Positions 1 to 64,000 of a stretch of DNA of 64,000 nt are shown piece by piece (the first letter of the stretch is position 1; each line of letters opens with the position of its first letter). The notes under the pieces were generated by a model. That model ran no database searches and had not been told where the DNA came from. It saw nothing but the letters and a program-made list of their open reading frames with translations. Source of the stretch: Pseudomonadota bacterium (lineage in GTDB: Bacteria; Pseudomonadota; Gammaproteobacteria; Steroidobacterales; Steroidobacteraceae); NCBI GenBank assembly GCA_037200975.1, contig JBBCGI010000001.1, positions 1,116,001 to 1,180,000 of the forward strand, in the 5' to 3' direction. A program made the position numbers and the translations under genes.

Positions 1-1439
1 TTTGTCTGAATTTCAGTTCTGATCGTCCGCTCCGTCGCAAGTTGGCGGTGAAGCTGAATTAGCTCCTTGACCTCCGGCTTCTGCAGCGCGGCAAGCTGAC
101 TCTTTGTGGTAGCAAGCAAACTTTCATACTGCGGAATGAGCTTTACCTTTTGTTCCGCCTTCTCAATTTCGCTTTGCAGGTGTAGCAGTTTCTCCCGCGC
201 CGCCTCTTCCGCCGCGATCGCTTCCGAGAGATCAACAAACCTATCCAGGTACTTCAGGAGGGCGAGCGGATCAGTTTGAGCATCATGGCTGATCTTTGCG
301 GCCTCACCTTGCCCGAAGCAAGCCACTTCGAACGAAGTCGGGCCAACTAAAGGGTCGTCGAGATTCTCAACCTGACCGTCTTTCATCCGTAATAGGGAGT
401 GGCGTTGCCCGGCCTGATCCTCCCAAAAGAGGTGGAGTTCATCCGGCCAGACCTCTGAATCAATCACCTTGCTATCGCTCTCACAAGCGCTTGCGATACA
501 GCGAACCGATTCGAATACAGTCGATTTTCCGGTCCCGCGCCCGCCGATGATGCAATTGAGATTTGGACTGAATTGCACGACCTGGCCCGACAGGAATCCA
601 CCATCGATGTGTACGCCGAGAATTCGGGGGACTGCCGCGGGCACGTGGTCTTCAATACGAACCCGCGCATCTGCATCCTCCAACGCGAGGCGAAGCGCGT
701 CGAAAGACGGTGCATCCATCTTGTAGCGCGTTACCCTGCGCTTGCTCGCAGCGTTGCGACCGAGAGCATCGAGCGTGTGGGCGTCAGAATTTAGGACACG
801 AGCCAAGAATTGCTTGGAACCTAGCTTGAGCTTGGCAATCCTTTTCCTCCCGATATTCGCACGCTGCTGATCGGGATCTCCATCGGCGTATGAGATTTGA
901 GAATTCGCGTGCTTCAGCTCGATTGCGAGCAGCGCAGGATGGCAAAGCACGTCTTCCTTGTGGGGGCTAGCGCCGGGATTCTCGGTCTCAAATCCGGAGG
1001 GCACATCTACATGGGCAAGGATTCCGAAACCACCTAAAGGCATGAGGAGATTGAGGCAGCCAAGTAGCGACTCCTGACACCGCGAGGTTGCGGTCCCTCG
1101 ATCAACGATAGTTACCTTTCCTCGAAAACTTCGAAGGGCCTCCAGCGAGGGCAGGTAGCAGAGCATGTGCCCCTGCGGTGTCGAAAGCTCAATTGCGGGA
1201 ATTACAGTTAACGAGGTGCCCTGTGCAGCGCGAAGCATGGCCTCGATGCTGTCAATCTCGTTGTGATCTGAGACGGCGATGATTGATAGCCCCTCTGAGA
1301 CCGCCGTCTGCACAATTGCTATCGGCGTCATCGCGTTATCGCGCACGTCATGCGATGCGCCAGACGAATGAATGTGCAGATCGGCGCGAAAGAATCGCGC
1401 TCCGGTGGAAACAGCTAGGACATCTTCGAGCGCCGACAT
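1..1439 (-). CDS. PHP-domain / P-loop ATPase, TrlF-like (partial, 3' end outside window)
   Basis: About 479 N-terminal residues are visible; the gene runs off the left edge. Residues 15-235 form a PHP phosphoesterase domain with all metal-ligand motifs: DLHIHS (20-25), SDHNE (57-61), an IPAIELS segment (80-86), GILAHVD (139-145) and NSDAHT (217-222). A Walker A motif GGRGTGKST follows at about 299-307, then an acidic and Lys-rich stretch (about 410-460) that looks like the start of an SMC/RecN-type coiled coil. This order is that of proteins named TrlF-family AAA-like ATPase. Start ATG at 1439 has AGGAA upstream. GC is about 50%, clearly below the chromosome, and many codons are A/T-ending, as expected for acquired DNA. 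The role is unknown to me; a nucleic-acid-linked defence function is only an inference from architecture and location in an integrative element. Confidence 0.85.
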   Translation of the reverse strand, partial: MSALEDVLAVSTGARFFRADLHIHSSGASHDVRDNAMTPIAIVQTAVSEGLSIIAVSDHNEIDSIEAMLRAAQGTSLTVIPAIELSTPQGHMLCYLPSLEALRSFRGKVTIVDRGTATSRCQESLLGCLNLLMPLGGFGILAHVDVPSGFETENPGASPHKEDVLCHPALLAIELKHANSQISYADGDPDQQRANIGRKRIAKLKLGSKQFLARVLNSDAHTLDALGRNAASKRRVTRYKMDAPSFDALRLALEDADARVRIEDHVPAAVPRILGVHIDGGFLSGQVVQFSPNLNCIIGGRGTGKSTVFESVRCIASACESDSKVIDSEVWPDELHLFWEDQAGQRHSLLRMKDGQVENLDDPLVGPTSFEVACFGQGEAAKISHDAQTDPLALLKYLDRFVDLSEAIAAEEAAREKLLHLQSEIEKAEQKVKLIPQYESLLATTKSQLAALQKPEVKELIQLHRQLATERTIRTEIQT

Positions 1440-1607
1440 GCAGAGAATTCCTATTTTTGTAGTTGGACGTAACGGCTTGGCCCGAGGCACTGATCTTGCT
1501 GCCCCGCAGCACGCACTGGCCGCCGCATCGGACCAACTACCTATGCACGGCGACCCTAGCAATGTAAATAGCGAGGGCTACTTTGCTAGGCCCAAGGCCA
1601 CCCAAGC

Positions 1608-2159
1608 CTAAGCATCCGCTCTCGAATGCCCCACGATCCAACTTCGAAGGTTCGCCTTGAGCAACGCTTTGGTGTTCTCGCGCAGCGCTTCGCAGATCTT
1701 GAGCATCGCCCGAAACTCCTCGCGCACCGAGCCAGGAAACCCGCCTCCCTCATTCGCGACCTTGGCAATCTGATTGATGTTCCGCCCAATGGCCGCCAGC
1801 TCGGCGATGCTGCGCTTGAGCGCGAGCAGCTCGTCCTTCGGCAAGGGAATGAGCGATCGCAGGTGAGCACGCACCAGGACGGAGACATAGGTCGCCGCCG
1901 GCATCGCTCGAGCCCCAGCTCGGTCGCGCAGCATGACCTGATCGCTGGGCTGCAGGCGAACAGTCAGTCGCGCCTGGCGAAGTCCTCCTTCGTCCCGCCT
2001 TGGCTCTGAGAGCACTTCATCGCCCACGCCACGGAGCATGACTCCGAGCATTTCCTGGAGGAGCGCGGATTCGGTCCGTCCTTCGCGCTGGGCAAGCGCG
2101 CGAAGCCGCAGCTTCGTCTCCTGAGTCACGCGCAAGTGAATGAACGCCGACGCCGTCAT
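1608..2159 (-). CDS. mobC: MobC-like mobilisation protein
   Basis: 183 aa. MobC proteins are relaxosome accessory factors that bind near oriT and help the relaxase nick DNA for conjugal mobilisation. Two ribbon-helix-helix-like stretches are visible (about 6-40 and 62-100), followed by the MobC signature around 119-135 containing IGRNINQIAK. The ATG at 2159 is divergent from the AlpA-like gene, leaving a 197-bp gap (2160-2356) where an oriT could lie, although no nick-site motif was recognised there. The usual partner relaxase gene is not present next to it: the next gene downstream on the same strand, after 168 bp, is the PHP-ATPase. Either the relaxase lies beyond the left edge or the element depends on one in trans. 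Confidence 0.85.
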   Translation of the reverse strand: MTASAFIHLRVTQETKLRLRALAQREGRTESALLQEMLGVMLRGVGDEVLSEPRRDEGGLRQARLTVRLQPSDQVMLRDRAGARAMPAATYVSVLVRAHLRSLIPLPKDELLALKRSIAELAAIGRNINQIAKVANEGGGFPGSVREEFRAMLKICEALRENTKALLKANLRSWIVGHSRADA

Positions 2160-2356
2160 GCGTGTGATCGTGAGACAAGAGCCGCCGCGAGGCTATCCTG
2201 CCTTTCACTCCAAATCCGGCCGAAACCTCACGCACACATGCGCCGGGCACTCACCCGTTTCTAACTAGACCTGCAAGGCCGCCGATCTCAGGCTTTAGCC
2301 AAAATTTCCCGCGATACCCCAACTGACGGTGATCTCACGGCGTGAAAACATGAGCC

Positions 2357-2752
2357 ATGAGTGATAGCTCGTCCGTTAACGGTTTGACCCACACGTCGAA
2401 AGCGCATGCCGCGTTGCAACCCCGCTTCATCCGCTTACGCGACGCACCCGCCTACCTCGGCATGGACAAGAACCGCTTCAACCGCGAAGTGCGCCCGAGC
2501 GTCCTCGCCCTCCGCATTGGCGTCCAAGGCATCGCCTTCGACCGCGTTGACCTCGATGCTTGGGCGGACGACTATAAGAGCCGCAACGGGTGCCGTGCGG
2601 CTCGCTCACTAAGGAGCAAATCATGGGAACCCAGAAAATGTCAGGCATCACCAAGCGCGGTGGAACCTGGCACATCGACAAGGTGTTCAGAGGAACGCGC
2701 ATACGCGAAAGCACTGGAACAGGCGAGATCGTCAAAGCCCAGGAACTGCTAG
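2357..2752 (+). CDS. AlpA-like / excisionase-type helix-turn-helix protein
   Basis: 131 aa. Residues about 22-75 contain the winged-helix pattern of AlpA/Xis-type proteins (FIRLRDAPAYLGMDKNRF at the start of the helix-turn-helix, then FDRVDLDAWADDY). Such proteins control excision and integrase expression in integrative elements. The last 40 or so codons overlap the integrase gene in another frame and are low-complexity, so the functional part is probably only the first 80 residues. The order alpA-like then int, oriented toward a tRNA gene, is typical of integrative islands. Confidence 0.65.
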   Translation: MSDSSSVNGLTHTSKAHAALQPRFIRLRDAPAYLGMDKNRFNREVRPSVLALRIGVQGIAFDRVDLDAWADDYKSRNGCRAARSLRSKSWEPRKCQASPSAVEPGTSTRCSEERAYAKALEQARSSKPRNC

Positions 2753-3825
2753 CCAAGCGGATTGAAGAGATCCGCGCGGCGCAGCTCTACGGCGTAAGAC
2801 CAGATCGCACGTTTCGCGCGGCAGCGACCAAGTTCCTGAACGAGAACCAGCACAAGAGGAGTATCGACGACGATGCGCTTCACTTGTCCCAACTCGATCC
2901 CTTCATCGGGAACCTGTTTCTCAAGCAAGTGCATCTGGACAGCCTGCAGCCGTTCATCGCCAGCCGGCGCGCGGATGGCGTCAAGACCACGACGATCAAC
3001 TTGGCGCTGGGCACGGTGAGGCGGATCTTGAATCTGGCAGCTTCCGAATGGCGGGACGAGCGCGGCATGACTTGGCTGGAACACGCAGCGAAGATTAAGC
3101 TGCTGCCGGTCAAGGACAAGCGAGCGCCCTATCCGCTGTCGCGCGACGAACAGGCGGCGCTCTTCCAGGAGCTTCCCGACTACCTCGCGCGGATGTCGCT
3201 CTTCAAGGTGAACACCGGCCTTCGCGAACAGGAAGTCTGCGGGTTGAAGTGGGCCGACGAGGTTGAGGTGCCGGAGCTCAACACATCGGTGTTCATAATC
3301 GAAGGCGACAAGGTGAAGAACAGCCAGGACCGCTTGGTCGTTCTCAACCGCGTCGCGCGTTCGGTCATCGGCAGTGTGCGGGGTCAGCATTCAGAGTTTG
3401 TCTTCGTTCGATTTCCGAAGCCGAAGAAGGCCGATGCCGGAAGCGCGCAAGTGCCAAAGAAAGGCCTTCCACTGACGAGCATGAACACGACCGCGTGGCA
3501 AAACGCGCGTGTTCGCGCCGCGAACAAGTGGAAGGAGCAAACCGGAAACGACGCGGCCGACGGCTTTCGCCGAGTGCGGGTCCACGATCTCAAGCACACC
3601 TTCGGCCGACGCCTCCGCGCGGCTGGCGTGTCGTTCGAGGATCGCCAGGACTTGCTCGGCCACAAGAGCAGCCGCATCACCACGCACTACTCCTCAGCCG
3701 AACTCACGAGCCTGATCGCGGCGGCAGAGAAGGTTTGCGATGAGAAGTCCCACAATTCCCCCGCAACCACCTGGCTGCGGAGAAGAGCGGGAAAGGAAAA
3801 CCGCGACAAGGTGTTGTCGCGGTAG
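2623..3825 (+). CDS. tyrosine-type site-specific integrase
   Basis: 400 aa, the normal size for phage/island integrases. The start is ATG 2623, preceded by a strong AAGGAG at 2611-2616; an in-frame ATG at 2590 lacks such a site. The N-terminal half (about 60-150) fits a SAM-like core-binding domain. Catalytic elements: Arg201 in NTGLREQEV, the box HDLKHTFGRR at 321-330 (Lys324 replaces the more common Arg), His347 in LLGHKS and the nucleophile Tyr356 in THYSS. The gene ends 7 bp before the 3' end of a tRNA-Arg gene, so that tRNA is the likely attachment target. It would catalyse integration and excision of the element to its left. Confidence 0.93.
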   Translation: MGTQKMSGITKRGGTWHIDKVFRGTRIRESTGTGEIVKAQELLAKRIEEIRAAQLYGVRPDRTFRAAATKFLNENQHKRSIDDDALHLSQLDPFIGNLFLKQVHLDSLQPFIASRRADGVKTTTINLALGTVRRILNLAASEWRDERGMTWLEHAAKIKLLPVKDKRAPYPLSRDEQAALFQELPDYLARMSLFKVNTGLREQEVCGLKWADEVEVPELNTSVFIIEGDKVKNSQDRLVVLNRVARSVIGSVRGQHSEFVFVRFPKPKKADAGSAQVPKKGLPLTSMNTTAWQNARVRAANKWKEQTGNDAADGFRRVRVHDLKHTFGRRLRAAGVSFEDRQDLLGHKSSRITTHYSSAELTSLIAAAEKVCDEKSHNSPATTWLRRRAGKENRDKVLSR

Positions 3826-3832
3826 AGGAAAA

Positions 3833-3856
3833 TGGCGCGCCCGGAGAGATTCGAAC
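3833..3856. other. probable att site (3' end of tRNA-Arg)
   Basis: The acceptor and T-arm 3' half of the tRNA lies directly beside the integrase stop codon, the arrangement of element-chromosome junctions where the identity segment is the tRNA 3' end. No second copy of the sequence starting TGGCGCGCCCGGAG was seen between 1 and 3800, so the other junction should lie left of the window. The exact crossover cannot be fixed without that copy. Confidence 0.45.
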
Positions 3857-3909
3857 TCCCGACCACCTGGTTCGTAGCCAGGTACTCTATCCAGCTGAGC
3901 TACGGGCGC
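3833..3909 (-). tRNA. tRNA-Arg (anticodon ACG)
   Basis: 77-nt cloverleaf on the minus strand. The 7-bp acceptor stem pairs GCGCCCG with CGGGCGC, the discriminator base is G, and the CCA end is encoded. The anticodon stem CCUGG/CCAGG carries loop CUACGAA with anticodon ACG. The T arm contains GUUCGAAUC. Its 3' end faces the integrase gene, so it is the probable chromosomal attachment site, reconstituted intact after integration. Confidence 0.95.
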
Positions 3910-4211
3910 GTGGCTCAAATTTAAGGGGCGCGATCATAGCAGAATGAATTTCTGCGTCGCGAACAAAGATAACCCCAAGCCGAACAAACACTTGGCGCAG
4001 GCGGCACTGCCCCGCCGCACCCCTTTTCATCCCCCCGCCCGCCGCTCCCCGAAAGGCCTCTCGAGAGGCTCAACGCCCGTAGCCGACTAAAAACCGCTCG
4101 CCACTCAACTGTGGGGATCGTCCGGCGCCAGAGTCGGACGTCACCTACGGGGCAAACCAAGGTGCGTTGCTACGATTCCGGCTCGTTTTTAATTCACCCA
4201 GGGGAAGTCCG
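3910..4211. other. intergenic region upstream of tRNA-Arg and stressosome operon
   Basis: 302 bp without a convincing gene. It holds the upstream regions of the tRNA (minus) and of rsbR (plus). A perfect 14-bp palindrome (GCCTCTCGAGAGGC) lies at 4056-4069 and could be an operator or a hairpin; no clear -35/-10 pair was recognised. The segment AGGGGA just before 4212 is the rsbR ribosome-binding site. Confidence 0.5.
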
Positions 4212-5057
4212 ATGGCGGACGCCACGATGTCAAACGTATTAAAGAAGAGTGGCAAACAGATCCAGGCCGACTGGGCCAGGGATCTCGCCGGCGCGCAATC
4301 GATCGGCAAAGGCCGGATCTCGGCGGGCGAGCTCGAAGCGCAATCCGCCGAGTTCATCAAACTACTGACGGTCGCGTCCGAACACGCGAAGTCCAGCGAC
4401 ATCACGGCGCCCGCGTTCAAGGACATCCGCGACTTCCTCGATGGCGTATCCCGCTCGCGTGTGGCGCAGGGCTTCTCGTCCGATGAAACCGCGTCGTTCA
4501 TCTTCTCGCTGAAGAAGCCGTTTTTCGCGGCGCTACGCACCGACGCGGGCAACGACGCCGACGCCCTCGCCGACCAGGTGTGGCGCGCCACCGAGTTGCT
4601 CGACGCGCTCGGCCTGCACACGGTCAAGGCGTACCAGAAGTCGCGCGAGGACGTCATCAACCGCCAGCAGCGCGAAATGCTCGAGCTATCTACTCCGGTG
4701 GTGAAGCTGTGGGATGGAATCCTGGCGCTGCCGATGATCGGCACGCTCGACTCCGCGCGCACCCAGGTGGTCATGGAAAACCTGCTGCAGAAGGTGGTCG
4801 AGACCGGCGCGCAGATCGCGATACTCGACATCACGGGTGTGCCGACCGTGGACACGCTGGTCGCGCAGCATCTGCTGAAGACGGTGACCGCGCTGCGCCT
4901 GATGGGCGCGGAATGCATCATCTCCGGCGTGCGGCCGCAGATCGCGCAGACCATCGTGCACCTCGGCGTCGACCTGCAGGGCGTCACGACCAAGGCAAAC
5001 CTGGCCGATGCCCTCGCCCTTGCGCTCAAGCGCACGGGCCAGACGCTCAAGGCCTGA
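4212..5057 (+). CDS. rsbR: RsbR-like stressosome scaffold/sensor protein
   Basis: 281 aa. RsbR proteins build the stressosome shell with RsbS; their variable N-terminal domain senses signals and the C-terminal STAS domain is phosphorylated by RsbT. The N-terminal 150 residues are helical and show no recognised haem or light-sensing motif. The STAS domain spans about 158-275 with AILDITGVPTVDT (203-215) and CIISGVRPQIAQT (235-247). The first conserved phosphorylatable Thr (T209, in DITG) is present; at the second site the usual Thr is Ser238. The start ATG 4212 follows AGGGGA. It leads the six-gene operon 4212-9610. Confidence 0.9.
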   Translation: MADATMSNVLKKSGKQIQADWARDLAGAQSIGKGRISAGELEAQSAEFIKLLTVASEHAKSSDITAPAFKDIRDFLDGVSRSRVAQGFSSDETASFIFSLKKPFFAALRTDAGNDADALADQVWRATELLDALGLHTVKAYQKSREDVINRQQREMLELSTPVVKLWDGILALPMIGTLDSARTQVVMENLLQKVVETGAQIAILDITGVPTVDTLVAQHLLKTVTALRLMGAECIISGVRPQIAQTIVHLGVDLQGVTTKANLADALALALKRTGQTLKA

Positions 5058-5065
5058 AGCATTCA

Positions 5066-5449
5066 ATGGAAAAAATCCCGATCCTGCGGATGGGCGACTT
5101 CCTCCTCGTCACCATCCAGATCGACATGCACGATCAGCTCGCACTGAAGCTGCAGGACGATCTTTCCAACGCCATCAACAAGAACGCCAGCAAGGGCGTG
5201 CTCATCGACATCTCGTCTCTCGAGATGGTGGACTCCTTCATCGGCCGCATGGTGTCCGACATTTCCGGCATGGGGAAGATCCTCGGCGCGGAAACCATCC
5301 TGGTCGGCATGCAGCCGGCGGTCGCCATCACGCTGGTCGAGCTCGGTCTCGCATTGCCAGGGGTCGCTACGGCGCTCAACGTCGAGCGCGGCATGGCGTT
5401 GCTGCGTCGAAAGATAGACGCGGACGGCGCCGATGACGGCCGTTACTGA
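5066..5449 (+). CDS. rsbS: RsbS-like stressosome STAS protein
   Basis: 127 aa, a single STAS domain as in Bacillus RsbS. RsbS holds the kinase RsbT in the stressosome until it is phosphorylated. The phospho-acceptor context MVDSFIG is present, with Ser57 corresponding to Ser59 of B. subtilis RsbS. The motif GMQPAVAITLVELG is the family hallmark. It starts 8 bp after rsbR and overlaps rsbT by 17 bp, indicating translational coupling and stoichiometric expression. Confidence 0.92.
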   Translation: MEKIPILRMGDFLLVTIQIDMHDQLALKLQDDLSNAINKNASKGVLIDISSLEMVDSFIGRMVSDISGMGKILGAETILVGMQPAVAITLVELGLALPGVATALNVERGMALLRRKIDADGADDGRY

Positions 5450-5837
5450 AGGAAAGGCGTCATTGCGCTCCGAGCACGACATCGTGCTCGCGCGCCAGCA
5501 GGTGCGCAGGCTCACGCAGGAGCTCAAGTTCTCGCTGGTCGACCAGACGAAGATGGTCACCGCCGCGAGCGAGCTGGCGCGCAATGCGTACACCTATGGC
5601 CGCGGCGGCGACATGCACTGGGCGATCCTGAACATCGAAGGTCGCACCGGTCTCAAGCTCCTGTTCGCCGATGACGGCCCGGGCATTGCCAACCTCGATC
5701 TCGCCATGACCGACGGCTGGACCTCGGGCAACGGTCTCGGCATGGGTCTCACCGGCTCGAAGCGGCTGGTCAACGAATTCGAGATCGAAAGCGCGATCGG
5801 CGTGGGCACGCGCGTGACGATCATCCGATGGAAGTAA
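5433..5837 (+). CDS. rsbT: RsbT-like serine/threonine switch kinase
   Basis: 134 aa, the usual size. It is a GHKL-fold kinase: N-box ASELARNAYTYG (about 49-60), G1 box DDGPGIANL, and GNGLGMGLTGSKRL as G2/lid. RsbT phosphorylates RsbR and RsbS, is released on stress and then activates a downstream partner. Here no RsbU gene follows, so the released target is probably encoded elsewhere or is one of the downstream signalling proteins of this operon (inference). It overlaps rsbS by 17 bp. Confidence 0.92.
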   Translation: MTAVTEGKASLRSEHDIVLARQQVRRLTQELKFSLVDQTKMVTAASELARNAYTYGRGGDMHWAILNIEGRTGLKLLFADDGPGIANLDLAMTDGWTSGNGLGMGLTGSKRLVNEFEIESAIGVGTRVTIIRWK

Positions 5838-5841
5838 TGCG

Positions 5842-6834
5842 ATGGACGCAATCGTGAAGGCGCCGCGCCGCGGCATTCAACAACGCCACGTCATCGACGA
5901 CTCCAGCAAGGTCGGCGAGGCGCGCCGCGCTGCGCAGACGCTCGCGAACTTCGAATTCAACGCCGACATCGCCGGCAAGGTCGCGATCGCCGCGACGGAG
6001 CTGGCCAACAACATGCTGCTGCATGCCGGCGGCGGCGAGCTGCTGGTGCAGACGCTGGGCGACGAGGACGACGTCACCGTCGAACTACTGGCAATCGATC
6101 GTGGCAAGGGCATGGCCAACGTCGCGCAGTGCATGCAGGATGGTTATTCGACTCATGGCACGTCGGGCACGGGGCTGGGCGCAATCCGGCGGCTGGCCAG
6201 CGAATTCGACCTGCACTCGATGCCGGGGGAAGGAACGCTGGTCATGGCGCGCTTCGGCGCAACGCTGGCGCTGCGTTACGGCGCGGTGAATGTCGCGCTC
6301 GAAGGCGAGATCGAGTGCGGCGATGCCTGGAGCCTTGCGCACGACGCCGACGGGATCGCCGTATTCGTGATCGACGGGCTGGGCCACGGTACCTTCGCCG
6401 CAGAAGCGGCGCGCGTGGGTGTCGGCGCGTTCGAATCCAATCCATTCGCGGCACCCCAGGAAATCCTGGCGCGCGCCAACGGACTCATGTCCAGGACTCG
6501 CGGTGGCGCGGCCGCGTGCGCGCGCGCGGTCGGCAACAAACTCTCGTACGCCGGCGTCGGCAACATCTCGGCGATGCTGGTTTCGCCGGGAAAATCACAG
6601 GGCCTCGTGTCGCACAACGGCACGCTCGGGCTCCATCAACGGCGCACCCAGCAATTCGAATACCAGCGCGACCCCGGCGCTTTTTTGGTCATGCACTCCG
6701 ACGGCATCTCGGCGCGCGGCGATCTCAGGAATCGGCCCGATGTTCTGGCCTGCCATCCAGCCATCATTGCCGCCGCGCTGTACCGCGACTATGGCCGCGG
6801 GCGCGACGACGCCACCGTCGTGGTCGTGAGCTGA
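5842..6834 (+). CDS. GHKL kinase domain fused to RsbX-like PP2C phosphatase
   Basis: 330 aa with two domains. Residues about 15-135 are an RsbT/RsbW-like ATPase (ATELANNMLLHAGGGE; DRGKGM; TSGTGLGAIRRL). Residues about 145-330 are a SpoIIE/RsbX-type PP2C phosphatase with VIDGLGHGTFA and C-terminal GRDDATVVVV. RsbX removes phosphates from RsbR/RsbS and resets the stressosome; the fused kinase domain supplies a second switch activity. It starts 4 bp after rsbT and shares its stop-codon A with the following ATG. Fused kinase-phosphatase proteins next to RsbRST are known from proteobacterial stressosome loci. Confidence 0.88.
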   Translation: MDAIVKAPRRGIQQRHVIDDSSKVGEARRAAQTLANFEFNADIAGKVAIAATELANNMLLHAGGGELLVQTLGDEDDVTVELLAIDRGKGMANVAQCMQDGYSTHGTSGTGLGAIRRLASEFDLHSMPGEGTLVMARFGATLALRYGAVNVALEGEIECGDAWSLAHDADGIAVFVIDGLGHGTFAAEAARVGVGAFESNPFAAPQEILARANGLMSRTRGGAAACARAVGNKLSYAGVGNISAMLVSPGKSQGLVSHNGTLGLHQRRTQQFEYQRDPGAFLVMHSDGISARGDLRNRPDVLACHPAIIAAALYRDYGRGRDDATVVVVS

Positions 6835-7694
6835 TGAGCACCGACCTGCAAGCACAGCTGGCCGCGCGCGACGCGGACATCGAGTTGCTGCGCAAGGAAC
6901 TGGAGGAAACCAACAAGGGTGTGGTCGCGCTGTACGCGGAGCTCGACGACAAGGCTACGCAGCTGCGCGACGCCACCGAGCTCAAGAGCCGGTTCCTCTC
7001 CTATATGAGTCACGAGTTCCGCACGCCGCTCACGTCGATGACGAGCATCACGGGCCTGCTGCTGTCCCGTATGGACGGGCCGTTGACGTCCGAGCAGGAA
7101 AAACAGCTGCAGTTCATTCGCGCCTCGACGCGCGAGCTCACCGACATGGTGGGCGACCTGCTCGATCTGGCAAAGGTCGAGGCCGGCCGCATCACGATCT
7201 CACCGGAATGGTTCGAGATGATGGACCTGTTCTCGGCATTGCGTGGCATGTTCAAGCCCATTGTTGCCAGCTCCGGGATTTCGCTGGTGTTCGACGAACC
7301 GCAGGGCGAGATCAAGCTCTACACGGACGACAAGAAGTTGTCGCAGATCCTGCGCAACTTCATTTCGAACGCGCTCAAGTTCACGCCGGTCGGCGAAGTG
7401 CGCGTCACCGCGACGCTGCTGCCGGACGAACGCGTCGAATTCGCGGTCACCGACACCGGCATCGGCATCGCGCCGGAACACGTTCCGAACCTCTTCATCG
7501 ACTTCGTTCAGCTCGACGTGCGGCTGCAGAAACGGCTGCGCGGCTCCGGGCTCGGATTGTCGCTGGCGCGTCAATTTGCGACGTTGCTGGGCGGCGAAGT
7601 TCATGCGGAAAGCGAGCTCGGCAAGGGTTCACGCTTTTCGCTGACGGTGCCGCTGCGCCTGCCGGGCGCGAGTGAATCGCAGGCGCGCGCATGA
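6834..7694 (+). CDS. soluble histidine kinase of the stressosome operon
   Basis: 286 aa. An N-terminal coiled coil (about 1-50, heptad-rich, many Glu/Leu/Lys) leads into a HisKA domain with SYMSHEFRTPLTS (phospho-acceptor His60). The HATPase domain covers about 165-275 with NFISNALKFT, DTGIGIAP and GSGLGLSLARQ. There is no membrane segment, PAS or other input domain, so input probably comes by contact with stressosome proteins. Start ATG overlaps the previous stop by one base and its end overlaps the hybrid kinase by 4 bp. Confidence 0.9.
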   Translation: MSTDLQAQLAARDADIELLRKELEETNKGVVALYAELDDKATQLRDATELKSRFLSYMSHEFRTPLTSMTSITGLLLSRMDGPLTSEQEKQLQFIRASTRELTDMVGDLLDLAKVEAGRITISPEWFEMMDLFSALRGMFKPIVASSGISLVFDEPQGEIKLYTDDKKLSQILRNFISNALKFTPVGEVRVTATLLPDERVEFAVTDTGIGIAPEHVPNLFIDFVQLDVRLQKRLRGSGLGLSLARQFATLLGGEVHAESELGKGSRFSLTVPLRLPGASESQARA

Positions 7695-9610
7695 ACAACG
7701 CGGCTCCTGTCAAGTCGTCGCGCCAGAAGATCGTCGTCGTCGACGACAATCCCGCGTCGCTGTATTCGACCTCGCGCATCCTGCGTTCGGCGGGCTTCGA
7801 GGTGGTCGAGGCCAGCACCGGCGCGGACGCGCTCGCGGCCGCCGAACACGATACCGACCTGATCGTCCTCGACATCAACCTGCCGGACATCGATGGCCTC
7901 GAAGTGTGCCGCCGCCTGCGCGCACGCAGCAACACCGCCTATCTACCAATCGTGCACCTGACCGCCACGTTCATCGGCAGCGACGACTACATGCAGGGGC
8001 TTTCCGCTGGCGGCGACAGCTACCTCACCCACCCGGTCGACCCGCCGGTGCTGATCGCGACCGTGCGCGCGCTGCTGTACGCACGCCAGGCGGACGTGAC
8101 CCGGCGCAGCGCCGATGTGCGGTTCCGCGCGGTATTCGAGCTGGCGTCGAGCGGCATTGCCTTGTTCGACGCCGACCTCGTCTACCTGGACGTGAATCCG
8201 GAGTTCTGCCGCATCGCCGGCCGCGATCGCAGCGACATCGTCGGCAAATCCTGCGGTCACCTGACTGCGCCCGGCCACGAGGAGTTGTGCAAACAGCTGC
8301 ACGAATCACTGGCGAACGGCGGCCGCTGGGAAGGCCCGATGCCGATCGTGCGGCCCGACGGCGCCGTGGTCGAAGTAGAGTGGCGCATCGCCGCGGACAA
8401 CAGCCACGGCGCGCGTATCGGCATCGCCACGAACATCACGGAGCGCGAGCGTCTGCTGGCCAGCGAACGCGCGGCGCGCACCGAAGCCGAACGCAGCAAC
8501 CGCCTCAAGGACGAATTTCTCGCCACGCTGTCGCACGAGCTGCGCAATCCATTGAATGCGATGCTCGGCTGGGCTAGCGTGCTCAAGCGCAAGAACGTCA
8601 CGCCCGCCATGCTCACGCAGGGTCTGGACGCGATCGAGCGCAATTCACGCGTGCAGAGCCACCTCATCGAGGACCTGCTCGACTTCGCCGGCATCCGCTT
8701 CGGCAAGATGCGCGTCGATCTCGATGCGATCCAGCCGGCGCTGTCGGTGCAGGCGGCGTTGGAAGTCGTCGGCACGCAAGCTCAGCACAAGGGCGTGCAG
8801 ATTCAGCTGCGGGTCGCGGATCCCGAAGCCTTTGTGTTCGCGGACGACTCGCGCCTGCAGCAGATAGTCTGGAACCTGCTGAGCAATGCGATCAAGTTCA
8901 CGCCCGCGGGCGGGAGCATCGAAGTCCACGCGCGCGTCATCGGCGAGCAATACGAAATCGCGGTGAGCGACACCGGCCGAGGCATCAGTCCGGAATTCCT
9001 GCCACAGATCTTCGAACGTTTCAGTCAGCAGGAATCGGGGACGGGCAAGAGTTTCGCGGGCCTCGGCATCGGACTGACCATAGTCAAACACCTGGTCGAC
9101 ATCCAGCAGGGCACGATCGACGTGCTCAGCGAAGGGGTCGGCAAGGGTGCGACCTTCCGCGTCCGCCTGCCGCTGACGGACCGGCGTCCGAGCGAGATCA
9201 CGGCCGATCGCTCCACGCGGTTGAAGCGCGTCAAGGCGCTGGTGGTCGAGGACGATTCGGACGCACGCGCGCTGATCGCGCGCATTCTCGGCGATGTCGG
9301 CGCCCTGGTCAGCGAGGCGTCGGATGCCGAAGCGGCGATGCTGCATGTCCGCAGCAATGTGCCCGACATCCTCATCAGCGACATCGGCATGGCGCGGCTC
9401 GACGGCTACCAGATGCTGCGCAACCTGCGCGCCGCCGGGTTCGATGCGCTGCGGCTGCCGGCGATCGCGCTGACCGCGTTCTCGCGGCTGCAGGATCGCG
9501 ACGATGCGCTGGCCGCGGGATTCCAGGCACACCTGGCGAAGCCGGTGCGGGCCGAAGCGCTGGTGAGCGCGGTCGCCAACCTGATCCGCAAGAAAGAGAG
9601 TTCCCTCTAG
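7691..9610 (+). CDS. hybrid sensor kinase: receiver-PAS-HisKA-HATPase-receiver
   Basis: 639 aa, cytosolic. Receiver 1 (about 13-128) has VVDDN, acceptor Asp61 and Thr91, but the conserved Lys of the KP motif is His114 (YLTHPVD). A PAS domain follows (about 140-255), then HisKA with TLSHELRNPLNAM (His282), HATPase with NLLSNAIKFTP and GLGIGLTIVKHL, and a C-terminal receiver (about 513-630) with VVEDD, SDIGMARLDGY and HLAKPV. It is the last gene of the stressosome operon. Receiver 1 is placed to take phosphate from the upstream kinase (6834-7694). No DNA-binding output is encoded in the operon. Confidence 0.92.
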   Translation: MNNAAPVKSSRQKIVVVDDNPASLYSTSRILRSAGFEVVEASTGADALAAAEHDTDLIVLDINLPDIDGLEVCRRLRARSNTAYLPIVHLTATFIGSDDYMQGLSAGGDSYLTHPVDPPVLIATVRALLYARQADVTRRSADVRFRAVFELASSGIALFDADLVYLDVNPEFCRIAGRDRSDIVGKSCGHLTAPGHEELCKQLHESLANGGRWEGPMPIVRPDGAVVEVEWRIAADNSHGARIGIATNITERERLLASERAARTEAERSNRLKDEFLATLSHELRNPLNAMLGWASVLKRKNVTPAMLTQGLDAIERNSRVQSHLIEDLLDFAGIRFGKMRVDLDAIQPALSVQAALEVVGTQAQHKGVQIQLRVADPEAFVFADDSRLQQIVWNLLSNAIKFTPAGGSIEVHARVIGEQYEIAVSDTGRGISPEFLPQIFERFSQQESGTGKSFAGLGIGLTIVKHLVDIQQGTIDVLSEGVGKGATFRVRLPLTDRRPSEITADRSTRLKRVKALVVEDDSDARALIARILGDVGALVSEASDAEAAMLHVRSNVPDILISDIGMARLDGYQMLRNLRAAGFDALRLPAIALTAFSRLQDRDDALAAGFQAHLAKPVRAEALVSAVANLIRKKESSL

Positions 9611-9626
9611 TTAGCTGGCGGCGGCG

Positions 9627-10790
9627 CTATTTCCGGAACGAAAGTGTTTCCCAGAGCGCCACAATCACCAGGATGACCGTGGTCGCGGTGCCGAGCGCCA
9701 GCGGCGTCACGTGTTCGAGCGTCGGGGAGATCGCCGCGACCAGCGCCAGCAACCCGAGCCCGGCCAGATGCGACAACGGGTAGTACTTGGCGCTGGCGCG
9801 CTTGAAGTAGATGTTCCCGGCCAGGTACAGCGCCGGCCCACCTAACAAGGCCGCCGCGGCGCCGGGCGTCAGGTGCCCCATCGGATGCGCAATGGTGATC
9901 TCGTCCGCCACCGCGCACACCACGATCCCGGCGACGATCGGGATGTGGAAATACGTGTAGACGTTGCGCGCCATGCGGCCCGGATCTTTCGCTCCCGCGA
10001 ACTCCCGGCTGCCACGCTCCGCGCCGATGTTGAAGTAAATCCACCACATCGCGACGCTGCCGAGGAACGCCACGATGAAGGCGCACACCGCAGGATTGGT
10101 CGCGGGCAAGGACGCGGCGGTCGCCCCCGTCACGAGAATGGACTCGCCGAGCGCGATGATCACGAACAGCGCGCAGCGTTCGGCCATGTGTGCGCCGTCG
10201 ATCTTCCAATCCGCCGTGCTCGAGCGTCCGAGGCCCGGGACATAGAAATACGCGACCGGCCCGAGATACTCGATGCCGAGGGCGAGGAGCCACAACAACA
10301 CGCGCTGCTCGGCGGCGAGACATCCGCCCGCGATCCAGAACAGCGCCGAGACCGCGAGCCAGATGAACACGCGGCGCATGTTGGCGAAATTCGCCGCGTC
10401 GCGCTTGTGTAACGCGTGCACCAGGAATGCGGTTCTCGCCATCTGCATGAACGCATATGCAATGGCGAACAACAGGCCCTCGCTGCCAAAGGCATTCGGA
10501 ATCGACGCCGACAGCATCAAGCCCGCGAGCATCAGCGCGAACATCATCATGCGCACCGCGGGCTTCTCGGGGTCTATCCAGTTGGTGAACCAGCAGGTGT
10601 AGATCCACACCCACCACACCGCCAGCAACAGGAACAGGGTCTGCAGCCCGCCCGCGAGCGTCAGGTGTTCGAGCAGCGTGTGCGACAGCTGCGTGACGGC
10701 GAACACGAACACCAGGTCGAAAAACAGCTCGACGTAGGTGACACGAGTGTGGCCCTCGCGCGTGCGCAGCAGATTGTGACGTGTGGCCAT
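9627..10790 (-). CDS. LtrA-family (low temperature requirement A) membrane protein
   Basis: 387 aa, with roughly ten hydrophobic segments. The N-terminus has the family signature YVELFFDLVFVFAVTQLSH (about 19-37). LtrA was named from a cold-sensitive Listeria mutant; its biochemical role is not established. It is convergent with the stressosome operon, stop codons 16 bp apart, and divergent from copA with 76 bp between starts. Identification is by signature and topology. Confidence 0.88.
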   Translation of the reverse strand: MATRHNLLRTREGHTRVTYVELFFDLVFVFAVTQLSHTLLEHLTLAGGLQTLFLLLAVWWVWIYTCWFTNWIDPEKPAVRMMMFALMLAGLMLSASIPNAFGSEGLLFAIAYAFMQMARTAFLVHALHKRDAANFANMRRVFIWLAVSALFWIAGGCLAAEQRVLLWLLALGIEYLGPVAYFYVPGLGRSSTADWKIDGAHMAERCALFVIIALGESILVTGATAASLPATNPAVCAFIVAFLGSVAMWWIYFNIGAERGSREFAGAKDPGRMARNVYTYFHIPIVAGIVVCAVADEITIAHPMGHLTPGAAAALLGGPALYLAGNIYFKRASAKYYPLSHLAGLGLLALVAAISPTLEHVTPLALGTATTVILVIVALWETLSFRK

Positions 10791-10866
10791 GCAACTCCCC
10801 GGTCTTTCGCTGACCAGTCTGCCACAACGCGTTGCCCGCGCATCCGCGCCCCATTAGTCTTCGCTG

Positions 10867-12507
10867 ATGTTCTCCCGACGTCGATTCGTTCAGGGCCTGG
10901 GCACCGGCGGTTTGCTGCTGGCGGGCGGGCATCGCGCCTTCGCCGCCGCGGCGGCGCGCACCGAGCTCACGGGGCCGGATTTCGATCTGACCATCGACGA
11001 ACTGCCGGTGAATTTCACCGGCGCGCCGCGCCGCGCGGTTGCCGTCAACGGCCAGGTGCCCGGGCCACTGCTGCGCATGCGCCAGGGCGATTCGGTCACG
11101 ATCCGGGTCACCAACAAACTGCGCGAACGCACTTCGATCCATTGGCACGGCATCATCCTGCCGGCCGACATGGATGGTGTGCCGGGCTTGTCGTTCGACG
11201 GCATCGCGCCGGGCGCCACGTTCACCTATCGCTTCAAGGTGAACCAGTCGGGCACGTACTGGTATCACTCGCATTCGCGCTTTCAGGAGCAGGTCGGCCT
11301 GTACGGCTCCATCGTCGTCGAACGACGCGGCGGCGAGCGGCACGGCGCCGATCGCGAACACACGCTGCTGTTGTCGGACTGGACCGACCACGACCCCGAA
11401 CACATCTATGCGACGCTCAAGCGCCAGAGCGATTACTACAACTACGACAAACGCACGCTCGCGGATTTCCTGGCCGACGCGCGCGCGCAGGGCTTCGCGG
11501 CCGCCGCCGCCGAGCGGCGCATGTGGGCGTCGATGCGTATGGACCCGACGGACCTCGCCGACGTCAGTGGCTACGCATACACCTATCTACTGAACGGCGC
11601 GCCGCCCGCCGGCAACTTCACCCTTGCGTTCAAGCCCGGCGAACGTGTGCGGCTGCGCGTCATCAATGGCTCGTCGATGAGTTTTTTCGATCTGCGGATT
11701 CCGGGCCTCAAACTCGCCGTCGTGGCCACGGACGGCCAGGATGTCGAACCCGTCACTGTCGACGAACTGCGCATCGGCACGGCGGAGGTTTACGACGTCA
11801 TCGTCGCACCCGGCGATGCCGCGTACACGATCTTCGCGCAATCGATGGACCGCTCCGGGTATGCGCGCGGCACGCTGGCGCCACGCGCCGGCATGACGGC
11901 CGAAGTCCCCACGCTCGACTCGCGCGCCGAACTGGCGATGGCCGACATGGGCCACGGAGCCATGGACCACAGCAAGATGGATCACTCGACGCTGCATCAT
12001 GCACCCGAGGAATCAGGCCCGATCGTCGACATGAAGGCCAGCATGGTAATGCCGCGCCTCGACGACCCCGGCATCGGACTGCGCGACAACGGCCGGCGCG
12101 TGCTTACGTACTCCGATCTGTCCACGCTCGGTGGGCCGATCGACCGGCGCGATGCCGCTCGCGAGATCGAGCTGCACCTGACCGGCCACATGGAGCGCTA
12201 CATCTGGTCGTTCAACGGCCAGAAGTTCTCGGATGCGCAGCCGCTGGCGCTCAAACACGACGAACGCGTGCGCGTGGTGCTCGTCAACGACACCATGATG
12301 ACGCATCCGATCCACCTGCACGGCATGTGGAGCGAGTTGCTGGATGCGCGCGGCGCATTTCTCGCGCGCAAACACACGGTGGTGGTGCAACCGGGGCAAC
12401 GTCTCGCCTATCTGGTAACGGCCGACGCGCTGGGTAGTTGGGCGTATCACTGCCACCTGCTCTACCACATGGAAGCGGGCATGTTCCGCGAAGTGGTGGT
12501 GGCGTGA
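10867..12507 (+). CDS. copA: CopA-type multicopper oxidase (copper resistance)
   Basis: 546 aa, exported periplasmic oxidase that oxidises Cu(I) to the less toxic Cu(II). The N-terminus is a Tat signal (SRRRFVQG, residues 3-10, then a Gly/Leu/Ala stretch). All four copper-ligand motifs are present: IHWHG (91-95), WYHSHS (about 134), HPIHLHG near 480 and YHCHLLYHMEAGM near the C-terminus. A Met/His-rich insert (about 356-382, MGHGAMDHSKMDH) resembles copper-binding repeats of CopA. The stop overlaps copB by 4 bp. No CopRS-type regulator is adjacent. Confidence 0.95.
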   Translation: MFSRRRFVQGLGTGGLLLAGGHRAFAAAAARTELTGPDFDLTIDELPVNFTGAPRRAVAVNGQVPGPLLRMRQGDSVTIRVTNKLRERTSIHWHGIILPADMDGVPGLSFDGIAPGATFTYRFKVNQSGTYWYHSHSRFQEQVGLYGSIVVERRGGERHGADREHTLLLSDWTDHDPEHIYATLKRQSDYYNYDKRTLADFLADARAQGFAAAAAERRMWASMRMDPTDLADVSGYAYTYLLNGAPPAGNFTLAFKPGERVRLRVINGSSMSFFDLRIPGLKLAVVATDGQDVEPVTVDELRIGTAEVYDVIVAPGDAAYTIFAQSMDRSGYARGTLAPRAGMTAEVPTLDSRAELAMADMGHGAMDHSKMDHSTLHHAPEESGPIVDMKASMVMPRLDDPGIGLRDNGRRVLTYSDLSTLGGPIDRRDAAREIELHLTGHMERYIWSFNGQKFSDAQPLALKHDERVRVVLVNDTMMTHPIHLHGMWSELLDARGAFLARKHTVVVQPGQRLAYLVTADALGSWAYHCHLLYHMEAGMFREVVVA

Positions 12508-13292
12508 GGTGCCGGCTGCTCATCCTCGCGTCGCTGGCCTGCATGCGTTGCGGGTTTGCGCAGGGCCAGAGCGAGCTCGAACACGTGCCGCCCGATGTGC
12601 CGCAGTCGCGCGTGCATTCCATGCCCTACGGCGAGATGGCCGGCATGATGGGCATGGACGATCGCAAGCGCTTCGGCAAAGTGATGCTCGATGAGGTCGA
12701 ATGGCAGGACAGCGATGCCGGTTCGACCTTCGAATGGAATGCCGCCGCCTGGTACGGCGGCGACTACCACAAGCTGCGCATCGAGAGCGAAGGCACACGG
12801 ACCGCGGGCGAGACGCACGAGGCGCGCACGGAGCTGCTGTGGGAACGCATCGTCACGCCCTGGTGGAGCGTGCGCGCCGGTGCGCGCCATGATGCGGGTT
12901 CCGGGCCGGCGCGCGATTGGGCGTCCATCGGTCTCGCCGGCCTGGCGCCAGGGTTCATCGAAGTCGAGGCCGCGGCGTACTTCGGCGAAGGCGGCCGCGG
13001 CGCGCTCCGGCTAACTAGCCACTACGACCTGTTGCTGACGCAGCGGTTGATCCTGCAGCCGCAGGCCGAGCTGAACGCCTATACACGCGATGATGTGGCG
13101 CGGCTGATCGGCTCGGGGCTTTCCGACCTCACGCTGGGATTGAGACTGCGTTACGAATGGCAGCGCGAGTTCGCGCCCTATCTTGGCGTGATCTGGGCGG
13201 CACACTTCGGCGACAGCGCTGATTTGAGGCAAGCCGCCGGTGAAACCGCCAGAGAAGCCACTTTGATAGCCGGCATTCGCGCCTGGTTCTAG
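12504..13292 (+). CDS. copB: CopB-type outer membrane copper resistance protein
   Basis: 262 aa from the GTG at 12504, which overlaps the copA stop (GTGA) and gives a plausible signal peptide (RCRLLILASLACMRCGFAQ). CopB is an outer-membrane beta-barrel encoded with CopA. Seen: a Met-rich N-terminal segment (MPYGEMAGMMGMDD), then amphipathic strands such as FEWNAAAWYGGDYHKLRIESE and a terminal aromatic residue (AWF), typical of outer-membrane proteins. An upstream in-frame ATG at 12438 lies inside copA and is unlikely. The gene ends only 6 bp before the left repeat of the RAYT element. Confidence 0.93.
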   Translation: MRCRLLILASLACMRCGFAQGQSELEHVPPDVPQSRVHSMPYGEMAGMMGMDDRKRFGKVMLDEVEWQDSDAGSTFEWNAAAWYGGDYHKLRIESEGTRTAGETHEARTELLWERIVTPWWSVRAGARHDAGSGPARDWASIGLAGLAPGFIEVEAAAYFGEGGRGALRLTSHYDLLLTQRLILQPQAELNAYTRDDVARLIGSGLSDLTLGLRLRYEWQREFAPYLGVIWAAHFGDSADLRQAAGETAREATLIAGIRAWF

Positions 13293-13298
13293 GCGCTA

Positions 13299-13330
13299 AG
13301 TGGTGCCGGGGTGCAATTCTCGTAATTAGC
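13299..13330 (+). repeat. left 32-bp inverted repeat of RAYT element
   Basis: Exact reverse complement of 14301-14332. It contains GGTGCCGGG, also the core of the REP-like hairpin at 27749-27827, which suggests one repeat family. The inner end reads CGTAATTAGC. Confidence 0.9.
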
Positions 13331-13416
13331 GGCTGAACACGTCGCTTTTGCCGGTTTACCACGGCAACCCGACATTGCAAGGTCGCCCTCTCCTTCAAAG
13401 CAATCGCGAGGCACGG

Positions 13417-14289
13417 ATGCCGCGCCGACTTCGAATTCACCTCGCCGGTGGTCTCTATCACGTGACGCTCCGGGGCAATCACCAGCAGAATATTTTCGTC
13501 GTCGATAACGATCGCCATCTGCTCAACAAGATCGTTGCCCGCGCGATCGAGAAGTTCGGCGCCCGTCTGCATGCCTATTGCTGGATGAGCAATCACCTGC
13601 ACCTGCTCCTGCAGGCCGGCACCGAACCAATTTCAGGGCCCATGCGGCAGATGGCGTCGGAGTTCGCGCGCGCCATGCAGGTCAAGCTGGAAACGACGGG
13701 GCATTTCTTCGAGCGGCGCTACCACGCCACTTTGGTGGACGCGGATTCCTATCTACTCGAGGTGTTGCGGTACATCCATCTCAATCCAGTCCGCGCCGGG
13801 CTAGTTCCCGCGCCCTCCCTGTTCCGTTGGTCGAGTCACCACGCCTATGCCGGCGCGCGCCAGGAACCGTGGGTCACGACGGATTTCGTCCTCCAGCTCT
13901 TCTCGGCAGATCGGTTGCGCGCCATTGCCGCTTATCTGCGATTTGTCGAGTCGACGCCCGACGAGTCGGTCTGTTCCAGGCTCGAGGGCGGCGAGGCAAT
14001 GATCGGCAGTGACGAATTCATCGCTCGAATCGGCCGTGAATCTCCACAACCCCGCACGCGCCAGACATTGAATGATTTGATCGATGAAGCCCGCCGACGT
14101 TTTGAGGTCAACGACGATCAGCTGCGCTCCCCGGCACGTGATCGCTACTTGATGAAGGTGCGCGCGTGGATCGCTCACCACGCCAAACGACGTGGAATTG
14201 CGACCTGCGCGGCCGTGGCACGCGCGTTGGGTCGCACGGAAGGAGCGCTCAGGCATGCAATCAAGGCATACCCCGGCGACGTCGAATGA
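13417..14289 (+). CDS. REP-associated tyrosine transposase (RAYT)
   Basis: 290 aa from ATG 13417 (MPRRLRIH), the usual RAYT opening; the in-frame ATG at 13348 adds unconserved residues. The Y1 transposase core has GGLYHVTLRGN (11-21), the metal-binding HUH-like pair SNHLHLL (H60, H62) and the tyrosine region YLLEVLRYIHLNPVRAGLV (112-130), with Tyr112 or Tyr119 as candidate nucleophile. The C-terminal 80 residues look like a DnaA/HTH-type DNA-binding tail (CAAVARALGRTEGALRHA). Flanking 32-bp inverted repeats are its likely substrates. Confidence 0.93.
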   Translation: MPRRLRIHLAGGLYHVTLRGNHQQNIFVVDNDRHLLNKIVARAIEKFGARLHAYCWMSNHLHLLLQAGTEPISGPMRQMASEFARAMQVKLETTGHFFERRYHATLVDADSYLLEVLRYIHLNPVRAGLVPAPSLFRWSSHHAYAGARQEPWVTTDFVLQLFSADRLRAIAAYLRFVESTPDESVCSRLEGGEAMIGSDEFIARIGRESPQPRTRQTLNDLIDEARRRFEVNDDQLRSPARDRYLMKVRAWIAHHAKRRGIATCAAVARALGRTEGALRHAIKAYPGDVE

Positions 14290-14300
14290 GCGCGTCGAGT

Positions 14301-14332
14301 GCTAATTACGAGAATTGCACCCCGGCACCACT
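14301..14332 (-). repeat. right 32-bp inverted repeat of RAYT element
   Basis: Perfect inverted copy of 13299-13330, beginning 11 bp after the transposase stop. Its last 2 bp belong to the stop codon of mgsC (TAG read on the minus strand, 14331-14333), so insertion or recombination left that gene intact to its last codon. Confidence 0.9.
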
Positions 14333-15689
14333 ATTTCCCCGGTACCCAGGACGTGCCGGCCAGGGGCACGTTCGCCATCGCCGCGGCTTCGACCGTCAGC
14401 GCCACGAGGTCTTCGCGCTCCAGGTGATGCACGTTCTGCTTGCCGCAGGCGCGCGCGATCGTGGTGAGCTCCATGTTCAGCGTCTTGAGATAGTTCGTAA
14501 GCCGCTTCGCGCCGCTGGTCGGATCCAGCCGCTGTTCGAGCACGGCATCCTGCGTCGTCACGCCTACCGGGCACTTGCCGGTATGGCAGTGATGGCAGAA
14601 CCCCGGCGCCGTGCCGAGCTTGGCGTAGTCATCGAGCGCAGAAACATGTTTGTCGCCCGACAGGTAGCTGGCGCTGTTGCAACCCAGCGCCATCAACACG
14701 CCCTGCCCGATCGCCACCGCATCCGCGCCCATCGCGATCGCCTTCGCCACATCCGCGCCGGTGCGGATGCCACCGGACACGATGAGCTGCACCTTGCCGC
14801 GCATGTTTAGATCGTCGATGGCCTCCACCGCCTGCCGCACCGCCGCCAGCGTCGGAATCCCGACGTGCTCGATGAACACGGTCTGCGTCGCGGCCGTGCC
14901 GCCCTGCATGCCGTCGACCACGATCACGTCCGCACCCGCGTGCACCGCGAGCTTCACGTCGTGGTTCACGCGCGTCGCGCCCACTTTCACGTAGATAGGC
15001 TTCTCCCAATCCGTGATCTCGCGCAGCTCGTTGATCTTGATCACCAGATCGTCCGGCCCGGTCCAGTCCGGATGGCGCGAGGCCGAGCGCTGATCGACCC
15101 CCGCCGGCAACGTGCGCATCTGCGCCACGCGCGGATTCACCTTCTGCCCCAGCAACATGCCGCCACCGCCGGGCTTGGCGCCCTGCCCGATCACGATCTC
15201 GATCGCATCGGCGCGGCGCACGTCGTCCGGATTGAAGCCGTAACGCGACGGCAGGCACTGGTACACCAGCGTCTTTGAGCTCTCGCGTTCCTCGGAAGTC
15301 ATGCCGCCGTCACCGGTCGTCGTCGAAGTGCCGACCGCCGTCGCCGCGCGCCCCAGCGCCTCCTTCACGCGCGCCGACAACGCACCGAAGCTCATGCCCG
15401 CGATCGTGATCGGCGTCGCCAGCTCAACCGGCCGCGTCGCGAAGCGCGTGCCCAGCACCGTCTTCGTCGAACACTTCTCGCGATATCCCTCGAGCGGATA
15501 CCGCGACAGCGACGCGCCGAGGAACACGAGGTCGTCGAAACCCGGCAGGCGCCGCTTCGCGCCGAGCCCGCGGATTTCGTACAAACCCGTGGCCGCGGCG
15601 CGCTGGATGTAGTCGATCACGTGCCGGTCGTAACCGGCGGATTCTTCCAGCGACAGGTGCGACAACGCCGGCGGTATTCTTTCGTTCAT
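14331..15689 (-). CDS. mgsC: N-methylglutamate synthase subunit C (GltB-like FMN/Fe-S domain)
   Basis: 452 aa, homologous to the FMN-binding domain of the glutamate synthase large subunit (GlxD/MgsC). Seen: GMSFGALSARVKEALGRAA, TSTTTGDGGM, the FMN-barrel segments VIVVDGMQGGTAA and VSGGIRTGADVAKAIAMGADAV, and the iron-sulfur cysteines FCHHCHTGKCPVG (about 370-382). With MgsA and MgsB it makes N-methylglutamate from gamma-glutamylmethylamide in the methylamine-using NMG pathway. It is the last gene of the eight-gene operon, starting 3 bp after mgsB, and its stop lies in the RAYT inverted repeat. Confidence 0.9.
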   Translation of the reverse strand: MNERIPPALSHLSLEESAGYDRHVIDYIQRAAATGLYEIRGLGAKRRLPGFDDLVFLGASLSRYPLEGYREKCSTKTVLGTRFATRPVELATPITIAGMSFGALSARVKEALGRAATAVGTSTTTGDGGMTSEERESSKTLVYQCLPSRYGFNPDDVRRADAIEIVIGQGAKPGGGGMLLGQKVNPRVAQMRTLPAGVDQRSASRHPDWTGPDDLVIKINELREITDWEKPIYVKVGATRVNHDVKLAVHAGADVIVVDGMQGGTAATQTVFIEHVGIPTLAAVRQAVEAIDDLNMRGKVQLIVSGGIRTGADVAKAIAMGADAVAIGQGVLMALGCNSASYLSGDKHVSALDDYAKLGTAPGFCHHCHTGKCPVGVTTQDAVLEQRLDPTSGAKRLTNYLKTLNMELTTIARACGKQNVHHLEREDLVALTVEAAAMANVPLAGTSWVPGK

Positions 15690-15692
15690 GTC

Positions 15693-16385
15693 TCAATATT
15701 CCTGGTTGGCATCGGCGTTCCAGTGGTACAGCGTCTTCGCCGAAGCCACCCGCCGGAATTCGCGCGGTGAATGGTTCAAACCACTCGCGGCCAGCAGCTG
15801 CTGCACCGCTGCAAAGTCCGCATCACCCATCGGTTCGTAGCGCGCATCCGCGCCGAGCGAACGCACCTGGCCACGCACGTAGATCACCGCCTCGTACAAC
15901 GAATCGCCGAGCGCGTCGCCCGCATCGCCGCAGATCACGATGCGGCCCGCCTGCGCCATGAACGCCGAGAAACCTCCGACATTGCCGCCCACGACGATGT
16001 CGCCGCCCTTCAATGAAATTCCGCAGCGCAACGCCGCGTCGCCATGGATCACGAGCAGCCCGCCATGCGCGGAGGCTCCCGCCGCGGTCGACGCAAAACC
16101 GGCGACGCGAATCGATCCCGACATCATGTTCTCGCCCACGCCGGGCCCGGCGTTGCCGTGCACGGTGATGTTCGCCTGCATGTTCATGCCGCCGAGGTAA
16201 TACCCCGCGTGCCCGTCGACCTCGATGTCGAGCGGCGCGTGGCAACCCGCCGCGATCGAGTGCGCGCCGTCGGCGTTGAATATCTTCACGTGCCGCACGC
16301 CCGCACCCTGCGCTTCGAGATGCAGGAACCGATTCACTTCGCGCAGCGGCGTCACGGCCAGATCGAACTGCTTCAGACCTTCCAC
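15693..16385 (-). CDS. mgsB: N-methylglutamate synthase subunit B (GXGXG domain)
   Basis: 230 aa. It carries the right-handed beta-helix (GXGXG) domain found at the C-terminus of glutamate synthase: repeating turns such as DGHAGYYLGGMNMQANITVHGNAG, GGLLVIHGDAALRCG and GGDIVVGGNVGGF (about 57-150). In MgsABC this stand-alone subunit takes the structural place of that domain. It overlaps mgsA by 13 bp and precedes mgsC by 3 bp. Confidence 0.88.
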   Translation of the reverse strand: MEGLKQFDLAVTPLREVNRFLHLEAQGAGVRHVKIFNADGAHSIAAGCHAPLDIEVDGHAGYYLGGMNMQANITVHGNAGPGVGENMMSGSIRVAGFASTAAGASAHGGLLVIHGDAALRCGISLKGGDIVVGGNVGGFSAFMAQAGRIVICGDAGDALGDSLYEAVIYVRGQVRSLGADARYEPMGDADFAAVQQLLAASGLNHSPREFRRVASAKTLYHWNADANQEY

Positions 16386-17269
16386 GAGTACACCTCTTCG
16401 GGCTTGGGCTCGAACACGTGGGCGTGCCGCACGCCCGGCAGGTGCGCCAGCGAGCGGAACTCGGAGGCGATCGCGACATAGTCATCCGTCTCGGCCACCA
16501 CCGCCGGCTTGCACGCGAACGCATCGCGCACGATCAGCATTTCCTTGTCCGTGCCCATCAGGAACGTGAAGAAACCGTCGAGCTCGGAGAAACCGCGTTG
16601 CACGGCGGTAGTCAGATCATCCCCCTCGCGCATGCGCCATTCGAAGAAGCGGCACGCCGCCTCGGTATCGTTATCCGTGACGAACGTGATCCCGAGCGGC
16701 TCGAGTTTCTTGCGCACCAGGTGCGGATTCGACAACGAGCCGTTGTGCACCAGGCAGAAATCCCTGCCCGCCGTGAATGGATGCGCGTGCGCCGGCGTGA
16801 CCGCGGATTCGGTCGCCATGCGCGTGTGCGCCACGACGTGCGTGCCCACCGCCTTGTCGAGACCATACCGCGCCACGATCTGCGCCGGCGCCCCGATGTC
16901 CTTGTACAGATCTATCGAACTACCCACCGACAGCAGGTACACCTGCGGTGCGGCCGCGGCGAACCAGCGCCGCACGTCCTCGGGCGCCGTCGCCGTCTGC
17001 AACACCGCATGCCGACCCGTTTCCGTGAACTGGCTCTTGCCCGAAAACGCCGCCGAGAAATCCCGTGCGAGACTTTTCCAGTCGGCCACGCCTTCACCCC
17101 AGAACAGCGAGATCTTGGACACGCCGTCGTCGACGGGTTCGCTGAACAGCGCCACGCCGGCCGAATCCGGCCCGCGACTGGTCATGCCGATCAGCATGGG
17201 CGCCATCAGCTCACCCAACTTGTCGCGCAGCGTGGGCTCCTTCAACAACAATCCGACGATGCCGCACAT
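16373..17269 (-). CDS. mgsA: N-methylglutamate synthase subunit A (class II glutamine amidotransferase-like)
   Basis: 298 aa from ATG 17269, which gives the N-terminus MCGIVGLL; after Met removal Cys2 becomes the Ntn nucleophile of class II amidotransferases. The ATG overlaps the gmaS stop by one base. Other conserved elements are TSRGPDSAGVALF, HTRMATESAVTPAHAHPF and CLVHNGSLSN. In this pathway the amidotransferase domain acts on gamma-glutamylmethylamide in place of glutamine, passing the methylamine group to the synthase (family knowledge). Confidence 0.9.
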   Translation of the reverse strand: MCGIVGLLLKEPTLRDKLGELMAPMLIGMTSRGPDSAGVALFSEPVDDGVSKISLFWGEGVADWKSLARDFSAAFSGKSQFTETGRHAVLQTATAPEDVRRWFAAAAPQVYLLSVGSSIDLYKDIGAPAQIVARYGLDKAVGTHVVAHTRMATESAVTPAHAHPFTAGRDFCLVHNGSLSNPHLVRKKLEPLGITFVTDNDTEAACRFFEWRMREGDDLTTAVQRGFSELDGFFTFLMGTDKEMLIVRDAFACKPAVVAETDDYVAIASEFRSLAHLPGVRHAHVFEPKPEEVYSWKV

Positions 17270-18603
17270 CAGAAGAACTCCAGGTACCGCTGCGTCTCCC
17301 AATCGGACACATGCCGCGCGTACTCGATCCATTCCATGCGCTTGAGCTTGATGAATTCAGCGGACAACTCGGCGCCCAGCCCCGCGCGCACCACCTCGTC
17401 CTTCTCGAGCTCGCCGATCGCTTCGAGCAGGTTCTGCGGCAGCAGCGCGATCTTCTTCTCGCGCAGCTGCGCCTCGGTGAGCTCGTACATGTTGAGATTG
17501 GTGGGCTCGCCCGGATCGAGCTTGCGCTCGATGCCGTCGAGGCCCGCCGCCACGAGCGCGGCCAGCGCGAGATACGGATTGCAACCCGAGTCCGGCAGGC
17601 GGAATTCGAGGCGTCCACCCGGAATACGCACACAGGCCGTGCGATTGTTGTCGCCGTACGCGACGTAGGCCGGCGCCCAGGTCGCCCCCGACAGCGAGCG
17701 CCCCACGACGAGCCGTTTGTACGAATTCACCGTGGGTGCGCACACCGCCGCCAGCGCACGCGCATGCGCCAGCACTCCCCCCAGAAACTGATACGCAAGC
17801 GTCGAAAGCTTGAGACCGCGCTTGTCGCTGGCATCCTCGAACAGATTCTTCTGCTTGTCGTTGCCGATCGAGACGTGAAAATGCGCGCCGCTGCCGGTGC
17901 GGTTCGAGAACGGCTTGGGCATGAAGGTCGCGATCATGCCGTGGCGCCGCGCGATCTCGCTCGCGGCCATCTTGACGAAGGTGAAGTTGTCGGCGGACTT
18001 GAGCGCGTCGGCGTACGTGAAGTTGATTTCGAACTGTCCGTTCGCGTCCTCGTGGTCGATCTGGTAGACGTCGATGCCGACGCTGCGCAGGTTCAGCGTG
18101 ATGTCGTCGAGCACCGCGCTCATGCGGCTCAGGCCCTTGTAGTCATAACAGGGTTTGTCGAGCGTGTCGGTGCCGTCGAACGGGCCCAGTTTCCCGCTTT
18201 CGTCCCGCCCCAACAACATGAACTCGGGTTCGATGCCGACGTACATCGTGAGGCCGCGCTCGGCGAGCCGCGCCAGCTGGCGCTGCAGCGTGACGCGCGA
18301 GCAGTACGCATACGGCTTGCCCTTGACGGTGCCATTACATATCAGCCGGGCGTAGCCGGGCATCCACGGAATCGGCGTCAGCGTCGACAGGTCGCCGACC
18401 GCCATGTAGTCAGGCCCATCGGGCCCCATGCCGAAACCCCAGAGCGCGAAGCCGGCGAACCCGGCGCCGTCGGTGAGCACCATCTCCAGGTGTTCCACCG
18501 GTACCGCTTTCGCCTTCGCGGCGCCATGGATGTCGACAAACTGCGCCAGCACGAACTTGATCTGGTGTTTCGCGAACAACTCGCGCGCTTCACTCACGTT
18601 CAT
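17269..18603 (-). CDS. gmaS: gamma-glutamylmethylamide synthetase (glutamine synthetase-like)
   Basis: 444 aa, type III-like glutamine synthetase family. It joins methylamine to glutamate with ATP, the entry step of the N-methylglutamate pathway. Seen: the beta-grasp start [28 protein letters not shown] (metal-binding Glu), [26 protein letters not shown] and [25 protein letters not shown]. The start overlaps the mgdD stop by one base. Assignment as gmaS rather than glnA rests on its place between mgd and mgs genes. Confidence 0.92.
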
Positions 18604-19142
18604 CACGCTCTCCCGGTAGGAATTTTTTGTACGATCTCTTCGAGCTCGGTCCTGAGGTACGCCCCGAAACCCGGGTCGCACCAGATTCGATAGATAGGCC
18701 CGTCGTCGGCAACCTGGGGCAGCACCAGCACACCGACCCCGATCATCAGGGTCATGACCACGGTTTTGGGGCCAGGCAGCGCCGCGAAATTCACGTTGCA
18801 CACCTGGACGAGCACGTCGCTCGCGCGCGGGCCGCCGAGCACCAGCGCCGTGTCCTCGCGCAGCACGGGATACACACCGGGCAGATCCCCGGCGAGTTGC
18901 TCCAGCGCCGCGATGCCGGGCGCGGCACCGCTTTCCTCGAGGAAGAATTCCGTGTTGCCAAGCCGCCCGATCACGTTCGGCGAGTCGTCGCGATCGCTCG
19001 CGCGCAGCGGCGACCAGCTGTTCGGCCGCGCGGGCACGGTCAGGCCGAGTTGTTTGAGCGCTTCGGCAGCGCGCGGCCCCTTGATGCCGAAGCGTCGCAA
19101 CGCGGCCGCGTCGTCGAGCCATGCCATGCTGCGCCGGCTCAC
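18603..19142 (-). CDS. mgdD: N-methylglutamate dehydrogenase subunit D (SoxG-like)
   Basis: 179 aa, related to the gamma subunit of heterotetrameric sarcosine oxidase. A GTG at 19142 overlaps the mgdC stop (GTGA) and has GGAG 5 bp upstream; the ATG at 19127 has no ribosome-binding site, so GTG is preferred. Recognisable stretches include [22 protein letters not shown] and [19 protein letters not shown], and an aromatic C-terminal segment ([12 protein letters not shown]). It is a structural subunit of the NMG-oxidising complex. Confidence 0.82.
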
Positions 19143-21952
19143 GTGCGCTCCACGAATGGTGGGCGCACCACGCGCGCAGGCATCAGCGATCCGTCGCTTG
19201 CGCGAATCGAAATGACCGTGCCCGGCTCGCTCAACGCGGGAGCCGCCATCGCGAGCCCGATGGTGCGGCCGAGGGTGGGCGAACGCGCCACGCTGGTGAC
19301 GCGCCCGGCGATGTCGCCCGCATGAATCAGCAAGTGCGATTCGAGCACCGGTGCATCGCCGTCGAGCGTGAATCCGACCAGCCTCTGCCGCGCGCCGCGT
19401 TTCTCGAGAATCCGCAGGCTGCGCTGTCCGACGAAGAACGGCTTGTCCATGCGCACCGCCCAGCCCAGCCCCGCTTCGAACGGATCGGTGAGGTTGTCGG
19501 TGTCCTGCGCGACGATGGCGTGACCCTTCTCGAGCCGCAGCACACGCTGTGCCTCGACGCCGAAGGCGCGAATACCCGCGCCGGCGCCGTGCGCCAGCAG
19601 CGCGCGCCACAGCCGCGCGCCCTGCGAATACGGCACGTGGATCTCGAACCCCAGCGACGACACGAAACCCGCGCGCAACACGCGCGCCGCAATGCCGTCG
19701 ACCTGGCCGCTGCGTACGGCCTGGAACGGAAATGCCGCCGCCGACAGGTCGATGCCGGTCAGCGATTGCAGCAGCTCGCGGCTCGCGGGACCGGCGAGAT
19801 TGAACGCGGCGCGATGACCCGTGGCGTTGACGAGTGCGCAATCCATGCGCCAGCGCGCATTCCACAGCAGCAGCTCGCGATAGACGTTCGTGGCGCCGCT
19901 GGTCGTCGTCGTGAAATAGAAATGCTGCTCCGAAAGCCGCGCGATGACGCCGTCGTCGCGCACGATGCCGGCCTCGTCGAGCAACACGCCGTAGCGCGTC
20001 ATGCCGGGCTTGAGATCGGCGACGCTGCCGGCGTAGATGCGATCGAGGAACGCCGCGGCGTCGGGTCCGTGAATCTCGATCTTTCCCAGCGTCGAGACGT
20101 CGATCAATCCCACACTGTCGCGCACGGCGCGGACTTCAGCCGCGATGCAGGCGGCGCGCTCGAGCCCATCGCGGCGATAGTATTCCGCGCGCTGCCAACC
20201 ACCCGCCGTCATCCAGTTCGCCCCGAGCTCCACGTGCTGCGCATGCGCGGCCGTCAATCGCACAGGATGAAACCCCGCGCCCGCCAGATGCTTGAGCGGC
20301 ACCGGATGATAAAACGGCCGCTGCGTCGTCAACGCCGTGTCCGCCAGCGTCGCCTCGCGCACGCGCATGAGGATGCGCGCGCCATGCAGATTGGAGTGTT
20401 TGCCCTGCGACGGCCCCATGCCGAGCGTGCTGAAGCGCTTGAGCAGCTCGGTGCTGTCGAAGCCTTCCTGCGCGGCGTTCAGCAGGTCTTTGACCTGGAT
20501 GTCCTCGTCGAAATCGACGAAGTCCCTCGCGCGCGGGTGCGAAAACACCGGATACGGATGCGACACCTGGCGCTCGTGCGAAGCCAGCGCCGCGGGCGGG
20601 CCCACGTGCCCGCCGCGCGCGTACGCCGCCGCCTCGACACCTGCGTCGCGCCCGTTCTGGCGCCGCGCGGCCGGTTCGTAGACGCCGTTCACGCGGCCGG
20701 CGACGAAGATGCCGGGCGGTAGTTTGGCTGGCAGGTGCTGCTGCAGCGCCGAGTCGTAGGTAAACACGGCGCCCGACTGCAGCAGCAGCTGGCTGGCCGG
20801 CGCGAATCCCACGCTCATCAACAAGGCATCGCACTCGATGGTTTCACCGCTGCGCAGGCGCAGCGCGCGTACCGAACCGTCGCGGCCCGCGAGTGCCTGA
20901 TCCGGCACGACGCCGACGAGGCTGCGTACCTCGCCCAGTCCCTGCGCGTCGCGCCCCGCGCCCGTGCGCAAGTCGAGCAGCGCGACGACGTCGACGCGCT
21001 GCCCACGCAGCTGGCGCGCAAGCTCATAACCTTCGAGGTTGGCGGTCAGAATCGCGACGCGTTTCCCCGGCGCGATGGCGTAACGACGCAGCAGCCGCTG
21101 CGCCGCCGACCCCAGCATCACCCCGGGCAGATCGTTGTTGCGAAACACCGCCGGCTGCTCGATGACTCCCGTCGCGAACACCACCGCGCCCGCGCGCACC
21201 TTGGTCATGCGCGTGGGTTCGACCAGTGCGACCCAATGGTCCGCGTAGTAGCCGGCCGCACACGTCGACAGCAAGGTCTCGATCGAAGTATTCGCCGCGA
21301 CACGCGCCAGCAGCGCGTCGAGCTCCGGCGCCGGCGCGCCCGTCCAGCGCCCGCATCCGCCGGCGCGCGCGTTCTCGTCGATCAGCAACACGCGCGCACC
21401 CGCATCCGCCGCGGCCAGCGCTGCCGCGAGACCGGTGGGACCCGCGCCGATCACCAGCACGTCGCAGAACGCGTACCGCTTCGGCGTACGTTCACGCGGC
21501 GCCGCCGCGTGAATGGCGCCGAGCCCCGACAGCGCACGGATGCGCCGTTCCCACGCCGGGAAACGTTTGCCGTGAAATGCCTTGTAATAGAACCCGACCG
21601 GCAGGAACGGCGCGAGCAGTTCGATGAAGCGGGTGCGATCGCGCTCGAGCCCGCCGCGCGTGTTCACCGCGCGCACGCGGCTCGCGGGGCTCAACGCCGT
21701 GACGTCACCGCGCACGTTGGGCACGCCGTCCACTTCGAACAGATTGTTCGCGTCGTGGTTCGCGAGCGAAAAGATGCCGCGGCGGCGGTGATACTTGAAG
21801 CTGCGGCCGAGCGTCATCTCGCCCGCCGCGGCCAGCGCGGAGGAAATGCAGTCGCCTTCGAGTCCGCGCAGCGCGCGGCCTTCGAACTCGAAGTCGAGCT
21901 CGCGCGCGCGGTCTATCCACTCGCCCGGCACGGGCGGCAGGCGGTACATCAT
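19139..21952 (-). CDS. mgdC: N-methylglutamate dehydrogenase subunit C (SoxA-like, NAD- and folate-binding)
   Basis: 937 aa, full length for a SoxA-type alpha subunit. Order: a ferredoxin-fold N-terminal domain (about 15-100, with [12 protein letters not shown]), a dinucleotide-binding domain with [19 protein letters not shown] (about 165-183), a central oxidoreductase region, and a GcvT/aminomethyltransferase fold from about 545 ([19 protein letters not shown]-type end [16 protein letters not shown]). The folate domain passes the one-carbon unit released from N-methylglutamate to tetrahydrofolate. It overlaps mgdB and mgdD by 4 bp each. Confidence 0.92.
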
Positions 21953-22221
21953 GGCGCCGCCCGCGCCGGCAATTCCGCGGCGTCGTAAGTGGCGAGGAAC
22001 TCATCGCGCGCAGTGTCACGCTCGGCGATGAACCAGTAGCCGGAGGGCGTATGGCACCACCACTCGCGTTTCACGCGCGGCACGCTGTCGCGGTTGAACA
22101 GCCACGCGGTCCATTCGGCATCGCTGCAGGAACCGGCATCCGGCTGCACACGCACCTCTCCGCCGCAGACGAACTCCAGCAGCGGGCGCGGACCGTTCAA
22201 TGGACAGTGAAGGTTCTTCAA
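21949..22221 (-). CDS. mgdB: N-methylglutamate dehydrogenase subunit B (SoxD-like)
   Basis: 90 aa from TTG 22221, overlapping the mgdA stop (TTGA); no ATG or GTG fits, and the 4-bp overlap repeats the pattern of this operon. SoxD-type subunits are small zinc-ribbon proteins. Here the N-terminal motif is HCPLNGPRPLLEF: the first Cys is kept but the second Cys of the common CPxCG is Asn. Other features are the conserved FVCGGEV and REWWCHTPSGYWF, giving further cysteines for a possible altered metal site. Confidence 0.85.
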   Translation of the reverse strand: MKNLHCPLNGPRPLLEFVCGGEVRVQPDAGSCSDAEWTAWLFNRDSVPRVKREWWCHTPSGYWFIAERDTARDEFLATYDAAELPARAAP

Positions 22222-23459
22222 TGGCCCACCGAAGCGGCGCCCTTCTCGCCAGTGAGCTCGAGCCGCGCGAACCGCGCCAGCGAGAAGCTTTCGATGAGCG
22301 GGTGATTGCTCCCTGTCGCAACCGTATGGCTCATCGTTTTTCCGGAGATCGGGGTCGCCTTGAACCCCCACGTGCCCCAGCCCGCATCGAGGAAAAACCC
22401 TTCGCAGGGCGTCGTGCCCATGATGGGCGCGAAGTCCGGCGTCATGTCCGCCATGCCCGCCCATTGGCGATTCACCTTCACCTCGGACAGGAACGGAAAC
22501 AGGTCGAGCATGTGCGCCGCCAGCCCTTCGGCGAAATCCAGCGTGGAACGCGTGGAATGCAGCTCATACGGATCGAGCGACGCGCCCATCACGAGCTCGC
22601 CGCGCGCGCTCTGCGATACGTAGGCATGCAGCGAACTCGACACGATGATCGGATCGAGCCAGGGCTTGAGCGGCTCCGACACCATCGCCTGCAGCGGATG
22701 GATCGCGAGCGGTGAGTCGAGGCCGACCATTTTCAATACGCGCGGCGTCGCGCCCGCAACCGCGCACAACACGCGTTTCGTGGCGATGTGCCCGCGCGAG
22801 GTATTCACGCCGGTGACCGCGCCGCCCTGCACATCGATCCCCAGCACCTCGGTGTTCTGGTGGATTTCCACGCCCCGCTGGTCCGCGCCGCGCCCGTAAC
22901 CCCAGGCCACCGCGTCGTGGCGCGCGATCGCGCCGGGCTCGTGATACAGCGCTCCAACAATGGGTGTGTGGCCACCGCAGTCGAGATCGATCTGCGGCAC
23001 GACCCGCTTCACGAACGCGGCGTCCACCACTTCCGAGCGCACGCCGAAATGTTTGTTGACCTCGGCGCGCCAGCGCGCGGTGCGCAGGTCGGCATCGCTG
23101 TGCGCCAGCGTGAAGTGCCCGCGCGTGGAATAGAACAGGTTGAGATCGAACTCGGTGGACAGGTCCTGCCACAGGCGCACGCTCGCGTCGTAGAACTTCA
23201 CGCCCTCGGAAGTCAGATAGTTCGAGCGGATGATCGTGGTGTTGCGCGCGGTGTTGCCACCGCCGAGATAGCCCTTTTCGAGCACGGCGATGTCGCGGAT
23301 GCCATGATCGCGCGCCAGGTAGTAAGCGGCGGCGAGCCCATGGCCGCCGCCGCCGATGATCACGACTTCATAGCCGTCCTTGAGCCGCCCGGGCGTGCGG
23401 AACATGCGCGGCTCGGGGTGTTTGCGGCGCAGGGCGAATTTCAGCAGGCGATGGGGCAT
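22218..23459 (-). CDS. mgdA: N-methylglutamate dehydrogenase subunit A (SoxB-like FAD oxidoreductase)
   Basis: 413 aa from ATG 23459 (MPHRLLKF); the in-frame ATG at 23507 would lie in the promoter region. It is a DAO-superfamily flavoprotein with the dinucleotide fold VVIIGGGGHGLAAAYYLAR (about 32-50) and GGGNTARNTTIIRSNYL. The C-terminal FADMTPDFAPIMG-like stretch and FFLDAGWGTWGFKATP form the flavin/substrate site. It oxidises N-methylglutamate, regenerating glutamate and releasing the methyl carbon. It is the promoter-proximal gene, with 99 bp to the divergent XRE-cupin regulator. Confidence 0.9.
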   Translation of the reverse strand: MPHRLLKFALRRKHPEPRMFRTPGRLKDGYEVVIIGGGGHGLAAAYYLARDHGIRDIAVLEKGYLGGGNTARNTTIIRSNYLTSEGVKFYDASVRLWQDLSTEFDLNLFYSTRGHFTLAHSDADLRTARWRAEVNKHFGVRSEVVDAAFVKRVVPQIDLDCGGHTPIVGALYHEPGAIARHDAVAWGYGRGADQRGVEIHQNTEVLGIDVQGGAVTGVNTSRGHIATKRVLCAVAGATPRVLKMVGLDSPLAIHPLQAMVSEPLKPWLDPIIVSSSLHAYVSQSARGELVMGASLDPYELHSTRSTLDFAEGLAAHMLDLFPFLSEVKVNRQWAGMADMTPDFAPIMGTTPCEGFFLDAGWGTWGFKATPISGKTMSHTVATGSNHPLIESFSLARFARLELTGEKGAASVGH

Positions 23460-23558
23460 CGAAACGCGAGTTGCATGAGAGTAAATTGTGTTGCATACGG
23501 ATAACATACGAGCCGGTTTCGTTCAAGGGCTGCGCGTGCAAGAGACAAGGAGTCGTTC
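23460..23558. promoter_or_regulatory. divergent promoter/operator region of the NMG operon and its regulator
   Basis: The 99-bp gap is much richer in A/T than the flanking genes. It contains two GTTGCAT direct repeats (23470-23476 and 23490-23496, 20 bp apart) and two CATACG repeats (23494-23499 and 23505-23510). Two helical turns between equal half-sites fit an operator for the dimeric XRE-family regulator encoded at 23559. No -35/-10 pair could be assigned confidently. Confidence 0.5.
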
Positions 23559-24158
23559 ATGACCAAACCGCCCGACCCGGGCAGCGTGTCGCGCCAGATC
23601 GGTGGCACGGTGAAACGGCTGCGCAATTCCATGGGCCTCACGCTCGGTGAAGTGGCGAAGCGCTCGAACATCAGCGCGGGCATGTTGAGCCGGCTCGAGA
23701 ACGGCGACGTGTCCGCGAGCCTGGAAACACTCGGCGCCCTCACCCAGGCACTCGGTGTGCCGTTGTCGAACCTGTTCACGGACATCGGCAAGCCGCGCGG
23801 CGGCGCCCAGCATGTGCCTAAGGGCCAGGGGCTCGAAGTCGTCCGCCGCGGCACCCGGCGCGGCCATACCTACCACCTGCTCGCAGCGGATCGCGGGCCA
23901 CGGCGCGCGTTCGAGCCCTTCCTCGTCACGCTCAACGACAAGAGCGAGGTGTTCCCGGAATTCGAACATCCGGGCACCGAGTTCATCTATCTACTCGAGG
24001 GGTCGCTCACCTACCGGCACGGCGACGAAACCCACCTGCTCAAGGCCGGGGACGCGCTCACCTTCGCCGGATCCGTGCCGCATGGCCCGGAAAAACTGCT
24101 GAAAACGCCGATACGCATGTTGTCGGTGATCATCTACGCAGAACCCGAAGTGGTTTGA
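23559..24158 (+). CDS. XRE-family regulator with C-terminal cupin domain
   Basis: 199 aa. Helix-turn-helix at about 15-70 (LTLGEVAKRSNISAGMLSRLENG) followed by a cupin_2 sensor domain at about 115-190 (EHPGTEFIYLLEGSLTYRHGDE; LKAGDALTFAGSVPHGPE). Such regulators often sit next to amine, amino-acid or betaine catabolic operons and respond to a small ligand. It is divergent from mgdA, so it is the likely regulator of methylamine use by this operon (inference from position). Confidence 0.9.
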   Translation: MTKPPDPGSVSRQIGGTVKRLRNSMGLTLGEVAKRSNISAGMLSRLENGDVSASLETLGALTQALGVPLSNLFTDIGKPRGGAQHVPKGQGLEVVRRGTRRGHTYHLLAADRGPRRAFEPFLVTLNDKSEVFPEFEHPGTEFIYLLEGSLTYRHGDETHLLKAGDALTFAGSVPHGPEKLLKTPIRMLSVIIYAEPEVV

Positions 24159-24228
24159 ACGTGCGCCAGGCGAATTGTCAGTAGATAAGGCGTAAGCTCG
24201 ACGGCACTCGATACGCGTCGAGGGAACA

Positions 24229-25509
24229 ATGCACGCGAAGATGGTTTCAGGTCACGCTCGCCAGCATCGGCGACGCCGTCATCACCACCGATGCGCAGGC
24301 GCGCGGCACCGGCGAACGGGTTGCCTCTCTCCGACGTGTTCCGCACCGTCAACGAAGAAACGCGTTCCGCCGCCGACAACCCGGGCGAACAGGCGCTGGC
24401 CACCGGCAAGGTCATCGAAGTGTCATTGCACACGGCGCTGATCGCGCGCGATGGCCGTGAGGCCGGCATCGAGACCTGCGCCGCGTCGAGCGCAGGTTGC
24501 GCGCCAACGAAGAACGGCTGAGCGCCATGTTCGCCCAGGCGGCGGTCGGCATCGTGATCGCGGATCTCAACGGCAGCTTCCTCGAGGCGAACTACAAGTT
24601 CTGTTCGATCGTCGGTTTCCCGCTCGACGAACTGCGCGAGCGCACCCTCGGCCAGCTGACACATGCCGACGATCGACCGGCCACTGAGGAGCACATGAGA
24701 CGGCTGCTGGCAGGAGACATAGCCAGCTATGAGGCGGAGAGCCGCTTCGTCCACTCGAACGGCCGTCTCGCGGCGGTCGTCGAATCGTCCGACGATGCCA
24801 TCATCTCGACGACCCTCGACGGCATCATCACCACCTGGAACTCCGGCGCGCAGCGCATGTTCGTTTACTCCGCGAGCGAGGTCATCGGCAAATCGATCAT
24901 GCTGCTGATTCCGCCCGGGCTGCAGGGCGACGAGCCGGCGATCCTGACCCGGCTGCACGCGGCCGACCCGCTGCGCCTGTCGCAGGTCGTGACCAACCTG
25001 CTGACGAACGCCGCGAAATTCACCGATCCGCACGGCACGATCCGCCTGCAGGCGTTCGCGGACGGCGAAACCGTCACCATCTCCGTCTCGGATACCGGTG
25101 TCGGCCTGACCGCGGAACGGTTGAGCGCAGTGTTCACGATGTTCTCGCAGGTCGATTCAGCCCAGGACCGTTCAGAGACGCCGCCCGCAGCCTCGCCATC
25201 CTTCTCGAGATGGAAGGCCACGAGGTGACAGTCGTGCACGATGGACGCCAGGCGCTGGCCAGCATCGAAAAGCTCGAACCGGAGGTCGCATTGCTGGATA
25301 TCGGCATGCCCGAGTTCGATGGTTATGAAGTCGCGCGACGCGTGCGGCGGCGACCATCGGGGCGCGGGCTCACCTTGATCGCAGTAACCGGCTGGGGGCG
25401 GGAGACGGATCGCACCCTCGCCATCGAGGCCGGGTTCAACCTGCATTTTACGAAACCTGTCGAACCCTGGCGGCTGATCGAAATTCTCCGGGCGGGCGCG
25501 CCTCTGTGA
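24229..25509 (+). pseudogene. decayed PAS hybrid histidine kinase
   Basis: Pieces of one PAS-PAS-kinase-receiver protein remain in order but in different frames. At 24245-24300 the text reads FQVTLASIGDAVITTDAQ, then the frame breaks; the linked NEETRSAADNPGEQALATG piece appears at about 24350-24410. A longer open stretch (24497-25228) has one PAS domain, then the start of another (SSDDAIISTTLDGIITTWN) joined directly to HATPase (VVTNLLTNAAKFT), so the HisKA domain is deleted. A receiver fragment (25210-25509; DIGMPEFDGYEVARRV, FTKPVEP) follows in another frame. Several deletions and frameshifts make function unlikely. Confidence 0.8.
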
Positions 25510-25594
25510 GGCGCCGACAATTGCATTTCTCCCCGCGCGCGACGGTGTAGGATCGAGCGCCGTTCTCGGCGAGCAATTCCGGGGGGAAAATATC

Positions 25595-26980
25595 TTGAGC
25601 TCGCTCGTTTCAGCCGCGCGCACCGCGGCCGCGCCTCGTCATCCGCCGGGACCTCGCGGTCTGCCGATCATCGGTTGCCTGCTGTCGGTCCTGCGCAATC
25701 CCATGCAGACGATGGCCAAGGCCGCGCGCCAGTTCGGCGGCATCGTGCGCATCCCGATCCGCGGCAAATTCCTGTATCTGGTGTCCGAGCCCGACCTGCT
25801 GCGCGAGCTGCTGGTCACCAATCGCGACAAGTACATGAAGAACATCCGCTACCGGCACATCCAGGCGCTGGTCGGCCAGGGGATGTTGCTGAGCGAAGCC
25901 GCCGAGTGGCGCCGCCAGAGGTTGATCACGCAGCCGGAATTCAAGCCCGATCACATCGACGCCCAGGTCGGCTGGATGACCGAGCTCACCGACAAATTCC
26001 TCGAACGCTGGCGCGTGCTCGCCGACCGCGGCGAAGCCATCGACGTCGAACCGGAGTTCGCGCGCCTGGCGCAGCTGCTCGCCGGGCGCTACTTGTTAGG
26101 CCCGGGTTTCGATGCGATCGCCGACCGCTTCTGCAAGGTGGCGGCGGAATGCAAGGAGCATTGGCCGCTCGCGCCGCGCGGGCTGGTGGCGTTGTTCAAG
26201 AAGCCCGCGAAAGAAAAATTGGCCGCCTTCGACGCCGCCATCGCGGAGCTCGACGCCTGCATCTACGGCTACATCACCGAGCATCGCAAGACGGGGTTCA
26301 AGGATTGCGGCGTTCTCACCCGCCTGGTCGCCAGCCAGAAGGACGGGCAGCCGGAGTTCACGGACACCTCGCTGCGCGACCAGATCTCGACGCTGTTCTT
26401 CGCCGGCCACGAAACGTCGGCCACCGCGATGTGCTGGATCCACTACCTGCTGTTCAAACACGGCGCGGTGCGCAACGCGCTGCAGCTCGAAGTGGCCGAC
26501 GTGCTCGGCAACCGCATGGCCACCGCCGCCGAACTGCGCAAGCTGCAATACACCAGCCAGGTGATCGACGAATCGATGCGGCTGTATTCGCCGATCCACG
26601 CGATCTCGCGCGTGGCGATGCAGGACGACACGGTGGGCGGGTATCACATCCCCGCCGGTCAGACGATCGTCATGTCGATGTATGCCACGCATCGCCTGCC
26701 GCAGTACTGGCCCGATCCGGAGCGGTTCGACCCCACGCGTTTCGAGCCGGCGCAGGTCGCGGCGCGTTCGCGGTTTGCCTATTTCCCGTTCGCCGCCGGT
26801 CATCGCAATTGCGTCGGCGCCGCGCAGGCGCTGGTGGAACTGAAACTGGTCATCGCGCGCATCGCGCAGCGCTATACGCTCGAGCTGGTACCCGGGCAGA
26901 AGATAGAGCCCGCTCCCGGCACCACCATGTATCCACGCCACGGAATGAAAATGACGATCCATCATCGGACCCAGGCTTGA
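25595..26980 (+). CDS. cytochrome P450
   Basis: 461 aa from a TTG at 25595 preceded by GGGGGGA (25581-25587); no nearer ATG precedes the conserved Pro-rich hinge PPGPRGLPIIG. Heme-thiolate motif FAAGHRNCVG (about 405-414), I-helix oxygen-activation motif FFAGHETSA (about 268-276), K-helix ESMRLYSP with ExxR, and FDPTRFEP are all present. A strongly hydrophobic membrane anchor is absent, as usual for bacterial P450s. Redox partners are not encoded nearby. The stop overlaps the following methyltransferase start (TTGA), so the two products probably act on the same molecule. Confidence 0.93.
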   Translation: MSSLVSAARTAAAPRHPPGPRGLPIIGCLLSVLRNPMQTMAKAARQFGGIVRIPIRGKFLYLVSEPDLLRELLVTNRDKYMKNIRYRHIQALVGQGMLLSEAAEWRRQRLITQPEFKPDHIDAQVGWMTELTDKFLERWRVLADRGEAIDVEPEFARLAQLLAGRYLLGPGFDAIADRFCKVAAECKEHWPLAPRGLVALFKKPAKEKLAAFDAAIAELDACIYGYITEHRKTGFKDCGVLTRLVASQKDGQPEFTDTSLRDQISTLFFAGHETSATAMCWIHYLLFKHGAVRNALQLEVADVLGNRMATAAELRKLQYTSQVIDESMRLYSPIHAISRVAMQDDTVGGYHIPAGQTIVMSMYATHRLPQYWPDPERFDPTRFEPAQVAARSRFAYFPFAAGHRNCVGAAQALVELKLVIARIAQRYTLELVPGQKIEPAPGTTMYPRHGMKMTIHHRTQA

Positions 26981-27732
26981 GCACTCCCCTCACGCGCGGC
27001 GAACAGGCGCGGCAGTTCTACAACGCCGCGGCGACCACGAGCACCGATTTCTGTTTCATGAATTACGGCTATGCGCCGTTGTCTGCGGAACTGGCGAGTT
27101 CCGCCGAGCCGGAAAGGTATTGCCTGCAGCTCTATCGTCACTTGCTGGGCGGTGCGGACCTCACCGGAAAACGCGTGGTCGAAGTGAGTTGCGGGCGCGG
27201 CGGCGGAGCCGCGCATGTGGCATCTACCTACAAGCCGCTGCAATACATGGGCATCGACATCAGCGAGAAGAACGTGGCGCTGGCCACGCAGCGTTTCGGC
27301 GATGTTCCGGGTTTGAGTTTCGAAGTGGGCAACGCCGAGGCGTTGCCGCTGTCGTCGAACGTGTGCCAGGCGTTGATCAATGTCGAAGCGTCACATCTGT
27401 ACGACAATCCGTTACAGTTTTTTTCCGAGGCATGGCGCGTACTCGACCGCGGCGGCGCGTTCTTCCATGTGGACCTCACCTGGAAAGACAAAGACCCGGC
27501 GAAGCTCATCGAGGCCGCCGGATTTTCCGTGGATCAGACCGAAGACATCACCGACAACGTGCGCCAGGCACTCGAGCTCGACAGCGATCGCCGCGAGCAG
27601 ATCGTGATGAGTTTCCCCGAGCAACTGCGCGCCGACTTCCGCGACTGGTCCGGCGTGAAAGGCCACCGGGCGCACAAGCGGCTCGCAACCGGCGAGTGGA
27701 AATACATCGTGACCCGCGCCGTCAAGAAGTAG
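26977..27732 (+). CDS. SAM-dependent methyltransferase
   Basis: 251 aa from TTG 26977, overlapping the P450 stop by 4 bp. Class I Rossmann methyltransferase: motif I VVEVSCGRGGGAAH (about 63-76), acidic end of strand 2 in YMGIDISEKN, motif around VGNAEALPLSSN and post-motif WRVLDRGGAFFHVDL. The opening resembles small-molecule C/O-methyltransferases of natural product and lipid pathways; the substrate cannot be told. It is followed by the REP-like hairpin that separates it from a convergent hydrolase. Confidence 0.85.
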   Translation: MSTPLTRGEQARQFYNAAATTSTDFCFMNYGYAPLSAELASSAEPERYCLQLYRHLLGGADLTGKRVVEVSCGRGGGAAHVASTYKPLQYMGIDISEKNVALATQRFGDVPGLSFEVGNAEALPLSSNVCQALINVEASHLYDNPLQFFSEAWRVLDRGGAFFHVDLTWKDKDPAKLIEAAGFSVDQTEDITDNVRQALELDSDRREQIVMSFPEQLRADFRDWSGVKGHRAHKRLATGEWKYIVTRAVKK

Positions 27733-27845
27733 GAAGTCGGTGCCGAGGAAGTCGGTGCCGGGTCGGACTTAGAAGCAGTGAAAGACTGTTCGCGCGAATG
27801 CTTCTAAGTCCGACCCGGCACCGACTTTCCGCGGCACCGACTTCC
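27732..27845. repeat. REP-like double inverted repeat / bidirectional terminator
   Basis: Inner arms 27749-27777 and 27799-27827 are perfect 29-bp inverted repeats around a 21-nt loop; outer 14-bp arms lie at 27732-27745 and 27832-27845. The word GTCGGTGCCG occurs in each arm. It fills the gap between convergent genes (stop codons at 27732 and 27847) and can fold in either transcript, so it could end both. The GGTGCCGGG core is shared with the RAYT repeats at 13299 and 14301, suggesting a non-autonomous relative of that element. Confidence 0.8.
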
Positions 27846-27846
27846 T

Positions 27847-28674
27847 CTACTCCTGGATGTACGCCAGCAGATCCGCGTTCACCACATCCGGGTTGATCGT
27901 GCACATGCCGTGTCCGAAACCCTTGTGAACCTTGAGCGTGCCTTTCTTGAGCAGCTTGGAAGACAACAGCGCCGAGTCCGCGATCGGCACGATCTGGTCG
28001 TCGTCGCCGTGCAGCACCAGCGTCGGCACGTCTATCTTCTTCAAGTCCTCGGTGAAATCCGTCTCGGAGAACGCCTTGATGCAGTCGTAGTGCGGCTTGA
28101 TGCCGCCCATCATTCCCTGCCGCCACCAGTTGTCGACGACGCCGGGGATGGTCGTCGCGCCCGGACGATTGAAACCATAGAACGGACCTGACGGCACATC
28201 ACGATAGAACTGCGCGCGGTTCGCCACCAGCGCGGCACGGAATCCGTCGAACACCTCGATGGGCAGGCCACCGGGATTCTTGTCGCTCTTGACCATGATC
28301 GGCGGCACCGCTCCGATCAACACGGCCTTGGACACGCGCCCACCGCCGCCGTACTGCGCGACGTAACGCGCCACCTCGCCACCGCCGGTCGAATGCCCGA
28401 TGTGTATAGCGCCCTTGAGATCCAGATGCGCCGCCAGCGCCGCGACGTCCGCCGCGTAGGTATCCATCTCGTTGCCCGCGAACGTCTGCGAAGACCGCCC
28501 GTGACCTCGGCGGTCGTGCGCGATCACGCGGAAGCCCTTCGCCAGAAAGAACATCATCTGCGCGTCCCAGTCGTCGGCGCTCAATGGCCAGCCGTGGTGG
28601 AACATGATCGGCTTCCCGCTGCCCCAATCCTTGTAGAAAATTTCCGTACCGTCTTTGGTCGTCACGAAACTCAT
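27847..28674 (-). CDS. alpha/beta hydrolase (non-heme chloroperoxidase-like)
   Basis: 275 aa. Alpha/beta-hydrolase fold with oxyanion motif [13 protein letters not shown] (about 25-37), nucleophile elbow GHSTGGGE (Ser about 95), acid in [12 protein letters not shown] and a C-terminal His in GFGHGM. The sequence is of the type often annotated as cofactor-free haloperoxidase/arylesterase; the natural substrate is unknown. It is the distal gene of a three-hydrolase minus-strand group (27847-30230), 15 bp after the next. Confidence 0.88.
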
Positions 28675-28689
28675 TGCGAACTCCCTGGG

Positions 28690-29508
28690 TCAGTTGCGGG
28701 CATTGATCCAGCCGACGATCTCGGCGAGCACCTGCTCTTTGCCAAGATCGTTCAACAGATCGTGATAATGCCCCTCGTAAAGTTTCAGCGTCTTGTCAGC
28801 CGACGCCGCCTTGTCGAAGAAGAGCTGGCTGCCGGCGGGCACGGTCGCGTGGTCGGCCGTGCCGTGCAGGATGAGCAGCGGCAGCTTGAGCGTTCCGAAC
28901 CCGGCGAGCATCCGGTCGCCGGCTTCCAGCAGCGCCTTCACGGTCCGTGCCGGTTGTTTTTCACCCTGGCAATACGGATCGGCATTGAGCACCGCGAGGG
29001 CTTTCGGGTCGCGCGTGAAATCCTTCATGTGCAGCGTCAGCACCGGCAGTTTCGGCACGACCTTCCCAAGGAACCGCACCAGGCTCAGCACGATGGCAGG
29101 CGCCGGCACCTGGAAGGCAAAACTTTCGCAGATGAAGCCGGCGATTTCCGTCTGGTGATCCAGCGTCCAGGTGCAGCCCACCACGCCCCCGGCGCTGTGG
29201 CCTAACAGGAACACCTTCAACCCGGGCTCACGGGATTTTGCCAGCGCGATGACCGTTCCCAGATCTTCGGTGTAGTCCGCGTATTCGTCGATGTAGAAAC
29301 GCGGGCCTTCGGATTTGCCGCGACCGCGCTGATCGTAGGCGTACACCGCGAACCCGGCCGCCGCGAACTGCTCGGCGGGCCAGATGTATTGGCCGCTGTG
29401 CGAGTTCACACCGTGGCAGATCACGACCACCGCCTTGGGCGCATCGGGGCGCCACGAGCGCAGGAACAGTCGGGTGCCGTAACGGCCGGTAAAGAACTCT
29501 TCTTTCAT
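28690..29508 (-). CDS. alpha/beta hydrolase (monoacylglycerol lipase-like)
   Basis: 272 aa, Hydrolase_4 (serine aminopeptidase S33/MGL) type. Seen: CHGVNSHSGQYIWPAEQFA (oxyanion region), YDQRGRGKSEG, nucleophile GHSAGGVVG (about 103-111), the Asp in LLILHGTADHATVP and His in YEGHYHDLLND. No signal peptide, so probably cytosolic. It overlaps the dienelactone hydrolase-like gene by 4 bp (ATGA), so both are translated from one message. Confidence 0.88.
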   Translation of the reverse strand: MKEEFFTGRYGTRLFLRSWRPDAPKAVVVICHGVNSHSGQYIWPAEQFAAAGFAVYAYDQRGRGKSEGPRFYIDEYADYTEDLGTVIALAKSREPGLKVFLLGHSAGGVVGCTWTLDHQTEIAGFICESFAFQVPAPAIVLSLVRFLGKVVPKLPVLTLHMKDFTRDPKALAVLNADPYCQGEKQPARTVKALLEAGDRMLAGFGTLKLPLLILHGTADHATVPAGSQLFFDKAASADKTLKLYEGHYHDLLNDLGKEQVLAEIVGWINARN

Positions 29509-30230
29509 TGGGACCTCAGATGCCGGTTGAAGAAATCGAGCGTGCGGGCACGCGAGATGCCCGCCGCGTCGATATCGAAATGCGCGCCGCCGTGCCGCGA
29601 GAATGCGTGATTGCAGCCGGGGTAGCTATGGATTTCCACGCGCGGGTTGCCGGACAGCGCCGCCTTGACGCTGGCCTGTGCATCCTTCGAAATGAACTCG
29701 TCTTCTTCGGCGAGATGCATCTGCATTGGCGCATCGATGTCCTGCGCCTCGCCGAGGAATTCCTCGGTGCGCCCGCCGTGAAACGCGACCGCCGCGTCCA
29801 CGCGCGTACGCGCCGCGGCGAGGAATGTCAGCAACCCGCCGAGACAGAATCCCATGACTCCGGTGGGCAGTCCGCCTGACAACCCGCGCGCGGCGGCAAC
29901 CGTCGCTTCCACGTCGCGCACTCCCGCGTCGATGTCGAAAGCCTGATAGAGCGCGAGCCCCTTCTCCCAGTCCGGCTGCGAGCGAACGGAGAGGTCCACG
30001 TGACGCTCCTGCCGCCAGAACAGATCCGGGCACAACGCGATGAACCCGGCGGCCGCGAGTTCGCCGCAGGTGGCGCGCAGATCTTCATTGACGCCGAACA
30101 CCTCGTGCAGGACGACGATGACGGGCCGGCGGCGTTCGTCCGGCCGCGCGAGGTAGGCGTCGAATGCGCCCTCCGCCGAGGCAACCCGCAGCGTGCGTGC
30201 CTGATCCTGGTGCCATGGTTGTGTGGACAT
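29505..30230 (-). CDS. dienelactone hydrolase family protein
   Basis: 241 aa from ATG 30230. Family features: VIVVLHEVFGVNEDLRATCGELA (the conserved Glu after strand 2), nucleophile segment MGFCLGGLLTFLAA with Cys rather than Ser, LAEEDEFIS and the C-terminal NHAFSRHG His motif. This matches the Cys-His-Asp triad of dienelactone hydrolases, here in a general hydrolase family of unknown substrate. It is the first gene of the three-hydrolase group and is divergent from the AraC-type gene. Confidence 0.88.
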   Translation of the reverse strand: MSTQPWHQDQARTLRVASAEGAFDAYLARPDERRRPVIVVLHEVFGVNEDLRATCGELAAAGFIALCPDLFWRQERHVDLSVRSQPDWEKGLALYQAFDIDAGVRDVEATVAAARGLSGGLPTGVMGFCLGGLLTFLAAARTRVDAAVAFHGGRTEEFLGEAQDIDAPMQMHLAEEDEFISKDAQASVKAALSGNPRVEIHSYPGCNHAFSRHGGAHFDIDAAGISRARTLDFFNRHLRSQ

Positions 30231-30300
30231 CGACTGCTTCCCCGATTGCCGTGCGGGATTCAAGATACGCGCGCACCGCCGCCTTCCGGGATGGACCCAA

Positions 30301-31314
30301 GTGACAAAGAACGGGCAACAACTGACAGAACACGCGCCGCTCGAAGTGGCCATCATGTGTTACCCCGGCGCGCAGCTCACTTCCATTCACGGACTGACCG
30401 ACGTGTTCACGTACGCGGACTACTACGCGCGCGAACATTCCGCGCGCCAGCAGCCCTTCATCCGCGTCACTCATTGGCGCGAGCGCGCCGAGGGCGACGG
30501 AATCGAAAACACCTTCGATTCCCTGCCCGGGCCATTCAAGGTGCCGGCGCTGGTCATCGTCCCCGCCTGCCAGATCGCGCCGCCCGAACGCGGGCATGCG
30601 CCGCGCAGCAAGGAATGGATTCGCGGCCGACACGCCGACGGCGCCGTGGTCGCCGCGGTGTGCGGCGGCGTATTTCTATTGGCGGACGCGGGGTTGCTCG
30701 AGGGCCGGCGTGCCACCACGCACTGGCTGTTCGCCGATGAACTGCGCCGGCGATTCCCGGGGCTCGACGTCGATGCCGATCGGCTGGTCATCGACGATCA
30801 GGATGTGATCACCGCCGGCGGGGTGCTCGCCTGGGCGGACCTGGGCCTGAGCCTGGTCGAACGATTGTTAGGCGCGACGGTGATGCACAGCACGGCGCGG
30901 TTCATGGTCATGGATCCGCCGGGCCGCGAGCAGAAACTGTACGGCGATTTCGCGCCGCGGCTGCAGCACGGCGACAAGGCAATCCTCGCCATCCAGCACT
31001 GGCTGCAGGCGAATGCGGCCGCGGCTTGTTCGGTCAGCGATCTGGCGCAGCGCGCGAATCTGGGCGAGCGTACGTTCCTGCGCCGCTTCGTCAAAGCCAC
31101 CGGCGTGAAGCCCAGCGAATACACCCAGCGGCTGCGTATCGCGCGCAGCCGCGACTTGCTCGAGTTCACGCGCGACTCGGTGGAACAGGTGTCGCTGGCC
31201 GCCGGCTACGAAGACCCGGGCGGCTTCCGGCGGATCTTCAAACGCGTGATCGGCCTGTCACCGGGCGAGTACCGGCGACGTTTTCAGCGCGAGCGGCTGA
31301 TCAAGACCGCCTGA
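30301..31314 (+). CDS. GlxA-family AraC-type transcriptional regulator
   Basis: 337 aa from GTG 30301; an ATG at 30223 in frame would overlap the start of the divergent hydrolase gene. N-terminal DJ-1/PfpI-like domain (about 12-180, with AAVCGGVFLLADAGLLEGRRATTHW) and C-terminal AraC helix-turn-helix pair (about 230-325: FVKATGVKPSEYTQRLRIARS; VSLAAGYEDPGGFRRIFKR). Its 70-bp gap to the hydrolase cluster suggests it regulates those genes. The 3' end overlaps the convergent SDR gene by 31 bp. Confidence 0.9.
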   Translation: MTKNGQQLTEHAPLEVAIMCYPGAQLTSIHGLTDVFTYADYYAREHSARQQPFIRVTHWRERAEGDGIENTFDSLPGPFKVPALVIVPACQIAPPERGHAPRSKEWIRGRHADGAVVAAVCGGVFLLADAGLLEGRRATTHWLFADELRRRFPGLDVDADRLVIDDQDVITAGGVLAWADLGLSLVERLLGATVMHSTARFMVMDPPGREQKLYGDFAPRLQHGDKAILAIQHWLQANAAAACSVSDLAQRANLGERTFLRRFVKATGVKPSEYTQRLRIARSRDLLEFTRDSVEQVSLAAGYEDPGGFRRIFKRVIGLSPGEYRRRFQRERLIKTA

Positions 31315-32186
31315 GCCTGGGCGCTGGCGACTTCACGCTCGCTTTGCAGGAAGCCGGACGCCGGTACGATTTCATCCTCGCGAGCGGAGATCTGCGGCCA
31401 CTGCTCGATGACACGTTCGCCCGCGTCTTCGCCACCGCCGGCAAAGCGGCCGGCCGTCAGGGTGATGAAGGCACGCGCGACGTGGCCGCCGCCCGCGCAC
31501 ACGATGGCGCGCGTGGGCGCGTCATCGCTCACCAGCGCCAGCAACGCCGGACTCACCAGCGCGGCGTCGAGCGCCGCCAGACTCGCATCGGGTATGACGC
31601 CGCGTGTCATCTGCGTCGCCGCCGAGGGTGCGAGACAGTTGACGCGAATGCCGTACTTCTCGCCTTCGATCGCCAGCGTCTGCATGAGGCCGACCAGCGC
31701 CATCTTCGCCGCGCTGTAGTTTGACTGCCCGAAGTTGCCGTACAGACCCGATGACGACGTGGTCATCACGATGCGGCCGAACTGCTGCGCGCGCATCCGG
31801 TTCCACACCGCCTGTGTGCAGATCACCGCGCCCATCAGGTGCACGTCGACCACCCGCCGGAAATCTTCCAGCGTCATCTTCGCGAAACTCTTGTCGCGCA
31901 GGATGCCGGCGTTGTTTACCAGGATGTCGACGCGTTGCCATTCGGCCAGCGTGCGCTCCACCATCGCGGCGACCGCATCGACATCCGTCACGGAAGCGGC
32001 GAACGGCAGCGCGGCGCCACCGGCGGCGGTGATTTCGGCCGCTACGGCTTCAGCGGCGCTCGCCGCGACGTCGTTTACGACGACGCGTGCACCCTGGCGC
32101 GCGAGGAACAACGCATGTTCGCGGCCCAGGCCGCCACCCGCGCCGGTCACCACCGCAACGCGTCCATCGATCCGATGTTTCATCAT
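31284..32186 (-). CDS. short-chain dehydrogenase/reductase (SDR)
   Basis: 300 aa from ATG 32186 (MMKHRIDG). Rossmann motif VTGAGGGLGREHA (about 13-25), VDILVNNAGI, catalytic Ser in TSSSGLYG and YxxxK in NYSAAK. The arrangement matches the dehydrogenase part of HSD17B4-like SDRs, which often act on hydroxyacyl or steroid substrates; about 60 extra C-terminal residues are present. A further in-frame ATG at 32228 is possible. The 3' end overlaps the AraC-type gene on the other strand by 31 bp. Confidence 0.88.
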   Translation of the reverse strand: MMKHRIDGRVAVVTGAGGGLGREHALFLARQGARVVVNDVAASAAEAVAAEITAAGGAALPFAASVTDVDAVAAMVERTLAEWQRVDILVNNAGILRDKSFAKMTLEDFRRVVDVHLMGAVICTQAVWNRMRAQQFGRIVMTTSSSGLYGNFGQSNYSAAKMALVGLMQTLAIEGEKYGIRVNCLAPSAATQMTRGVIPDASLAALDAALVSPALLALVSDDAPTRAIVCAGGGHVARAFITLTAGRFAGGGEDAGERVIEQWPQISAREDEIVPASGFLQSEREVASAQAQAVLISRSR

Positions 32187-32240
32187 GTCGTCGATCTTAC
32201 CCGTCGCTGAGGGAAGCACTCGACTCACACGGATTACGCG

Positions 32241-34469
32241 TTACTCGAAGCGGTAACTGAGTTTCACCAGCAGCTGCTCGTCGTCGCGCAGGCTGAAGCT
32301 GTTGCGCAGTTGCCGCCCCAGGCCCTCGGAAGTGTCCTTGCGATCGAATCCGCCCCGGCCAAAAACGACATATAGATAGGACAGCGGCCCGAGTTCGTAG
32401 CGATAACGGATCTGGAAGCCGAGATTGCGCACACTGAAATCGTCGATGGGTTCATTACTTTCGACCGGATCGCCGTTGGGTGCGATGCGATAGGCCGTCT
32501 CGAGCCGTGCATCGATCGCGATCGCCTGCAGCTTGACCCGCAGTTCCTGGCGGTTGCCGATGGTCCAGTCGAAGCCGGCGTCGAAGTGCGCTTCGCGCCC
32601 GCCAAAACCGCCGACCAGGTTTTCGCGCTGCCATACCAGCCAGTCCGGCGTGCGGCTGTACGACGCGCCCAGGTAGAGATTGAATGCATCGCTCACGAAG
32701 TACTTCGGCTCGAAGTTGACGTAGTAGCCGAGCCGGTCGTTGCCGGCGAATCCGCCGGTCGTGGGATTGATCTCGACGTAATACGCCCAGTTGCCCTTGC
32801 GCGGCCGGTCATATTCGAAGTACGCGTTGTAGTTCGGCGGAATACGCGCCACGCCGTTGCCGCGTGTCAGCAGGTCGTCATACCCCGCGCTGTTCACGTT
32901 GATCTGTGCGTATTCGAAGCTGCCGTTGCGCAGCCGCCCCTGGCGGCTCAGTCGGACCTGGTGGCCCATCAGCAGGCCGTGGTCGTTGTAGTCGGAACTG
33001 AAACGCAGGCGCCAGTCCTTCGATGCGTAGCGGGATTCAGCCGGCAGGTCGGCGAAGCGGCGCAGCACCTCCCAGTGCAGGTAGTTGGTGCTGTTGCGCG
33101 CGAGGTAGCCGGCATCGTTGATCTGCAGGTCGTTGCCGAAGTGCATGGCGATCAGCTGCTGGCGCCAGCCGCGATCCATCTCGTAGTCGGCCCACAGCGT
33201 GGCGCCCGTGTCGCGCGAGCTCTCGCCCGGGGCGTCGATATCGCTGCCGAACACGCGCGTGCGCACGTTCCAGCGCGCGCTCGGGCGCCAGTTGTGATCG
33301 AGCCCGAGGACGGTGGCCGTGCGGTCGAGGAACGGGCGCTTCACCTGCGTCGCCATCAATCCGACATTCTGTTTGCTGAAATCGCGCACCAGCCGCAGCG
33401 CGCCGAAAGTGCGCCCCACCTCTTCGGACTCATCGGCGGCGAACAGGCCGTACTTCGTGTCGCCGAAGCTGCCGTTGAGTTTGACGGCGCCGGTGATGTC
33501 GCCCGAACCCTCGCCGTCGTCGTTGGGACCGCCGATGCGGCGCGTATACAGCAGCTGGCTGTAATCCGACGGCGTGGTGAATTCGAAAATACCCTGGTTC
33601 TCGGTGAAGAACGGGCGCTTGTCGCTGACGAAGGTTTCCGTGGCACTGAAGTTGACCACCAGGTCGTCGCTCTCGACCTGGCCGAAATCGGGATTCAACG
33701 TGGCCGTGAGTTGGGTCTGGCCGTTCGGCTTCCAGAACAGGTCGACGCCGGCATCGCCGTTGCTGCCGCCGCGCACGTGGTCGTACAGGCCCGAGACATA
33801 CGGCGTGACCGCCAGCAGCGACTGGCTGTAGTTAGCCAGCTCGACCGCCGCGAAATCCGACACGAAACGCGGCCGCTCAAAACTCGCCTGCGGCCAGGCC
33901 ACGCGTTCGCCCGTTTCCCCGACGACGCGATCCAGGTAGATCTTCACGATCCGTTTGTCGCTCCGGGCCTCACGCATCGGCGCGATGTGCCAGGGGATCA
34001 GCACCTCGGCCGACCAGGCGTCCGCATCGCCGGAGACAGCGTGCCGCCAGTTGCCGTCCCAATCCTTGTTGAAGGAGTTCTCGTTGCTGACGATGCCGTC
34101 GTACACGCCGTCGGTGGCGCTGACGGTGAAGTTGTACGCGGTGCGGCCGTCGCCGTCGAAGTCGACCATGACGTTCACGCGGTCGACCTGGTCCTCGAAA
34201 TCGCGCTGCACACGCTGCTGGTTGCGCGCGACGGAGGGCGGTTGCGTGTTCCTGAAAGCGAACGCGAGTCCTTCCGGCGTGGCGAGGATCCACGCCTCGG
34301 TGGCGAACGAACCCGGCTCGCCGTTGAGCGGCTGCGTCTTGCGGAAGTCGGTGATGTGCTGCGCGGCCTGCCATTCCTCCGCGCCGATGTGGCCGTCGAT
34401 CTCGACGCCCAAGGCGGGCACGGCAACAAGCACCAGCAGAAGCCGGGCAATCCCTCGCTTGAAACTCAT
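32241..34469 (-). CDS. DUF5916 family protein (CBM9-like domain plus predicted beta-barrel)
   Basis: 742 aa with a signal peptide (KRGIARLLLVLVAVPALG). Residues about 22-210 resemble a CBM9-like carbohydrate-binding domain (DGHIGAEEWQAAQHI; AYNFTVSATDGVYDG; WSAEVLIPW). From about 215 the protein is rich in alternating aromatic/polar strands and ends in KLSYRFE, the terminal-Phe-region pattern of outer-membrane barrels. FFTENQGIFEFTTPSD is typical of DUF5916 proteins. Function unknown. It is a single gene between an SDR and a MerR regulator. Confidence 0.85.
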   Translation of the reverse strand: MSFKRGIARLLLVLVAVPALGVEIDGHIGAEEWQAAQHITDFRKTQPLNGEPGSFATEAWILATPEGLAFAFRNTQPPSVARNQQRVQRDFEDQVDRVNVMVDFDGDGRTAYNFTVSATDGVYDGIVSNENSFNKDWDGNWRHAVSGDADAWSAEVLIPWHIAPMREARSDKRIVKIYLDRVVGETGERVAWPQASFERPRFVSDFAAVELANYSQSLLAVTPYVSGLYDHVRGGSNGDAGVDLFWKPNGQTQLTATLNPDFGQVESDDLVVNFSATETFVSDKRPFFTENQGIFEFTTPSDYSQLLYTRRIGGPNDDGEGSGDITGAVKLNGSFGDTKYGLFAADESEEVGRTFGALRLVRDFSKQNVGLMATQVKRPFLDRTATVLGLDHNWRPSARWNVRTRVFGSDIDAPGESSRDTGATLWADYEMDRGWRQQLIAMHFGNDLQINDAGYLARNSTNYLHWEVLRRFADLPAESRYASKDWRLRFSSDYNDHGLLMGHQVRLSRQGRLRNGSFEYAQINVNSAGYDDLLTRGNGVARIPPNYNAYFEYDRPRKGNWAYYVEINPTTGGFAGNDRLGYYVNFEPKYFVSDAFNLYLGASYSRTPDWLVWQRENLVGGFGGREAHFDAGFDWTIGNRQELRVKLQAIAIDARLETAYRIAPNGDPVESNEPIDDFSVRNLGFQIRYRYELGPLSYLYVVFGRGGFDRKDTSEGLGRQLRNSFSLRDDEQLLVKLSYRFE

Positions 34470-34534
34470 CCCTCTCCCTCGATCGGCCGCTGGCTCGAAC
34501 TATAGACGGGCGAATCGGGGCTCCGGTTTGAATT

Positions 34535-35029
34535 TCACGCCGCGCTGCGCCGCGCGGACTTGCGGCGTGACTTCGCGTCCGCGGTCCGCAGAACCGCCAG
34601 CCCCAACAGGCGGCGGAACGTCGGACATTGCAGGTGGCTCGGCGCGGGACAGGCCGCCGCGTGCCGCAGGCCGTCGCGCATGGCGGTCAGTTTGCGGATC
34701 GTGCCGTCGAGCTCCGTGGCCTTGTCCGAGAGCATCTTGCGATCGATCTGCCCGCGTCCCTCGCGCGCGAAGACGCGGCCGATTTCTTCGAGCGAGAAGC
34801 CGGCGGAACGGCCGAGCGCGATCAACGCCAGCCGTTCGAGTACGTCCGGGTCGAACAATCGCCGCAATCCGCGCCGGCCGACGGAGGAGATCAGTCCCTT
34901 CTCCTCGTAGAACCGCAGCGTCGAGGCCGGAACACCCACCTTTTTCGCAACTTCGTTGATATCCAGGTCGTAAATGGGCTTGACCTCAAGTGGACTTGAG
35001 GTGGCACTCTGCACCCATCGCCTCTCCAC
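34535..35029 (-). CDS. MerR-family transcriptional regulator (CueR-type Cys pair)
   Basis: 164 aa from ATG 35029. MerR helix-turn-helix INEVAKKVGVPASTLRFYEEKGLI (starting at residue 24), then GFSLEEIGRVF and a dimerisation helix. Cys127 and Cys135 are spaced C-x7-C as in the metal-binding loop of CueR (CPAPSHLQC), so a thiol or soft-metal input is possible. The only usable in-frame starts (ATG 35029, GTG 35014) put the operator at 34980-35010 inside its coding region; a shorter protein from a rare codon near residue 20 would match usual MerR length. Divergent from DUF2938. Confidence 0.88.
   Translation of the reverse strand: MERRWVQSATSSPLEVKPIYDLDINEVAKKVGVPASTLRFYEEKGLISSVGRRGLRRLFDPDVLERLALIALGRSAGFSLEEIGRVFAREGRGQIDRKMLSDKATELDGTIRKLTAMRDGLRHAAACPAPSHLQCPTFRRLLGLAVLRTADAKSRRKSARRSAA
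34980..35010 (+). promoter_or_regulatory. MerR-type promoter with SoxR-box-like dyad
   Basis: TTGACC (34980-34985) and CACTCT (35005-35010) are separated by 19 bp, the lengthened spacer of MerR-controlled promoters. The spacer region holds a perfect 9-2-9 dyad (ACCTCAAGT, GG, ACTTGAGGT; 34983-35002), which differs from the SoxR box only at its centre. It points toward the DUF2938 gene at 35050, the likely target of the divergent MerR protein. Confidence 0.75.
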
Positions 35030-35049
35030 GGCAAGCGCGGGTGAGCTTC

Positions 35050-35535
35050 ATGACCCTTCTGACTATCACGGTATTCCTCGGCCTGTTCGCAACGGCGCTC
35101 ACGGACCTGTGGGCCCTGGCGCGCAAACGCGCGCTCGGTATCGCCGCGCCCGACTTCGGCCTGGTGGGCCGCTGGATGGCGCATCTCGCGCGCGGGCGCT
35201 TCCGCCACGAACGCATCGCCGCCACCGCACCCGTCCGCGGCGAGCGACTGATCGGCTGGACCGCGCACTACCTCATCGGTGTCGCGTTCGCGGCGCTGCT
35301 GCCCGCGTTGTGGGGAGTGCAGTGGTTAGAGCATCCGGCCCTCGCACCCGCGCTGATCGTCGGTGTGGCAACCCTGGCGGCACCATTCCTGCTGATGCAA
35401 CCCGGCATGGGCGCCGGCATCGCCGCGAGCCGCACGCCGCGCCCCACCGTGGCGCGTTTCCACAGCATCGTCACCCATACAGTTTTCGGCCTGGGCCTGT
35501 ACGCCTCGGCCCTCATCGCAAGGAGATTCCTGTGA
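35050..35535 (+). CDS. DUF2938 family membrane protein
   Basis: 161 aa from ATG 35050, about 40 bp past the MerR-type -10. Four or so hydrophobic segments, with the family pattern ATALTDLWALARKRALG, FGLVGRWMAHLARGRF and IGWTAHYLIGVAFAALLPALWG. The function of DUF2938 is unknown. It overlaps the next gene by 4 bp (GTGA). Control by the adjacent MerR protein is inferred from the promoter. Confidence 0.88.
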   Translation: MTLLTITVFLGLFATALTDLWALARKRALGIAAPDFGLVGRWMAHLARGRFRHERIAATAPVRGERLIGWTAHYLIGVAFAALLPALWGVQWLEHPALAPALIVGVATLAAPFLLMQPGMGAGIAASRTPRPTVARFHSIVTHTVFGLGLYASALIARRFL

Positions 35536-35756
35536 ACATTCCCGCCCGCTTCGCCCCACTGCTTTTCGGTGCAGTACTTTCCGCCATCATGGTCGCGATC
35601 GTGTCGGCATTCGTGCTGGCGACCGCGCAAGGTTTTCATGCCGGCTTCGCCGCGCAATGGCTCAAGAGTTGTTTGACCACATGGCCGGTGGCGTTCCCGA
35701 CCGTCACGCTGGTGGCGCCATGGGTGCGCCGCTTCGTCAGCCAGCGGACCGCGTGA
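35532..35756 (+). CDS. DUF2798 family small membrane protein
   Basis: 74 aa from GTG 35532 with AGGAG at 35521-35525. Two transmembrane helices (about 8-32 and 48-65), with the DUF2798 pattern FGAVLSAIMVAIVSAFV and WLKSCLTTWPVAFPTVTLVAPWVRR. No known function. Translationally coupled to the DUF2938 gene, forming a two-gene unit; its last 20 bp overlap the convergent GST gene. Confidence 0.85.
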   Translation: MNIPARFAPLLFGAVLSAIMVAIVSAFVLATAQGFHAGFAAQWLKSCLTTWPVAFPTVTLVAPWVRRFVSQRTA

Positions 35757-36513
35757 CTCCGCGCTCGGTCGCGTAGATCCGCAAGGCGAACCCGCCGGCT
35801 CCAGTCGCGCGCAGCGAGCGGACCTCCGCGCGCATCGCTTCCGGCACCTGTTCGAGCGCCGGCATCGTCGCGCGGCATTCCGGCGGGAACAGCGCCGGCG
35901 CCGCGAGCGCCGCGAAGGTCAGATCGGCCGCGGTGAAGCGATCGCCAGCCAGAAACCGGCGGCCACCTTCCAGCCGCGCGTCGACCTCGCGGAATATTTC
36001 CCGGATGCGGTCGATCGAACGGGCGGCACCCGCGGGAGTCACCTTGTACGCACGGCGCAGCAGCTGGCGGCCGATCGGCACGATGAGCGGCAGCCAGAGC
36101 GCTTCGTGCCTCGGCACACCGCGCGACCACAGCTCGCGCAGCAGCGCTTTGTCCGGCAACAGGTGTGTGTAGGCCCAGCGGCGCACATGGGTGCCGAGAT
36201 CCTGGTCGAAACGCTGCTCGAGCGCAGCGACTTCCTGGCGCAACGTCGCGTCGAGTGGATAGAGCTCGCCGCGCATGGCATCGGCGTGCGCGAGGATGGC
36301 GGTGGAGGTGTTGAGCCACAGGTCGCCGCGGACGAACACCGGCACCGTGCCGCCCGCGCCGCGCCGGGTGGCAAACCGGCTCAGCAACGGCGCGTGGGGC
36401 TCTTCGCGATAAGGCAGCGACGCGCGATCCAGCGCCCAGCGCGCCTTCTCGCAGTAATGGCTCAGCGGAATCGTGATGAACGTGGCGGGTTCATCGGCAA
36501 CGGATACATTCAC
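35737..36513 (-). CDS. glutathione S-transferase family protein
   Basis: 258 aa. N-terminal thioredoxin-like domain with a Ser/Tyr-Cys active-site region (IPLSHYCEKARWALDRA, about 15-31), cis-Pro loop GGTVPVFV and the Glu/Ser-type binding segment NTSTAILAHAD. C-terminal all-helical domain contains FLAGDRFTAADLTFAALAAP (about 190-209), the usual N-capping motif. Cytosolic; substrate unknown. It is convergent with DUF2798 and divergent from the amidotransferase gene (44-bp gap). Confidence 0.88.
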   Translation of the reverse strand: MNVSVADEPATFITIPLSHYCEKARWALDRASLPYREEPHAPLLSRFATRRGAGGTVPVFVRGDLWLNTSTAILAHADAMRGELYPLDATLRQEVAALEQRFDQDLGTHVRRWAYTHLLPDKALLRELWSRGVPRHEALWLPLIVPIGRQLLRRAYKVTPAGAARSIDRIREIFREVDARLEGGRRFLAGDRFTAADLTFAALAAPALFPPECRATMPALEQVPEAMRAEVRSLRATGAGGFALRIYATERGVTRSAG

Positions 36514-36557
36514 GCAAACCTCCCGGTCGCGATCGCTGGCACAATGCGCGAAAGCTT

Positions 36558-37301
36558 ATGCGCAAACTGCTCGTCTTTCAGCATTCGGCCCGCGAACCGC
36601 TGGGCGTGTTCGATCCGATGCTCCGCCGCGCCGGCTTTCGCATCCGCTACGTGAATTTTTCGCGTCAACCAGACCAGCAGCCCGACGTCAGCCGCTACAA
36701 CGGCCTCGTGGTGCTGGGCGGTCCGATGAACGTCGACCAGGCCGACCGCCATCCACATCTAACTACCGAAATCGCCGCCATCCAGCAGGCGTTGGCGCGC
36801 GGCATCCCGATCCTGGGAATCTGCCTGGGGGCGCAGCTGCTGGCGGCGGCGCTCGGCGCGCACGTCCGGCCGCACACCGTGCGCGAGATCGGCTGGTATC
36901 CGCTGCATCCGACTGGAGCTGCGGCCCAGGACCCGCTATGCCGCCATCTCGCGGGCCATCAGCACGTGTTCCAGTGGCATGCCTATACGTTCGATCTGCC
37001 GCCCGGCGCCGTGCACCTGGCGAGCACACCCACCTGCCCCAACCAGGCGTTCCGCTTTGGCGACCGCGCCTATGGCCTGCAATTCCATCTCGAAGCCGAC
37101 GAACATCTGATCCAGCGCTGGCTACACGTGCCGGAATACCGCATGGAAGCCGACCATGCCGGCCCCGCTCATCATCTCGACCACATCCTGCGGGACACGC
37201 ACAGTCACGCACCCCAGGCGCTGGCATTGAGCGAGCGCGTGTTCGGCGAATTCATAGACTTGCTGGGCTGGCGCCGGAAGGTGCGGCTCGGGAGCCGTTG
37301 A
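36558..37301 (+). CDS. class I glutamine amidotransferase-like protein
   Basis: 247 aa. GATase1 fold with the nucleophile elbow GICLGAQLLAAALG (Cys about 94) and the His-Glu pair in QFHLEADEH (about 175). The opening KLLVFQHSAREPLGVFDPML and LGGPMNVDQ are those of stand-alone GMP-synthase-like amidotransferases. These may hydrolyse gamma-glutamyl compounds; no synthase partner is adjacent. Its last 50 bp overlap the convergent membrane-protein gene. Confidence 0.88.
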   Translation: MRKLLVFQHSAREPLGVFDPMLRRAGFRIRYVNFSRQPDQQPDVSRYNGLVVLGGPMNVDQADRHPHLTTEIAAIQQALARGIPILGICLGAQLLAAALGAHVRPHTVREIGWYPLHPTGAAAQDPLCRHLAGHQHVFQWHAYTFDLPPGAVHLASTPTCPNQAFRFGDRAYGLQFHLEADEHLIQRWLHVPEYRMEADHAGPAHHLDHILRDTHSHAPQALALSERVFGEFIDLLGWRRKVRLGSR

Positions 37302-37758
37302 CCAGGGCGCGCGCCACGAAGAATGCCGTGGGCAGACCGACCAGCACGATGTGCCAGAACGCGTGGACGTGCAGCTGCGCGAGTGGATAGATGCCGTGCC
37401 CGATGGCCGACAGCGGCAGGATGACGTAGTTCATGACCAGCAGGACCGCGACGCCGTAGAGAACGCCGAGCACGATCCATTGCCGCGGCAGCACCTTCAC
37501 CCGGCTGGCCAGCAGGTACAACAGGGCCGCGCCGCTCAGGCAGATGAAAAAATGCAGCGCCACACCGAGCGCGACGATTTCGAGGCCGCCGTCGCGCGCC
37601 GCCTTGCCTAACAACCCGCTGGCGACGCCTTTCCAGGGCCCCGTCCATGCACCGCCATTCAGCACGGTCCTGGCCGTCGGGTAGATGAAATCCGCGAGGC
37701 CGGCGCAGAATCCGCCGAGCAGGATGCCGCGCAAGGCAGGTTTGTTAGTCGTGCTCAT
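37252..37758 (-). CDS. four-helix membrane protein, YagU/DUF1440-like
   Basis: 168 aa with four hydrophobic helices (about 9-27, 60-85, 93-115, 130-150). The pattern RGILLGGFCAGLADFIYP, GVASGLLGKAARDGG and ALHFFICLSGAALLYLL resembles YagU-like inner-membrane proteins, but I am not certain of the family. Function unknown. The 3' end overlaps the convergent amidotransferase gene by 50 bp. The LLG codons at 37607-37614 are one of the TTGTTAGG occurrences. Confidence 0.7.
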   Translation of the reverse strand: MSTTNKPALRGILLGGFCAGLADFIYPTARTVLNGGAWTGPWKGVASGLLGKAARDGGLEIVALGVALHFFICLSGAALLYLLASRVKVLPRQWIVLGVLYGVAVLLVMNYVILPLSAIGHGIYPLAQLHVHAFWHIVLVGLPTAFFVARALVNGSRAAPSGASPASL

Positions 37759-37851
37759 CTCATCCTCCCCGATCGGAGAGGCGAGACTACCTCCGCGCCA
37801 CGTGCGCGCGAAGGGTCGCCGTGCATTCGTCCCGAACGCGGGTCGTTGCCG

Positions 37852-38160
37852 CTACTGCCGGTACCACTCCGCGTACGGGCTGTCCTTCACCTTCTGGCGA
37901 TTCAGATCCGGCGTGCCGTCGGTCCACCACACCGGCCCACGTTCGCCGAGCGCGATCTTGGCGGCGTCGACCGCCTTGCGCGCGGGCACCAGCTCTTCGG
38001 GCCGGCCGGCTTTCATGGCCGCCTTGACGGCGCGCCGCGCGTTCATCAGCTCCTGCACGAGTGCTTCGCGCTTTTCCACCGGCAAATCGGGATTCGCCCG
38101 CCGCCACAACCTGCCGCGCACGACGAAGTAGCGGCCATCCGGAGTCACTCTTTCGTTCAT
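37852..38160 (-). CDS. small conserved hypothetical protein
   Basis: 102 aa, hydrophilic, no signal peptide or membrane segment. It starts NERVTPDGRYFVVRGRLWRR and has a Lys/Arg/Ala-rich central helix (EALVQELMNARRAVKAAMKAG) and a Trp-rich end (GPVWWTDGTPDLN). I recognise the pattern as a conserved hypothetical protein of many proteobacteria but no function. Start ATG 38160; the neighbouring lipoprotein gene ends 15 bp upstream on the same strand, so co-transcription is likely. Confidence 0.8.
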   Translation of the reverse strand: MNERVTPDGRYFVVRGRLWRRANPDLPVEKREALVQELMNARRAVKAAMKAGRPEELVPARKAVDAAKIALGERGPVWWTDGTPDLNRQKVKDSPYAEWYRQ

Positions 38161-38174
38161 GATTTGCGTCGACC

Positions 38175-38942
38175 TCAGCGGCAGTGGTTAGAAAAATCCG
38201 GCGATGCCAGGAAACTTTGCAGCACGCGTTGCCAGGCGGGCCACTCGTGTTTGCCGTCCGTCAGGAAGACGCGCGCGGGCGGCAGCTCGGCGGTGAGCAG
38301 CGAATCCGCCGCGCGCAGTTTGTCGGAAGTCCCGTAGCCCGCGAAGATGAGCGGCGCGGCTTCCCTGCCCTGCGCCACCGCCTGCAGCCAGCGCCACAGC
38401 TCGCGCTGGTAGTTATCCGGGTTCATCGTCTCTTCGCGCGCGGGAGCCTGCCAGTTCTTCAATCCACCCGCGTTCGTGATCTCCTCGATCAGGGTACGGT
38501 CGCCGAGAAACGGCGCGATGGCCAGCACGCCGGTCACGTCCGCCGAGTGGGCGCGCGCGTAGAACAGCGAACCGAACCCGCCCATCGACGGGCCTGACAA
38601 CCAGATCTCCTGGTAGCCGCGCGCCCGCGCGGGCGCCATGACATCCGCCTCGAAGCGCTCGAGCATCGTCCCTTTCATGTAGTAGCCGAAGGTGGCATCG
38701 GCCGCGCGGATGTCGATGGAGCGGCCCGACTTGCGCAGCGTTTCCACGAAGCCGCGCTGCTCGAAAGCCTCGGCGCGGTCGCCCATGCCCGGCAGCAGCA
38801 CGAACAGGCATTTCGCCGGCGTCGCGGCAGCCGCGTAGTCGATGGAGCGCATCGGCTCGGGCGTGGGCAGCATGCTCGCGCAGCCGCCAATAGCAGCCAG
38901 TGAAACGGCGGCCACTATCAATCCGGGGCGGGAGGGTCGCAT
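38175..38942 (-). CDS. alpha/beta-hydrolase-fold lipoprotein
   Basis: 255 aa from ATG 38942. Type II signal with lipobox AIGGC (about residues 17-21), so the mature protein is probably anchored in a membrane. Hydrolase-like features: FVLLPGMGDRAEAFE and the nucleophile elbow LSGPSMGGFGSLFYA (Ser in GPSMGG), then GKHEWPAWQRVL near the C-terminus with a candidate His. Substrate unknown. An in-frame ATG at 38954 adds four residues. Confidence 0.82.
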   Translation of the reverse strand: MRPSRPGLIVAAVSLAAIGGCASMLPTPEPMRSIDYAAAATPAKCLFVLLPGMGDRAEAFEQRGFVETLRKSGRSIDIRAADATFGYYMKGTMLERFEADVMAPARARGYQEIWLSGPSMGGFGSLFYARAHSADVTGVLAIAPFLGDRTLIEEITNAGGLKNWQAPAREETMNPDNYQRELWRWLQAVAQGREAAPLIFAGYGTSDKLRAADSLLTAELPPARVFLTDGKHEWPAWQRVLQSFLASPDFSNHCR

Positions 38943-38990
38943 GCCGGCAAGCATAGTCCAATGCGCGCGCGGCCCCTGTACGATCGCGCC

Positions 38991-39654
38991 ATGGCCGACG
39001 CCACTTTCCAGGTCCCCGTCCTGTTCGATTACGCCGCGACCTTCACCTGGGCGGTGAGCGGCGCCATCGTCGCGATCCGCAAGCGCTTCGACATCATCGG
39101 TGTGTTCATCGTCTCGCTGCTGACCGCCATCGGCGGCGGACTGCTGCGTGACGCGGTGTTCCTGAATCGCACGCCCGTGTTCCTGCTGGATCCCGCCTAT
39201 CTATCGCTGGTGTTCTCCGCCACGCTGGTCACATCGGTGTTTGCCCGCTATCTGCGCAACCTCATCGGCCCGGAAAGCGTGCAGAAGATCGTCGACTACA
39301 TCGACGCGCTCGGCACGCCGGCGTTCGCTGTCTTCGGCATGGAACTCGCCCGGCGCGCGGGGGCTGCCACTGATCGCGGTCGCTTTCGTCGGTGTTGCCA
39401 ACGGCGCCGCGGGCGGCCTGCTGCGCGACGTGGTGATGCGGGAGATTCCCGCGCAGATGCGCCCCGGCCAATACGCGTCGCTGACGTTGTTCGCCGCCTG
39501 CGGCCTCTATCTATTGTTGACGCTGAATCTCGGCTGTTCGCCGACCCGTGCGGCCTGGATCACCGTGGGCGTCTTTTTTCTCGCGCGGGTGCTGACGATC
39601 CGGTTCAACTGGCGCACCCGGTCGGTATGGGAAGAGGAACCCGGACCGCGTTGA
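38991..39654 (+). pseudogene. TRIC/UPF0126-type cation channel gene with a frameshift
   Basis: The first frame (38991 to about 39360) encodes the N-terminal half (YAATFTWAVSGAIVAIRKRFDIIG; LTAIGGGLLRDAVF). The second half (LPLIAVAFVGVANGAAGGLLRDVVMREIP, then hydrophobic helices) continues in the +1 frame to 39654. Removing one G from the G5 run at 39359-39363 rejoins them as LARRAGLPLIAV without a gap. The intact product would be a six- or seven-helix TRIC-like channel of about 220 aa. A real mutation or a homopolymer sequencing error is equally possible. Confidence 0.85.
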
Positions 39655-39655
39655 A

Positions 39656-40279
39656 TCAGTTCGTGGTGTGCCAGAGATTGCGGCCTTCGGGATTGAGCAG
39701 CGTGGAGATCGCCGGACCGTCCCAAACCACCATGCATCCGACCGGCAGCGCCAGGGCCAGCAGGATCTGCGGCCGCCGGTTCATCAGCGAATACAACGGC
39801 ATCTCTTCGAGGTCCGCGGCGGCCGGCTTGCCGAACGGGCTGTCGGTCGGCCCGAGGTACCAGCCGGAGTCGCTGCGCGAAGGCTGCTGCCGCCGCGCGA
39901 ATACATGCCGCTGCTCGAGCGTGCCCTTGCGAACCACCAGCGTCTGGTCGAACCGGCAGGGCTCGGCCTTGAGATCCACCACCCGCAGCAGGTCGATCTG
40001 CGCGGTGAGCACGGTCAGCGAGCGCGACACATCTTCACTCACGGCCTTGAACGGGTCCGAGGTGAAATCGGGCTCGCACACCAGCAGCGAACCATCGGGC
40101 TGCTTGCGCAGCAGAAAGTTGCTCCAGCCGATCTCGAACGACGCCCCGTCGACCAGGCCACTGCCGGTGCCGTCGAATGACGCCACGGTATCGGCCAGCC
40201 ATTGGCCCTGCGTGCTGATGGATTCCGTGCAACGGACCTGGATCGGCACCGATGCCTTGTTCGATGTGAGTGTGATCAT
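39656..40279 (-). CDS. conserved protein of unknown function (possible Imm33/DUF2185-like)
   Basis: 207 aa from ATG 40279; the start overlaps the MFS stop by 4 bp. No signal peptide. N-terminal part contains DGASFEIGWSNFLLRKQPDGSLLVCEPDF; the C-terminal part contains SDSGWYLGPTD, reminiscent of the DSGW segment in Imm33/DUF2185 domains, then LYSLMNRRPQILLALALPVG. That likeness is weak and no toxin gene is adjacent, so an immunity role is not claimed. Confidence 0.7.
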   Translation of the reverse strand: MITLTSNKASVPIQVRCTESISTQGQWLADTVASFDGTGSGLVDGASFEIGWSNFLLRKQPDGSLLVCEPDFTSDPFKAVSEDVSRSLTVLTAQIDLLRVVDLKAEPCRFDQTLVVRKGTLEQRHVFARRQQPSRSDSGWYLGPTDSPFGKPAAADLEEMPLYSLMNRRPQILLALALPVGCMVVWDGPAISTLLNPEGRNLWHTTN

Positions 40280-41463
40280 GCGTGAACTGTAGCAGCCACC
40301 GGCTTTGGAAACATGAATGCCAGCAACACCGCACCGACCGCGACCGCGGCGGACGCGATGTAGAGCCAGGCGTAGTTGTGATACGTGTCGAACACCCAGC
40401 CGCCCGCCACCGGCCCGAGCGCCATGCCGAGGCTCGACAACATGGTCGCCGCGCCGAACACCGTGCCCATGATGTGCTGCGGGAAATAATCCCGCGCGAT
40501 CGAGGCGTACAGCGGCATGCCACCGCCATACGCCACGCCGAAGATCACCGCCAGCGTGTAGAACTCCGACAGCTCGCTGACCTGTAGATAGGCCGTGATG
40601 GCCAGCGCCTGCACGGCCAACGCGCAGATGAGCAGGCGCTTCGCGCCGTAGCGATCCGCCAGCAGGCCGATCAGCACGCGGCCGCCGAGACCCGCCAGGC
40701 CCTCGACGCTGTACACACTGACCGCGGCCATCGGCCCCAGGCCGCAGAACATGGCGTAACTCACCACGTGGAAGATAGGGCCCGAGTGCGCCGCGCAACA
40801 CAACATGAAGGTGAAACCCAGCACCAGGAATTGCGGCGAGGTCAGCGCCCTGCCGATCTCGGCCTGGTCGGGTCTTGCCGCGGCTACCACTGCCGCGACC
40901 GGCGGCCGGCGGACGAACAACGCCGCCGGGATCACCACGGCCCAGGCGAGCACGCCGACCGCGAACATCGCCGCGCGCCAGCCGTAGTGCGTGATGAGCC
41001 AGCTGGAGAACGGAGAGATGGTGAGCGGCGCCATGCCCATGCCCGCCGACACCAGCGACACCGCCAGATTGCGCCGCGTCTCGAACCAGCCCATCACCGT
41101 CGCGATCATCGGCGCGAAGAACGCGCTGGCGGCGAGGCCCACGAGAATGCCGTAGGTCAGCTGGAACGACGGCAACGTCGTCGAGCGGCTCGCCAGCGTC
41201 AATGCCAGCCCTAACAACACTGCGCCGAGCAGCGTGACGATACGCGCGCCCCAGCGGTCGCTGGCCGCGCCCCAGGCGAACGAGCCGAACGCCATGACGA
41301 TGAAATTGATCGTCATCGCAAACGAGATGCCCGCGCGCGACCAGCCCGTCTCGCCCGACATCGGCGCGAGGAAGACCGCGAGCGAGAACATCGCGCCGAT
41401 GGCGACGCAGCCCATGAGGCCGCCCAGCGCGACGATGACCCAGCGGTACGGAGATTCGGTCAT
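40276..41463 (-). CDS. MFS transporter (monocarboxylate/oxalate-formate antiporter-like)
   Basis: 395 aa, twelve predicted membrane helices in two halves. The loop between helices 2 and 3 reads WGAASDRWGARIV and the matching second-half loop LIGLLADRYGAKRLL, the MFS signature. WFETRRNLAVSLVSAGMGMAPL after helix 4 is typical of the monocarboxylate/OFA branch. Substrate cannot be assigned. It overlaps by 4 bp both the upstream metallo-hydrolase gene and the downstream unknown gene, so the three form one operon. Confidence 0.9.
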   Translation of the reverse strand: MTESPYRWVIVALGGLMGCVAIGAMFSLAVFLAPMSGETGWSRAGISFAMTINFIVMAFGSFAWGAASDRWGARIVTLLGAVLLGLALTLASRSTTLPSFQLTYGILVGLAASAFFAPMIATVMGWFETRRNLAVSLVSAGMGMAPLTISPFSSWLITHYGWRAAMFAVGVLAWAVVIPAALFVRRPPVAAVVAAARPDQAEIGRALTSPQFLVLGFTFMLCCAAHSGPIFHVVSYAMFCGLGPMAAVSVYSVEGLAGLGGRVLIGLLADRYGAKRLLICALAVQALAITAYLQVSELSEFYTLAVIFGVAYGGGMPLYASIARDYFPQHIMGTVFGAATMLSSLGMALGPVAGGWVFDTYHNYAWLYIASAAVAVGAVLLAFMFPKPVAATVHA

Positions 41464-42449
41464 TCAGCGAGCCAGACGAATCCTTCTCCCTTCATTTCGA
41501 TCGTGCCGATTCCCGGGAACGGAAAGTGCACGGAGTACACGCGCTGTTTGCTCTTCGCGAGCTGGGCGATCAACGCGGCGCGGCTGGCCGCGGCGGTTGC
41601 GTGGTCGCCGTCGAAGTTGTTGACCCACTCCGGCTTTTCCACCGAGATGACGAAATGGTGCATGGAGTCGCCGACGTAGAGCAGCGAACCCGAGCCCGAA
41701 GTGATCAGGTAACCCGAATGCCCCGGCGTATGACCCTGGATCGCGATCGCCTTGACCGTGCCGGGAACGAGCTCCGCGCCGGGCGCGAAAACTTCCACGT
41801 TCGGCTTCATGGCGGCAACGAGCGCGTCAAGATTCGGGACGCCCAGGGTCTTGGCCTGCTCCGCGTTCAACCCGGTGAGATAGGCCCACTCCGGCTTCGA
41901 CAGATGGATCTTCGCGTTCGGGAACGCGAGCGCTCCCGCGGTGTTTACCAAACCACCCACGTGATCGCCATGCGCATGCGAAATGAAGATATCCGTGACG
42001 CTCGCCGGATCGACACCCGCTTCCGCGAGCGAGGCGGCTAGTTTGCCGGCGCCCGGACCGAAGTTCGTGCCGGCTCCGGTGTCGAACAACAACACGCGAT
42101 CGCTGCTTTTCACGAGCAAGGGCTGGATGCTGAGCGCCAGCTTGTCGCCGGGTAGGCCGGCTGCGGTCAACACCGCCGACACTTCCTCGGGTGTGCGTCC
42201 CACGCCGAAAATCTTGTTGTCGTTCGGCACTTCCATGCCGCCGTCACGCAGCGCCGTCGCCGACAACTCGCCGATCTTGAACGCGTGCGCGTTCTCTTCT
42301 TTCGCGGCAGGCGCGGGTTCGGCGGCGATCGGAGCTGCGGGCGCCGCGCCCGGAGCTGGAGCGTCCGACGGCTTCGAACACGCGGTCAAAAGTATCAGTG
42401 CGCCGAAAACAGCGAGCGACCCGACCCGGGTGGTTGAACTTTGCAGCAT
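41460..42449 (-). CDS. metallo-beta-lactamase-fold hydrolase lipoprotein
   Basis: 329 aa from ATG 42449. Lipoprotein signal with lipobox LLTAC (about residues 20-24), then a Pro/Ala-rich linker (25-50). Zinc motif SHAHGDHVGG (HxHxDH, about 163-170), GHTPGHSGY, VGDSMHH and a final His in YSVHFPFPG complete the MBL site. Sequences of this type include periplasmic lactonase- and MBL-like hydrolases; substrate unknown. It is the first gene of the operon 39656-42449. Confidence 0.88.
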   Translation of the reverse strand: MLQSSTTRVGSLAVFGALILLTACSKPSDAPAPGAAPAAPIAAEPAPAAKEENAHAFKIGELSATALRDGGMEVPNDNKIFGVGRTPEEVSAVLTAAGLPGDKLALSIQPLLVKSSDRVLLFDTGAGTNFGPGAGKLAASLAEAGVDPASVTDIFISHAHGDHVGGLVNTAGALAFPNAKIHLSKPEWAYLTGLNAEQAKTLGVPNLDALVAAMKPNVEVFAPGAELVPGTVKAIAIQGHTPGHSGYLITSGSGSLLYVGDSMHHFVISVEKPEWVNNFDGDHATAAASRAALIAQLAKSKQRVYSVHFPFPGIGTIEMKGEGFVWLAE

Positions 42450-42662
42450 GTAATTAGTCCTTAGGCGGAGTGAGCGCGAATCTTGGAGCGTCACTTCTCC
42501 GGTTTCAATCGCGGATGTATGCGAGCCGGTTCTTTGGCAGATATCGACATAACCCTGACGACGCACGAACAAATCCATTGACATTGCCAACGTGAGCTGG
42601 CGCACGCTTCGGCGACCAGAACACGAATTGACCGATGAATGCGGGCGTGATGAAGTTTCAAC

Positions 42663-43214
42663 ATGAAAACCTACCGACACTGGCTGCTGATTTCGATCTC
42701 CGCTCTTGCCTTCTCGACCGCCTGGGCGCAATCGACGGGTGAAATCCCGGGAATAAGGTCCGCGACATCCCAGTCGCCGACGCGCAACGTGCAGGAAGCA
42801 ACCTCGGAAACCGGCACGATCCTCAAGAAAGACATCCGCTGGACCTCGAAGATCCCGCTGAACAAGACATACGGCGAGCTCACGGAAGCGCAGAAGGAAG
42901 AGTTGCACAAAATGTACGAGTCGCTGCCACCCGGCGACGAGCCGCCGTTTCCGATCAACGGCATCAAACCCATCTTCACCGCCATCAAGAATGCGCAGCG
43001 TACGCTTCAGGCGCGCGGCGCGCTGGACCTGGCCGTGACGGTCGGGCCCGATGGCAAAGCGATCAAAGTCGACGACTTCAGCAACTTGCGCAGTACCCAG
43101 ATGGCGGAACTTGCACAGCAGGTCTTGCTGTTGACCACGTATAAGCCCGGGGTCTGCAGCGGGCAGCCTTGCACCATGCAATTCCGGTTCACACAAAAAC
43201 TCCGGGGTGGTTAG
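42663..43214 (+). CDS. secreted protein with TonB-C-like domain, tandem paralogue 1
   Basis: 183 aa, Sec signal peptide (WLLISISALAFSTAWAQ). The next gene is a clear paralogue: both share TGTILKK, SKIPLNKTY, EL(T)xxQKxEL, MYES(L/I)P.GDEPPFP and VGPDGKA.KVDDF, and end with a Cys pair (VCSGQPC). The C-terminal third (DLAVTVGPDGKAIKV, then TTYKPGVCSGQPCTMQFRF) has the strand pattern of a TonB C-terminal domain. No transmembrane anchor or Pro-rich linker follows the signal, so it is not a usual TonB. Function unknown. Confidence 0.8.
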   Translation: MKTYRHWLLISISALAFSTAWAQSTGEIPGIRSATSQSPTRNVQEATSETGTILKKDIRWTSKIPLNKTYGELTEAQKEELHKMYESLPPGDEPPFPINGIKPIFTAIKNAQRTLQARGALDLAVTVGPDGKAIKVDDFSNLRSTQMAELAQQVLLLTTYKPGVCSGQPCTMQFRFTQKLRGG

Positions 43215-43256
43215 CCATCGATTGACCGCCGGGCTCAGTCGTGGTCAAGTCGGGGC

Positions 43257-43799
43257 ATGAAGCCCCGCAAACTATTGCTTCTCCTTGCGATTTCGGTCTG
43301 CGCGTCGGTCACCGCGCAGGCACAGATCCTGCATCCCGAGCACGGCATTCCCGATGCACCTACTCGTAACACCGTCTCGTCGACCGCGTCGACCGGCACG
43401 ATCCTCAAGAAGGAACTGCGGTGGAGGTCGAAGATTCCGCTGAACAAGACCTACGAGCAGCTCACACCGGAGCAGAAGGCGGAATTGTTCGCCATGTACG
43501 AGTCGATTCCCGAAGGTGATGAGCCGCCGTTCCCGGCGCAGGGTTTGAAACCCATTTTCAACGCCATCAAGAAAGGACAGACCGTGCTGCAGGCGCGCGG
43601 CGAACTGAACTTCGGCGTGAGCGTCGGTCCGGATGGCAAAGCGAGCAAGGTCGACGACTTCGGCGGCGTCGGCGGGCCCAATGCATATGAGATGTCGCAG
43701 TACGTGGCGTCTATCCTGGTGAACGCCCAGTACAAGCCCGCCATGTGCAAGGGTCAGCCTTGCGCCATGCCGTTTCCTTTCAAGCTCAGGCTGAACTGA
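43257..43799 (+). CDS. secreted protein with TonB-C-like domain, tandem paralogue 2
   Basis: 180 aa, signal peptide LLLLLAISVCASVTAQAQ. It is a tandem duplicate of the gene 42 bp upstream, about half identical, with conserved GTILKKELRWRSKIPLNKTYEQL cut by substitutions in the copy, GDEPPFPAQGLKPIF and the C-terminal Cys pair MCKGQPC. Differences are concentrated in the first 45 residues and around residue 140. Periplasmic location is predicted. Its role is unknown; conserved cysteines suggest a disulfide. Confidence 0.8.
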   Translation: MKPRKLLLLLAISVCASVTAQAQILHPEHGIPDAPTRNTVSSTASTGTILKKELRWRSKIPLNKTYEQLTPEQKAELFAMYESIPEGDEPPFPAQGLKPIFNAIKKGQTVLQARGELNFGVSVGPDGKASKVDDFGGVGGPNAYEMSQYVASILVNAQYKPAMCKGQPCAMPFPFKLRLN

Positions 43800-43853
43800 C
43801 GCGGTCGGAAGCGTCCTACAGATTGCCCAAGACCGGCAATCTAGACTGGCGGC

Positions 43854-45365
43854 ATGACTAAGGGTGCTGCGCTCTCGATCCTCGATACCGCATCCGGCGC
43901 GGCGCAGCGTTCGCACCGCGCGCTGATCCCCTTGAGCGAGCTCGCCGCTGCCAACCGGCAGCGGGACGCGCTCTATCTCCTGAGCGAGCAGCTGCACCGC
44001 GCGAACTCGCTGCAGGAGACCTACGAGGCCGCGATGGACGCGATCGAGTCGGCGCTCGATTGCGACCGCTCGGCGATCCTGCTGTTCGACGACGCCGGCG
44101 TCATGCAGTTCGTCGCATCACGCGGTTTGTCGGCTAACTACCGCGCGGCGGTCACCGGCCATTCGCCGTGGACGCCGGACGAGACGGATGCCTTGCCCAT
44201 CGACATTCCCGACGTCGAGCGATCCGACCTCAGCGCAGACCTCAAGGCCACGGTGCTGGGTGAAGAGATCCGCGCCATCGCGTTCATCCCGCTGGTATCC
44301 GAAGGCGCGCTGATCGGCAAGTTCATGGCGTATTTCCGCGAGCCATACAGGTTCAGCCAGGACGACCTGTCCGTCAGCCTGGTCATCGCGCGCCAGCTCG
44401 CGTATGCCGTGCGGCGCAACCGCATGGATCAGCAGCTCCTCGATCGCGAGGTGCAGCTCGCCGACGAACTCGCGGCGACGCGCATGCTCCAGCAACTGAG
44501 CCTCGAGATGGCGCCCGAGATCGACATCGAATCGCTGTATCAAAAGCTGATCGACGCGGCGGTTTCGATCATGGGTTCCGATTTCGCGAGCCTGCAGCAG
44601 TATTACCCGCACCTCGGGACACACGGCGAGCTGAAGCTCCTTGCCCATCGTGGCTTCACCCCCGAGGCGGCGACATTCTGGACGTGGGTGCGCGCGAATT
44701 CGTCGTGCACCTGCGGCGTCAGCATCAAGCAGCGCGCGCGCGTGGTCGCAACCGACGTGGCCAACTCGTCATTCATGGCCGGCACTGCGGACCAGGCGGC
44801 ATTGCTGCAGGCGGGCATGTTTGCCGCGCAGTCGACTCCGCTGCTGTCCCGCGGCGGCGAGCTGGTGGGAATGATCTCGACGCACTGGAAGGAATGTCAC
44901 GAGCCTTCCGAGCGCGACCTGCGGCTGCTCGACATCCTCGCGCGCCTGGCCGCGGATCTCATCGAACGCAAATTGCTGGAGGAAGAATCCCGCCGGCGCG
45001 AAGAACGCCTGCGCGTCCTGACGCAATTGCTGACCGACGTTCCATGGCAGGCCCGCAGCGACGGCGCTTTCGCCGAGATGCAGATCGCGTGGGAGAACTA
45101 CACCGGACAGTCGTGGGATCAACATGCCGGGCACGGCTGGGTGGATGCGATCCATGCGGAGGATCGGGAAGCCGTGCGGGCCACCTGGGCGGAGGCGTGT
45201 TTCGACGCGGACAAATACGAGTGGCGCGCCCGCCTCTGGCACGCACCGAGCGCGCAGTATCGGCGCTGCCTCATCCGCGCGACGCCGATCCGCAATGACG
45301 ATGGATCGGTCAGGGAATGGGTCGGCTCATGCACGGAAGTGCCGGAAGCTCCACCCTTTCTCTAA
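43854..45365 (+). CDS. GAF-GAF-PAS sensor protein without an output domain
   Basis: 503 aa. GAF 1 at about 35-190 (LDCDRSAILLFDDAGVMQFVA; RAIAFIPLVSEGALIGKFMAYF), GAF 2 at about 215-370 (GSDFASLQQYYPH; STPLLSRGGELVGMISTHW) and a PAS/PAC region at about 390-495 (GQSWDQHAGHGWVDAIHAEDRE). No HisKA, HATPase, GGDEF or DNA-binding domain follows and the stop is clear. It may be a truncated relative of a histidine kinase, or act through protein contact. Convergent with 45362-46195 (4-bp overlap). Confidence 0.87.
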   Translation: MTKGAALSILDTASGAAQRSHRALIPLSELAAANRQRDALYLLSEQLHRANSLQETYEAAMDAIESALDCDRSAILLFDDAGVMQFVASRGLSANYRAAVTGHSPWTPDETDALPIDIPDVERSDLSADLKATVLGEEIRAIAFIPLVSEGALIGKFMAYFREPYRFSQDDLSVSLVIARQLAYAVRRNRMDQQLLDREVQLADELAATRMLQQLSLEMAPEIDIESLYQKLIDAAVSIMGSDFASLQQYYPHLGTHGELKLLAHRGFTPEAATFWTWVRANSSCTCGVSIKQRARVVATDVANSSFMAGTADQAALLQAGMFAAQSTPLLSRGGELVGMISTHWKECHEPSERDLRLLDILARLAADLIERKLLEEESRRREERLRVLTQLLTDVPWQARSDGAFAEMQIAWENYTGQSWDQHAGHGWVDAIHAEDREAVRATWAEACFDADKYEWRARLWHAPSAQYRRCLIRATPIRNDDGSVREWVGSCTEVPEAPPFL

Positions 45366-46195
45366 CCACCCTTGAAGTCGGCCTGCAGCAGGTGCGTCAG
45401 CGTATGAACGTATCGCAGCTTGCCGTTCTCCACCCGGAACAGGTGTGTGTCGGGTGCGCCGCTGCGGCCATTCGGGCTGCCCGCGCCGAAGGTGCAGAAT
45501 ACGGTCACCGCACCGAGTTCTTCATCCACGATGAAACGGCGATTGGCGATGTTGACGCCCGCCGGAACCCCGTCCTCGCAGGTATCCGTCGGCAACCCCT
45601 TGCCCGTGTACAGACCGCCCTCGACGCGCACGCACGGGTATCCCCACGGCACCAGCTCCGTCTTCTTCTCGAGAAACGCATCTAGATAGGCGTTGGCAGC
45701 GGCGATCAGCGTGCCGCGCGAATCGCGCCTGGCAGCGGGGATGGGGTCCCACTTCTCGGTGGACGAGTACTTGAGGTAGTTGTCCGCGTTGAACAACCAG
45801 TAGCCCGTCGTGGTCCACAGGATCTCGACTTCCGCGATCTTGTCGTGATTGACGCGCAGGCGCGTGCCGAGAACGTACGGCGCGGCCTTGTCGGTGACGA
45901 TGATTTCGGTAAATGTCTGGCAGGTCGCGGCATCCACGAACGTCCGGTGGTGGTCGATCTTGAGGGGTTTGTTGAGAAAGCCTTTGTCGATGTCCGCAAG
46001 GGCGATGTTCTCCCGGTAGCCCACGCCCTTCGCAAGCGGCAGGCCGGATATGTCGCCCTTGGACTGGGCGGCGACATAGAGATCGGCGGCTTCCCGCAAT
46101 CCCTGCGGCGTGCATGCAACGGCCGCGTACGCGAAGGCAGGAAGGAGCAAGCCGCCGGCGAACGTGAGAAGCCAGGCGAAGCAGGTTCGTTTCAC
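45362..46195 (-). CDS. secreted protein of unknown function
   Basis: 277 aa with a Sec signal (FAWLLTFAGGLLLPAFAYAA). The mature part opens CTPQGLREAADLYVAAQSKGD and contains AYLDAFLEKKTELVPWGYPCVRVEGG and FIVDEELGAVTVFCTFGAG, a layout suggesting two NTF2/SnoaL-like halves, each with cysteines. I do not recognise a named family with confidence. It follows a hybrid kinase gene on the same strand by 39 bp; the relationship is unclear. Confidence 0.72.
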   Translation of the reverse strand: MKRTCFAWLLTFAGGLLLPAFAYAAVACTPQGLREAADLYVAAQSKGDISGLPLAKGVGYRENIALADIDKGFLNKPLKIDHHRTFVDAATCQTFTEIIVTDKAAPYVLGTRLRVNHDKIAEVEILWTTTGYWLFNADNYLKYSSTEKWDPIPAARRDSRGTLIAAANAYLDAFLEKKTELVPWGYPCVRVEGGLYTGKGLPTDTCEDGVPAGVNIANRRFIVDEELGAVTVFCTFGAGSPNGRSGAPDTHLFRVENGKLRYVHTLTHLLQADFKGG

Positions 46196-46234
46196 GGGAT
46201 ACGCCCCAGGGGTGTGATATTCCAGCGGCGCAGC

Positions 46235-48232
46235 TTAGCGCGGCGGCACGCTCAGATGCAGGAGGCTGGCGATGCCCGCGATCAGTTCGCGAGGCTCCAC
46301 CGGTTTGGCCAAGTGCATCTGGAAACCCGCCAGCAAAGCGCGTTGGCGGTCGTCGGCCCGCGCGTACGCGGTCAACGCGATCGCCGGCAGGCTGCTGATG
46401 GCGCTTCCCTGCATCGAGCGGATTTTCCGGATGAGTTCGTAGCCATCGAAATCCGGCATTCCGATGTCGCTGATCAGGATGTTCACGTCCGAACTTGCGA
46501 GGATCCGCAGCGCCTCCGAGCCGTTTTCGGCGAGCGTGCAGCGGCCGCCGTGTTCTTCGATGAGCCGGCACATGAGGATGCGCGCATCCGCCTGATCGTC
46601 GACCACCAGGGCTCGCGCACCCGCGAGTGTGGGTAGTTCGAGCGTGCTCACGTCCACGTCACTGAAAGCGGTCCGCTCGCCTGCGCCCGCGTCCTCGGTG
46701 AGGATCACGGAAATCGGCAGCGCGACCACGAAGGTCGTGCCCGTGCCTTCGCCGCCGCTCTTCACGCGCACCGAACCACCGTGCAGCTCCACCAGGTGCT
46801 TCACGATCGACAGCCCAAGGCCCAGGCCGCCGTGACGCCGCGTCGTGGAGGAATCCGCCTGGCGAAAGCGGTCGAAGACGAACGACAGGAACTCGGGCTT
46901 GATGCCGATGCCGGAGTCGTCCACCGAGACTTCGACATGCGAGTTCACGCGCTCCATGATCACGTCGATGCGTCCGCCGGAGGGTGTGAACTTGACCGCA
47001 TTGGTGAACAGGTTCCAGAACACCTGCTGCAGCCGCCCGGGATCGCCACGCAATCTGCCCGCACGCGCGTCGAGCGTGACGCGTACGCGCAGCTTCTTCG
47101 CTTCCATGGATAGACGGACCGCGTCGAGCGCCGCGTTGATCACCTCGTTGAGATCGATCGGCTGCACGTCGAGCTGCACCTTTCCCGAGATGATGCGGCT
47201 CATGTCGAGCAGGTCGGCGATGATCTGCCCCTGCACCCGCGCGTTGCGCTCGATGGTTTCGAGCCCACGCGTATGATCTTCGCCGCCCGGCGGTAGCCGC
47301 CGCAGCAGCGTGGCCCATCCCAGGATGGCATTGAGAGGCGTGCGCAGCTCGTGCGACACCGTCGCGAGGAATTCATCCTTCAGGCGGCCGACGCGTTCCG
47401 CCTCTTCACGCGCCGCACGCTCGGCCTTCAGGGTCTCTTCGCGATCGGACTGGATCCGTTTCGACTCGGTGATGTCGACGCAGGAGCCGATGTATCCGGA
47501 AAATGCGCCGTCCATGCCCTCGAACAGCGGACTGGCCTGCTCGATGATCCAGCGGGCCTCGCCGTCGGCGCGCCGAATCCGGAACTCGGTGCGGAACTGC
47601 TGGCGCGTGTCGAACCCTTCCCCGTACATCTGCAGGCATCGGGCGAGATCGTCTTCGTGGACATTCTGCGTCCAGCCGAAGCCCGCCTCCTGATCGGCGG
47701 AGCGCCCGGTGAATTCCAACCACCTCTGGTTGAACCAGATGCGCGCCTTGGTGAGATCGGCGATCCAGATGAGCACGGGAGCGGAGTCGGCCATGAGCCG
47801 GAAGCGATCGTTGCTGACGCGTAGCGCTTCCTCGATACGTTTTTGCTGCGAGATGTCACGCGCGATCTTCGACGCACCGACGATGGCGCCGGTGGCGTCG
47901 CGCACGGGCGAGATGGTGAGGGAAATGTCGACGAAGCTGCCGTCCTTGCGCACGCGGACCGTGTGGTAGTGATCGACGCGCCGCCCTTCCCGCAGTTGCG
48001 CGAGGATGGCCGGTTCTTCGTCGAGCCGGTCCGGTGGAATGAGAATGGTGACGGGTTTGCCGACCACTTCTTCCGGCTGGTATCCGAATATGCGGGTCGC
48101 CCCCTCGTTCCAGGTGACGATGATGCCTTCGAGGCTCTTGCTGATGATGGCGTCGTCCGACGACGCCACGATCGCCGCCAGGCGATTGCGCAATTCCTCG
48201 GTGTCTCTCACCGCGCTCTGCGCCGTATTCAT
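46235..48232 (-). CDS. hybrid sensor histidine kinase: PAS-PAS-HisKA-HATPase-receiver
   Basis: 665 aa, no membrane segments. PAS 1 about 12-130 (SSDDAIISKSLEGIIVTWN), PAS 2 about 140-260, HisKA with TVSHELRTPLNAIL (His294), HATPase with NLFTNAVKFTP and GLGLGLSIVKHLVE, receiver about 540-655 (VVDDQ; ISDIGMPDFDGYELIRKI; HLAKPVEP). It autophosphorylates and passes phosphate to its own receiver; the final output protein is not encoded nearby. PAS 1 closely resembles the PAS left in the pseudogene at 24229-25509. Confidence 0.92.
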   Translation of the reverse strand: MNTAQSAVRDTEELRNRLAAIVASSDDAIISKSLEGIIVTWNEGATRIFGYQPEEVVGKPVTILIPPDRLDEEPAILAQLREGRRVDHYHTVRVRKDGSFVDISLTISPVRDATGAIVGASKIARDISQQKRIEEALRVSNDRFRLMADSAPVLIWIADLTKARIWFNQRWLEFTGRSADQEAGFGWTQNVHEDDLARCLQMYGEGFDTRQQFRTEFRIRRADGEARWIIEQASPLFEGMDGAFSGYIGSCVDITESKRIQSDREETLKAERAAREEAERVGRLKDEFLATVSHELRTPLNAILGWATLLRRLPPGGEDHTRGLETIERNARVQGQIIADLLDMSRIISGKVQLDVQPIDLNEVINAALDAVRLSMEAKKLRVRVTLDARAGRLRGDPGRLQQVFWNLFTNAVKFTPSGGRIDVIMERVNSHVEVSVDDSGIGIKPEFLSFVFDRFRQADSSTTRRHGGLGLGLSIVKHLVELHGGSVRVKSGGEGTGTTFVVALPISVILTEDAGAGERTAFSDVDVSTLELPTLAGARALVVDDQADARILMCRLIEEHGGRCTLAENGSEALRILASSDVNILISDIGMPDFDGYELIRKIRSMQGSAISSLPAIALTAYARADDRQRALLAGFQMHLAKPVEPRELIAGIASLLHLSVPPR

Positions 48233-48331
48233 TCGAAGTTGTTAGCGTCCGACGCGCGGCAGTTCCGGGCACAGGAGCTTAGCGGAGGCCGGTTGACAAG
48301 CGGATCAGCGTTGTCCTACACGCCTCGCCCG

Positions 48332-49690
48332 TCATCCCCCGAATGCGCCCGTGCGCGGCAGCGCATCGAGCGAGGCCGCGCCGGCGGCGCAGATGCGCTG
48401 GAAATCGGGGCTGATGCGCGCGTCCTGGCTGCACGTGCGCCAATAACCTTCCGCGAGCGCGCGGGCACGGGCGTAGGCCCGCAACGTCTCGGAAGTCGGG
48501 TCGGGCGGCGCGAAGCGGCGTTCGGGTAGCTGGTCGTGTTCTGGCGCAAACAGCATCGGCAACATGTCGTAAACCGGCGCGAGCTGGAACTTGCCGTCGT
48601 AGCGGTCGAAGAACGCGAGATTGCCGAAGTGCCGGTCCGTATTGGCGATCAGCGCCCCGAACGTCGAGACCAGCCGCACGGTTTCGAGCGTGGCCGCGTC
48701 GATTCTCCGGTCGCGGTGCAGCCGGCCGGCGGCGTCTATCCAGTTGTCGAGCCTGCCGTAGAAGGCCGTGTCGATTGCGAGCAGCGAGCTCACTCCCACG
48801 CGTCCGGCCGCGCCAGCGCGATCGAACCGGTCCACCTCGAGGAACGTGCGGCCCGCGAATTGCCAGACGCGCGACGTGGATGCCGGCAGTCCGGCCGCCG
48901 CCAGCGCCGCCTGGGCGAGGTGCTCGGCCACGAGCAAGTCGGACCAGCGTTGCCCCACCGGTGTGGTGTCGGGCGGCGAGAACTTGACCAGCACGTGGCG
49001 CGGACTGCCCTCGCCGCCTAACAACACGGCGAATTTGGGATGTTCTCCGTGCGCGGAAGAACCCGCATATCCGCCACCCATCACGTCGGCGGCGAGTTGC
49101 GGATAACGCCGCGCGCGTTCTTCGGCCGGTACGTCCGGCGCGCGGCGCAGCGATGCGAGGTAAACATCGAGCGCGGCGTCGCCGAGGATGAGATCCCCCA
49201 CGGTGTCCGAACCGCGTTGCGTGAGATAACGCAGGTAGTGGTCGTCGCTCCAGTCCATTACGCGCTGCGGCAATTGCAGTTCGGGAAACCGCTGCGGCGC
49301 AGTGCGCCCGAGGAACCCGGCAGGCCGCTGGTCCTGGAGGAAGTACGGCAGCCCGGCCGTCGTACCTTCCCACGCGAAGCCGCGCGCGGTGGCATCGAAT
49401 TGCCAGGAGGAGCCCGCCAGTGCACGCAACGTGCCGAGCTCGCGCATGTTGCCTTCCACGTCGACCTGGCGCAGTGGCCACTGCGAGCCAATGCCCTCGA
49501 GAGTCCGCAGCCGCGCATAACGCGCTCCGCGCCGCGCGCCGAAACGGATGACCTCGCGCCGCGCGACGAGGTCTCGGAGCATGCGCGAGACGGAAGATTG
49601 CGATTGACCGAGCAAACGCTCGAGTTCCGCGGCGGCGGCGGGCCCGTCATTGAGACGGCGGAGGACGAGTTCGGCAGGACTGGCGGGCAT
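48332..49690 (-). CDS. yjjJ: HipA-family kinase, YjjJ type, with N-terminal helix-turn-helix
   Basis: 452 aa, longer than classic HipA. An N-terminal winged-helix (about 5-60, LGQSQSSVSRMLRDLVARREVI) takes the place of a separate HipB antitoxin. The kinase part has the Gly-rich loop YAGSSAHGEHPKF, catalytic ANTDRHFGN and metal-binding YDMLPM. HipA kinases phosphorylate aminoacyl-tRNA synthetases or related targets and slow growth; the YjjJ branch is poorly known. No hipB lies beside it. The start lies next to a very AT-rich region with direct repeats, likely its own control site. Confidence 0.88.
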   Translation of the reverse strand: MPASPAELVLRRLNDGPAAAAELERLLGQSQSSVSRMLRDLVARREVIRFGARRGARYARLRTLEGIGSQWPLRQVDVEGNMRELGTLRALAGSSWQFDATARGFAWEGTTAGLPYFLQDQRPAGFLGRTAPQRFPELQLPQRVMDWSDDHYLRYLTQRGSDTVGDLILGDAALDVYLASLRRAPDVPAEERARRYPQLAADVMGGGYAGSSAHGEHPKFAVLLGGEGSPRHVLVKFSPPDTTPVGQRWSDLLVAEHLAQAALAAAGLPASTSRVWQFAGRTFLEVDRFDRAGAAGRVGVSSLLAIDTAFYGRLDNWIDAAGRLHRDRRIDAATLETVRLVSTFGALIANTDRHFGNLAFFDRYDGKFQLAPVYDMLPMLFAPEHDQLPERRFAPPDPTSETLRAYARARALAEGYWRTCSQDARISPDFQRICAAGAASLDALPRTGAFGG

Positions 49691-49700
49691 GGCCGCCAGA

Positions 49701-49812
49701 TTAGCAGTTTGATGACTATATATATGACTAATTTAATTAACGTTTTATTTATTTAAAACAATCAGTTATAAGAAACTTGTTTTTGTGTATAACTATATAA
49801 AAACCGAAAAAA
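49701..49812. promoter_or_regulatory. AT-rich promoter/operator region of the HipA-like gene
   Basis: About 110 bp with roughly 20% GC in a genome well above 60%. It contains the direct repeat ATGACTA twice (49712-49718 and 49724-49730, 12-bp period) just upstream of the yjjJ start, and a GTTTTA/TAAAAC inverted pair (49742-49759). Several TATA-like hexamers could serve as -10 elements on either strand. It may bind the protein's own N-terminal helix-turn-helix or a nucleoid silencing protein. Confidence 0.6.
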
Positions 49813-49838
49813 CACGACCCGCCCGCTCTTTTAGAGGG

Positions 49839-50312
49839 TCATTCGGCAGAACGCGGAATTTCAAATCTCAAGACCAGCCCGTCTTCCGGTTCAACACGCT
49901 CGCCGACGTACCGGAATCCGGCCTTCAGCAAGACACGCTGCGACGCTGCGCCCTCCGGCAGCGTATGTGCGCGAACCACGCGCACGTCGCCCGACTTGAA
50001 CGCCTCTTCGATCATCGCGCGCGCGGCCGCCGTCGCGTATCCCCGCCCCTGTTGATCCGGCACGATGGCATACGCGATCTCGACGACGCCCTCGACAGGC
50101 GGTCCTTTGAAGCTGCCGAGTCCGACATTCGTGCCGTCGTCGAGCAGTAGATTGAAGCCGTGGACCCACGGGTCGAGAAACGCCGACGCCTGAAACTTCG
50201 CCCACCAGTCCGCGGAGATCTGCGCACGCGTCGCGGCGTCCAGCAAGTCGAGCGACGCTTTCACTTCGGCGCGGGTTCGCGGTACCAATTTGAGCGTTGC
50301 GCTGTTGCTCAC
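49839..50312 (-). CDS. GNAT-family N-acetyltransferase
   Basis: 157 aa from GTG 50312 (SNSATLKLVPRT); an ATG at 50369 in frame adds residues unlike the family. Motif A, the acetyl-CoA pyrophosphate loop, is QQGRGYATAAARAMIEEAF (about 90-108); VVEIAYAIVPD precedes it, and SQRVLLKAGFRYVGE near the end is the RimJ-type motif B. It is of the amino-acid/protein N-acetyltransferase type (RimJ/RimL-like). Its stop is followed by the AT-rich control region. Confidence 0.88.
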   Translation of the reverse strand: MSNSATLKLVPRTRAEVKASLDLLDAATRAQISADWWAKFQASAFLDPWVHGFNLLLDDGTNVGLGSFKGPPVEGVVEIAYAIVPDQQGRGYATAAARAMIEEAFKSGDVRVVRAHTLPEGAASQRVLLKAGFRYVGERVEPEDGLVLRFEIPRSAE

Positions 50313-50388
50313 GCAGCGGATGGTAACTCGCGATTGGGCGGAGCCGTCAGTCGGCCCGCGCGGCAACACGCCGCGCGGGCGATGACCG

Positions 50389-50667
50389 TTACGGTTTCTG
50401 GGTCGGCGACTGTGACTGGTTCGCGGCGGTTACCTCCGCGCGCTCGATGAAGCCGTCGCCGTTCACGTCGTAATGCGCAAACTGCTCCTTCACGTTCGCG
50501 TTGGCCTCGGCTTCCGTCTTCGAGATTCGATTGTCGCTATTGGTGTCGAGCGACTCGAACGTCGTGCCCTGCTGGGCAGGATCTGTGGGTGGGCTCTGCG
50601 CGAGTGCAGCGGAAAGGGGAAGCAGCGCGATGGCCGCGCCGGCGGCGAACAAGCGGGAAGATTTCAT
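50389..50667 (-). CDS. secreted EF-hand calcium-binding protein
   Basis: 92 aa, signal peptide FAAGAAIALLPLSAALAQ. Two EF-hand loops are visible: DTNSDNRISKTE (about 41-52) and DVNGDGFIERAE (about 68-79), both with ligands at positions 1, 3, 5 and 12 (the second loop with Glu at 12). It is probably a periplasmic calcium-binding or buffering protein. Single gene; the region 50668-50868 upstream shows no further gene. Confidence 0.85.
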   Translation of the reverse strand: MKSSRLFAAGAAIALLPLSAALAQSPPTDPAQQGTTFESLDTNSDNRISKTEAEANANVKEQFAHYDVNGDGFIERAEVTAANQSQSPTQKP

Positions 50668-50868
50668 CAGGTATTCCTCTGTTGCTGAATGCAGTCACAT
50701 TCAGGAGAGGCAATTCGCATGCCAGCCGCGCAACGCCCGATCGGCGCATTCGCGGCCGTGAATAGGCGCGGCGATAGCCAGCGCTTGAAAGCAATGCAAC
50801 CGAGTCCCGCAGATTTCAATCGGTCCGCGCGGGGCGGACGCCGGGCTGTAGGACGGAACGACGCGGCT

Positions 50869-51942
50869 TTATCGCCACCCCGGATTGAACGAGTAACCCA
50901 CCTGCACTCCCACGTCCGGCGTGTTGTTGATGTAGCCGATGTTCTCGGTCAGCGCCACCGTATAAAGATGCGCACCGCGGCGGTGATGGATCCCGGCGCT
51001 CAGCTGGGTCTTGGTTCCGCGCAGTTCTTCGAGATCGGTCTGCTGCCGGCCGTAGATGCTGCGGCTCACATACCCCTGCAGGATAGCGTTGGTGCGCGGC
51101 GTCAGCCGCCGCTCGTACCCGATCACCAGTGTGGGCAATACACGCGCCGGCTCCGACACGAAATTGTTCATACCCGCGTAGTACACCGCGGCCACGTTCA
51201 GGTACAGCGCGTTCCTGCCCGAGAAACGCTGCACGCTCACCTGCGTGCCGACATCGGCGCGGCCGGTAGATAGTGCAGCGCTGCGATTGGACAAGGGCAC
51301 CTTGAGCGCGGATTCGAGCGACACGCGCCAGCGCTCGTCCGCGGAGGTCGCGGTGTAGCGTACGCCGAGCACGGGATCCAGCAGACCGCCGCGGCTCGGC
51401 GCATCGAACGCGGCGTACTGGCTCGACTTGAGATCGAAAATCACGTTGTAGTCGTTCTGCGCCGCGGCGGGCCGTCCGAAGCGCGGCGCATCGATCGCGC
51501 GGTGAAAAGACTCGATCGTGCTGTCGAGAAATCCGCCGCCAAAGCTGGCGCCGCTGACGATCAGGTATGCGCCCCAGCGGTCGGTGAACTGATAGTTGAT
51601 CGCCACGTCGAGCTGCGCCAGTTCGAGGTCCACCAGGTAGTTTTCGCCGGGCAGATCGCGGATCGCCTGCAGCTCGGCGGGCCCGAGCTCGCGGCGCCCG
51701 TCGAGGCCATTCAGATATTTCTCGACCTCCGGGCTCGTGGCCCAGGTGTTCTGGTAGGCGAAATCCGTTTCGATGGTCCACTCGCCACGGACCGGCGAAC
51801 CGGAGAACCCGGGACGCATGTCGAGGCGCAAGTATCCAAAGGGTGTGAGGTCGCGCGCCCGGAGCAGCCCATGAAATGCCGGCGTCTCCGCTGCAGCGAG
51901 CGGCAGGCTTGCGAACAACACCAGGAGAATGAGCCAACGCAT
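50869..51942 (-). CDS. DUF3187 family outer-membrane-like protein
   Basis: 357 aa with a signal peptide (WLILLVLFASLPLAAAE). The mature protein is rich in alternating strands (WTIETDFAYQNTWA; VDLELAQLDVAINYQFTDRWGAYLIVSG) and ends VGVQVGYSFNPGWR, as in DUF3187 proteins. A beta-barrel in the outer membrane is predicted; no function is known. The motif at 51267-51273 (ALSTGR) is one CTATCTA occurrence. Confidence 0.83.
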   Translation of the reverse strand: MRWLILLVLFASLPLAAAETPAFHGLLRARDLTPFGYLRLDMRPGFSGSPVRGEWTIETDFAYQNTWATSPEVEKYLNGLDGRRELGPAELQAIRDLPGENYLVDLELAQLDVAINYQFTDRWGAYLIVSGASFGGGFLDSTIESFHRAIDAPRFGRPAAAQNDYNVIFDLKSSQYAAFDAPSRGGLLDPVLGVRYTATSADERWRVSLESALKVPLSNRSAALSTGRADVGTQVSVQRFSGRNALYLNVAAVYYAGMNNFVSEPARVLPTLVIGYERRLTPRTNAILQGYVSRSIYGRQQTDLEELRGTKTQLSAGIHHRRGAHLYTVALTENIGYINNTPDVGVQVGYSFNPGWR

Positions 51943-52097
51943 GGAACAAATGCTCGCACCGCGCCCGCAGGGAAACGACCGCCAGAAGGCGTGAAATGGC
52001 TCTCCCGTTAGAGGTAGGCGACTCCAGCCTTCCGGGCGTTGTTAGGCCGCCGCGTCTGGCCGAACATGGTGGCCACAAGGATCTGCAGGAGAACGAC

Positions 52098-52286
52098 GTG
52101 AAACGTCCCAATGAGCTGGCCCATTCCATTCCGCTCCATGACTATCGCCCCGCACTGCGGGGCGCCGTATCGTGGCTTGGCGACCGCTATCTACTCGCCG
52201 AACCCGTGCGGCGGCGCGGCAATGCCTGGCAGCCGGCACGTTCGGCGGTCGCCCGGCGCGTCCAGCCCGGGAGCGGTCGCGGCTGA
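52098..52286 (+). CDS. small basic protein of unknown function
   Basis: 62 aa from GTG 52098, with AGGAG at 52087-52091. Contains the Trp/Arg-rich stretch LRGAVSWLGDRYLLAEPV and an Arg-rich tail. It is the only plausible gene in the gap 51943-52307. Support is the good ribosome-binding site, the CTATCTA word in its YLL codons (52187-52193) as in bona fide genes here, and the resemblance of WLGDRYLLAEPV to small proteobacterial proteins I have seen annotated as hypothetical. Confidence 0.5.
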   Translation: MKRPNELAHSIPLHDYRPALRGAVSWLGDRYLLAEPVRRRGNAWQPARSAVARRVQPGSGRG

Positions 52287-52307
52287 GCTGCCGGCCTCTG
52301 CGTTGGA

Positions 52308-53069
52308 TCAGTGCGCCCGCCACGTGTAGTTCGGTATCTCCGCGACGGGCGTGCCCACCTGGATCGTCACCTCGCGATGCGACAACAGTTCGATGTCGCT
52401 CCAGTTGCCGGCGGCAAGCGTGACGACTCCGTTCTGATCCGTGATGTAGATGACGATCGGTTTTCCGGTGAGCCCCGCAACGTTGTCCGCGCCGAGCGGC
52501 TGGCCCCAGATCGTGAAGAACTGCCCGAGCGTGAAGAGGCCGGGCGCCGCCGCTTCGACATGGATCTTTCCCGAATGATCGTGTGTGTGGATCGGATAGG
52601 CGCAGAACGTCGGCAGATCCTCGTCCACGAGACCGATGTCCTTCGGAATCGCCTGCGCGACGCCATCGAGGAAAATGGATAGATGCGTGTGCACGTGGTA
52701 GGTGTCCGGCATCGTGGGGAAACAGCCGAGCGGGCCGACCGGTTCTCCGTGGGCGCCGGAAGCTGTCGGGCCGACCGGCCAATGGCGCACGCCGACCTCG
52801 TGGTTGTCGTTGAGATCGACGATGACCGGAGCCAGGGGCGGTAACACCGGCGCGGGCGCCGGATCTGGCGCGGGCGTCGGGGGTTCGGCAGCAGGCGGAG
52901 TCTCAGTGGACGGCGGCGTCTCGGCGGGCGGCGGCGGCGGAAGCGGCGAAGATGGCGGCGCCAGAGTGATCGGTGGTACCGCGCCCGAATGCCGGCTGCC
53001 TTCCATGCAGCCGCTCAAAATGACCAAGGCAAGTGCACCGACCAGGCAAACGACGAGAGACCTGAACAT
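52308..53069 (-). CDS. proline-rich, histidine-rich lipoprotein
   Basis: 253 aa. Type II signal with lipobox ILSGC (about 17-21), a long Pro/Ala/Glu linker (about 32-82), then a globular domain with several His clusters: YHVHTHLSIFLDG (about 124-136), YPIHTHDHSG (about 158-167) and KIHVEAAAPGLFTLGQFFTIWG. The spaced His pairs could bind a metal such as copper or zinc (inference). The linker would span from the membrane anchor through the cell wall. No named family recognised with confidence. Confidence 0.78.
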   Translation of the reverse strand: MFRSLVVCLVGALALVILSGCMEGSRHSGAVPPITLAPPSSPLPPPPPAETPPSTETPPAAEPPTPAPDPAPAPVLPPLAPVIVDLNDNHEVGVRHWPVGPTASGAHGEPVGPLGCFPTMPDTYHVHTHLSIFLDGVAQAIPKDIGLVDEDLPTFCAYPIHTHDHSGKIHVEAAAPGLFTLGQFFTIWGQPLGADNVAGLTGKPIVIYITDQNGVVTLAAGNWSDIELLSHREVTIQVGTPVAEIPNYTWRAH

Positions 53070-53193
53070 GACCCTGCTTCACTTCTGTTGTAACCCGGGA
53101 CAGAACTTCCTACATTCGCAGTCGCGACTGCGCCGGAGGGCGCCGTTTGCGGATGTAGGTAATTGCCGCCCGATACATGACGTGGAGGCCTGA

Positions 53194-53877
53194 TTGGCGA
53201 TGCGGATCCTGATCTTCGGCGCCACCGGCATGGTCGGCCAAGGCGTGCTGCGCGAATGCCTCGAGGCGGACGACGTGACACGCGTCGCCGCCATCGGGCG
53301 CAGTTCCACCGACATGACACATGAGCGCCTGACCGAGATCGTGACGCCGGATCTCGCGAATCTCGAACCGATACGCGACCAGCTCGCACCGTTCGATGCC
53401 TGCTTTTTCTGCCTCGGTATTTCGTCGCTGGGAATGAAGGAGCCCGAATACACGCGCGTGACATTCGATCTCACGCTCAACATCGCGCGGCTGCTGGTAC
53501 GCGAAAACCCCCAGATGGTCTTCACTTACGTATCCGGCGCGGGCACGGACAGCACCGGGAACGGCAAACTCATGTGGGCGCGCGTGAAGGGCCGCACTGA
53601 AAACGCGCTGATCGCGCTCGGCTTCAAGGCCGCGTACATGTTTCGCCCCGGCATCATCCAGCCGCTGCACGCCGTGCGCTCGAAGACGGCCGCATACCGG
53701 GTGACTTACGACCTGGCGAGGCCGTTATTCGCACTCATCCGCGCGATCTGGCCACGGGCGATCGTGACGTCCGCGGAGGTGGGCCGCGGCATGTTAGGTG
53801 TGGCGCGCCGGGGATTTCCGCGTGCCATTCTCGAAGCGTCCGATATCCAGGATGCCGCGCGGCCAGACGCCTCCTGA
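53194..53877 (+). CDS. NAD(P)-binding Rossmann-fold protein (SDR/NmrA-like)
   Basis: 227 aa. N-terminal dinucleotide motif ILIFGATGMVGQGVLRECL (about 5-23), then FFCLGISSLGMKEPEYTRVT and the YVSGAGTDSTG segment. It belongs to the atypical SDR group that includes oxidoreductase HTATIP2-like proteins. GGAGG at 53184-53188 lies 5 bp before TTG 53194 and 11 bp before ATG 53200; either may be the start. Substrate unknown; single gene. Confidence 0.83.
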   Translation: MAMRILIFGATGMVGQGVLRECLEADDVTRVAAIGRSSTDMTHERLTEIVTPDLANLEPIRDQLAPFDACFFCLGISSLGMKEPEYTRVTFDLTLNIARLLVRENPQMVFTYVSGAGTDSTGNGKLMWARVKGRTENALIALGFKAAYMFRPGIIQPLHAVRSKTAAYRVTYDLARPLFALIRAIWPRAIVTSAEVGRGMLGVARRGFPRAILEASDIQDAARPDAS

Positions 53878-53907
53878 CTACACTCGACACGACGACGTTC
53901 CCGTCAG

Positions 53908-54663
53908 TCAGTGCGACTCACGGAACAGATGCGCATGCGCCGCGCTCACCGGCAACAACTCCTGGCGTTCCTTCAGCTTGATTTCGAGCGCGCCACGGAA
54001 GGTGCGGTAGATGCGATCGATCGCGCTGACGTTCACGATGACGCTGCGGTGAATCTGCCAGAAAACCTGCGGATCCAGCTTGTCCTTCATCTGCCGCAGC
54101 GAGGAATTCATGAGGAACGAATCGCGCGGCGTGACGACCGTGGTGTATTTGTGGTCCGCGCGTAGATAGGAGACCTCCTCGACGGCGACGACGCGCAGTT
54201 CGGAGCCGTGGGGCACGGTCAGCCACTTCAGGTATTTCATCTCCGCCGGAACCATTTCCTTCAGCAGTTCGGCGATGCGGCCGAGATCGGCCGGCGCTTC
54301 GCTCAGGCGCGCACGCAACCGCTCGACCGCAAGCTGCATGCGCGCCGGCGAGATCGGCTTCACGAGATAGTCGAGGGCGCCCTGTTCGAAGGCGGCGACC
54401 GCGTAGTTGTCGAAGGCGGTGATGAACACGACGTGCGCCCGTTTGCTCAAGCGTTGCGCGACCTCCAGTCCGTTGAGCCCGGGCATCTGGATGTCGAGGA
54501 AGACAACGTCCGGCATGCGGCGCTCGATGCAGGCCAGCGCCGCGACGCCATCGCCCGCTTCATCGAGCACGTCGAGCGCGGGCCACAGCTGCGCCAGCAG
54601 ATTGCGGATCTCGCGCCGGATGAGCGGCTCGTCCTCGGCGAGGATCGCGGTGGGCGCGCTCAC
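53908..54663 (-). CDS. LytTR-family response regulator
   Basis: 251 aa from GTG 54663, overlapping the upstream kinase-like gene by 4 bp (GTGA). Receiver about 5-120 with AEDE, acceptor Asp57 (VFLDIQMPG), T in FITAF and YLVKPI; LytTR DNA-binding domain about 145-245 (VVAVEEVSYLRADHKYTTVVT; FWQIHRSVIVNVSAIDRIYR). It is the output of the three-gene two-component operon 53908-56344 and would activate transcription at direct repeats. Confidence 0.92.
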   Translation of the reverse strand: MSAPTAILAEDEPLIRREIRNLLAQLWPALDVLDEAGDGVAALACIERRMPDVVFLDIQMPGLNGLEVAQRLSKRAHVVFITAFDNYAVAAFEQGALDYLVKPISPARMQLAVERLRARLSEAPADLGRIAELLKEMVPAEMKYLKWLTVPHGSELRVVAVEEVSYLRADHKYTTVVTPRDSFLMNSSLRQMKDKLDPQVFWQIHRSVIVNVSAIDRIYRTFRGALEIKLKERQELLPVSAAHAHLFRESH

Positions 54664-55259
54664 GCGGCACACCGCGCAACCATGCGGCGAAGGTCGGCAA
54701 TCAGCAGATCGAGCTCGGGATCGGCGCCGGAATCGCCAGCCGCATACAGATCGCGCAGCTGCGTGAGCTGCTGCAGAACCGCCGCGGGATTGATCTGCGC
54801 CTGGGCGGCGGCCAGGTCGGATTCGAGGAGCCGGCGCTCGGCCTGCACGCGGCGCCGCTCGCCCTCCTGCACGGTGGCAAGCAGGCGCGATGCGCTCTGA
54901 CGATTGAGATACACCAGCATCGGCGTGGCCCAGTAGGCGCCGACGCCGAAGAATGAATCGACGACTCCGAGCAGATGGCCCGAGCGCAATTGCACCAGGC
55001 TGGCCGCCACGCAAGCGGCGAGCAGCGCCGCGGCGAACGCGCGCAACACTGTCCAGCCGCGGCGCACCCACTCGTCGGCGGTAAATGCCGCCAGCATCAC
55101 CAACAGCGCGGTCGCGCTTTCCTTCAGCAGCTCGATCGGCAGGTATGGCTGCGACGGCGCGCCCCATTGCTCGAGCCACGGGATCAGGGCAAACAACACC
55201 GCCAAGACCTGCGTGACCAGCACGGCCCGCCACGTGACCGCGCGCAGCACACGGATCAT
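54660..55259 (-). CDS. degenerate LytS-like membrane protein, no kinase core
   Basis: 199 aa, four hydrophobic segments (about 12-30, 48-63, 72-90, 100-117) then a helix. Residues 154-165 (AQINPAAVLQQL) align with the QIxPHFLFNTL phospho-acceptor box of LytS kinases, but the His is Ala and Phe/Asn are lost; there is no HATPase domain. It overlaps the true kinase (ATGA) and the response regulator (GTGA) by 4 bp each, so expression is maintained. It may be a dimer partner or modulator of the kinase (inference). Confidence 0.8.
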   Translation of the reverse strand: MIRVLRAVTWRAVLVTQVLAVLFALIPWLEQWGAPSQPYLPIELLKESATALLVMLAAFTADEWVRRGWTVLRAFAAALLAACVAASLVQLRSGHLLGVVDSFFGVGAYWATPMLVYLNRQSASRLLATVQEGERRRVQAERRLLESDLAAAQAQINPAAVLQQLTQLRDLYAAGDSGADPELDLLIADLRRMVARCAA

Positions 55260-56344
55260 TCGCGAACCTGCAGGGGCATTCGAATGGTGGCTACGACGCC
55301 GCGCGGCTCCGCCGGCCGCAGCGACAGCGTCGCGTTCGCGCCATACATCACGAGCAGCCGCTGCGTGATGTTGGCGAGGCCGACGCCGCGCCCCTGCCGC
55401 GAATTCAGCCCACGGCCGGAGTCGGCGACCACCAGATGCAGCGATCCGCCTTCCTGGGCGGCGCTCACGCGGATGAACCCTCCCCCCACGTTCTGGGTCA
55501 CCCCGTGCTTCAGCGCGTTCTCCACCAGCGTCAGCACCGCCATCGAAGGGACACGCATTTGCGCGAGGCCCTCCGCGGCGACGATCTCGAATCCGAGCCG
55601 CTCGCCCATGCGCGCGCGGTAGATAGCCAGGTAGGCCTCCACCAGCTCGAGCTCCTGCGCCAGCGGAACTTCGTTGTCGCGCAGCCGCGGCAGCGCCGCC
55701 GCGAAATAGCGGATGAGGTTGTCCAGCATCTCGACCGTGGCTGGCCGGTCGGTGCGCGCCAGCGCCTGCACGACCGAAAGTGTGTTGAACAGGAAGTGAG
55801 GCTCGATCTGTGCATGCAGCAACCGTAGTTGGGCGCGTTGCAGTCCGGCCGCGAGACTGCTGCTCTCGATCCGTCCGCGCAGCAACGAGTCCGCCGCTTC
55901 GCGTGAATAGCTGTGGTACGCGCAAACCCCCACCACCAGCGAGGTCGTCGCCAACCCATCGAGCACGAAGCCGAGGCTCGGCGCGTCCCATGCGAACTGC
56001 ACGCCCTCGGCGACGAAGATGCACCACCACCCCATCGGAATGACGGCCGCCAGCAGGTACACCACACGTTTGAATCCCGCGCGCGGCGCGAGGTTCACGA
56101 CCACGGGCACCAGGATCGGGCCCGGCAAAATGGCGAACAGACTGGTGGCGACGACGGACAACCACGCGCTGACAAAGGCGTGCACGCCATCGGCCGCGAG
56201 CATCGGCAAGGTGAACTGCAGCGACCACCAGAGCACGAGCGCCAGACTCACGGCGAGCACATAACCGAAGCCGCTGTACAGGCCGCGGATGCGGACCAGC
56301 GACAGACGGTGTGTACGCCCAAGCGCAATTGCTTCGGTGCTCAT
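55256..56344 (-). CDS. LytS-type sensor histidine kinase
   Basis: 362 aa. Four hydrophobic segments in the N-terminal 145 residues, then His_kinase domain with LLHAQIEPHFLFNTLS (phospho-acceptor His183) and HATPase with LVENALKHGVTQN, VADSGRGLNS and GVGLANITQRL. It should sense an envelope or small-molecule signal and phosphorylate the LytTR regulator encoded two genes downstream. First gene of the operon; upstream (56345-56544) is a 200-bp gap. Confidence 0.92.
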   Translation of the reverse strand: MSTEAIALGRTHRLSLVRIRGLYSGFGYVLAVSLALVLWWSLQFTLPMLAADGVHAFVSAWLSVVATSLFAILPGPILVPVVVNLAPRAGFKRVVYLLAAVIPMGWWCIFVAEGVQFAWDAPSLGFVLDGLATTSLVVGVCAYHSYSREAADSLLRGRIESSSLAAGLQRAQLRLLHAQIEPHFLFNTLSVVQALARTDRPATVEMLDNLIRYFAAALPRLRDNEVPLAQELELVEAYLAIYRARMGERLGFEIVAAEGLAQMRVPSMAVLTLVENALKHGVTQNVGGGFIRVSAAQEGGSLHLVVADSGRGLNSRQGRGVGLANITQRLLVMYGANATLSLRPAEPRGVVATIRMPLQVRE

Positions 56345-56544
56345 GGCAGCGAATCAATACCTGACGACGCATGACTGTCAACTTGCCGGGCGCGGCAGAT
56401 GCGAGCGTCGCAGCCGCTGCGCACGCGTTCGTTCCCCGTGGCGCGCATTCGGGGGCGAATTCACGGCGTTCGTCGGAAAGTCGCGGCGCGGCGGCGCACG
56501 CAGCCGAATCCTGCCGCTTCGGACAAACAAACTGGAGCACTACG

Positions 56545-57240
56545 ATGAGACTCTCGAGGAAACTGATTGCAACGGTCGGCCTGCTAGCGGGCCTGGGCCT
56601 GTCCGCGGAATCCGCGTTCGCCGGTTGCGGCGTCAACGGGCTCAGCGACTCCTACTTCAAACCCACGGTGTACCGCGGCGACGACGGCGGCGAGCTGTTA
56701 CGCACCCATTTCGATCTGTTCGGCCCGTTCAACAGCGTCGATATCAGCGGGCTGTGGAAATTCGTGTTCACCGCGCACGGCAACACTGCGCCCAACGCAC
56801 CGTCCAACGCCTTGCCCATTCCCGACGGCGCCGTCGTGGATGCGGGTTATGCCACCTGGCACGACGACGGCACCGAGATCATGAACTCGGGGCGCGCTCC
56901 GGCGAGCGGCAGCTTCTGCATGGGTGTGTGGAAGCAGACCGGGAACGACAGTTACCGGCTCAATCATTGGGCGCTGTCCTGGATTCCGGACTATCAACCC
57001 GGACAGACGCAGTCCTGGGGCGCGCTGCCCGGCGGCACCGACGAGGCGTTCAAGGCCTTCGGTCCCACCAACATCCAGGAAGTCGTTTCGCTGAGCGATC
57101 ACGGCAACCGATACACCGGAACGTTTCGGCTCACGCAGTACGTGAATGACGGGTCGACGAAGCCGATCACGGAGACGGCCGGAGCGCCGGTGGCTTTCGT
57201 GATCCTGGGGAAGATCACGGCGACGCGCATCAATCCCTGA
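56545..57240 (+). CDS. secreted protein of unknown function
   Basis: 231 aa from ATG 56545 with TGGAG upstream. Sec signal peptide (KLIATVGLLAGLGLSAESAFA). The mature part contains DISGLWKFVFTAHGNTAPN, VVDAGYATWHDDGTEIMNSGRAP and FCMGVWKQTGNDSYRLNHWALSW, cut at several Gly/Asp turns, which suggests a lipocalin-like beta barrel (GxW near the start). No named family assigned. The gene is followed by a hairpin that may terminate it. Confidence 0.8.
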   Translation: MRLSRKLIATVGLLAGLGLSAESAFAGCGVNGLSDSYFKPTVYRGDDGGELLRTHFDLFGPFNSVDISGLWKFVFTAHGNTAPNAPSNALPIPDGAVVDAGYATWHDDGTEIMNSGRAPASGSFCMGVWKQTGNDSYRLNHWALSWIPDYQPGQTQSWGALPGGTDEAFKAFGPTNIQEVVSLSDHGNRYTGTFRLTQYVNDGSTKPITETAGAPVAFVILGKITATRINP

Positions 57241-57249
57241 GGCATCGTG

Positions 57250-57283
57250 GCCGGCGTTTCCGCAGGGATGCGGAAGCGCCGGC
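57250..57283. terminator. hairpin between convergent genes
   Basis: Arms of 14 bp (57250-57263 and 57270-57283) match at 13 of 14 positions around a 6-nt loop. It begins 9 bp after the stop of the secreted protein gene and 43 bp before the stop of the convergent aldo-keto reductase. No U-tract follows on either strand, so intrinsic termination is only probable. Confidence 0.55.
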
Positions 57284-57325
57284 AGTCCGGGCCGATGCTT
57301 CGCACCCTCCCTGCGATGCGCGCCG

Positions 57326-59181
<1,856 letters not shown>

Positions 59182-59269
59182 CGGCCGCATCGTAGGCCAC
59201 GGGCGCATCTTTAATAAGCGCCGGGAAACGCATGTGGTCATGAGCCCTGCTCATGAATGGCGGTCGGCC

Positions 59270-60166
59270 CTACTTTCTCCTGTGGCGCAGCGCCTCGATG
59301 ACCAGCGACATCGCCGGTGACGATTGCCGGCGGCTGGGGAAATACAGGTGGTACCCGGGGAACGGTGCACACCACGCGTCGAGCACCTGCTTCAGGCGTC
59401 CACGCTCCAGGTGCGGCGCCACCGTATCTTCCGGAAGATAGGCGAGACCAAAACCCGCCAGCGCCGCCTCCAGGATCTGCTTGCTGGAATTGAAAGTGAG
59501 CTGGCCGTCGACGCGTACGTTGATTTCGCGGCCACCGCGCTCGAACTCCCACGCGTAGACACCGCCATAGGTGGGGAGCCGCAGATTGATGCAGTTGTGG
59601 GCCGTCAGGTCCTTGGGAGCTTTCGGCTCGATGCGGCCAACGAAGTACGACGGCGCGGCGACGACCACGAAGCGGAAGTCCGGTCCGATGCGCACGGCCA
59701 CCATGTCTTTGGCGACCTGCTCGCCAAGACGTACCCCGGCGTCGAATCGGTCGGCCACGATGTTCGCGAGCCCGTAGTCGACGACGATCTCCACGCGCAC
59801 GTCCGGATACTGGCGAATCATCGGCTGCAACTTCGGCCAGAGAATGGTCTCCGTCACGTGCAGACCTGCCGTGATTCGCACATTGCCGGACGGGTTGTTG
59901 CGCAGGGCGCTCAACGCTTCGAGCTCCGACTGGATGTCTTCGAAGTGCGTGCCGACCGCCTGCAGCAGGCGCTCCCCGACATCCGTCGGCGAAACGCTGC
60001 GCGTGGTGCGCGTCAGCAGCCGCAATCCGAGGCGCGTCTCGAGGCCTCGAATGGTATGGCTCAGGGCCGATTGAGACACGCCGAGCTTCGCGGCGGCCTT
60101 GGTGAAGTTTTTCTCCCTCGCGACCGCCACGAAGGCCACGAGGTCGTTGAGATTTTCACGCGCCAT
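59270..60166 (-). CDS. LysR-family transcriptional regulator
   Basis: 298 aa from ATG 60166. N-terminal winged helix (about 5-62: FVAVAREKNFTKAAAKLGVSQS; LGLRLLTRTTRSVSPT) and a C-terminal periplasmic-binding-like effector domain (about 92-295). It lies 88 bp upstream of, and on the same strand as, the cupin-reductase pair, so it may be co-transcribed with or control them; the AKR/cupin/LysR grouping is often seen in proteobacteria. Effector unknown. Confidence 0.9.
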   Translation of the reverse strand: MARENLNDLVAFVAVAREKNFTKAAAKLGVSQSALSHTIRGLETRLGLRLLTRTTRSVSPTDVGERLLQAVGTHFEDIQSELEALSALRNNPSGNVRITAGLHVTETILWPKLQPMIRQYPDVRVEIVVDYGLANIVADRFDAGVRLGEQVAKDMVAVRIGPDFRFVVVAAPSYFVGRIEPKAPKDLTAHNCINLRLPTYGGVYAWEFERGGREINVRVDGQLTFNSSKQILEAALAGFGLAYLPEDTVAPHLERGRLKQVLDAWCAPFPGYHLYFPSRRQSSPAMSLVIEALRHRRK

Positions 60167-60182
60167 CGATGGGCTCCGGTGC

Positions 60183-61676
60183 TTACTGGATCGGCTCGAT
60201 CCTGATGGTACGCGGCCCGGTGAAGGGCAGTTCGCCATCCTCTAGCCGCGGCAACGAAATCACCAGGTCATCGCCGCGTTGCCGCCAGCCAACGGCCGAA
60301 TACTTGCTGCCTAACAAACCGACGTGCGCATCCTTCGCGACACGCACGCCACGCACCACCAGATCGCCGGCGGGATACCGCGGCAGGATCGCGTACAAGG
60401 TCGAGCCCTTGCGCGTGAACAGGATCTGCTTGCGCGCATCGCCGGGCGCCGGAGAAATCGTCAGCGCCTCCACGTCATATTTCGCGCGGTAGTTGGTCGA
60501 CGTATCAACCTGCTGCCGGCGCCCCGCGGTCCACTGCGCACCGTCGCGAAACACGCGCGTGCCGTAGATCGCCTCGCCGTTGTACCGCAGCCATTGGCCG
60601 AGATACGCGAGCCGGTCCTGCATCACCACCGGAATACGCCCGTCGGCGGTCGGCCCGATGTTGAGCAGCAGGTTGCCGCCGCGGCTCACGGTGTCGATGA
60701 GCGTGAGCAGCAGCCGCTCGCCCGTGGCGTAATCGGCGAGATCTTCGTTGCGGTTGTAGCCGTAGGAAAAGCCGAGGCCGCGGTTCTCCTCCCAGGCATG
60801 GGACGCGCCGGGCAGGCCGGCGCCGTATTCCGTCGTGTAATACCCGCCGTGCACATGCCGCGTTTCCTCGCCCCAGCGATCGTTCACGACGACCTTCGCC
60901 GCGACCGGACTTTCATTGAAAAGCCACGCGAGCAGCTCCGGCGCGCGCCACCGCGCGGAATCCAAGCTCCACTCGCCATCGGAAAAGATGACCGTGGGCG
61001 AGTAGCGAGTCACGAGGTCCTTGAACTGCGGAAACAGATGGCGTGTGACGTACGCGTCCCGATCGCCCGACAACCACAGCGGGTTGAACCATTCGTACAG
61101 CGAAAAATAAAAACCCATCTCGAGTTGCTGGCGCCGCACGGCAGCCGTCAGCTCGCCGACCAGGTCGCGCTTCGGCCCGACCGCCACCGCGTTCCACGGC
61201 CTGCCCCAGCTCGCATCCGCTTCATGCGAAGGCCACAACGCGAACCCGTCGTGATGTTTCGAGACGAGCACGACGTACTTCGCGCCGGATTGTTTGAAGG
61301 TCGCCGCCCACGCGTCCGCGTCGAACATCTCCGCGCGGAACTGCGGCGCGAAATCCGCGTAGTCGAAATTCTTGCCGTAGACGCGCTCGTGAAAGGCACG
61401 CGTTTCCTGCCTGATCGCCTGGTCCTTCGCAGACGCGGGATCTCCCGGCGCGCGCAGCCGTTCCCAATACCACTCCGCGTATTCGCCCTTGGGCGCGAAT
61501 GACGGGACGGAATACACGCCCCAGTGGATGAAGATTCCGAACTTGGCGTCGCTCCACCAGGCGGGTGTGGGACGGCTGTCTATCGAAGTCCAGTGGGGTT
61601 CGACGCGCTGCGCGATCGCGGGCGATCCGCTCGCGGCAACGCACAGGGAAAGGATCGCGAGCGGACGCAGGTTCAT
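60183..61676 (-). CDS. alpha-L-fucosidase (GH29)
   Basis: 497 aa, signal peptide (LAILSLCVAASGSPAIAQ). GH29 catalytic domain: FGIFIHWGVYSVPSF (about 46-60), conserved KHHDGFALWPS (about 140-150) and the catalytic Asp233 in VIFSDGEWS. RGGNLLLNIGPTADG (about 334-348) is a family signature. C-terminal beta-sandwich ends the protein. Retaining exo-fucosidase releasing L-fucose from glycans, probably in the periplasm. Its Shine-Dalgarno sequence is in the hairpin at 61678-61699. Confidence 0.92.
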   Translation of the reverse strand: MNLRPLAILSLCVAASGSPAIAQRVEPHWTSIDSRPTPAWWSDAKFGIFIHWGVYSVPSFAPKGEYAEWYWERLRAPGDPASAKDQAIRQETRAFHERVYGKNFDYADFAPQFRAEMFDADAWAATFKQSGAKYVVLVSKHHDGFALWPSHEADASWGRPWNAVAVGPKRDLVGELTAAVRRQQLEMGFYFSLYEWFNPLWLSGDRDAYVTRHLFPQFKDLVTRYSPTVIFSDGEWSLDSARWRAPELLAWLFNESPVAAKVVVNDRWGEETRHVHGGYYTTEYGAGLPGASHAWEENRGLGFSYGYNRNEDLADYATGERLLLTLIDTVSRGGNLLLNIGPTADGRIPVVMQDRLAYLGQWLRYNGEAIYGTRVFRDGAQWTAGRRQQVDTSTNYRAKYDVEALTISPAPGDARKQILFTRKGSTLYAILPRYPAGDLVVRGVRVAKDAHVGLLGSKYSAVGWRQRGDDLVISLPRLEDGELPFTGPRTIRIEPIQ

Positions 61677-61677
61677 C

Positions 61678-61699
61678 GTACGGCCTCCTTCGGCCGTAC
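61678..61699 (-). promoter_or_regulatory. hairpin presenting the fucosidase Shine-Dalgarno in its loop
   Basis: Between the RND stop (61701) and the fucosidase ATG (61676) an 8-bp stem (GTACGGCC/GGCCGTAC) closes a 6-nt loop GAAGGA. Read on the minus strand, AAGGAGG begins in the loop, with the last GG in the stem, 7 bp before ATG. It could modulate translation or serve as an end signal for the RND transcript; no U-tract follows. Confidence 0.6.
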
Positions 61700-61700
61700 T

Positions 61701-64000
61701 TTAGCCCTTATGCGCCTGCAGCAGGCGATCGAGCAGCCGGCTGGCGTGCTCCGGCGAGCGCGTATTACGCGCCAGCAGCGAATAGACCGCCGGAACTGCC
61801 AGCAGCGTCAGGAACACGGACACCAGCGTCCCGTAGAACACGACGATGCCGATGGGGGTGCGCTGCTCGACACCGGCACCCGAGGCGAACACGAATGGCA
61901 GCGCACCGAACGCGGTGCACAGGCTGGTCATGAGAATGGGGCGCAGGCGCGCGCTCGCCGCGCGCACGACGGCTTCGGAGAATTCCACGCCGCGGTCGCG
62001 CAGCTGGTTGGCGAATTCCACGATCAGCACGCCATTCTTCGCCGCGATGCCGATCAACATGATCACTGCGATCTGGCTGAAGATGTTGATAGTCAGGCCA
62101 TACGCCTTGAGCCCGAACACCGCTCCTAACAACGCGAGTGGCACCGTCACCATGATGATGAGCGGATGGATGAAGCTTTCGAACTGCGCCGCCAGCACCA
62201 GGAACACGATCACCAGCGCGAACACGAAGGTCAGGTACATCTGCGGGCCAGTGCGCTCGTACTCGCCGGCATCTCCATCCCACATCAACTGGGCCTCGGC
62301 CGGCAATTCTTTCGCGACGGTCGCACGAAACCATTCCATGGCCTGTCCGAGCGTGTATCCCGGCGCGAGATCCGCGCGGATCTCGACGGCGCGCAGCCGG
62401 TTGAAACGCGACAGCCGGATGGCGCCGGCCGCTTCTTCGAGCGTCACCACGTTCGACAGCGGAATCAGTTCGCCCGTGCGCTCGGAACGCACGCGAATGC
62501 CGACCAGGTTCGCCACCGACTGACGCAGATCGTCGCGGGCCTGCAGCACGACGTTGTATTCGCGCCCACGATCCACGTACGTCGTCACCAGCCGTCCGCC
62601 GAGCACGGTTTCGAGCGTGCTGCCCACATTGCGCAGCGACACGCCCAGCTCGGCCGCGCGATCGCGGTCGATCGACACCCGGATCTGCGGCTTGCGCTCC
62701 TTGTATGAGGTGTCGACGTTTTCGAGGCCGGGGTTCTGGTGCGCCAGATCCAGCAACTTGGTCGACCATTGCGAGAGGCGCTCGTAGTCCGGCCCGCCGA
62801 TGACGGCTTCGATGCCGGCGGTGCCGCTGCGGCGCCCGAGGCTGCCCGGTTTGGCCGGGAAGACGCGCACCCCGGTCAGCGTCGACTTCGCCTCGGTCAG
62901 GATGTCGCGCAGGATGTCGTCCATCGGCCGGTCGCGATTTCCCCAATCCGTCGCCAGCACCACGGCGCGGGCGGTGTTCACGTTGCCGGTCTGCACGGTG
63001 CCACCGCCCGAGAAGTTAGGCACCCGCAGGATCACGCGTTCGATCTCGCCCTGTTTCATGTGCTTGAGGATGATGGCCTCGAGCTGCTGCGCGTTGGCGT
63101 CCATGTACTCGAAGCTCGAGCCTTCCGGCCCCTCGAGCGCGACACTGCCGCGCCCCACGTCGGCACCCGGCGCGAATTCCGACGGGATGGACACGAAGGT
63201 CAGCGCCCCCAGGCCCATGAGCACGAACAACACGCAGACCACCGTCCACGGACGCAGGATGATCGAACGCAGGACACGCTCGTATCGCGTCGCGAAGCGC
63301 CGGAAGAATTCATCGACGGCGCGCGCGAAGCGATTGCGCGTGTGGTCGCCGGCCGGTAGTTTGGAGGCCAGCATCGGCGTCAGCGTCAGCGACACCAGCG
63401 CCGAGAACAGCACCGCGGCGGCCAGCGTGAAGCCGAACTCGCGGAACAACCGGCCCAGATCCCCGGGCAGGAACGAGATCGGCACGAACACCGCGGCCAG
63501 CGTCAGCGTGGTGGCGATGACCGCGAAGCCGATTTCCTGCGTGCCGGTGACCGCGGCCAGCATCGGCGGCTCGCCGAGCTCGGTGCGCTGGTGGATGTTC
63601 TCGAGCACCACGATGGCGTCATCGACCACGAGACCGATCGCGAGCACCAGGCCGAGCAGCGTCAGCACGTTGATCGAATACCCCAGCGCATACATCACGA
63701 CGAACGAGGCGATGATGGAGACCGGAATCGTGACCGCCGGAATCAGCGTGGCACGCAGGCTGCCGAGAAAGACGTAGATGATGGCGAGCACGGAAAAAAG
63801 CGCGAACACGATGGCGATCAACACCTCGTGCAAGGCCGCCTCGATGGCCACCGCGTTGTCGATGCTGATGGCGAGCGTCGCGCCGGCCGGCAACGTGGTC
63901 TGCAGGCGCGCGACTTCGGCGCGCACGGCGCGCGCAATCTCGCGCGTATTGCTCTTCGACTGCGCCTCGACCTGCAGCGCGATGCCCGCCAGGCCGTTGG
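61701..64000 (-). CDS. RND-family efflux permease (partial, 5' end outside window)
   Basis: The C-terminal 766 or so residues are visible and the frame runs off the right edge, so this is a truncated view of a protein of about 1000-1050 aa. Features: the TM4 proton-relay DD in LVVDDAIVVLENI, large periplasmic loops with GGRLVTTYVDRGREYNVVLQ, and a second set of six hydrophobic helices (ALVIVFLVLAAQFESFIHPL; NGVLIVEFANQLRDRG). It is the inner-membrane pump of a tripartite export system; the adaptor and outer-membrane genes are expected upstream. Substrate unknown. Confidence 0.93.
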   Translation of the reverse strand, partial: NGLAGIALQVEAQSKSNTREIARAVRAEVARLQTTLPAGATLAISIDNAVAIEAALHEVLIAIVFALFSVLAIIYVFLGSLRATLIPAVTIPVSIIASFVVMYALGYSINVLTLLGLVLAIGLVVDDAIVVLENIHQRTELGEPPMLAAVTGTQEIGFAVIATTLTLAAVFVPISFLPGDLGRLFREFGFTLAAAVLFSALVSLTLTPMLASKLPAGDHTRNRFARAVDEFFRRFATRYERVLRSIILRPWTVVCVLFVLMGLGALTFVSIPSEFAPGADVGRGSVALEGPEGSSFEYMDANAQQLEAIILKHMKQGEIERVILRVPNFSGGGTVQTGNVNTARAVVLATDWGNRDRPMDDILRDILTEAKSTLTGVRVFPAKPGSLGRRSGTAGIEAVIGGPDYERLSQWSTKLLDLAHQNPGLENVDTSYKERKPQIRVSIDRDRAAELGVSLRNVGSTLETVLGGRLVTTYVDRGREYNVVLQARDDLRQSVANLVGIRVRSERTGELIPLSNVVTLEEAAGAIRLSRFNRLRAVEIRADLAPGYTLGQAMEWFRATVAKELPAEAQLMWDGDAGEYERTGPQMYLTFVFALVIVFLVLAAQFESFIHPLIIMVTVPLALLGAVFGLKAYGLTINIFSQIAVIMLIGIAAKNGVLIVEFANQLRDRGVEFSEAVVRAASARLRPILMTSLCTAFGALPFVFASGAGVEQRTPIGIVVFYGTLVSVFLTLLAVPAVYSLLARNTRSPEHASRLLDRLLQAHKG

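Follow-up and report, generated by a model that had tools for sequence, protein, structure and literature searches.

The locus and the boundaries of the element

The first 3,909 positions of the window, that is the whole 64,000-nucleotide stretch of DNA that was analysed, form the right end of an 18.4-kb element, here called E1, which occupies genome positions 1101521-1119877, is inserted in a tRNA-Arg(acg) gene and extends for 14.5 kb leftward beyond the window (Table 1).

Table 1. Features at the right end of E1, in window coordinates.
Feature	Position	Strand	Basis or remark
TrlF-family PHP/AAA ATPase, N-terminal part	1..1439	-	NF045780; whole gene G000:C1:1114737-1117439, 900 aa
Junction immediately after the mobC stop	1586..1607	-	Alignment to the E2 mobC-relaxase operon fails here
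mobC, 183 aa, NikA/MobC-type relaxosome accessory protein, without relaxase gene	1608..2159	-	PF05713 and NikA-like PF21983
Candidate oriT	2157..2223	-	Conserved core and near-fixed distance to mobC
AlpA-like small protein, 131-aa ORF, candidate excisionase, overlaps integrase	2357..2752	+	Weak PF05930 support in family
Tyrosine recombinase (integrase), 400 aa	2623..3825	+	PF00589, E 8.6e-16
attR core, 45 bp from the 3' half of the tRNA	3833..3877	.	Repeat comparison
tRNA-Arg (anticodon acg), integration target	3833..3909	-	ARAGORN

A previous sequence-only reading had proposed an integrative element with its integrase abutting the 3' end of the tRNA-Arg, and the integrase gene does indeed stop 7 bp short of the tRNA 3' end. 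The leftward search for a repeat of the tRNA 3' end, which that reading had set as a test, recovered attL at the left end of E1 (G000:C1:1101521-1101565), where 44 of 45 bases are identical to the attR core, leaving a one-base mismatch between the copies. The integrative structure is supported by this direct repeat, together with a sister element, E2, whose repeats are exact and whose opposite end is homologous. The GC shift that had been claimed is real, though modest; in 500-base steps, GC is 0.50-0.60 across most of E1 and 0.59-0.63 at the mobC-integrase end, compared with 0.60-0.67 over the 12 kb that precede genome position 1100000. Older integrase pieces and another att-like remnant are located left of E1.

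No clean empty tRNA-Arg site, which had been suggested as a further comparison, was found in related genomes: fragments of a related integrase come after the orthologous tRNA-Arg of the genus mate G001, and the G003 contig breaks off within the tRNA gene. The opposite outcome, the same genes at the same place in relatives, was not seen either, as the 2.1 kb visible past the tRNA-Arg of G001 gave zero matches to E1 cargo at E up to 0.01. The left chromosomal flank of E1 has no counterpart in G001, and neither mobC nor the integrase (at E<=1e-30) was matched in any of the three genus mates.

At the same threshold, the integrase was matched in 33 of 217 family genomes, counting its own. At 20 of the 29 fetched loci with an integrase match, the integrase gene ends no more than 100 bp from a tRNA 3' end, and only three of the 29 had a mobC match; mobC is therefore not a fixed partner of this integrase. 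An AlpA-like protein and MobC had been placed behind the integrase, which held for MobC, whose profiles score above cut-off. For the AlpA-like protein the ORF is there, but PF05930 was weakly matched by only 5 of 17 family members (best E 0.0016); the E1 protein has no Pfam match of its own, and its family profile matched no solved structure.

A mobC gene without a relaxase gene

The E1 MobC is assigned to the accessory proteins of MOBP relaxases by scores above cut-off for both PF05713 and PF21983 and a conserved GRN-N-NQ motif, and its family profile also picks up PcfF (E 2.6e-4). The description of mobC as lone proved accurate: E1 has no detectable relaxase, whereas mobC homologues usually have one downstream. 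No relaxase family was present in Pfam scans of 16 E1 proteins, tblastn with two relaxases gave nothing better than E 0.57, and a search for relaxase remnants elsewhere in E1 returned nothing above noise. Among the 80 mobC loci kept from 127 relatives, the position directly downstream of mobC holds a relaxase match in 66, no match in 10 and a contig end in four (31, five and two, respectively, among the 38 closest loci). The mobC ORF is intact in four of the five close relaxase-less relatives and broken in the fifth (L175); in L171 it is intact.

E2 is an 11.5-kb element in a tRNA-Thr gene of the same chromosome, with exact 45-bp repeats. The mobC-alpA-integrase module is about 80% identical in DNA between E1 and E2 (75% for the MobC protein and 80% for the integrase), and 108 bp just inside the opposite att are 86% identical. 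A MOBP-type relaxase gene, the product of which gave a single match to solved structures (E 0.52), overlaps the mobC end in E2; in E1 the codon aligned with its ATG is ATT. None of the E1 cargo genes was found in E2 by DNA comparison. Relaxases co-reside with E1 in its chromosome, as PF03432 was matched in its own genome at 3182220 and 518049, both in other elements and each adjoining a mobC and an oriT match. The coupling-protein family PF02534 and PF03135, the two transfer-apparatus families tested, had no match in the whole genome, and mating-pair formation families were absent from the Pfam matches of the 16 E1 proteins.

Upstream of mobC, E1 carries a conserved oriT-like site, the core of which, GCAGGATAG, is on the minus strand at 2193-2201, 42 bp from the gene. 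With at most one mismatch, this core occurs in 41 of 43 homologous upstream regions (exact in 31); in 29 of the 43 it is exactly 42 bp from mobC. Across loci L141-L178, 28 of the 29 exact copies were upstream of mobC, where about four exact copies over all 1,082,376 positions would be expected by chance. The E2 core is GCCGGATAG, and the 42 bases from GGATAG through the mobC ATG are identical in E1 and E2. A conserved hairpin in the oriT region was not indicated by RNAalifold, which gave zero consensus pairs. A palindromic operator near the mobC start, present with at least six of eight pairs in 9 of 30 aligned rows, was rejected for E1 and E2 (two of eight pairs only). The related tRNA elements L106 and L107 have an oriT-model match and no mobC match; L120 does as well, but its match is at a contig end.

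TrlF and the other cargo

The cargo had been read as a PHP/P-loop ATPase, and its product does belong to the TrlF family, scoring 500.4 bits against the 350 cut-off of NF045780 over residues 27-907 of a 914-aa reading, with the Pfam PHP model just below its own cut-off (24.5 versus 26.4 bits). Solved structures matched by TrlF were ABC ATPases only. The anti-phage protein Ppl was the best of the 41 PADLOC families matched (best stretch residues 784-902); as an identification it was rejected, with 151.5 bits against the cut-off of 1000 (NF042955).

The trlF gene and that of an AlbA_2 protein, the domain of which is C-terminal (residues 306-451), probably form one operon, and a rare 576-aa protein is encoded between them. 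Other cargo of E1 includes HEPN and AlbA_2 proteins and a HigBA-like toxin-antitoxin. A TrlF-family protein with an AlbA_2 partner in a probable operon resembles the temperature-restricting TrlF/TrlG locus of Photorhabdus; in TrlG, however, AlbA_2 is N-terminal and accompanied by HATPase_c_4, and the gene for the 576-aa protein in between is particular to the E1 arrangement. As relatives have restriction-modification and BREX as neighbours, a defence role for the E1 cargo is plausible, based on family membership and on these neighbourhoods.

Proposed mobilisation in trans and its alternatives

Mobility had also been proposed; the integrative structure behind it is supported, and transfer itself would need help in trans. 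The integrase and the att direct repeats at a tRNA gene are features of integrative mobilizable elements, and the lack of a relaxase gene is a feature of the iOriT class, to which E1 may belong. We consider it likely, with a probability of about 0.68, that E1 is a relaxase-less integrative mobilizable element moved by a relaxase acting in trans and an incoming transfer apparatus. In this reading, the integrase would excise a circle by recombining the 45-bp tRNA-Arg att sites, probably with the AlpA-like protein acting as its directionality factor. MobC may then bind the oriT region just upstream of its gene, as RA3 MobC suggests, and a MOBP-type relaxase could nick the conserved core in trans, most likely donated by E2 or by a third element at 518 kb. 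As neither PF02534 nor PF03135 was matched in the genome, a conjugative plasmid or ICE entering the cell would bring the coupling protein and secretion apparatus. E1 may descend from an ancestor resembling E2 whose relaxase gene was lost, the cargo now filling that place, and this cargo (the TrlF operon, HEPN, AlbA_2 and HigBA-like toxin-antitoxin) probably protects the host or the island.

Another, unlikely explanation is that E1 is a stranded, decaying island at a site that accretes elements, its relaxase lost and its mobC and oriT-like site leftovers that no longer serve transfer. The older integrase pieces and att-like remnant to its left, the one-base difference between its att repeats, the lack of matches to the two transfer-apparatus families and the broken mobC of L175 are consistent with this. 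So is a slight excess of private changes in E1 MobC over E2 MobC in 10 of 13 comparisons, which are non-independent and never significant (relative-rate chi2 <=2.25 over the 13 outgroups). On the other hand, the integrase, AlpA-like ORF and mobC of E1 are all open, its MobC retains 34 of 35 conserved columns, the core of its oriT-like site is exact, and four of the five close relaxase-less relatives keep an intact mobC ORF. The pairwise MobC dN/dS is 0.22, a value that averages both lineages.

MobC could instead be mainly a regulator, repressing its own promoter and setting the E2 relaxase level in trans through the nearly identical oriT/promoter region of that element. RA3 MobC is reported to autorepress the mobC-nic operon and so to control the relaxase level (PMC4175270), and the identity of E1 and E2 from GGATAG through the mobC ATG would suit such a role. 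We regard this as very unlikely, given that the RA3 operator was not found by eye in the E1/E2 stretch, that the near-start palindrome of other rows is absent from both elements and that the RA3 protein has a direct transfer role as well. A combined arrangement is also quite unlikely, in which E1 as hitcher and E2 as helper, with one ancestor and one chromosome, would make a sibling-regulating conjugative satellite: MobC would load the helper relaxase on the E1 oriT, whose core is nearer the family consensus than that of E2, and repress the E2 mobC-relaxase operon in trans. Tyrosine integrases, AlpA-like proteins and tRNA sites are shared by phage-derived islands, so that a defective prophage or phage satellite independent of conjugation could be envisaged. 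It is extremely improbable, as no structural or packaging family was among the Pfam matches of the 16 E1 proteins, viral contigs yielded a single MobC relative in a pattern-based scan, and MobC and the oriT-like site point toward conjugation.

The relaxase-less mobilizable element that we favour has several known counterparts. E2 shares with E1 the mobC, AlpA-like and integrase module, the oriT-like site, the opposite end, integration at a tRNA 3' end and the 45-bp att repeats; in E2 and other iMOB-type mobC-relaxase integrative elements of related bacteria, a MOBP-type relaxase adjoins mobC, unlike in E1. Vibrio islands mobilised by IncC plasmids or SXT/R391 ICEs are likewise integrated and helper-dependent, with an oriT and with or without an auxiliary protein, MGIVmi1 being described with MobI and MGIVflInd1 with an oriT that mimics that of its helper (PMC8409611). 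These differ in helper families and accessory protein from E1, which combines a NikA/MobC-type protein with a candidate oriT of MOBP type and shares its chromosome with a candidate relaxase donor. MGIVmi1 is not known to have a relaxase.

The IncU plasmid RA3 has a MobC of similar length encoded before the relaxase gene and a nick region upstream of mobC, and transfer of its module is reported to be 1000-fold lower without MobC (PMC4175270); RA3 is self-transmissible, whereas E1 lacks a relaxase. The mobC product of an IncU plasmid is 35% identical to E1 MobC. The E1-family oriT model did not match the IncU (L273) or Variovorax (L274) plasmid stretches at E<=1, and the only part common to the E1-family core and the IncU region is the 7-base GCAGGAT, upstream of the IncU mobC at 91 rather than 42 bp. 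Plasmids such as pCERC7, NTP16 and pU302S are described as having an oriT and one NikA/MobC-type accessory protein without a relaxase, and NTP16 as mobilised by R64 (PMC9282650); they are small and replicating with an IncI-type oriT, while E1 integrates. The iOriT class is defined as integrative mobilizable elements with an oriT and no relaxase (PMC11389934). E1 is integrated with an oriT-like site and no relaxase, but retains the accessory protein gene, which places it between iMOB and bare iOriT elements.

Islands that depend on a helper and carry an oriT plus an accessory protein are thus known already; what is informative here is that two siblings share a chromosome. No mobC-only integrative element of this bacterial family appeared in the titles and abstract beginnings searched, a scope outside which most subscription journals fall. 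One review proposes that helper-dependent elements can derive from autonomous ones through gene loss (PMC11389934). E2 (oriT-like site, mobC and relaxase) and E1 (oriT-like site and mobC) are two candidate stages that share a chromosome and an integration module; with L106 and L107, they provide a defined pair on which the reductive model can be tested. Scans based on relaxases only would miss E1-like islands, which could be found through the oriT-like motif and its nearly constant spacing from mobC.

Boundaries of the tRNA-Arg element

The sequence-only reading placed an integrative element at the tRNA-Arg(acg) gene (window 3833-3909), and the tRNA, integrase, AlpA-like ORF and mobC were all found as it described, together with the beginning of a PHP/P-loop gene (trlF, encoding a TrlF-family ATPase). 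A second copy of the tRNA 3' end, which it had proposed to look for to the left, was also found: in a DNA search of the host genome (4.65 Mb, one contig, of which the window is 1116001-1180000), 1101447-1101565 was a second copy of window 3759-3877 (87%), with an intra-tRNA part of 45 bp in which 44 positions were alike. As the tRNA-end repeat lies at this left copy, the element (E1) spans 1101521-1119877 and is 18.4 kb long.

About 1.4 kb directly left of E1 contain an HTH gene and fragments of a related, older integrase, and another copy of about 40 bp, comprising the integrase tail and tRNA-Arg 3' end, was found at 1058114-1058152, which could be an older boundary or a rearrangement. Because of these fragments and this further copy, the tRNA-Arg site seems to have been used by elements more than once. 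The further copy is 43 kb left of E1, and the intervening GC is chromosomal-like. G001, a genus mate, has an orthologous tRNA-Arg whose right flank is 81% identical over 1.6 kb; after it come integrase pieces with 85% DNA identity over 222 bp, and the E1 cargo had no match there at E-values up to 0.01 (2.1 kb available). The right chromosomal flank of E1 (window ~4200-7694) has the look of a stressosome-type cluster, with genes for a STAS-like protein, an anti-sigma-like kinase and phosphatase, and a histidine kinase, a call made by eye from translations only. Tyrosine recombinases usually carry H-x-x-R at box II; when the E1 integrase (window 2623-3825) was aligned with 15 related ones, 14 of the 16 had H-x-x-K there, and those of loci L114 and L115 had R.

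A mobC without an adjoining relaxase

At 3179.6-3181.9 kb, adjoining tRNA-Thr, the mobC, AlpA-like gene and integrase occur again with 79-81% DNA identity. The tRNA-Thr 3' end has an exact 45-bp repeat at 3190993-3191037, therefore this sister element (E2, locus L057) is 11.5 kb long. A stretch of 108 bp, 86% identical between E1 (1101619-1101725) and E2 (L057 18822-18929), lies ~60 bp inside the distal att in both; it is a conserved terminal stretch, perhaps with integrase arm sites. Outside this stretch and the integrase module, the DNA comparison of E1 and E2 gave no similarity. The genome has a third mobC at 518 kb, accompanied by a relaxase.

In E2, the relaxase ORF begins ahead of the mobC stop. 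The lone mobC of E1 was borne out. The E1/E2 alignment breaks off at about the end of mobC, the E1 codon aligned with the E2 relaxase ATG is ATT, and trlF comes next in E1; relatives mostly have a relaxase downstream. From 127 mobC relatives in the genome collection, 80 loci were kept, with a relaxase match directly downstream in 66, a contig end in 4 and none in 10, including 5 distant loci whose relaxases may be too divergent for detection. The 38 closest loci (L141-L178) had 31 with a relaxase downstream, 5 with none and 2 at contig ends; Steroidobacter, Peristeroidobacter and Povalibacter are among the closest named ones, which makes a host from the Steroidobacteraceae probable. In the five close loci with no relaxase downstream (L159, L169, L171, L172 and L175), the relaxase profile had no match in any ORF of 80 aa or longer on the stretches read. 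Their mobC ORF is intact in all except L175, where it is broken. L159, L169 and, at a tRNA-Arg, L175 adjoin integrase genes (PF00589), and L172 is on a contig of 7 kb.

The mobC genes of E1 and E2 had a pairwise dN/dS of 0.22, their integrase genes one of 0.125. Private changes in MobC were more numerous in E1 with 10 of 13 outgroups and in E2 with 3, none being significant in the relative-rate test (largest chi2 2.25), and 34/35 conserved columns were kept in E1 and 35/35 in E2. This constraint fits continued use of MobC, or a relaxase loss too recent to show.

The candidate transfer origin

A conserved stretch, a candidate oriT, precedes nearly every close mobC. Of 43 upstream regions, 31 have an exact copy of its core, GCAGGATAG, and 41 a copy with at most one mismatch (the exceptions being L113 and L170); in 29/43 the core lies exactly 42 bp ahead of the mobC start. 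On both strands of L141-L178 (1,082,376 positions), 28 of the 29 exact copies were upstream of mobC. The E2 core (L057 9309-9375) is GCCGGATAG, not GCAGGATAG, the site of the candidate helper deviating more than that of E1. The reverse complement of the core contains ATCCTGC, a sequence known from IncP-like MOBP systems as their nic core. GCAGGAT also occurs 91 bp ahead of mobC in an IncU plasmid that was typed as MOBP; the oriT model built in this analysis matched neither this plasmid region nor a Variovorax region. In the studied IncU plasmid RA3, oriT adjoins mobC (PMC4175270).

The model (E<=0.01) gave five sites in the host genome. Three lie in E1, E2 and the element at 518 kb; the other two form an inverted pair, and the 20 kb read there gave no match to mobC, a relaxase, an integrase or the E1 cargo. 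A match was present in 10 of the 59 genomes covered by the search. Three of the 29 related integrase loci had an oriT match (E<=1e-6) without a mobC match. Further matches are listed in the table; the whole genomes of G007, G030, G029 and G002 gave no mobC match, and a P4-type integrase at tRNA-Met lies 1.6 kb from the match in G005.

Cargo genes of E1 (left to right) and oriT-model matches away from mobC
Feature	Position	Remark
Gp49 (PF05973) + HTH_37 pair	1101774-1102558	Leftmost cargo
395-, 336-, 326-, 237-aa proteins	Right of Gp49/HTH_37	No Pfam match
158-aa protein	Right of preceding group	No Pfam match
520-aa protein	Right of 158-aa protein	HEPN_LA2681, E 3e-71
466-, 301-aa proteins	Right of HEPN_LA2681 protein	No Pfam match
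AlbA_2 protein, 469 aa	Right of 466/301-aa proteins	
576-aa protein	Between AlbA_2 gene and trlF	No Pfam match
TrlF-family ATPase, 900 aa	Rightmost listed cargo	
Inverted oriT-like pair	1750484-1750543 (+), 1750560-1750612 (-); L238 9984-10112	16 bp apart
oriT matches at related tRNA-integrase loci	L106 9797-9841; L107 11299-11341; L120 178-235	No mobC match; L120 at contig end
Other oriT matches	G007 C74, C12, C148; G030:C1:661486; G005:C150; G029:C106; G002:C14	No match to mobC, relaxase or E1-type integrase on stretch read

Cargo and probable dependence on a helper

The AlbA_2, 576-aa and TrlF genes run in the same direction with one 72-bp gap and one overlap, an arrangement suggesting a probable operon. 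Six of the 217 genomes from the bacterial family, this one among them, had a TrlF-family match above the cut-off. In the mobC-relaxase loci L153 and L155, TrlF-family genes lie downstream of mobC-relaxase with DNA methylase and helicase genes alongside; TrlF relatives also adjoin BREX genes on a Polaromonas plasmid, and on a Klebsiella plasmid genes for type I restriction subunits flank a TrlF relative and an RNA-binding-domain protein. Photorhabdus has a TRL operon, trlF included, whose induction by a temperature up-shift leads to replication arrest, and mutations relieving this arrest were located in trlG, encoding an AlbA_2 protein (PMC7554251). The 576-aa protein is rare (2/369 class genomes, this one included, and 6 plasmid records, one with SAVED and nucleotidyltransferase genes nearby). 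Our best guess is a putative role of the cargo in defence or growth arrest.

The host genome has two PF03432 relaxases, each adjoining a mobC and an oriT match, and no match to PF02534 or PF03135. These were found in 5/14 and 1/14 control genomes, respectively, therefore PF03135 is the weaker test of absence. Transfer of E1 would need an incoming conjugative element.

In outline, E1 is a known kind of helper-dependent island, comparable with Vibrio MobI and oriT-mimic islands (PMC8409611) and nikA-only plasmids (PMC9282650). What E1 adds is a MobC-only, MOBP-type version of such an island, and a complete homologous sister element on the same chromosome as its candidate helper.
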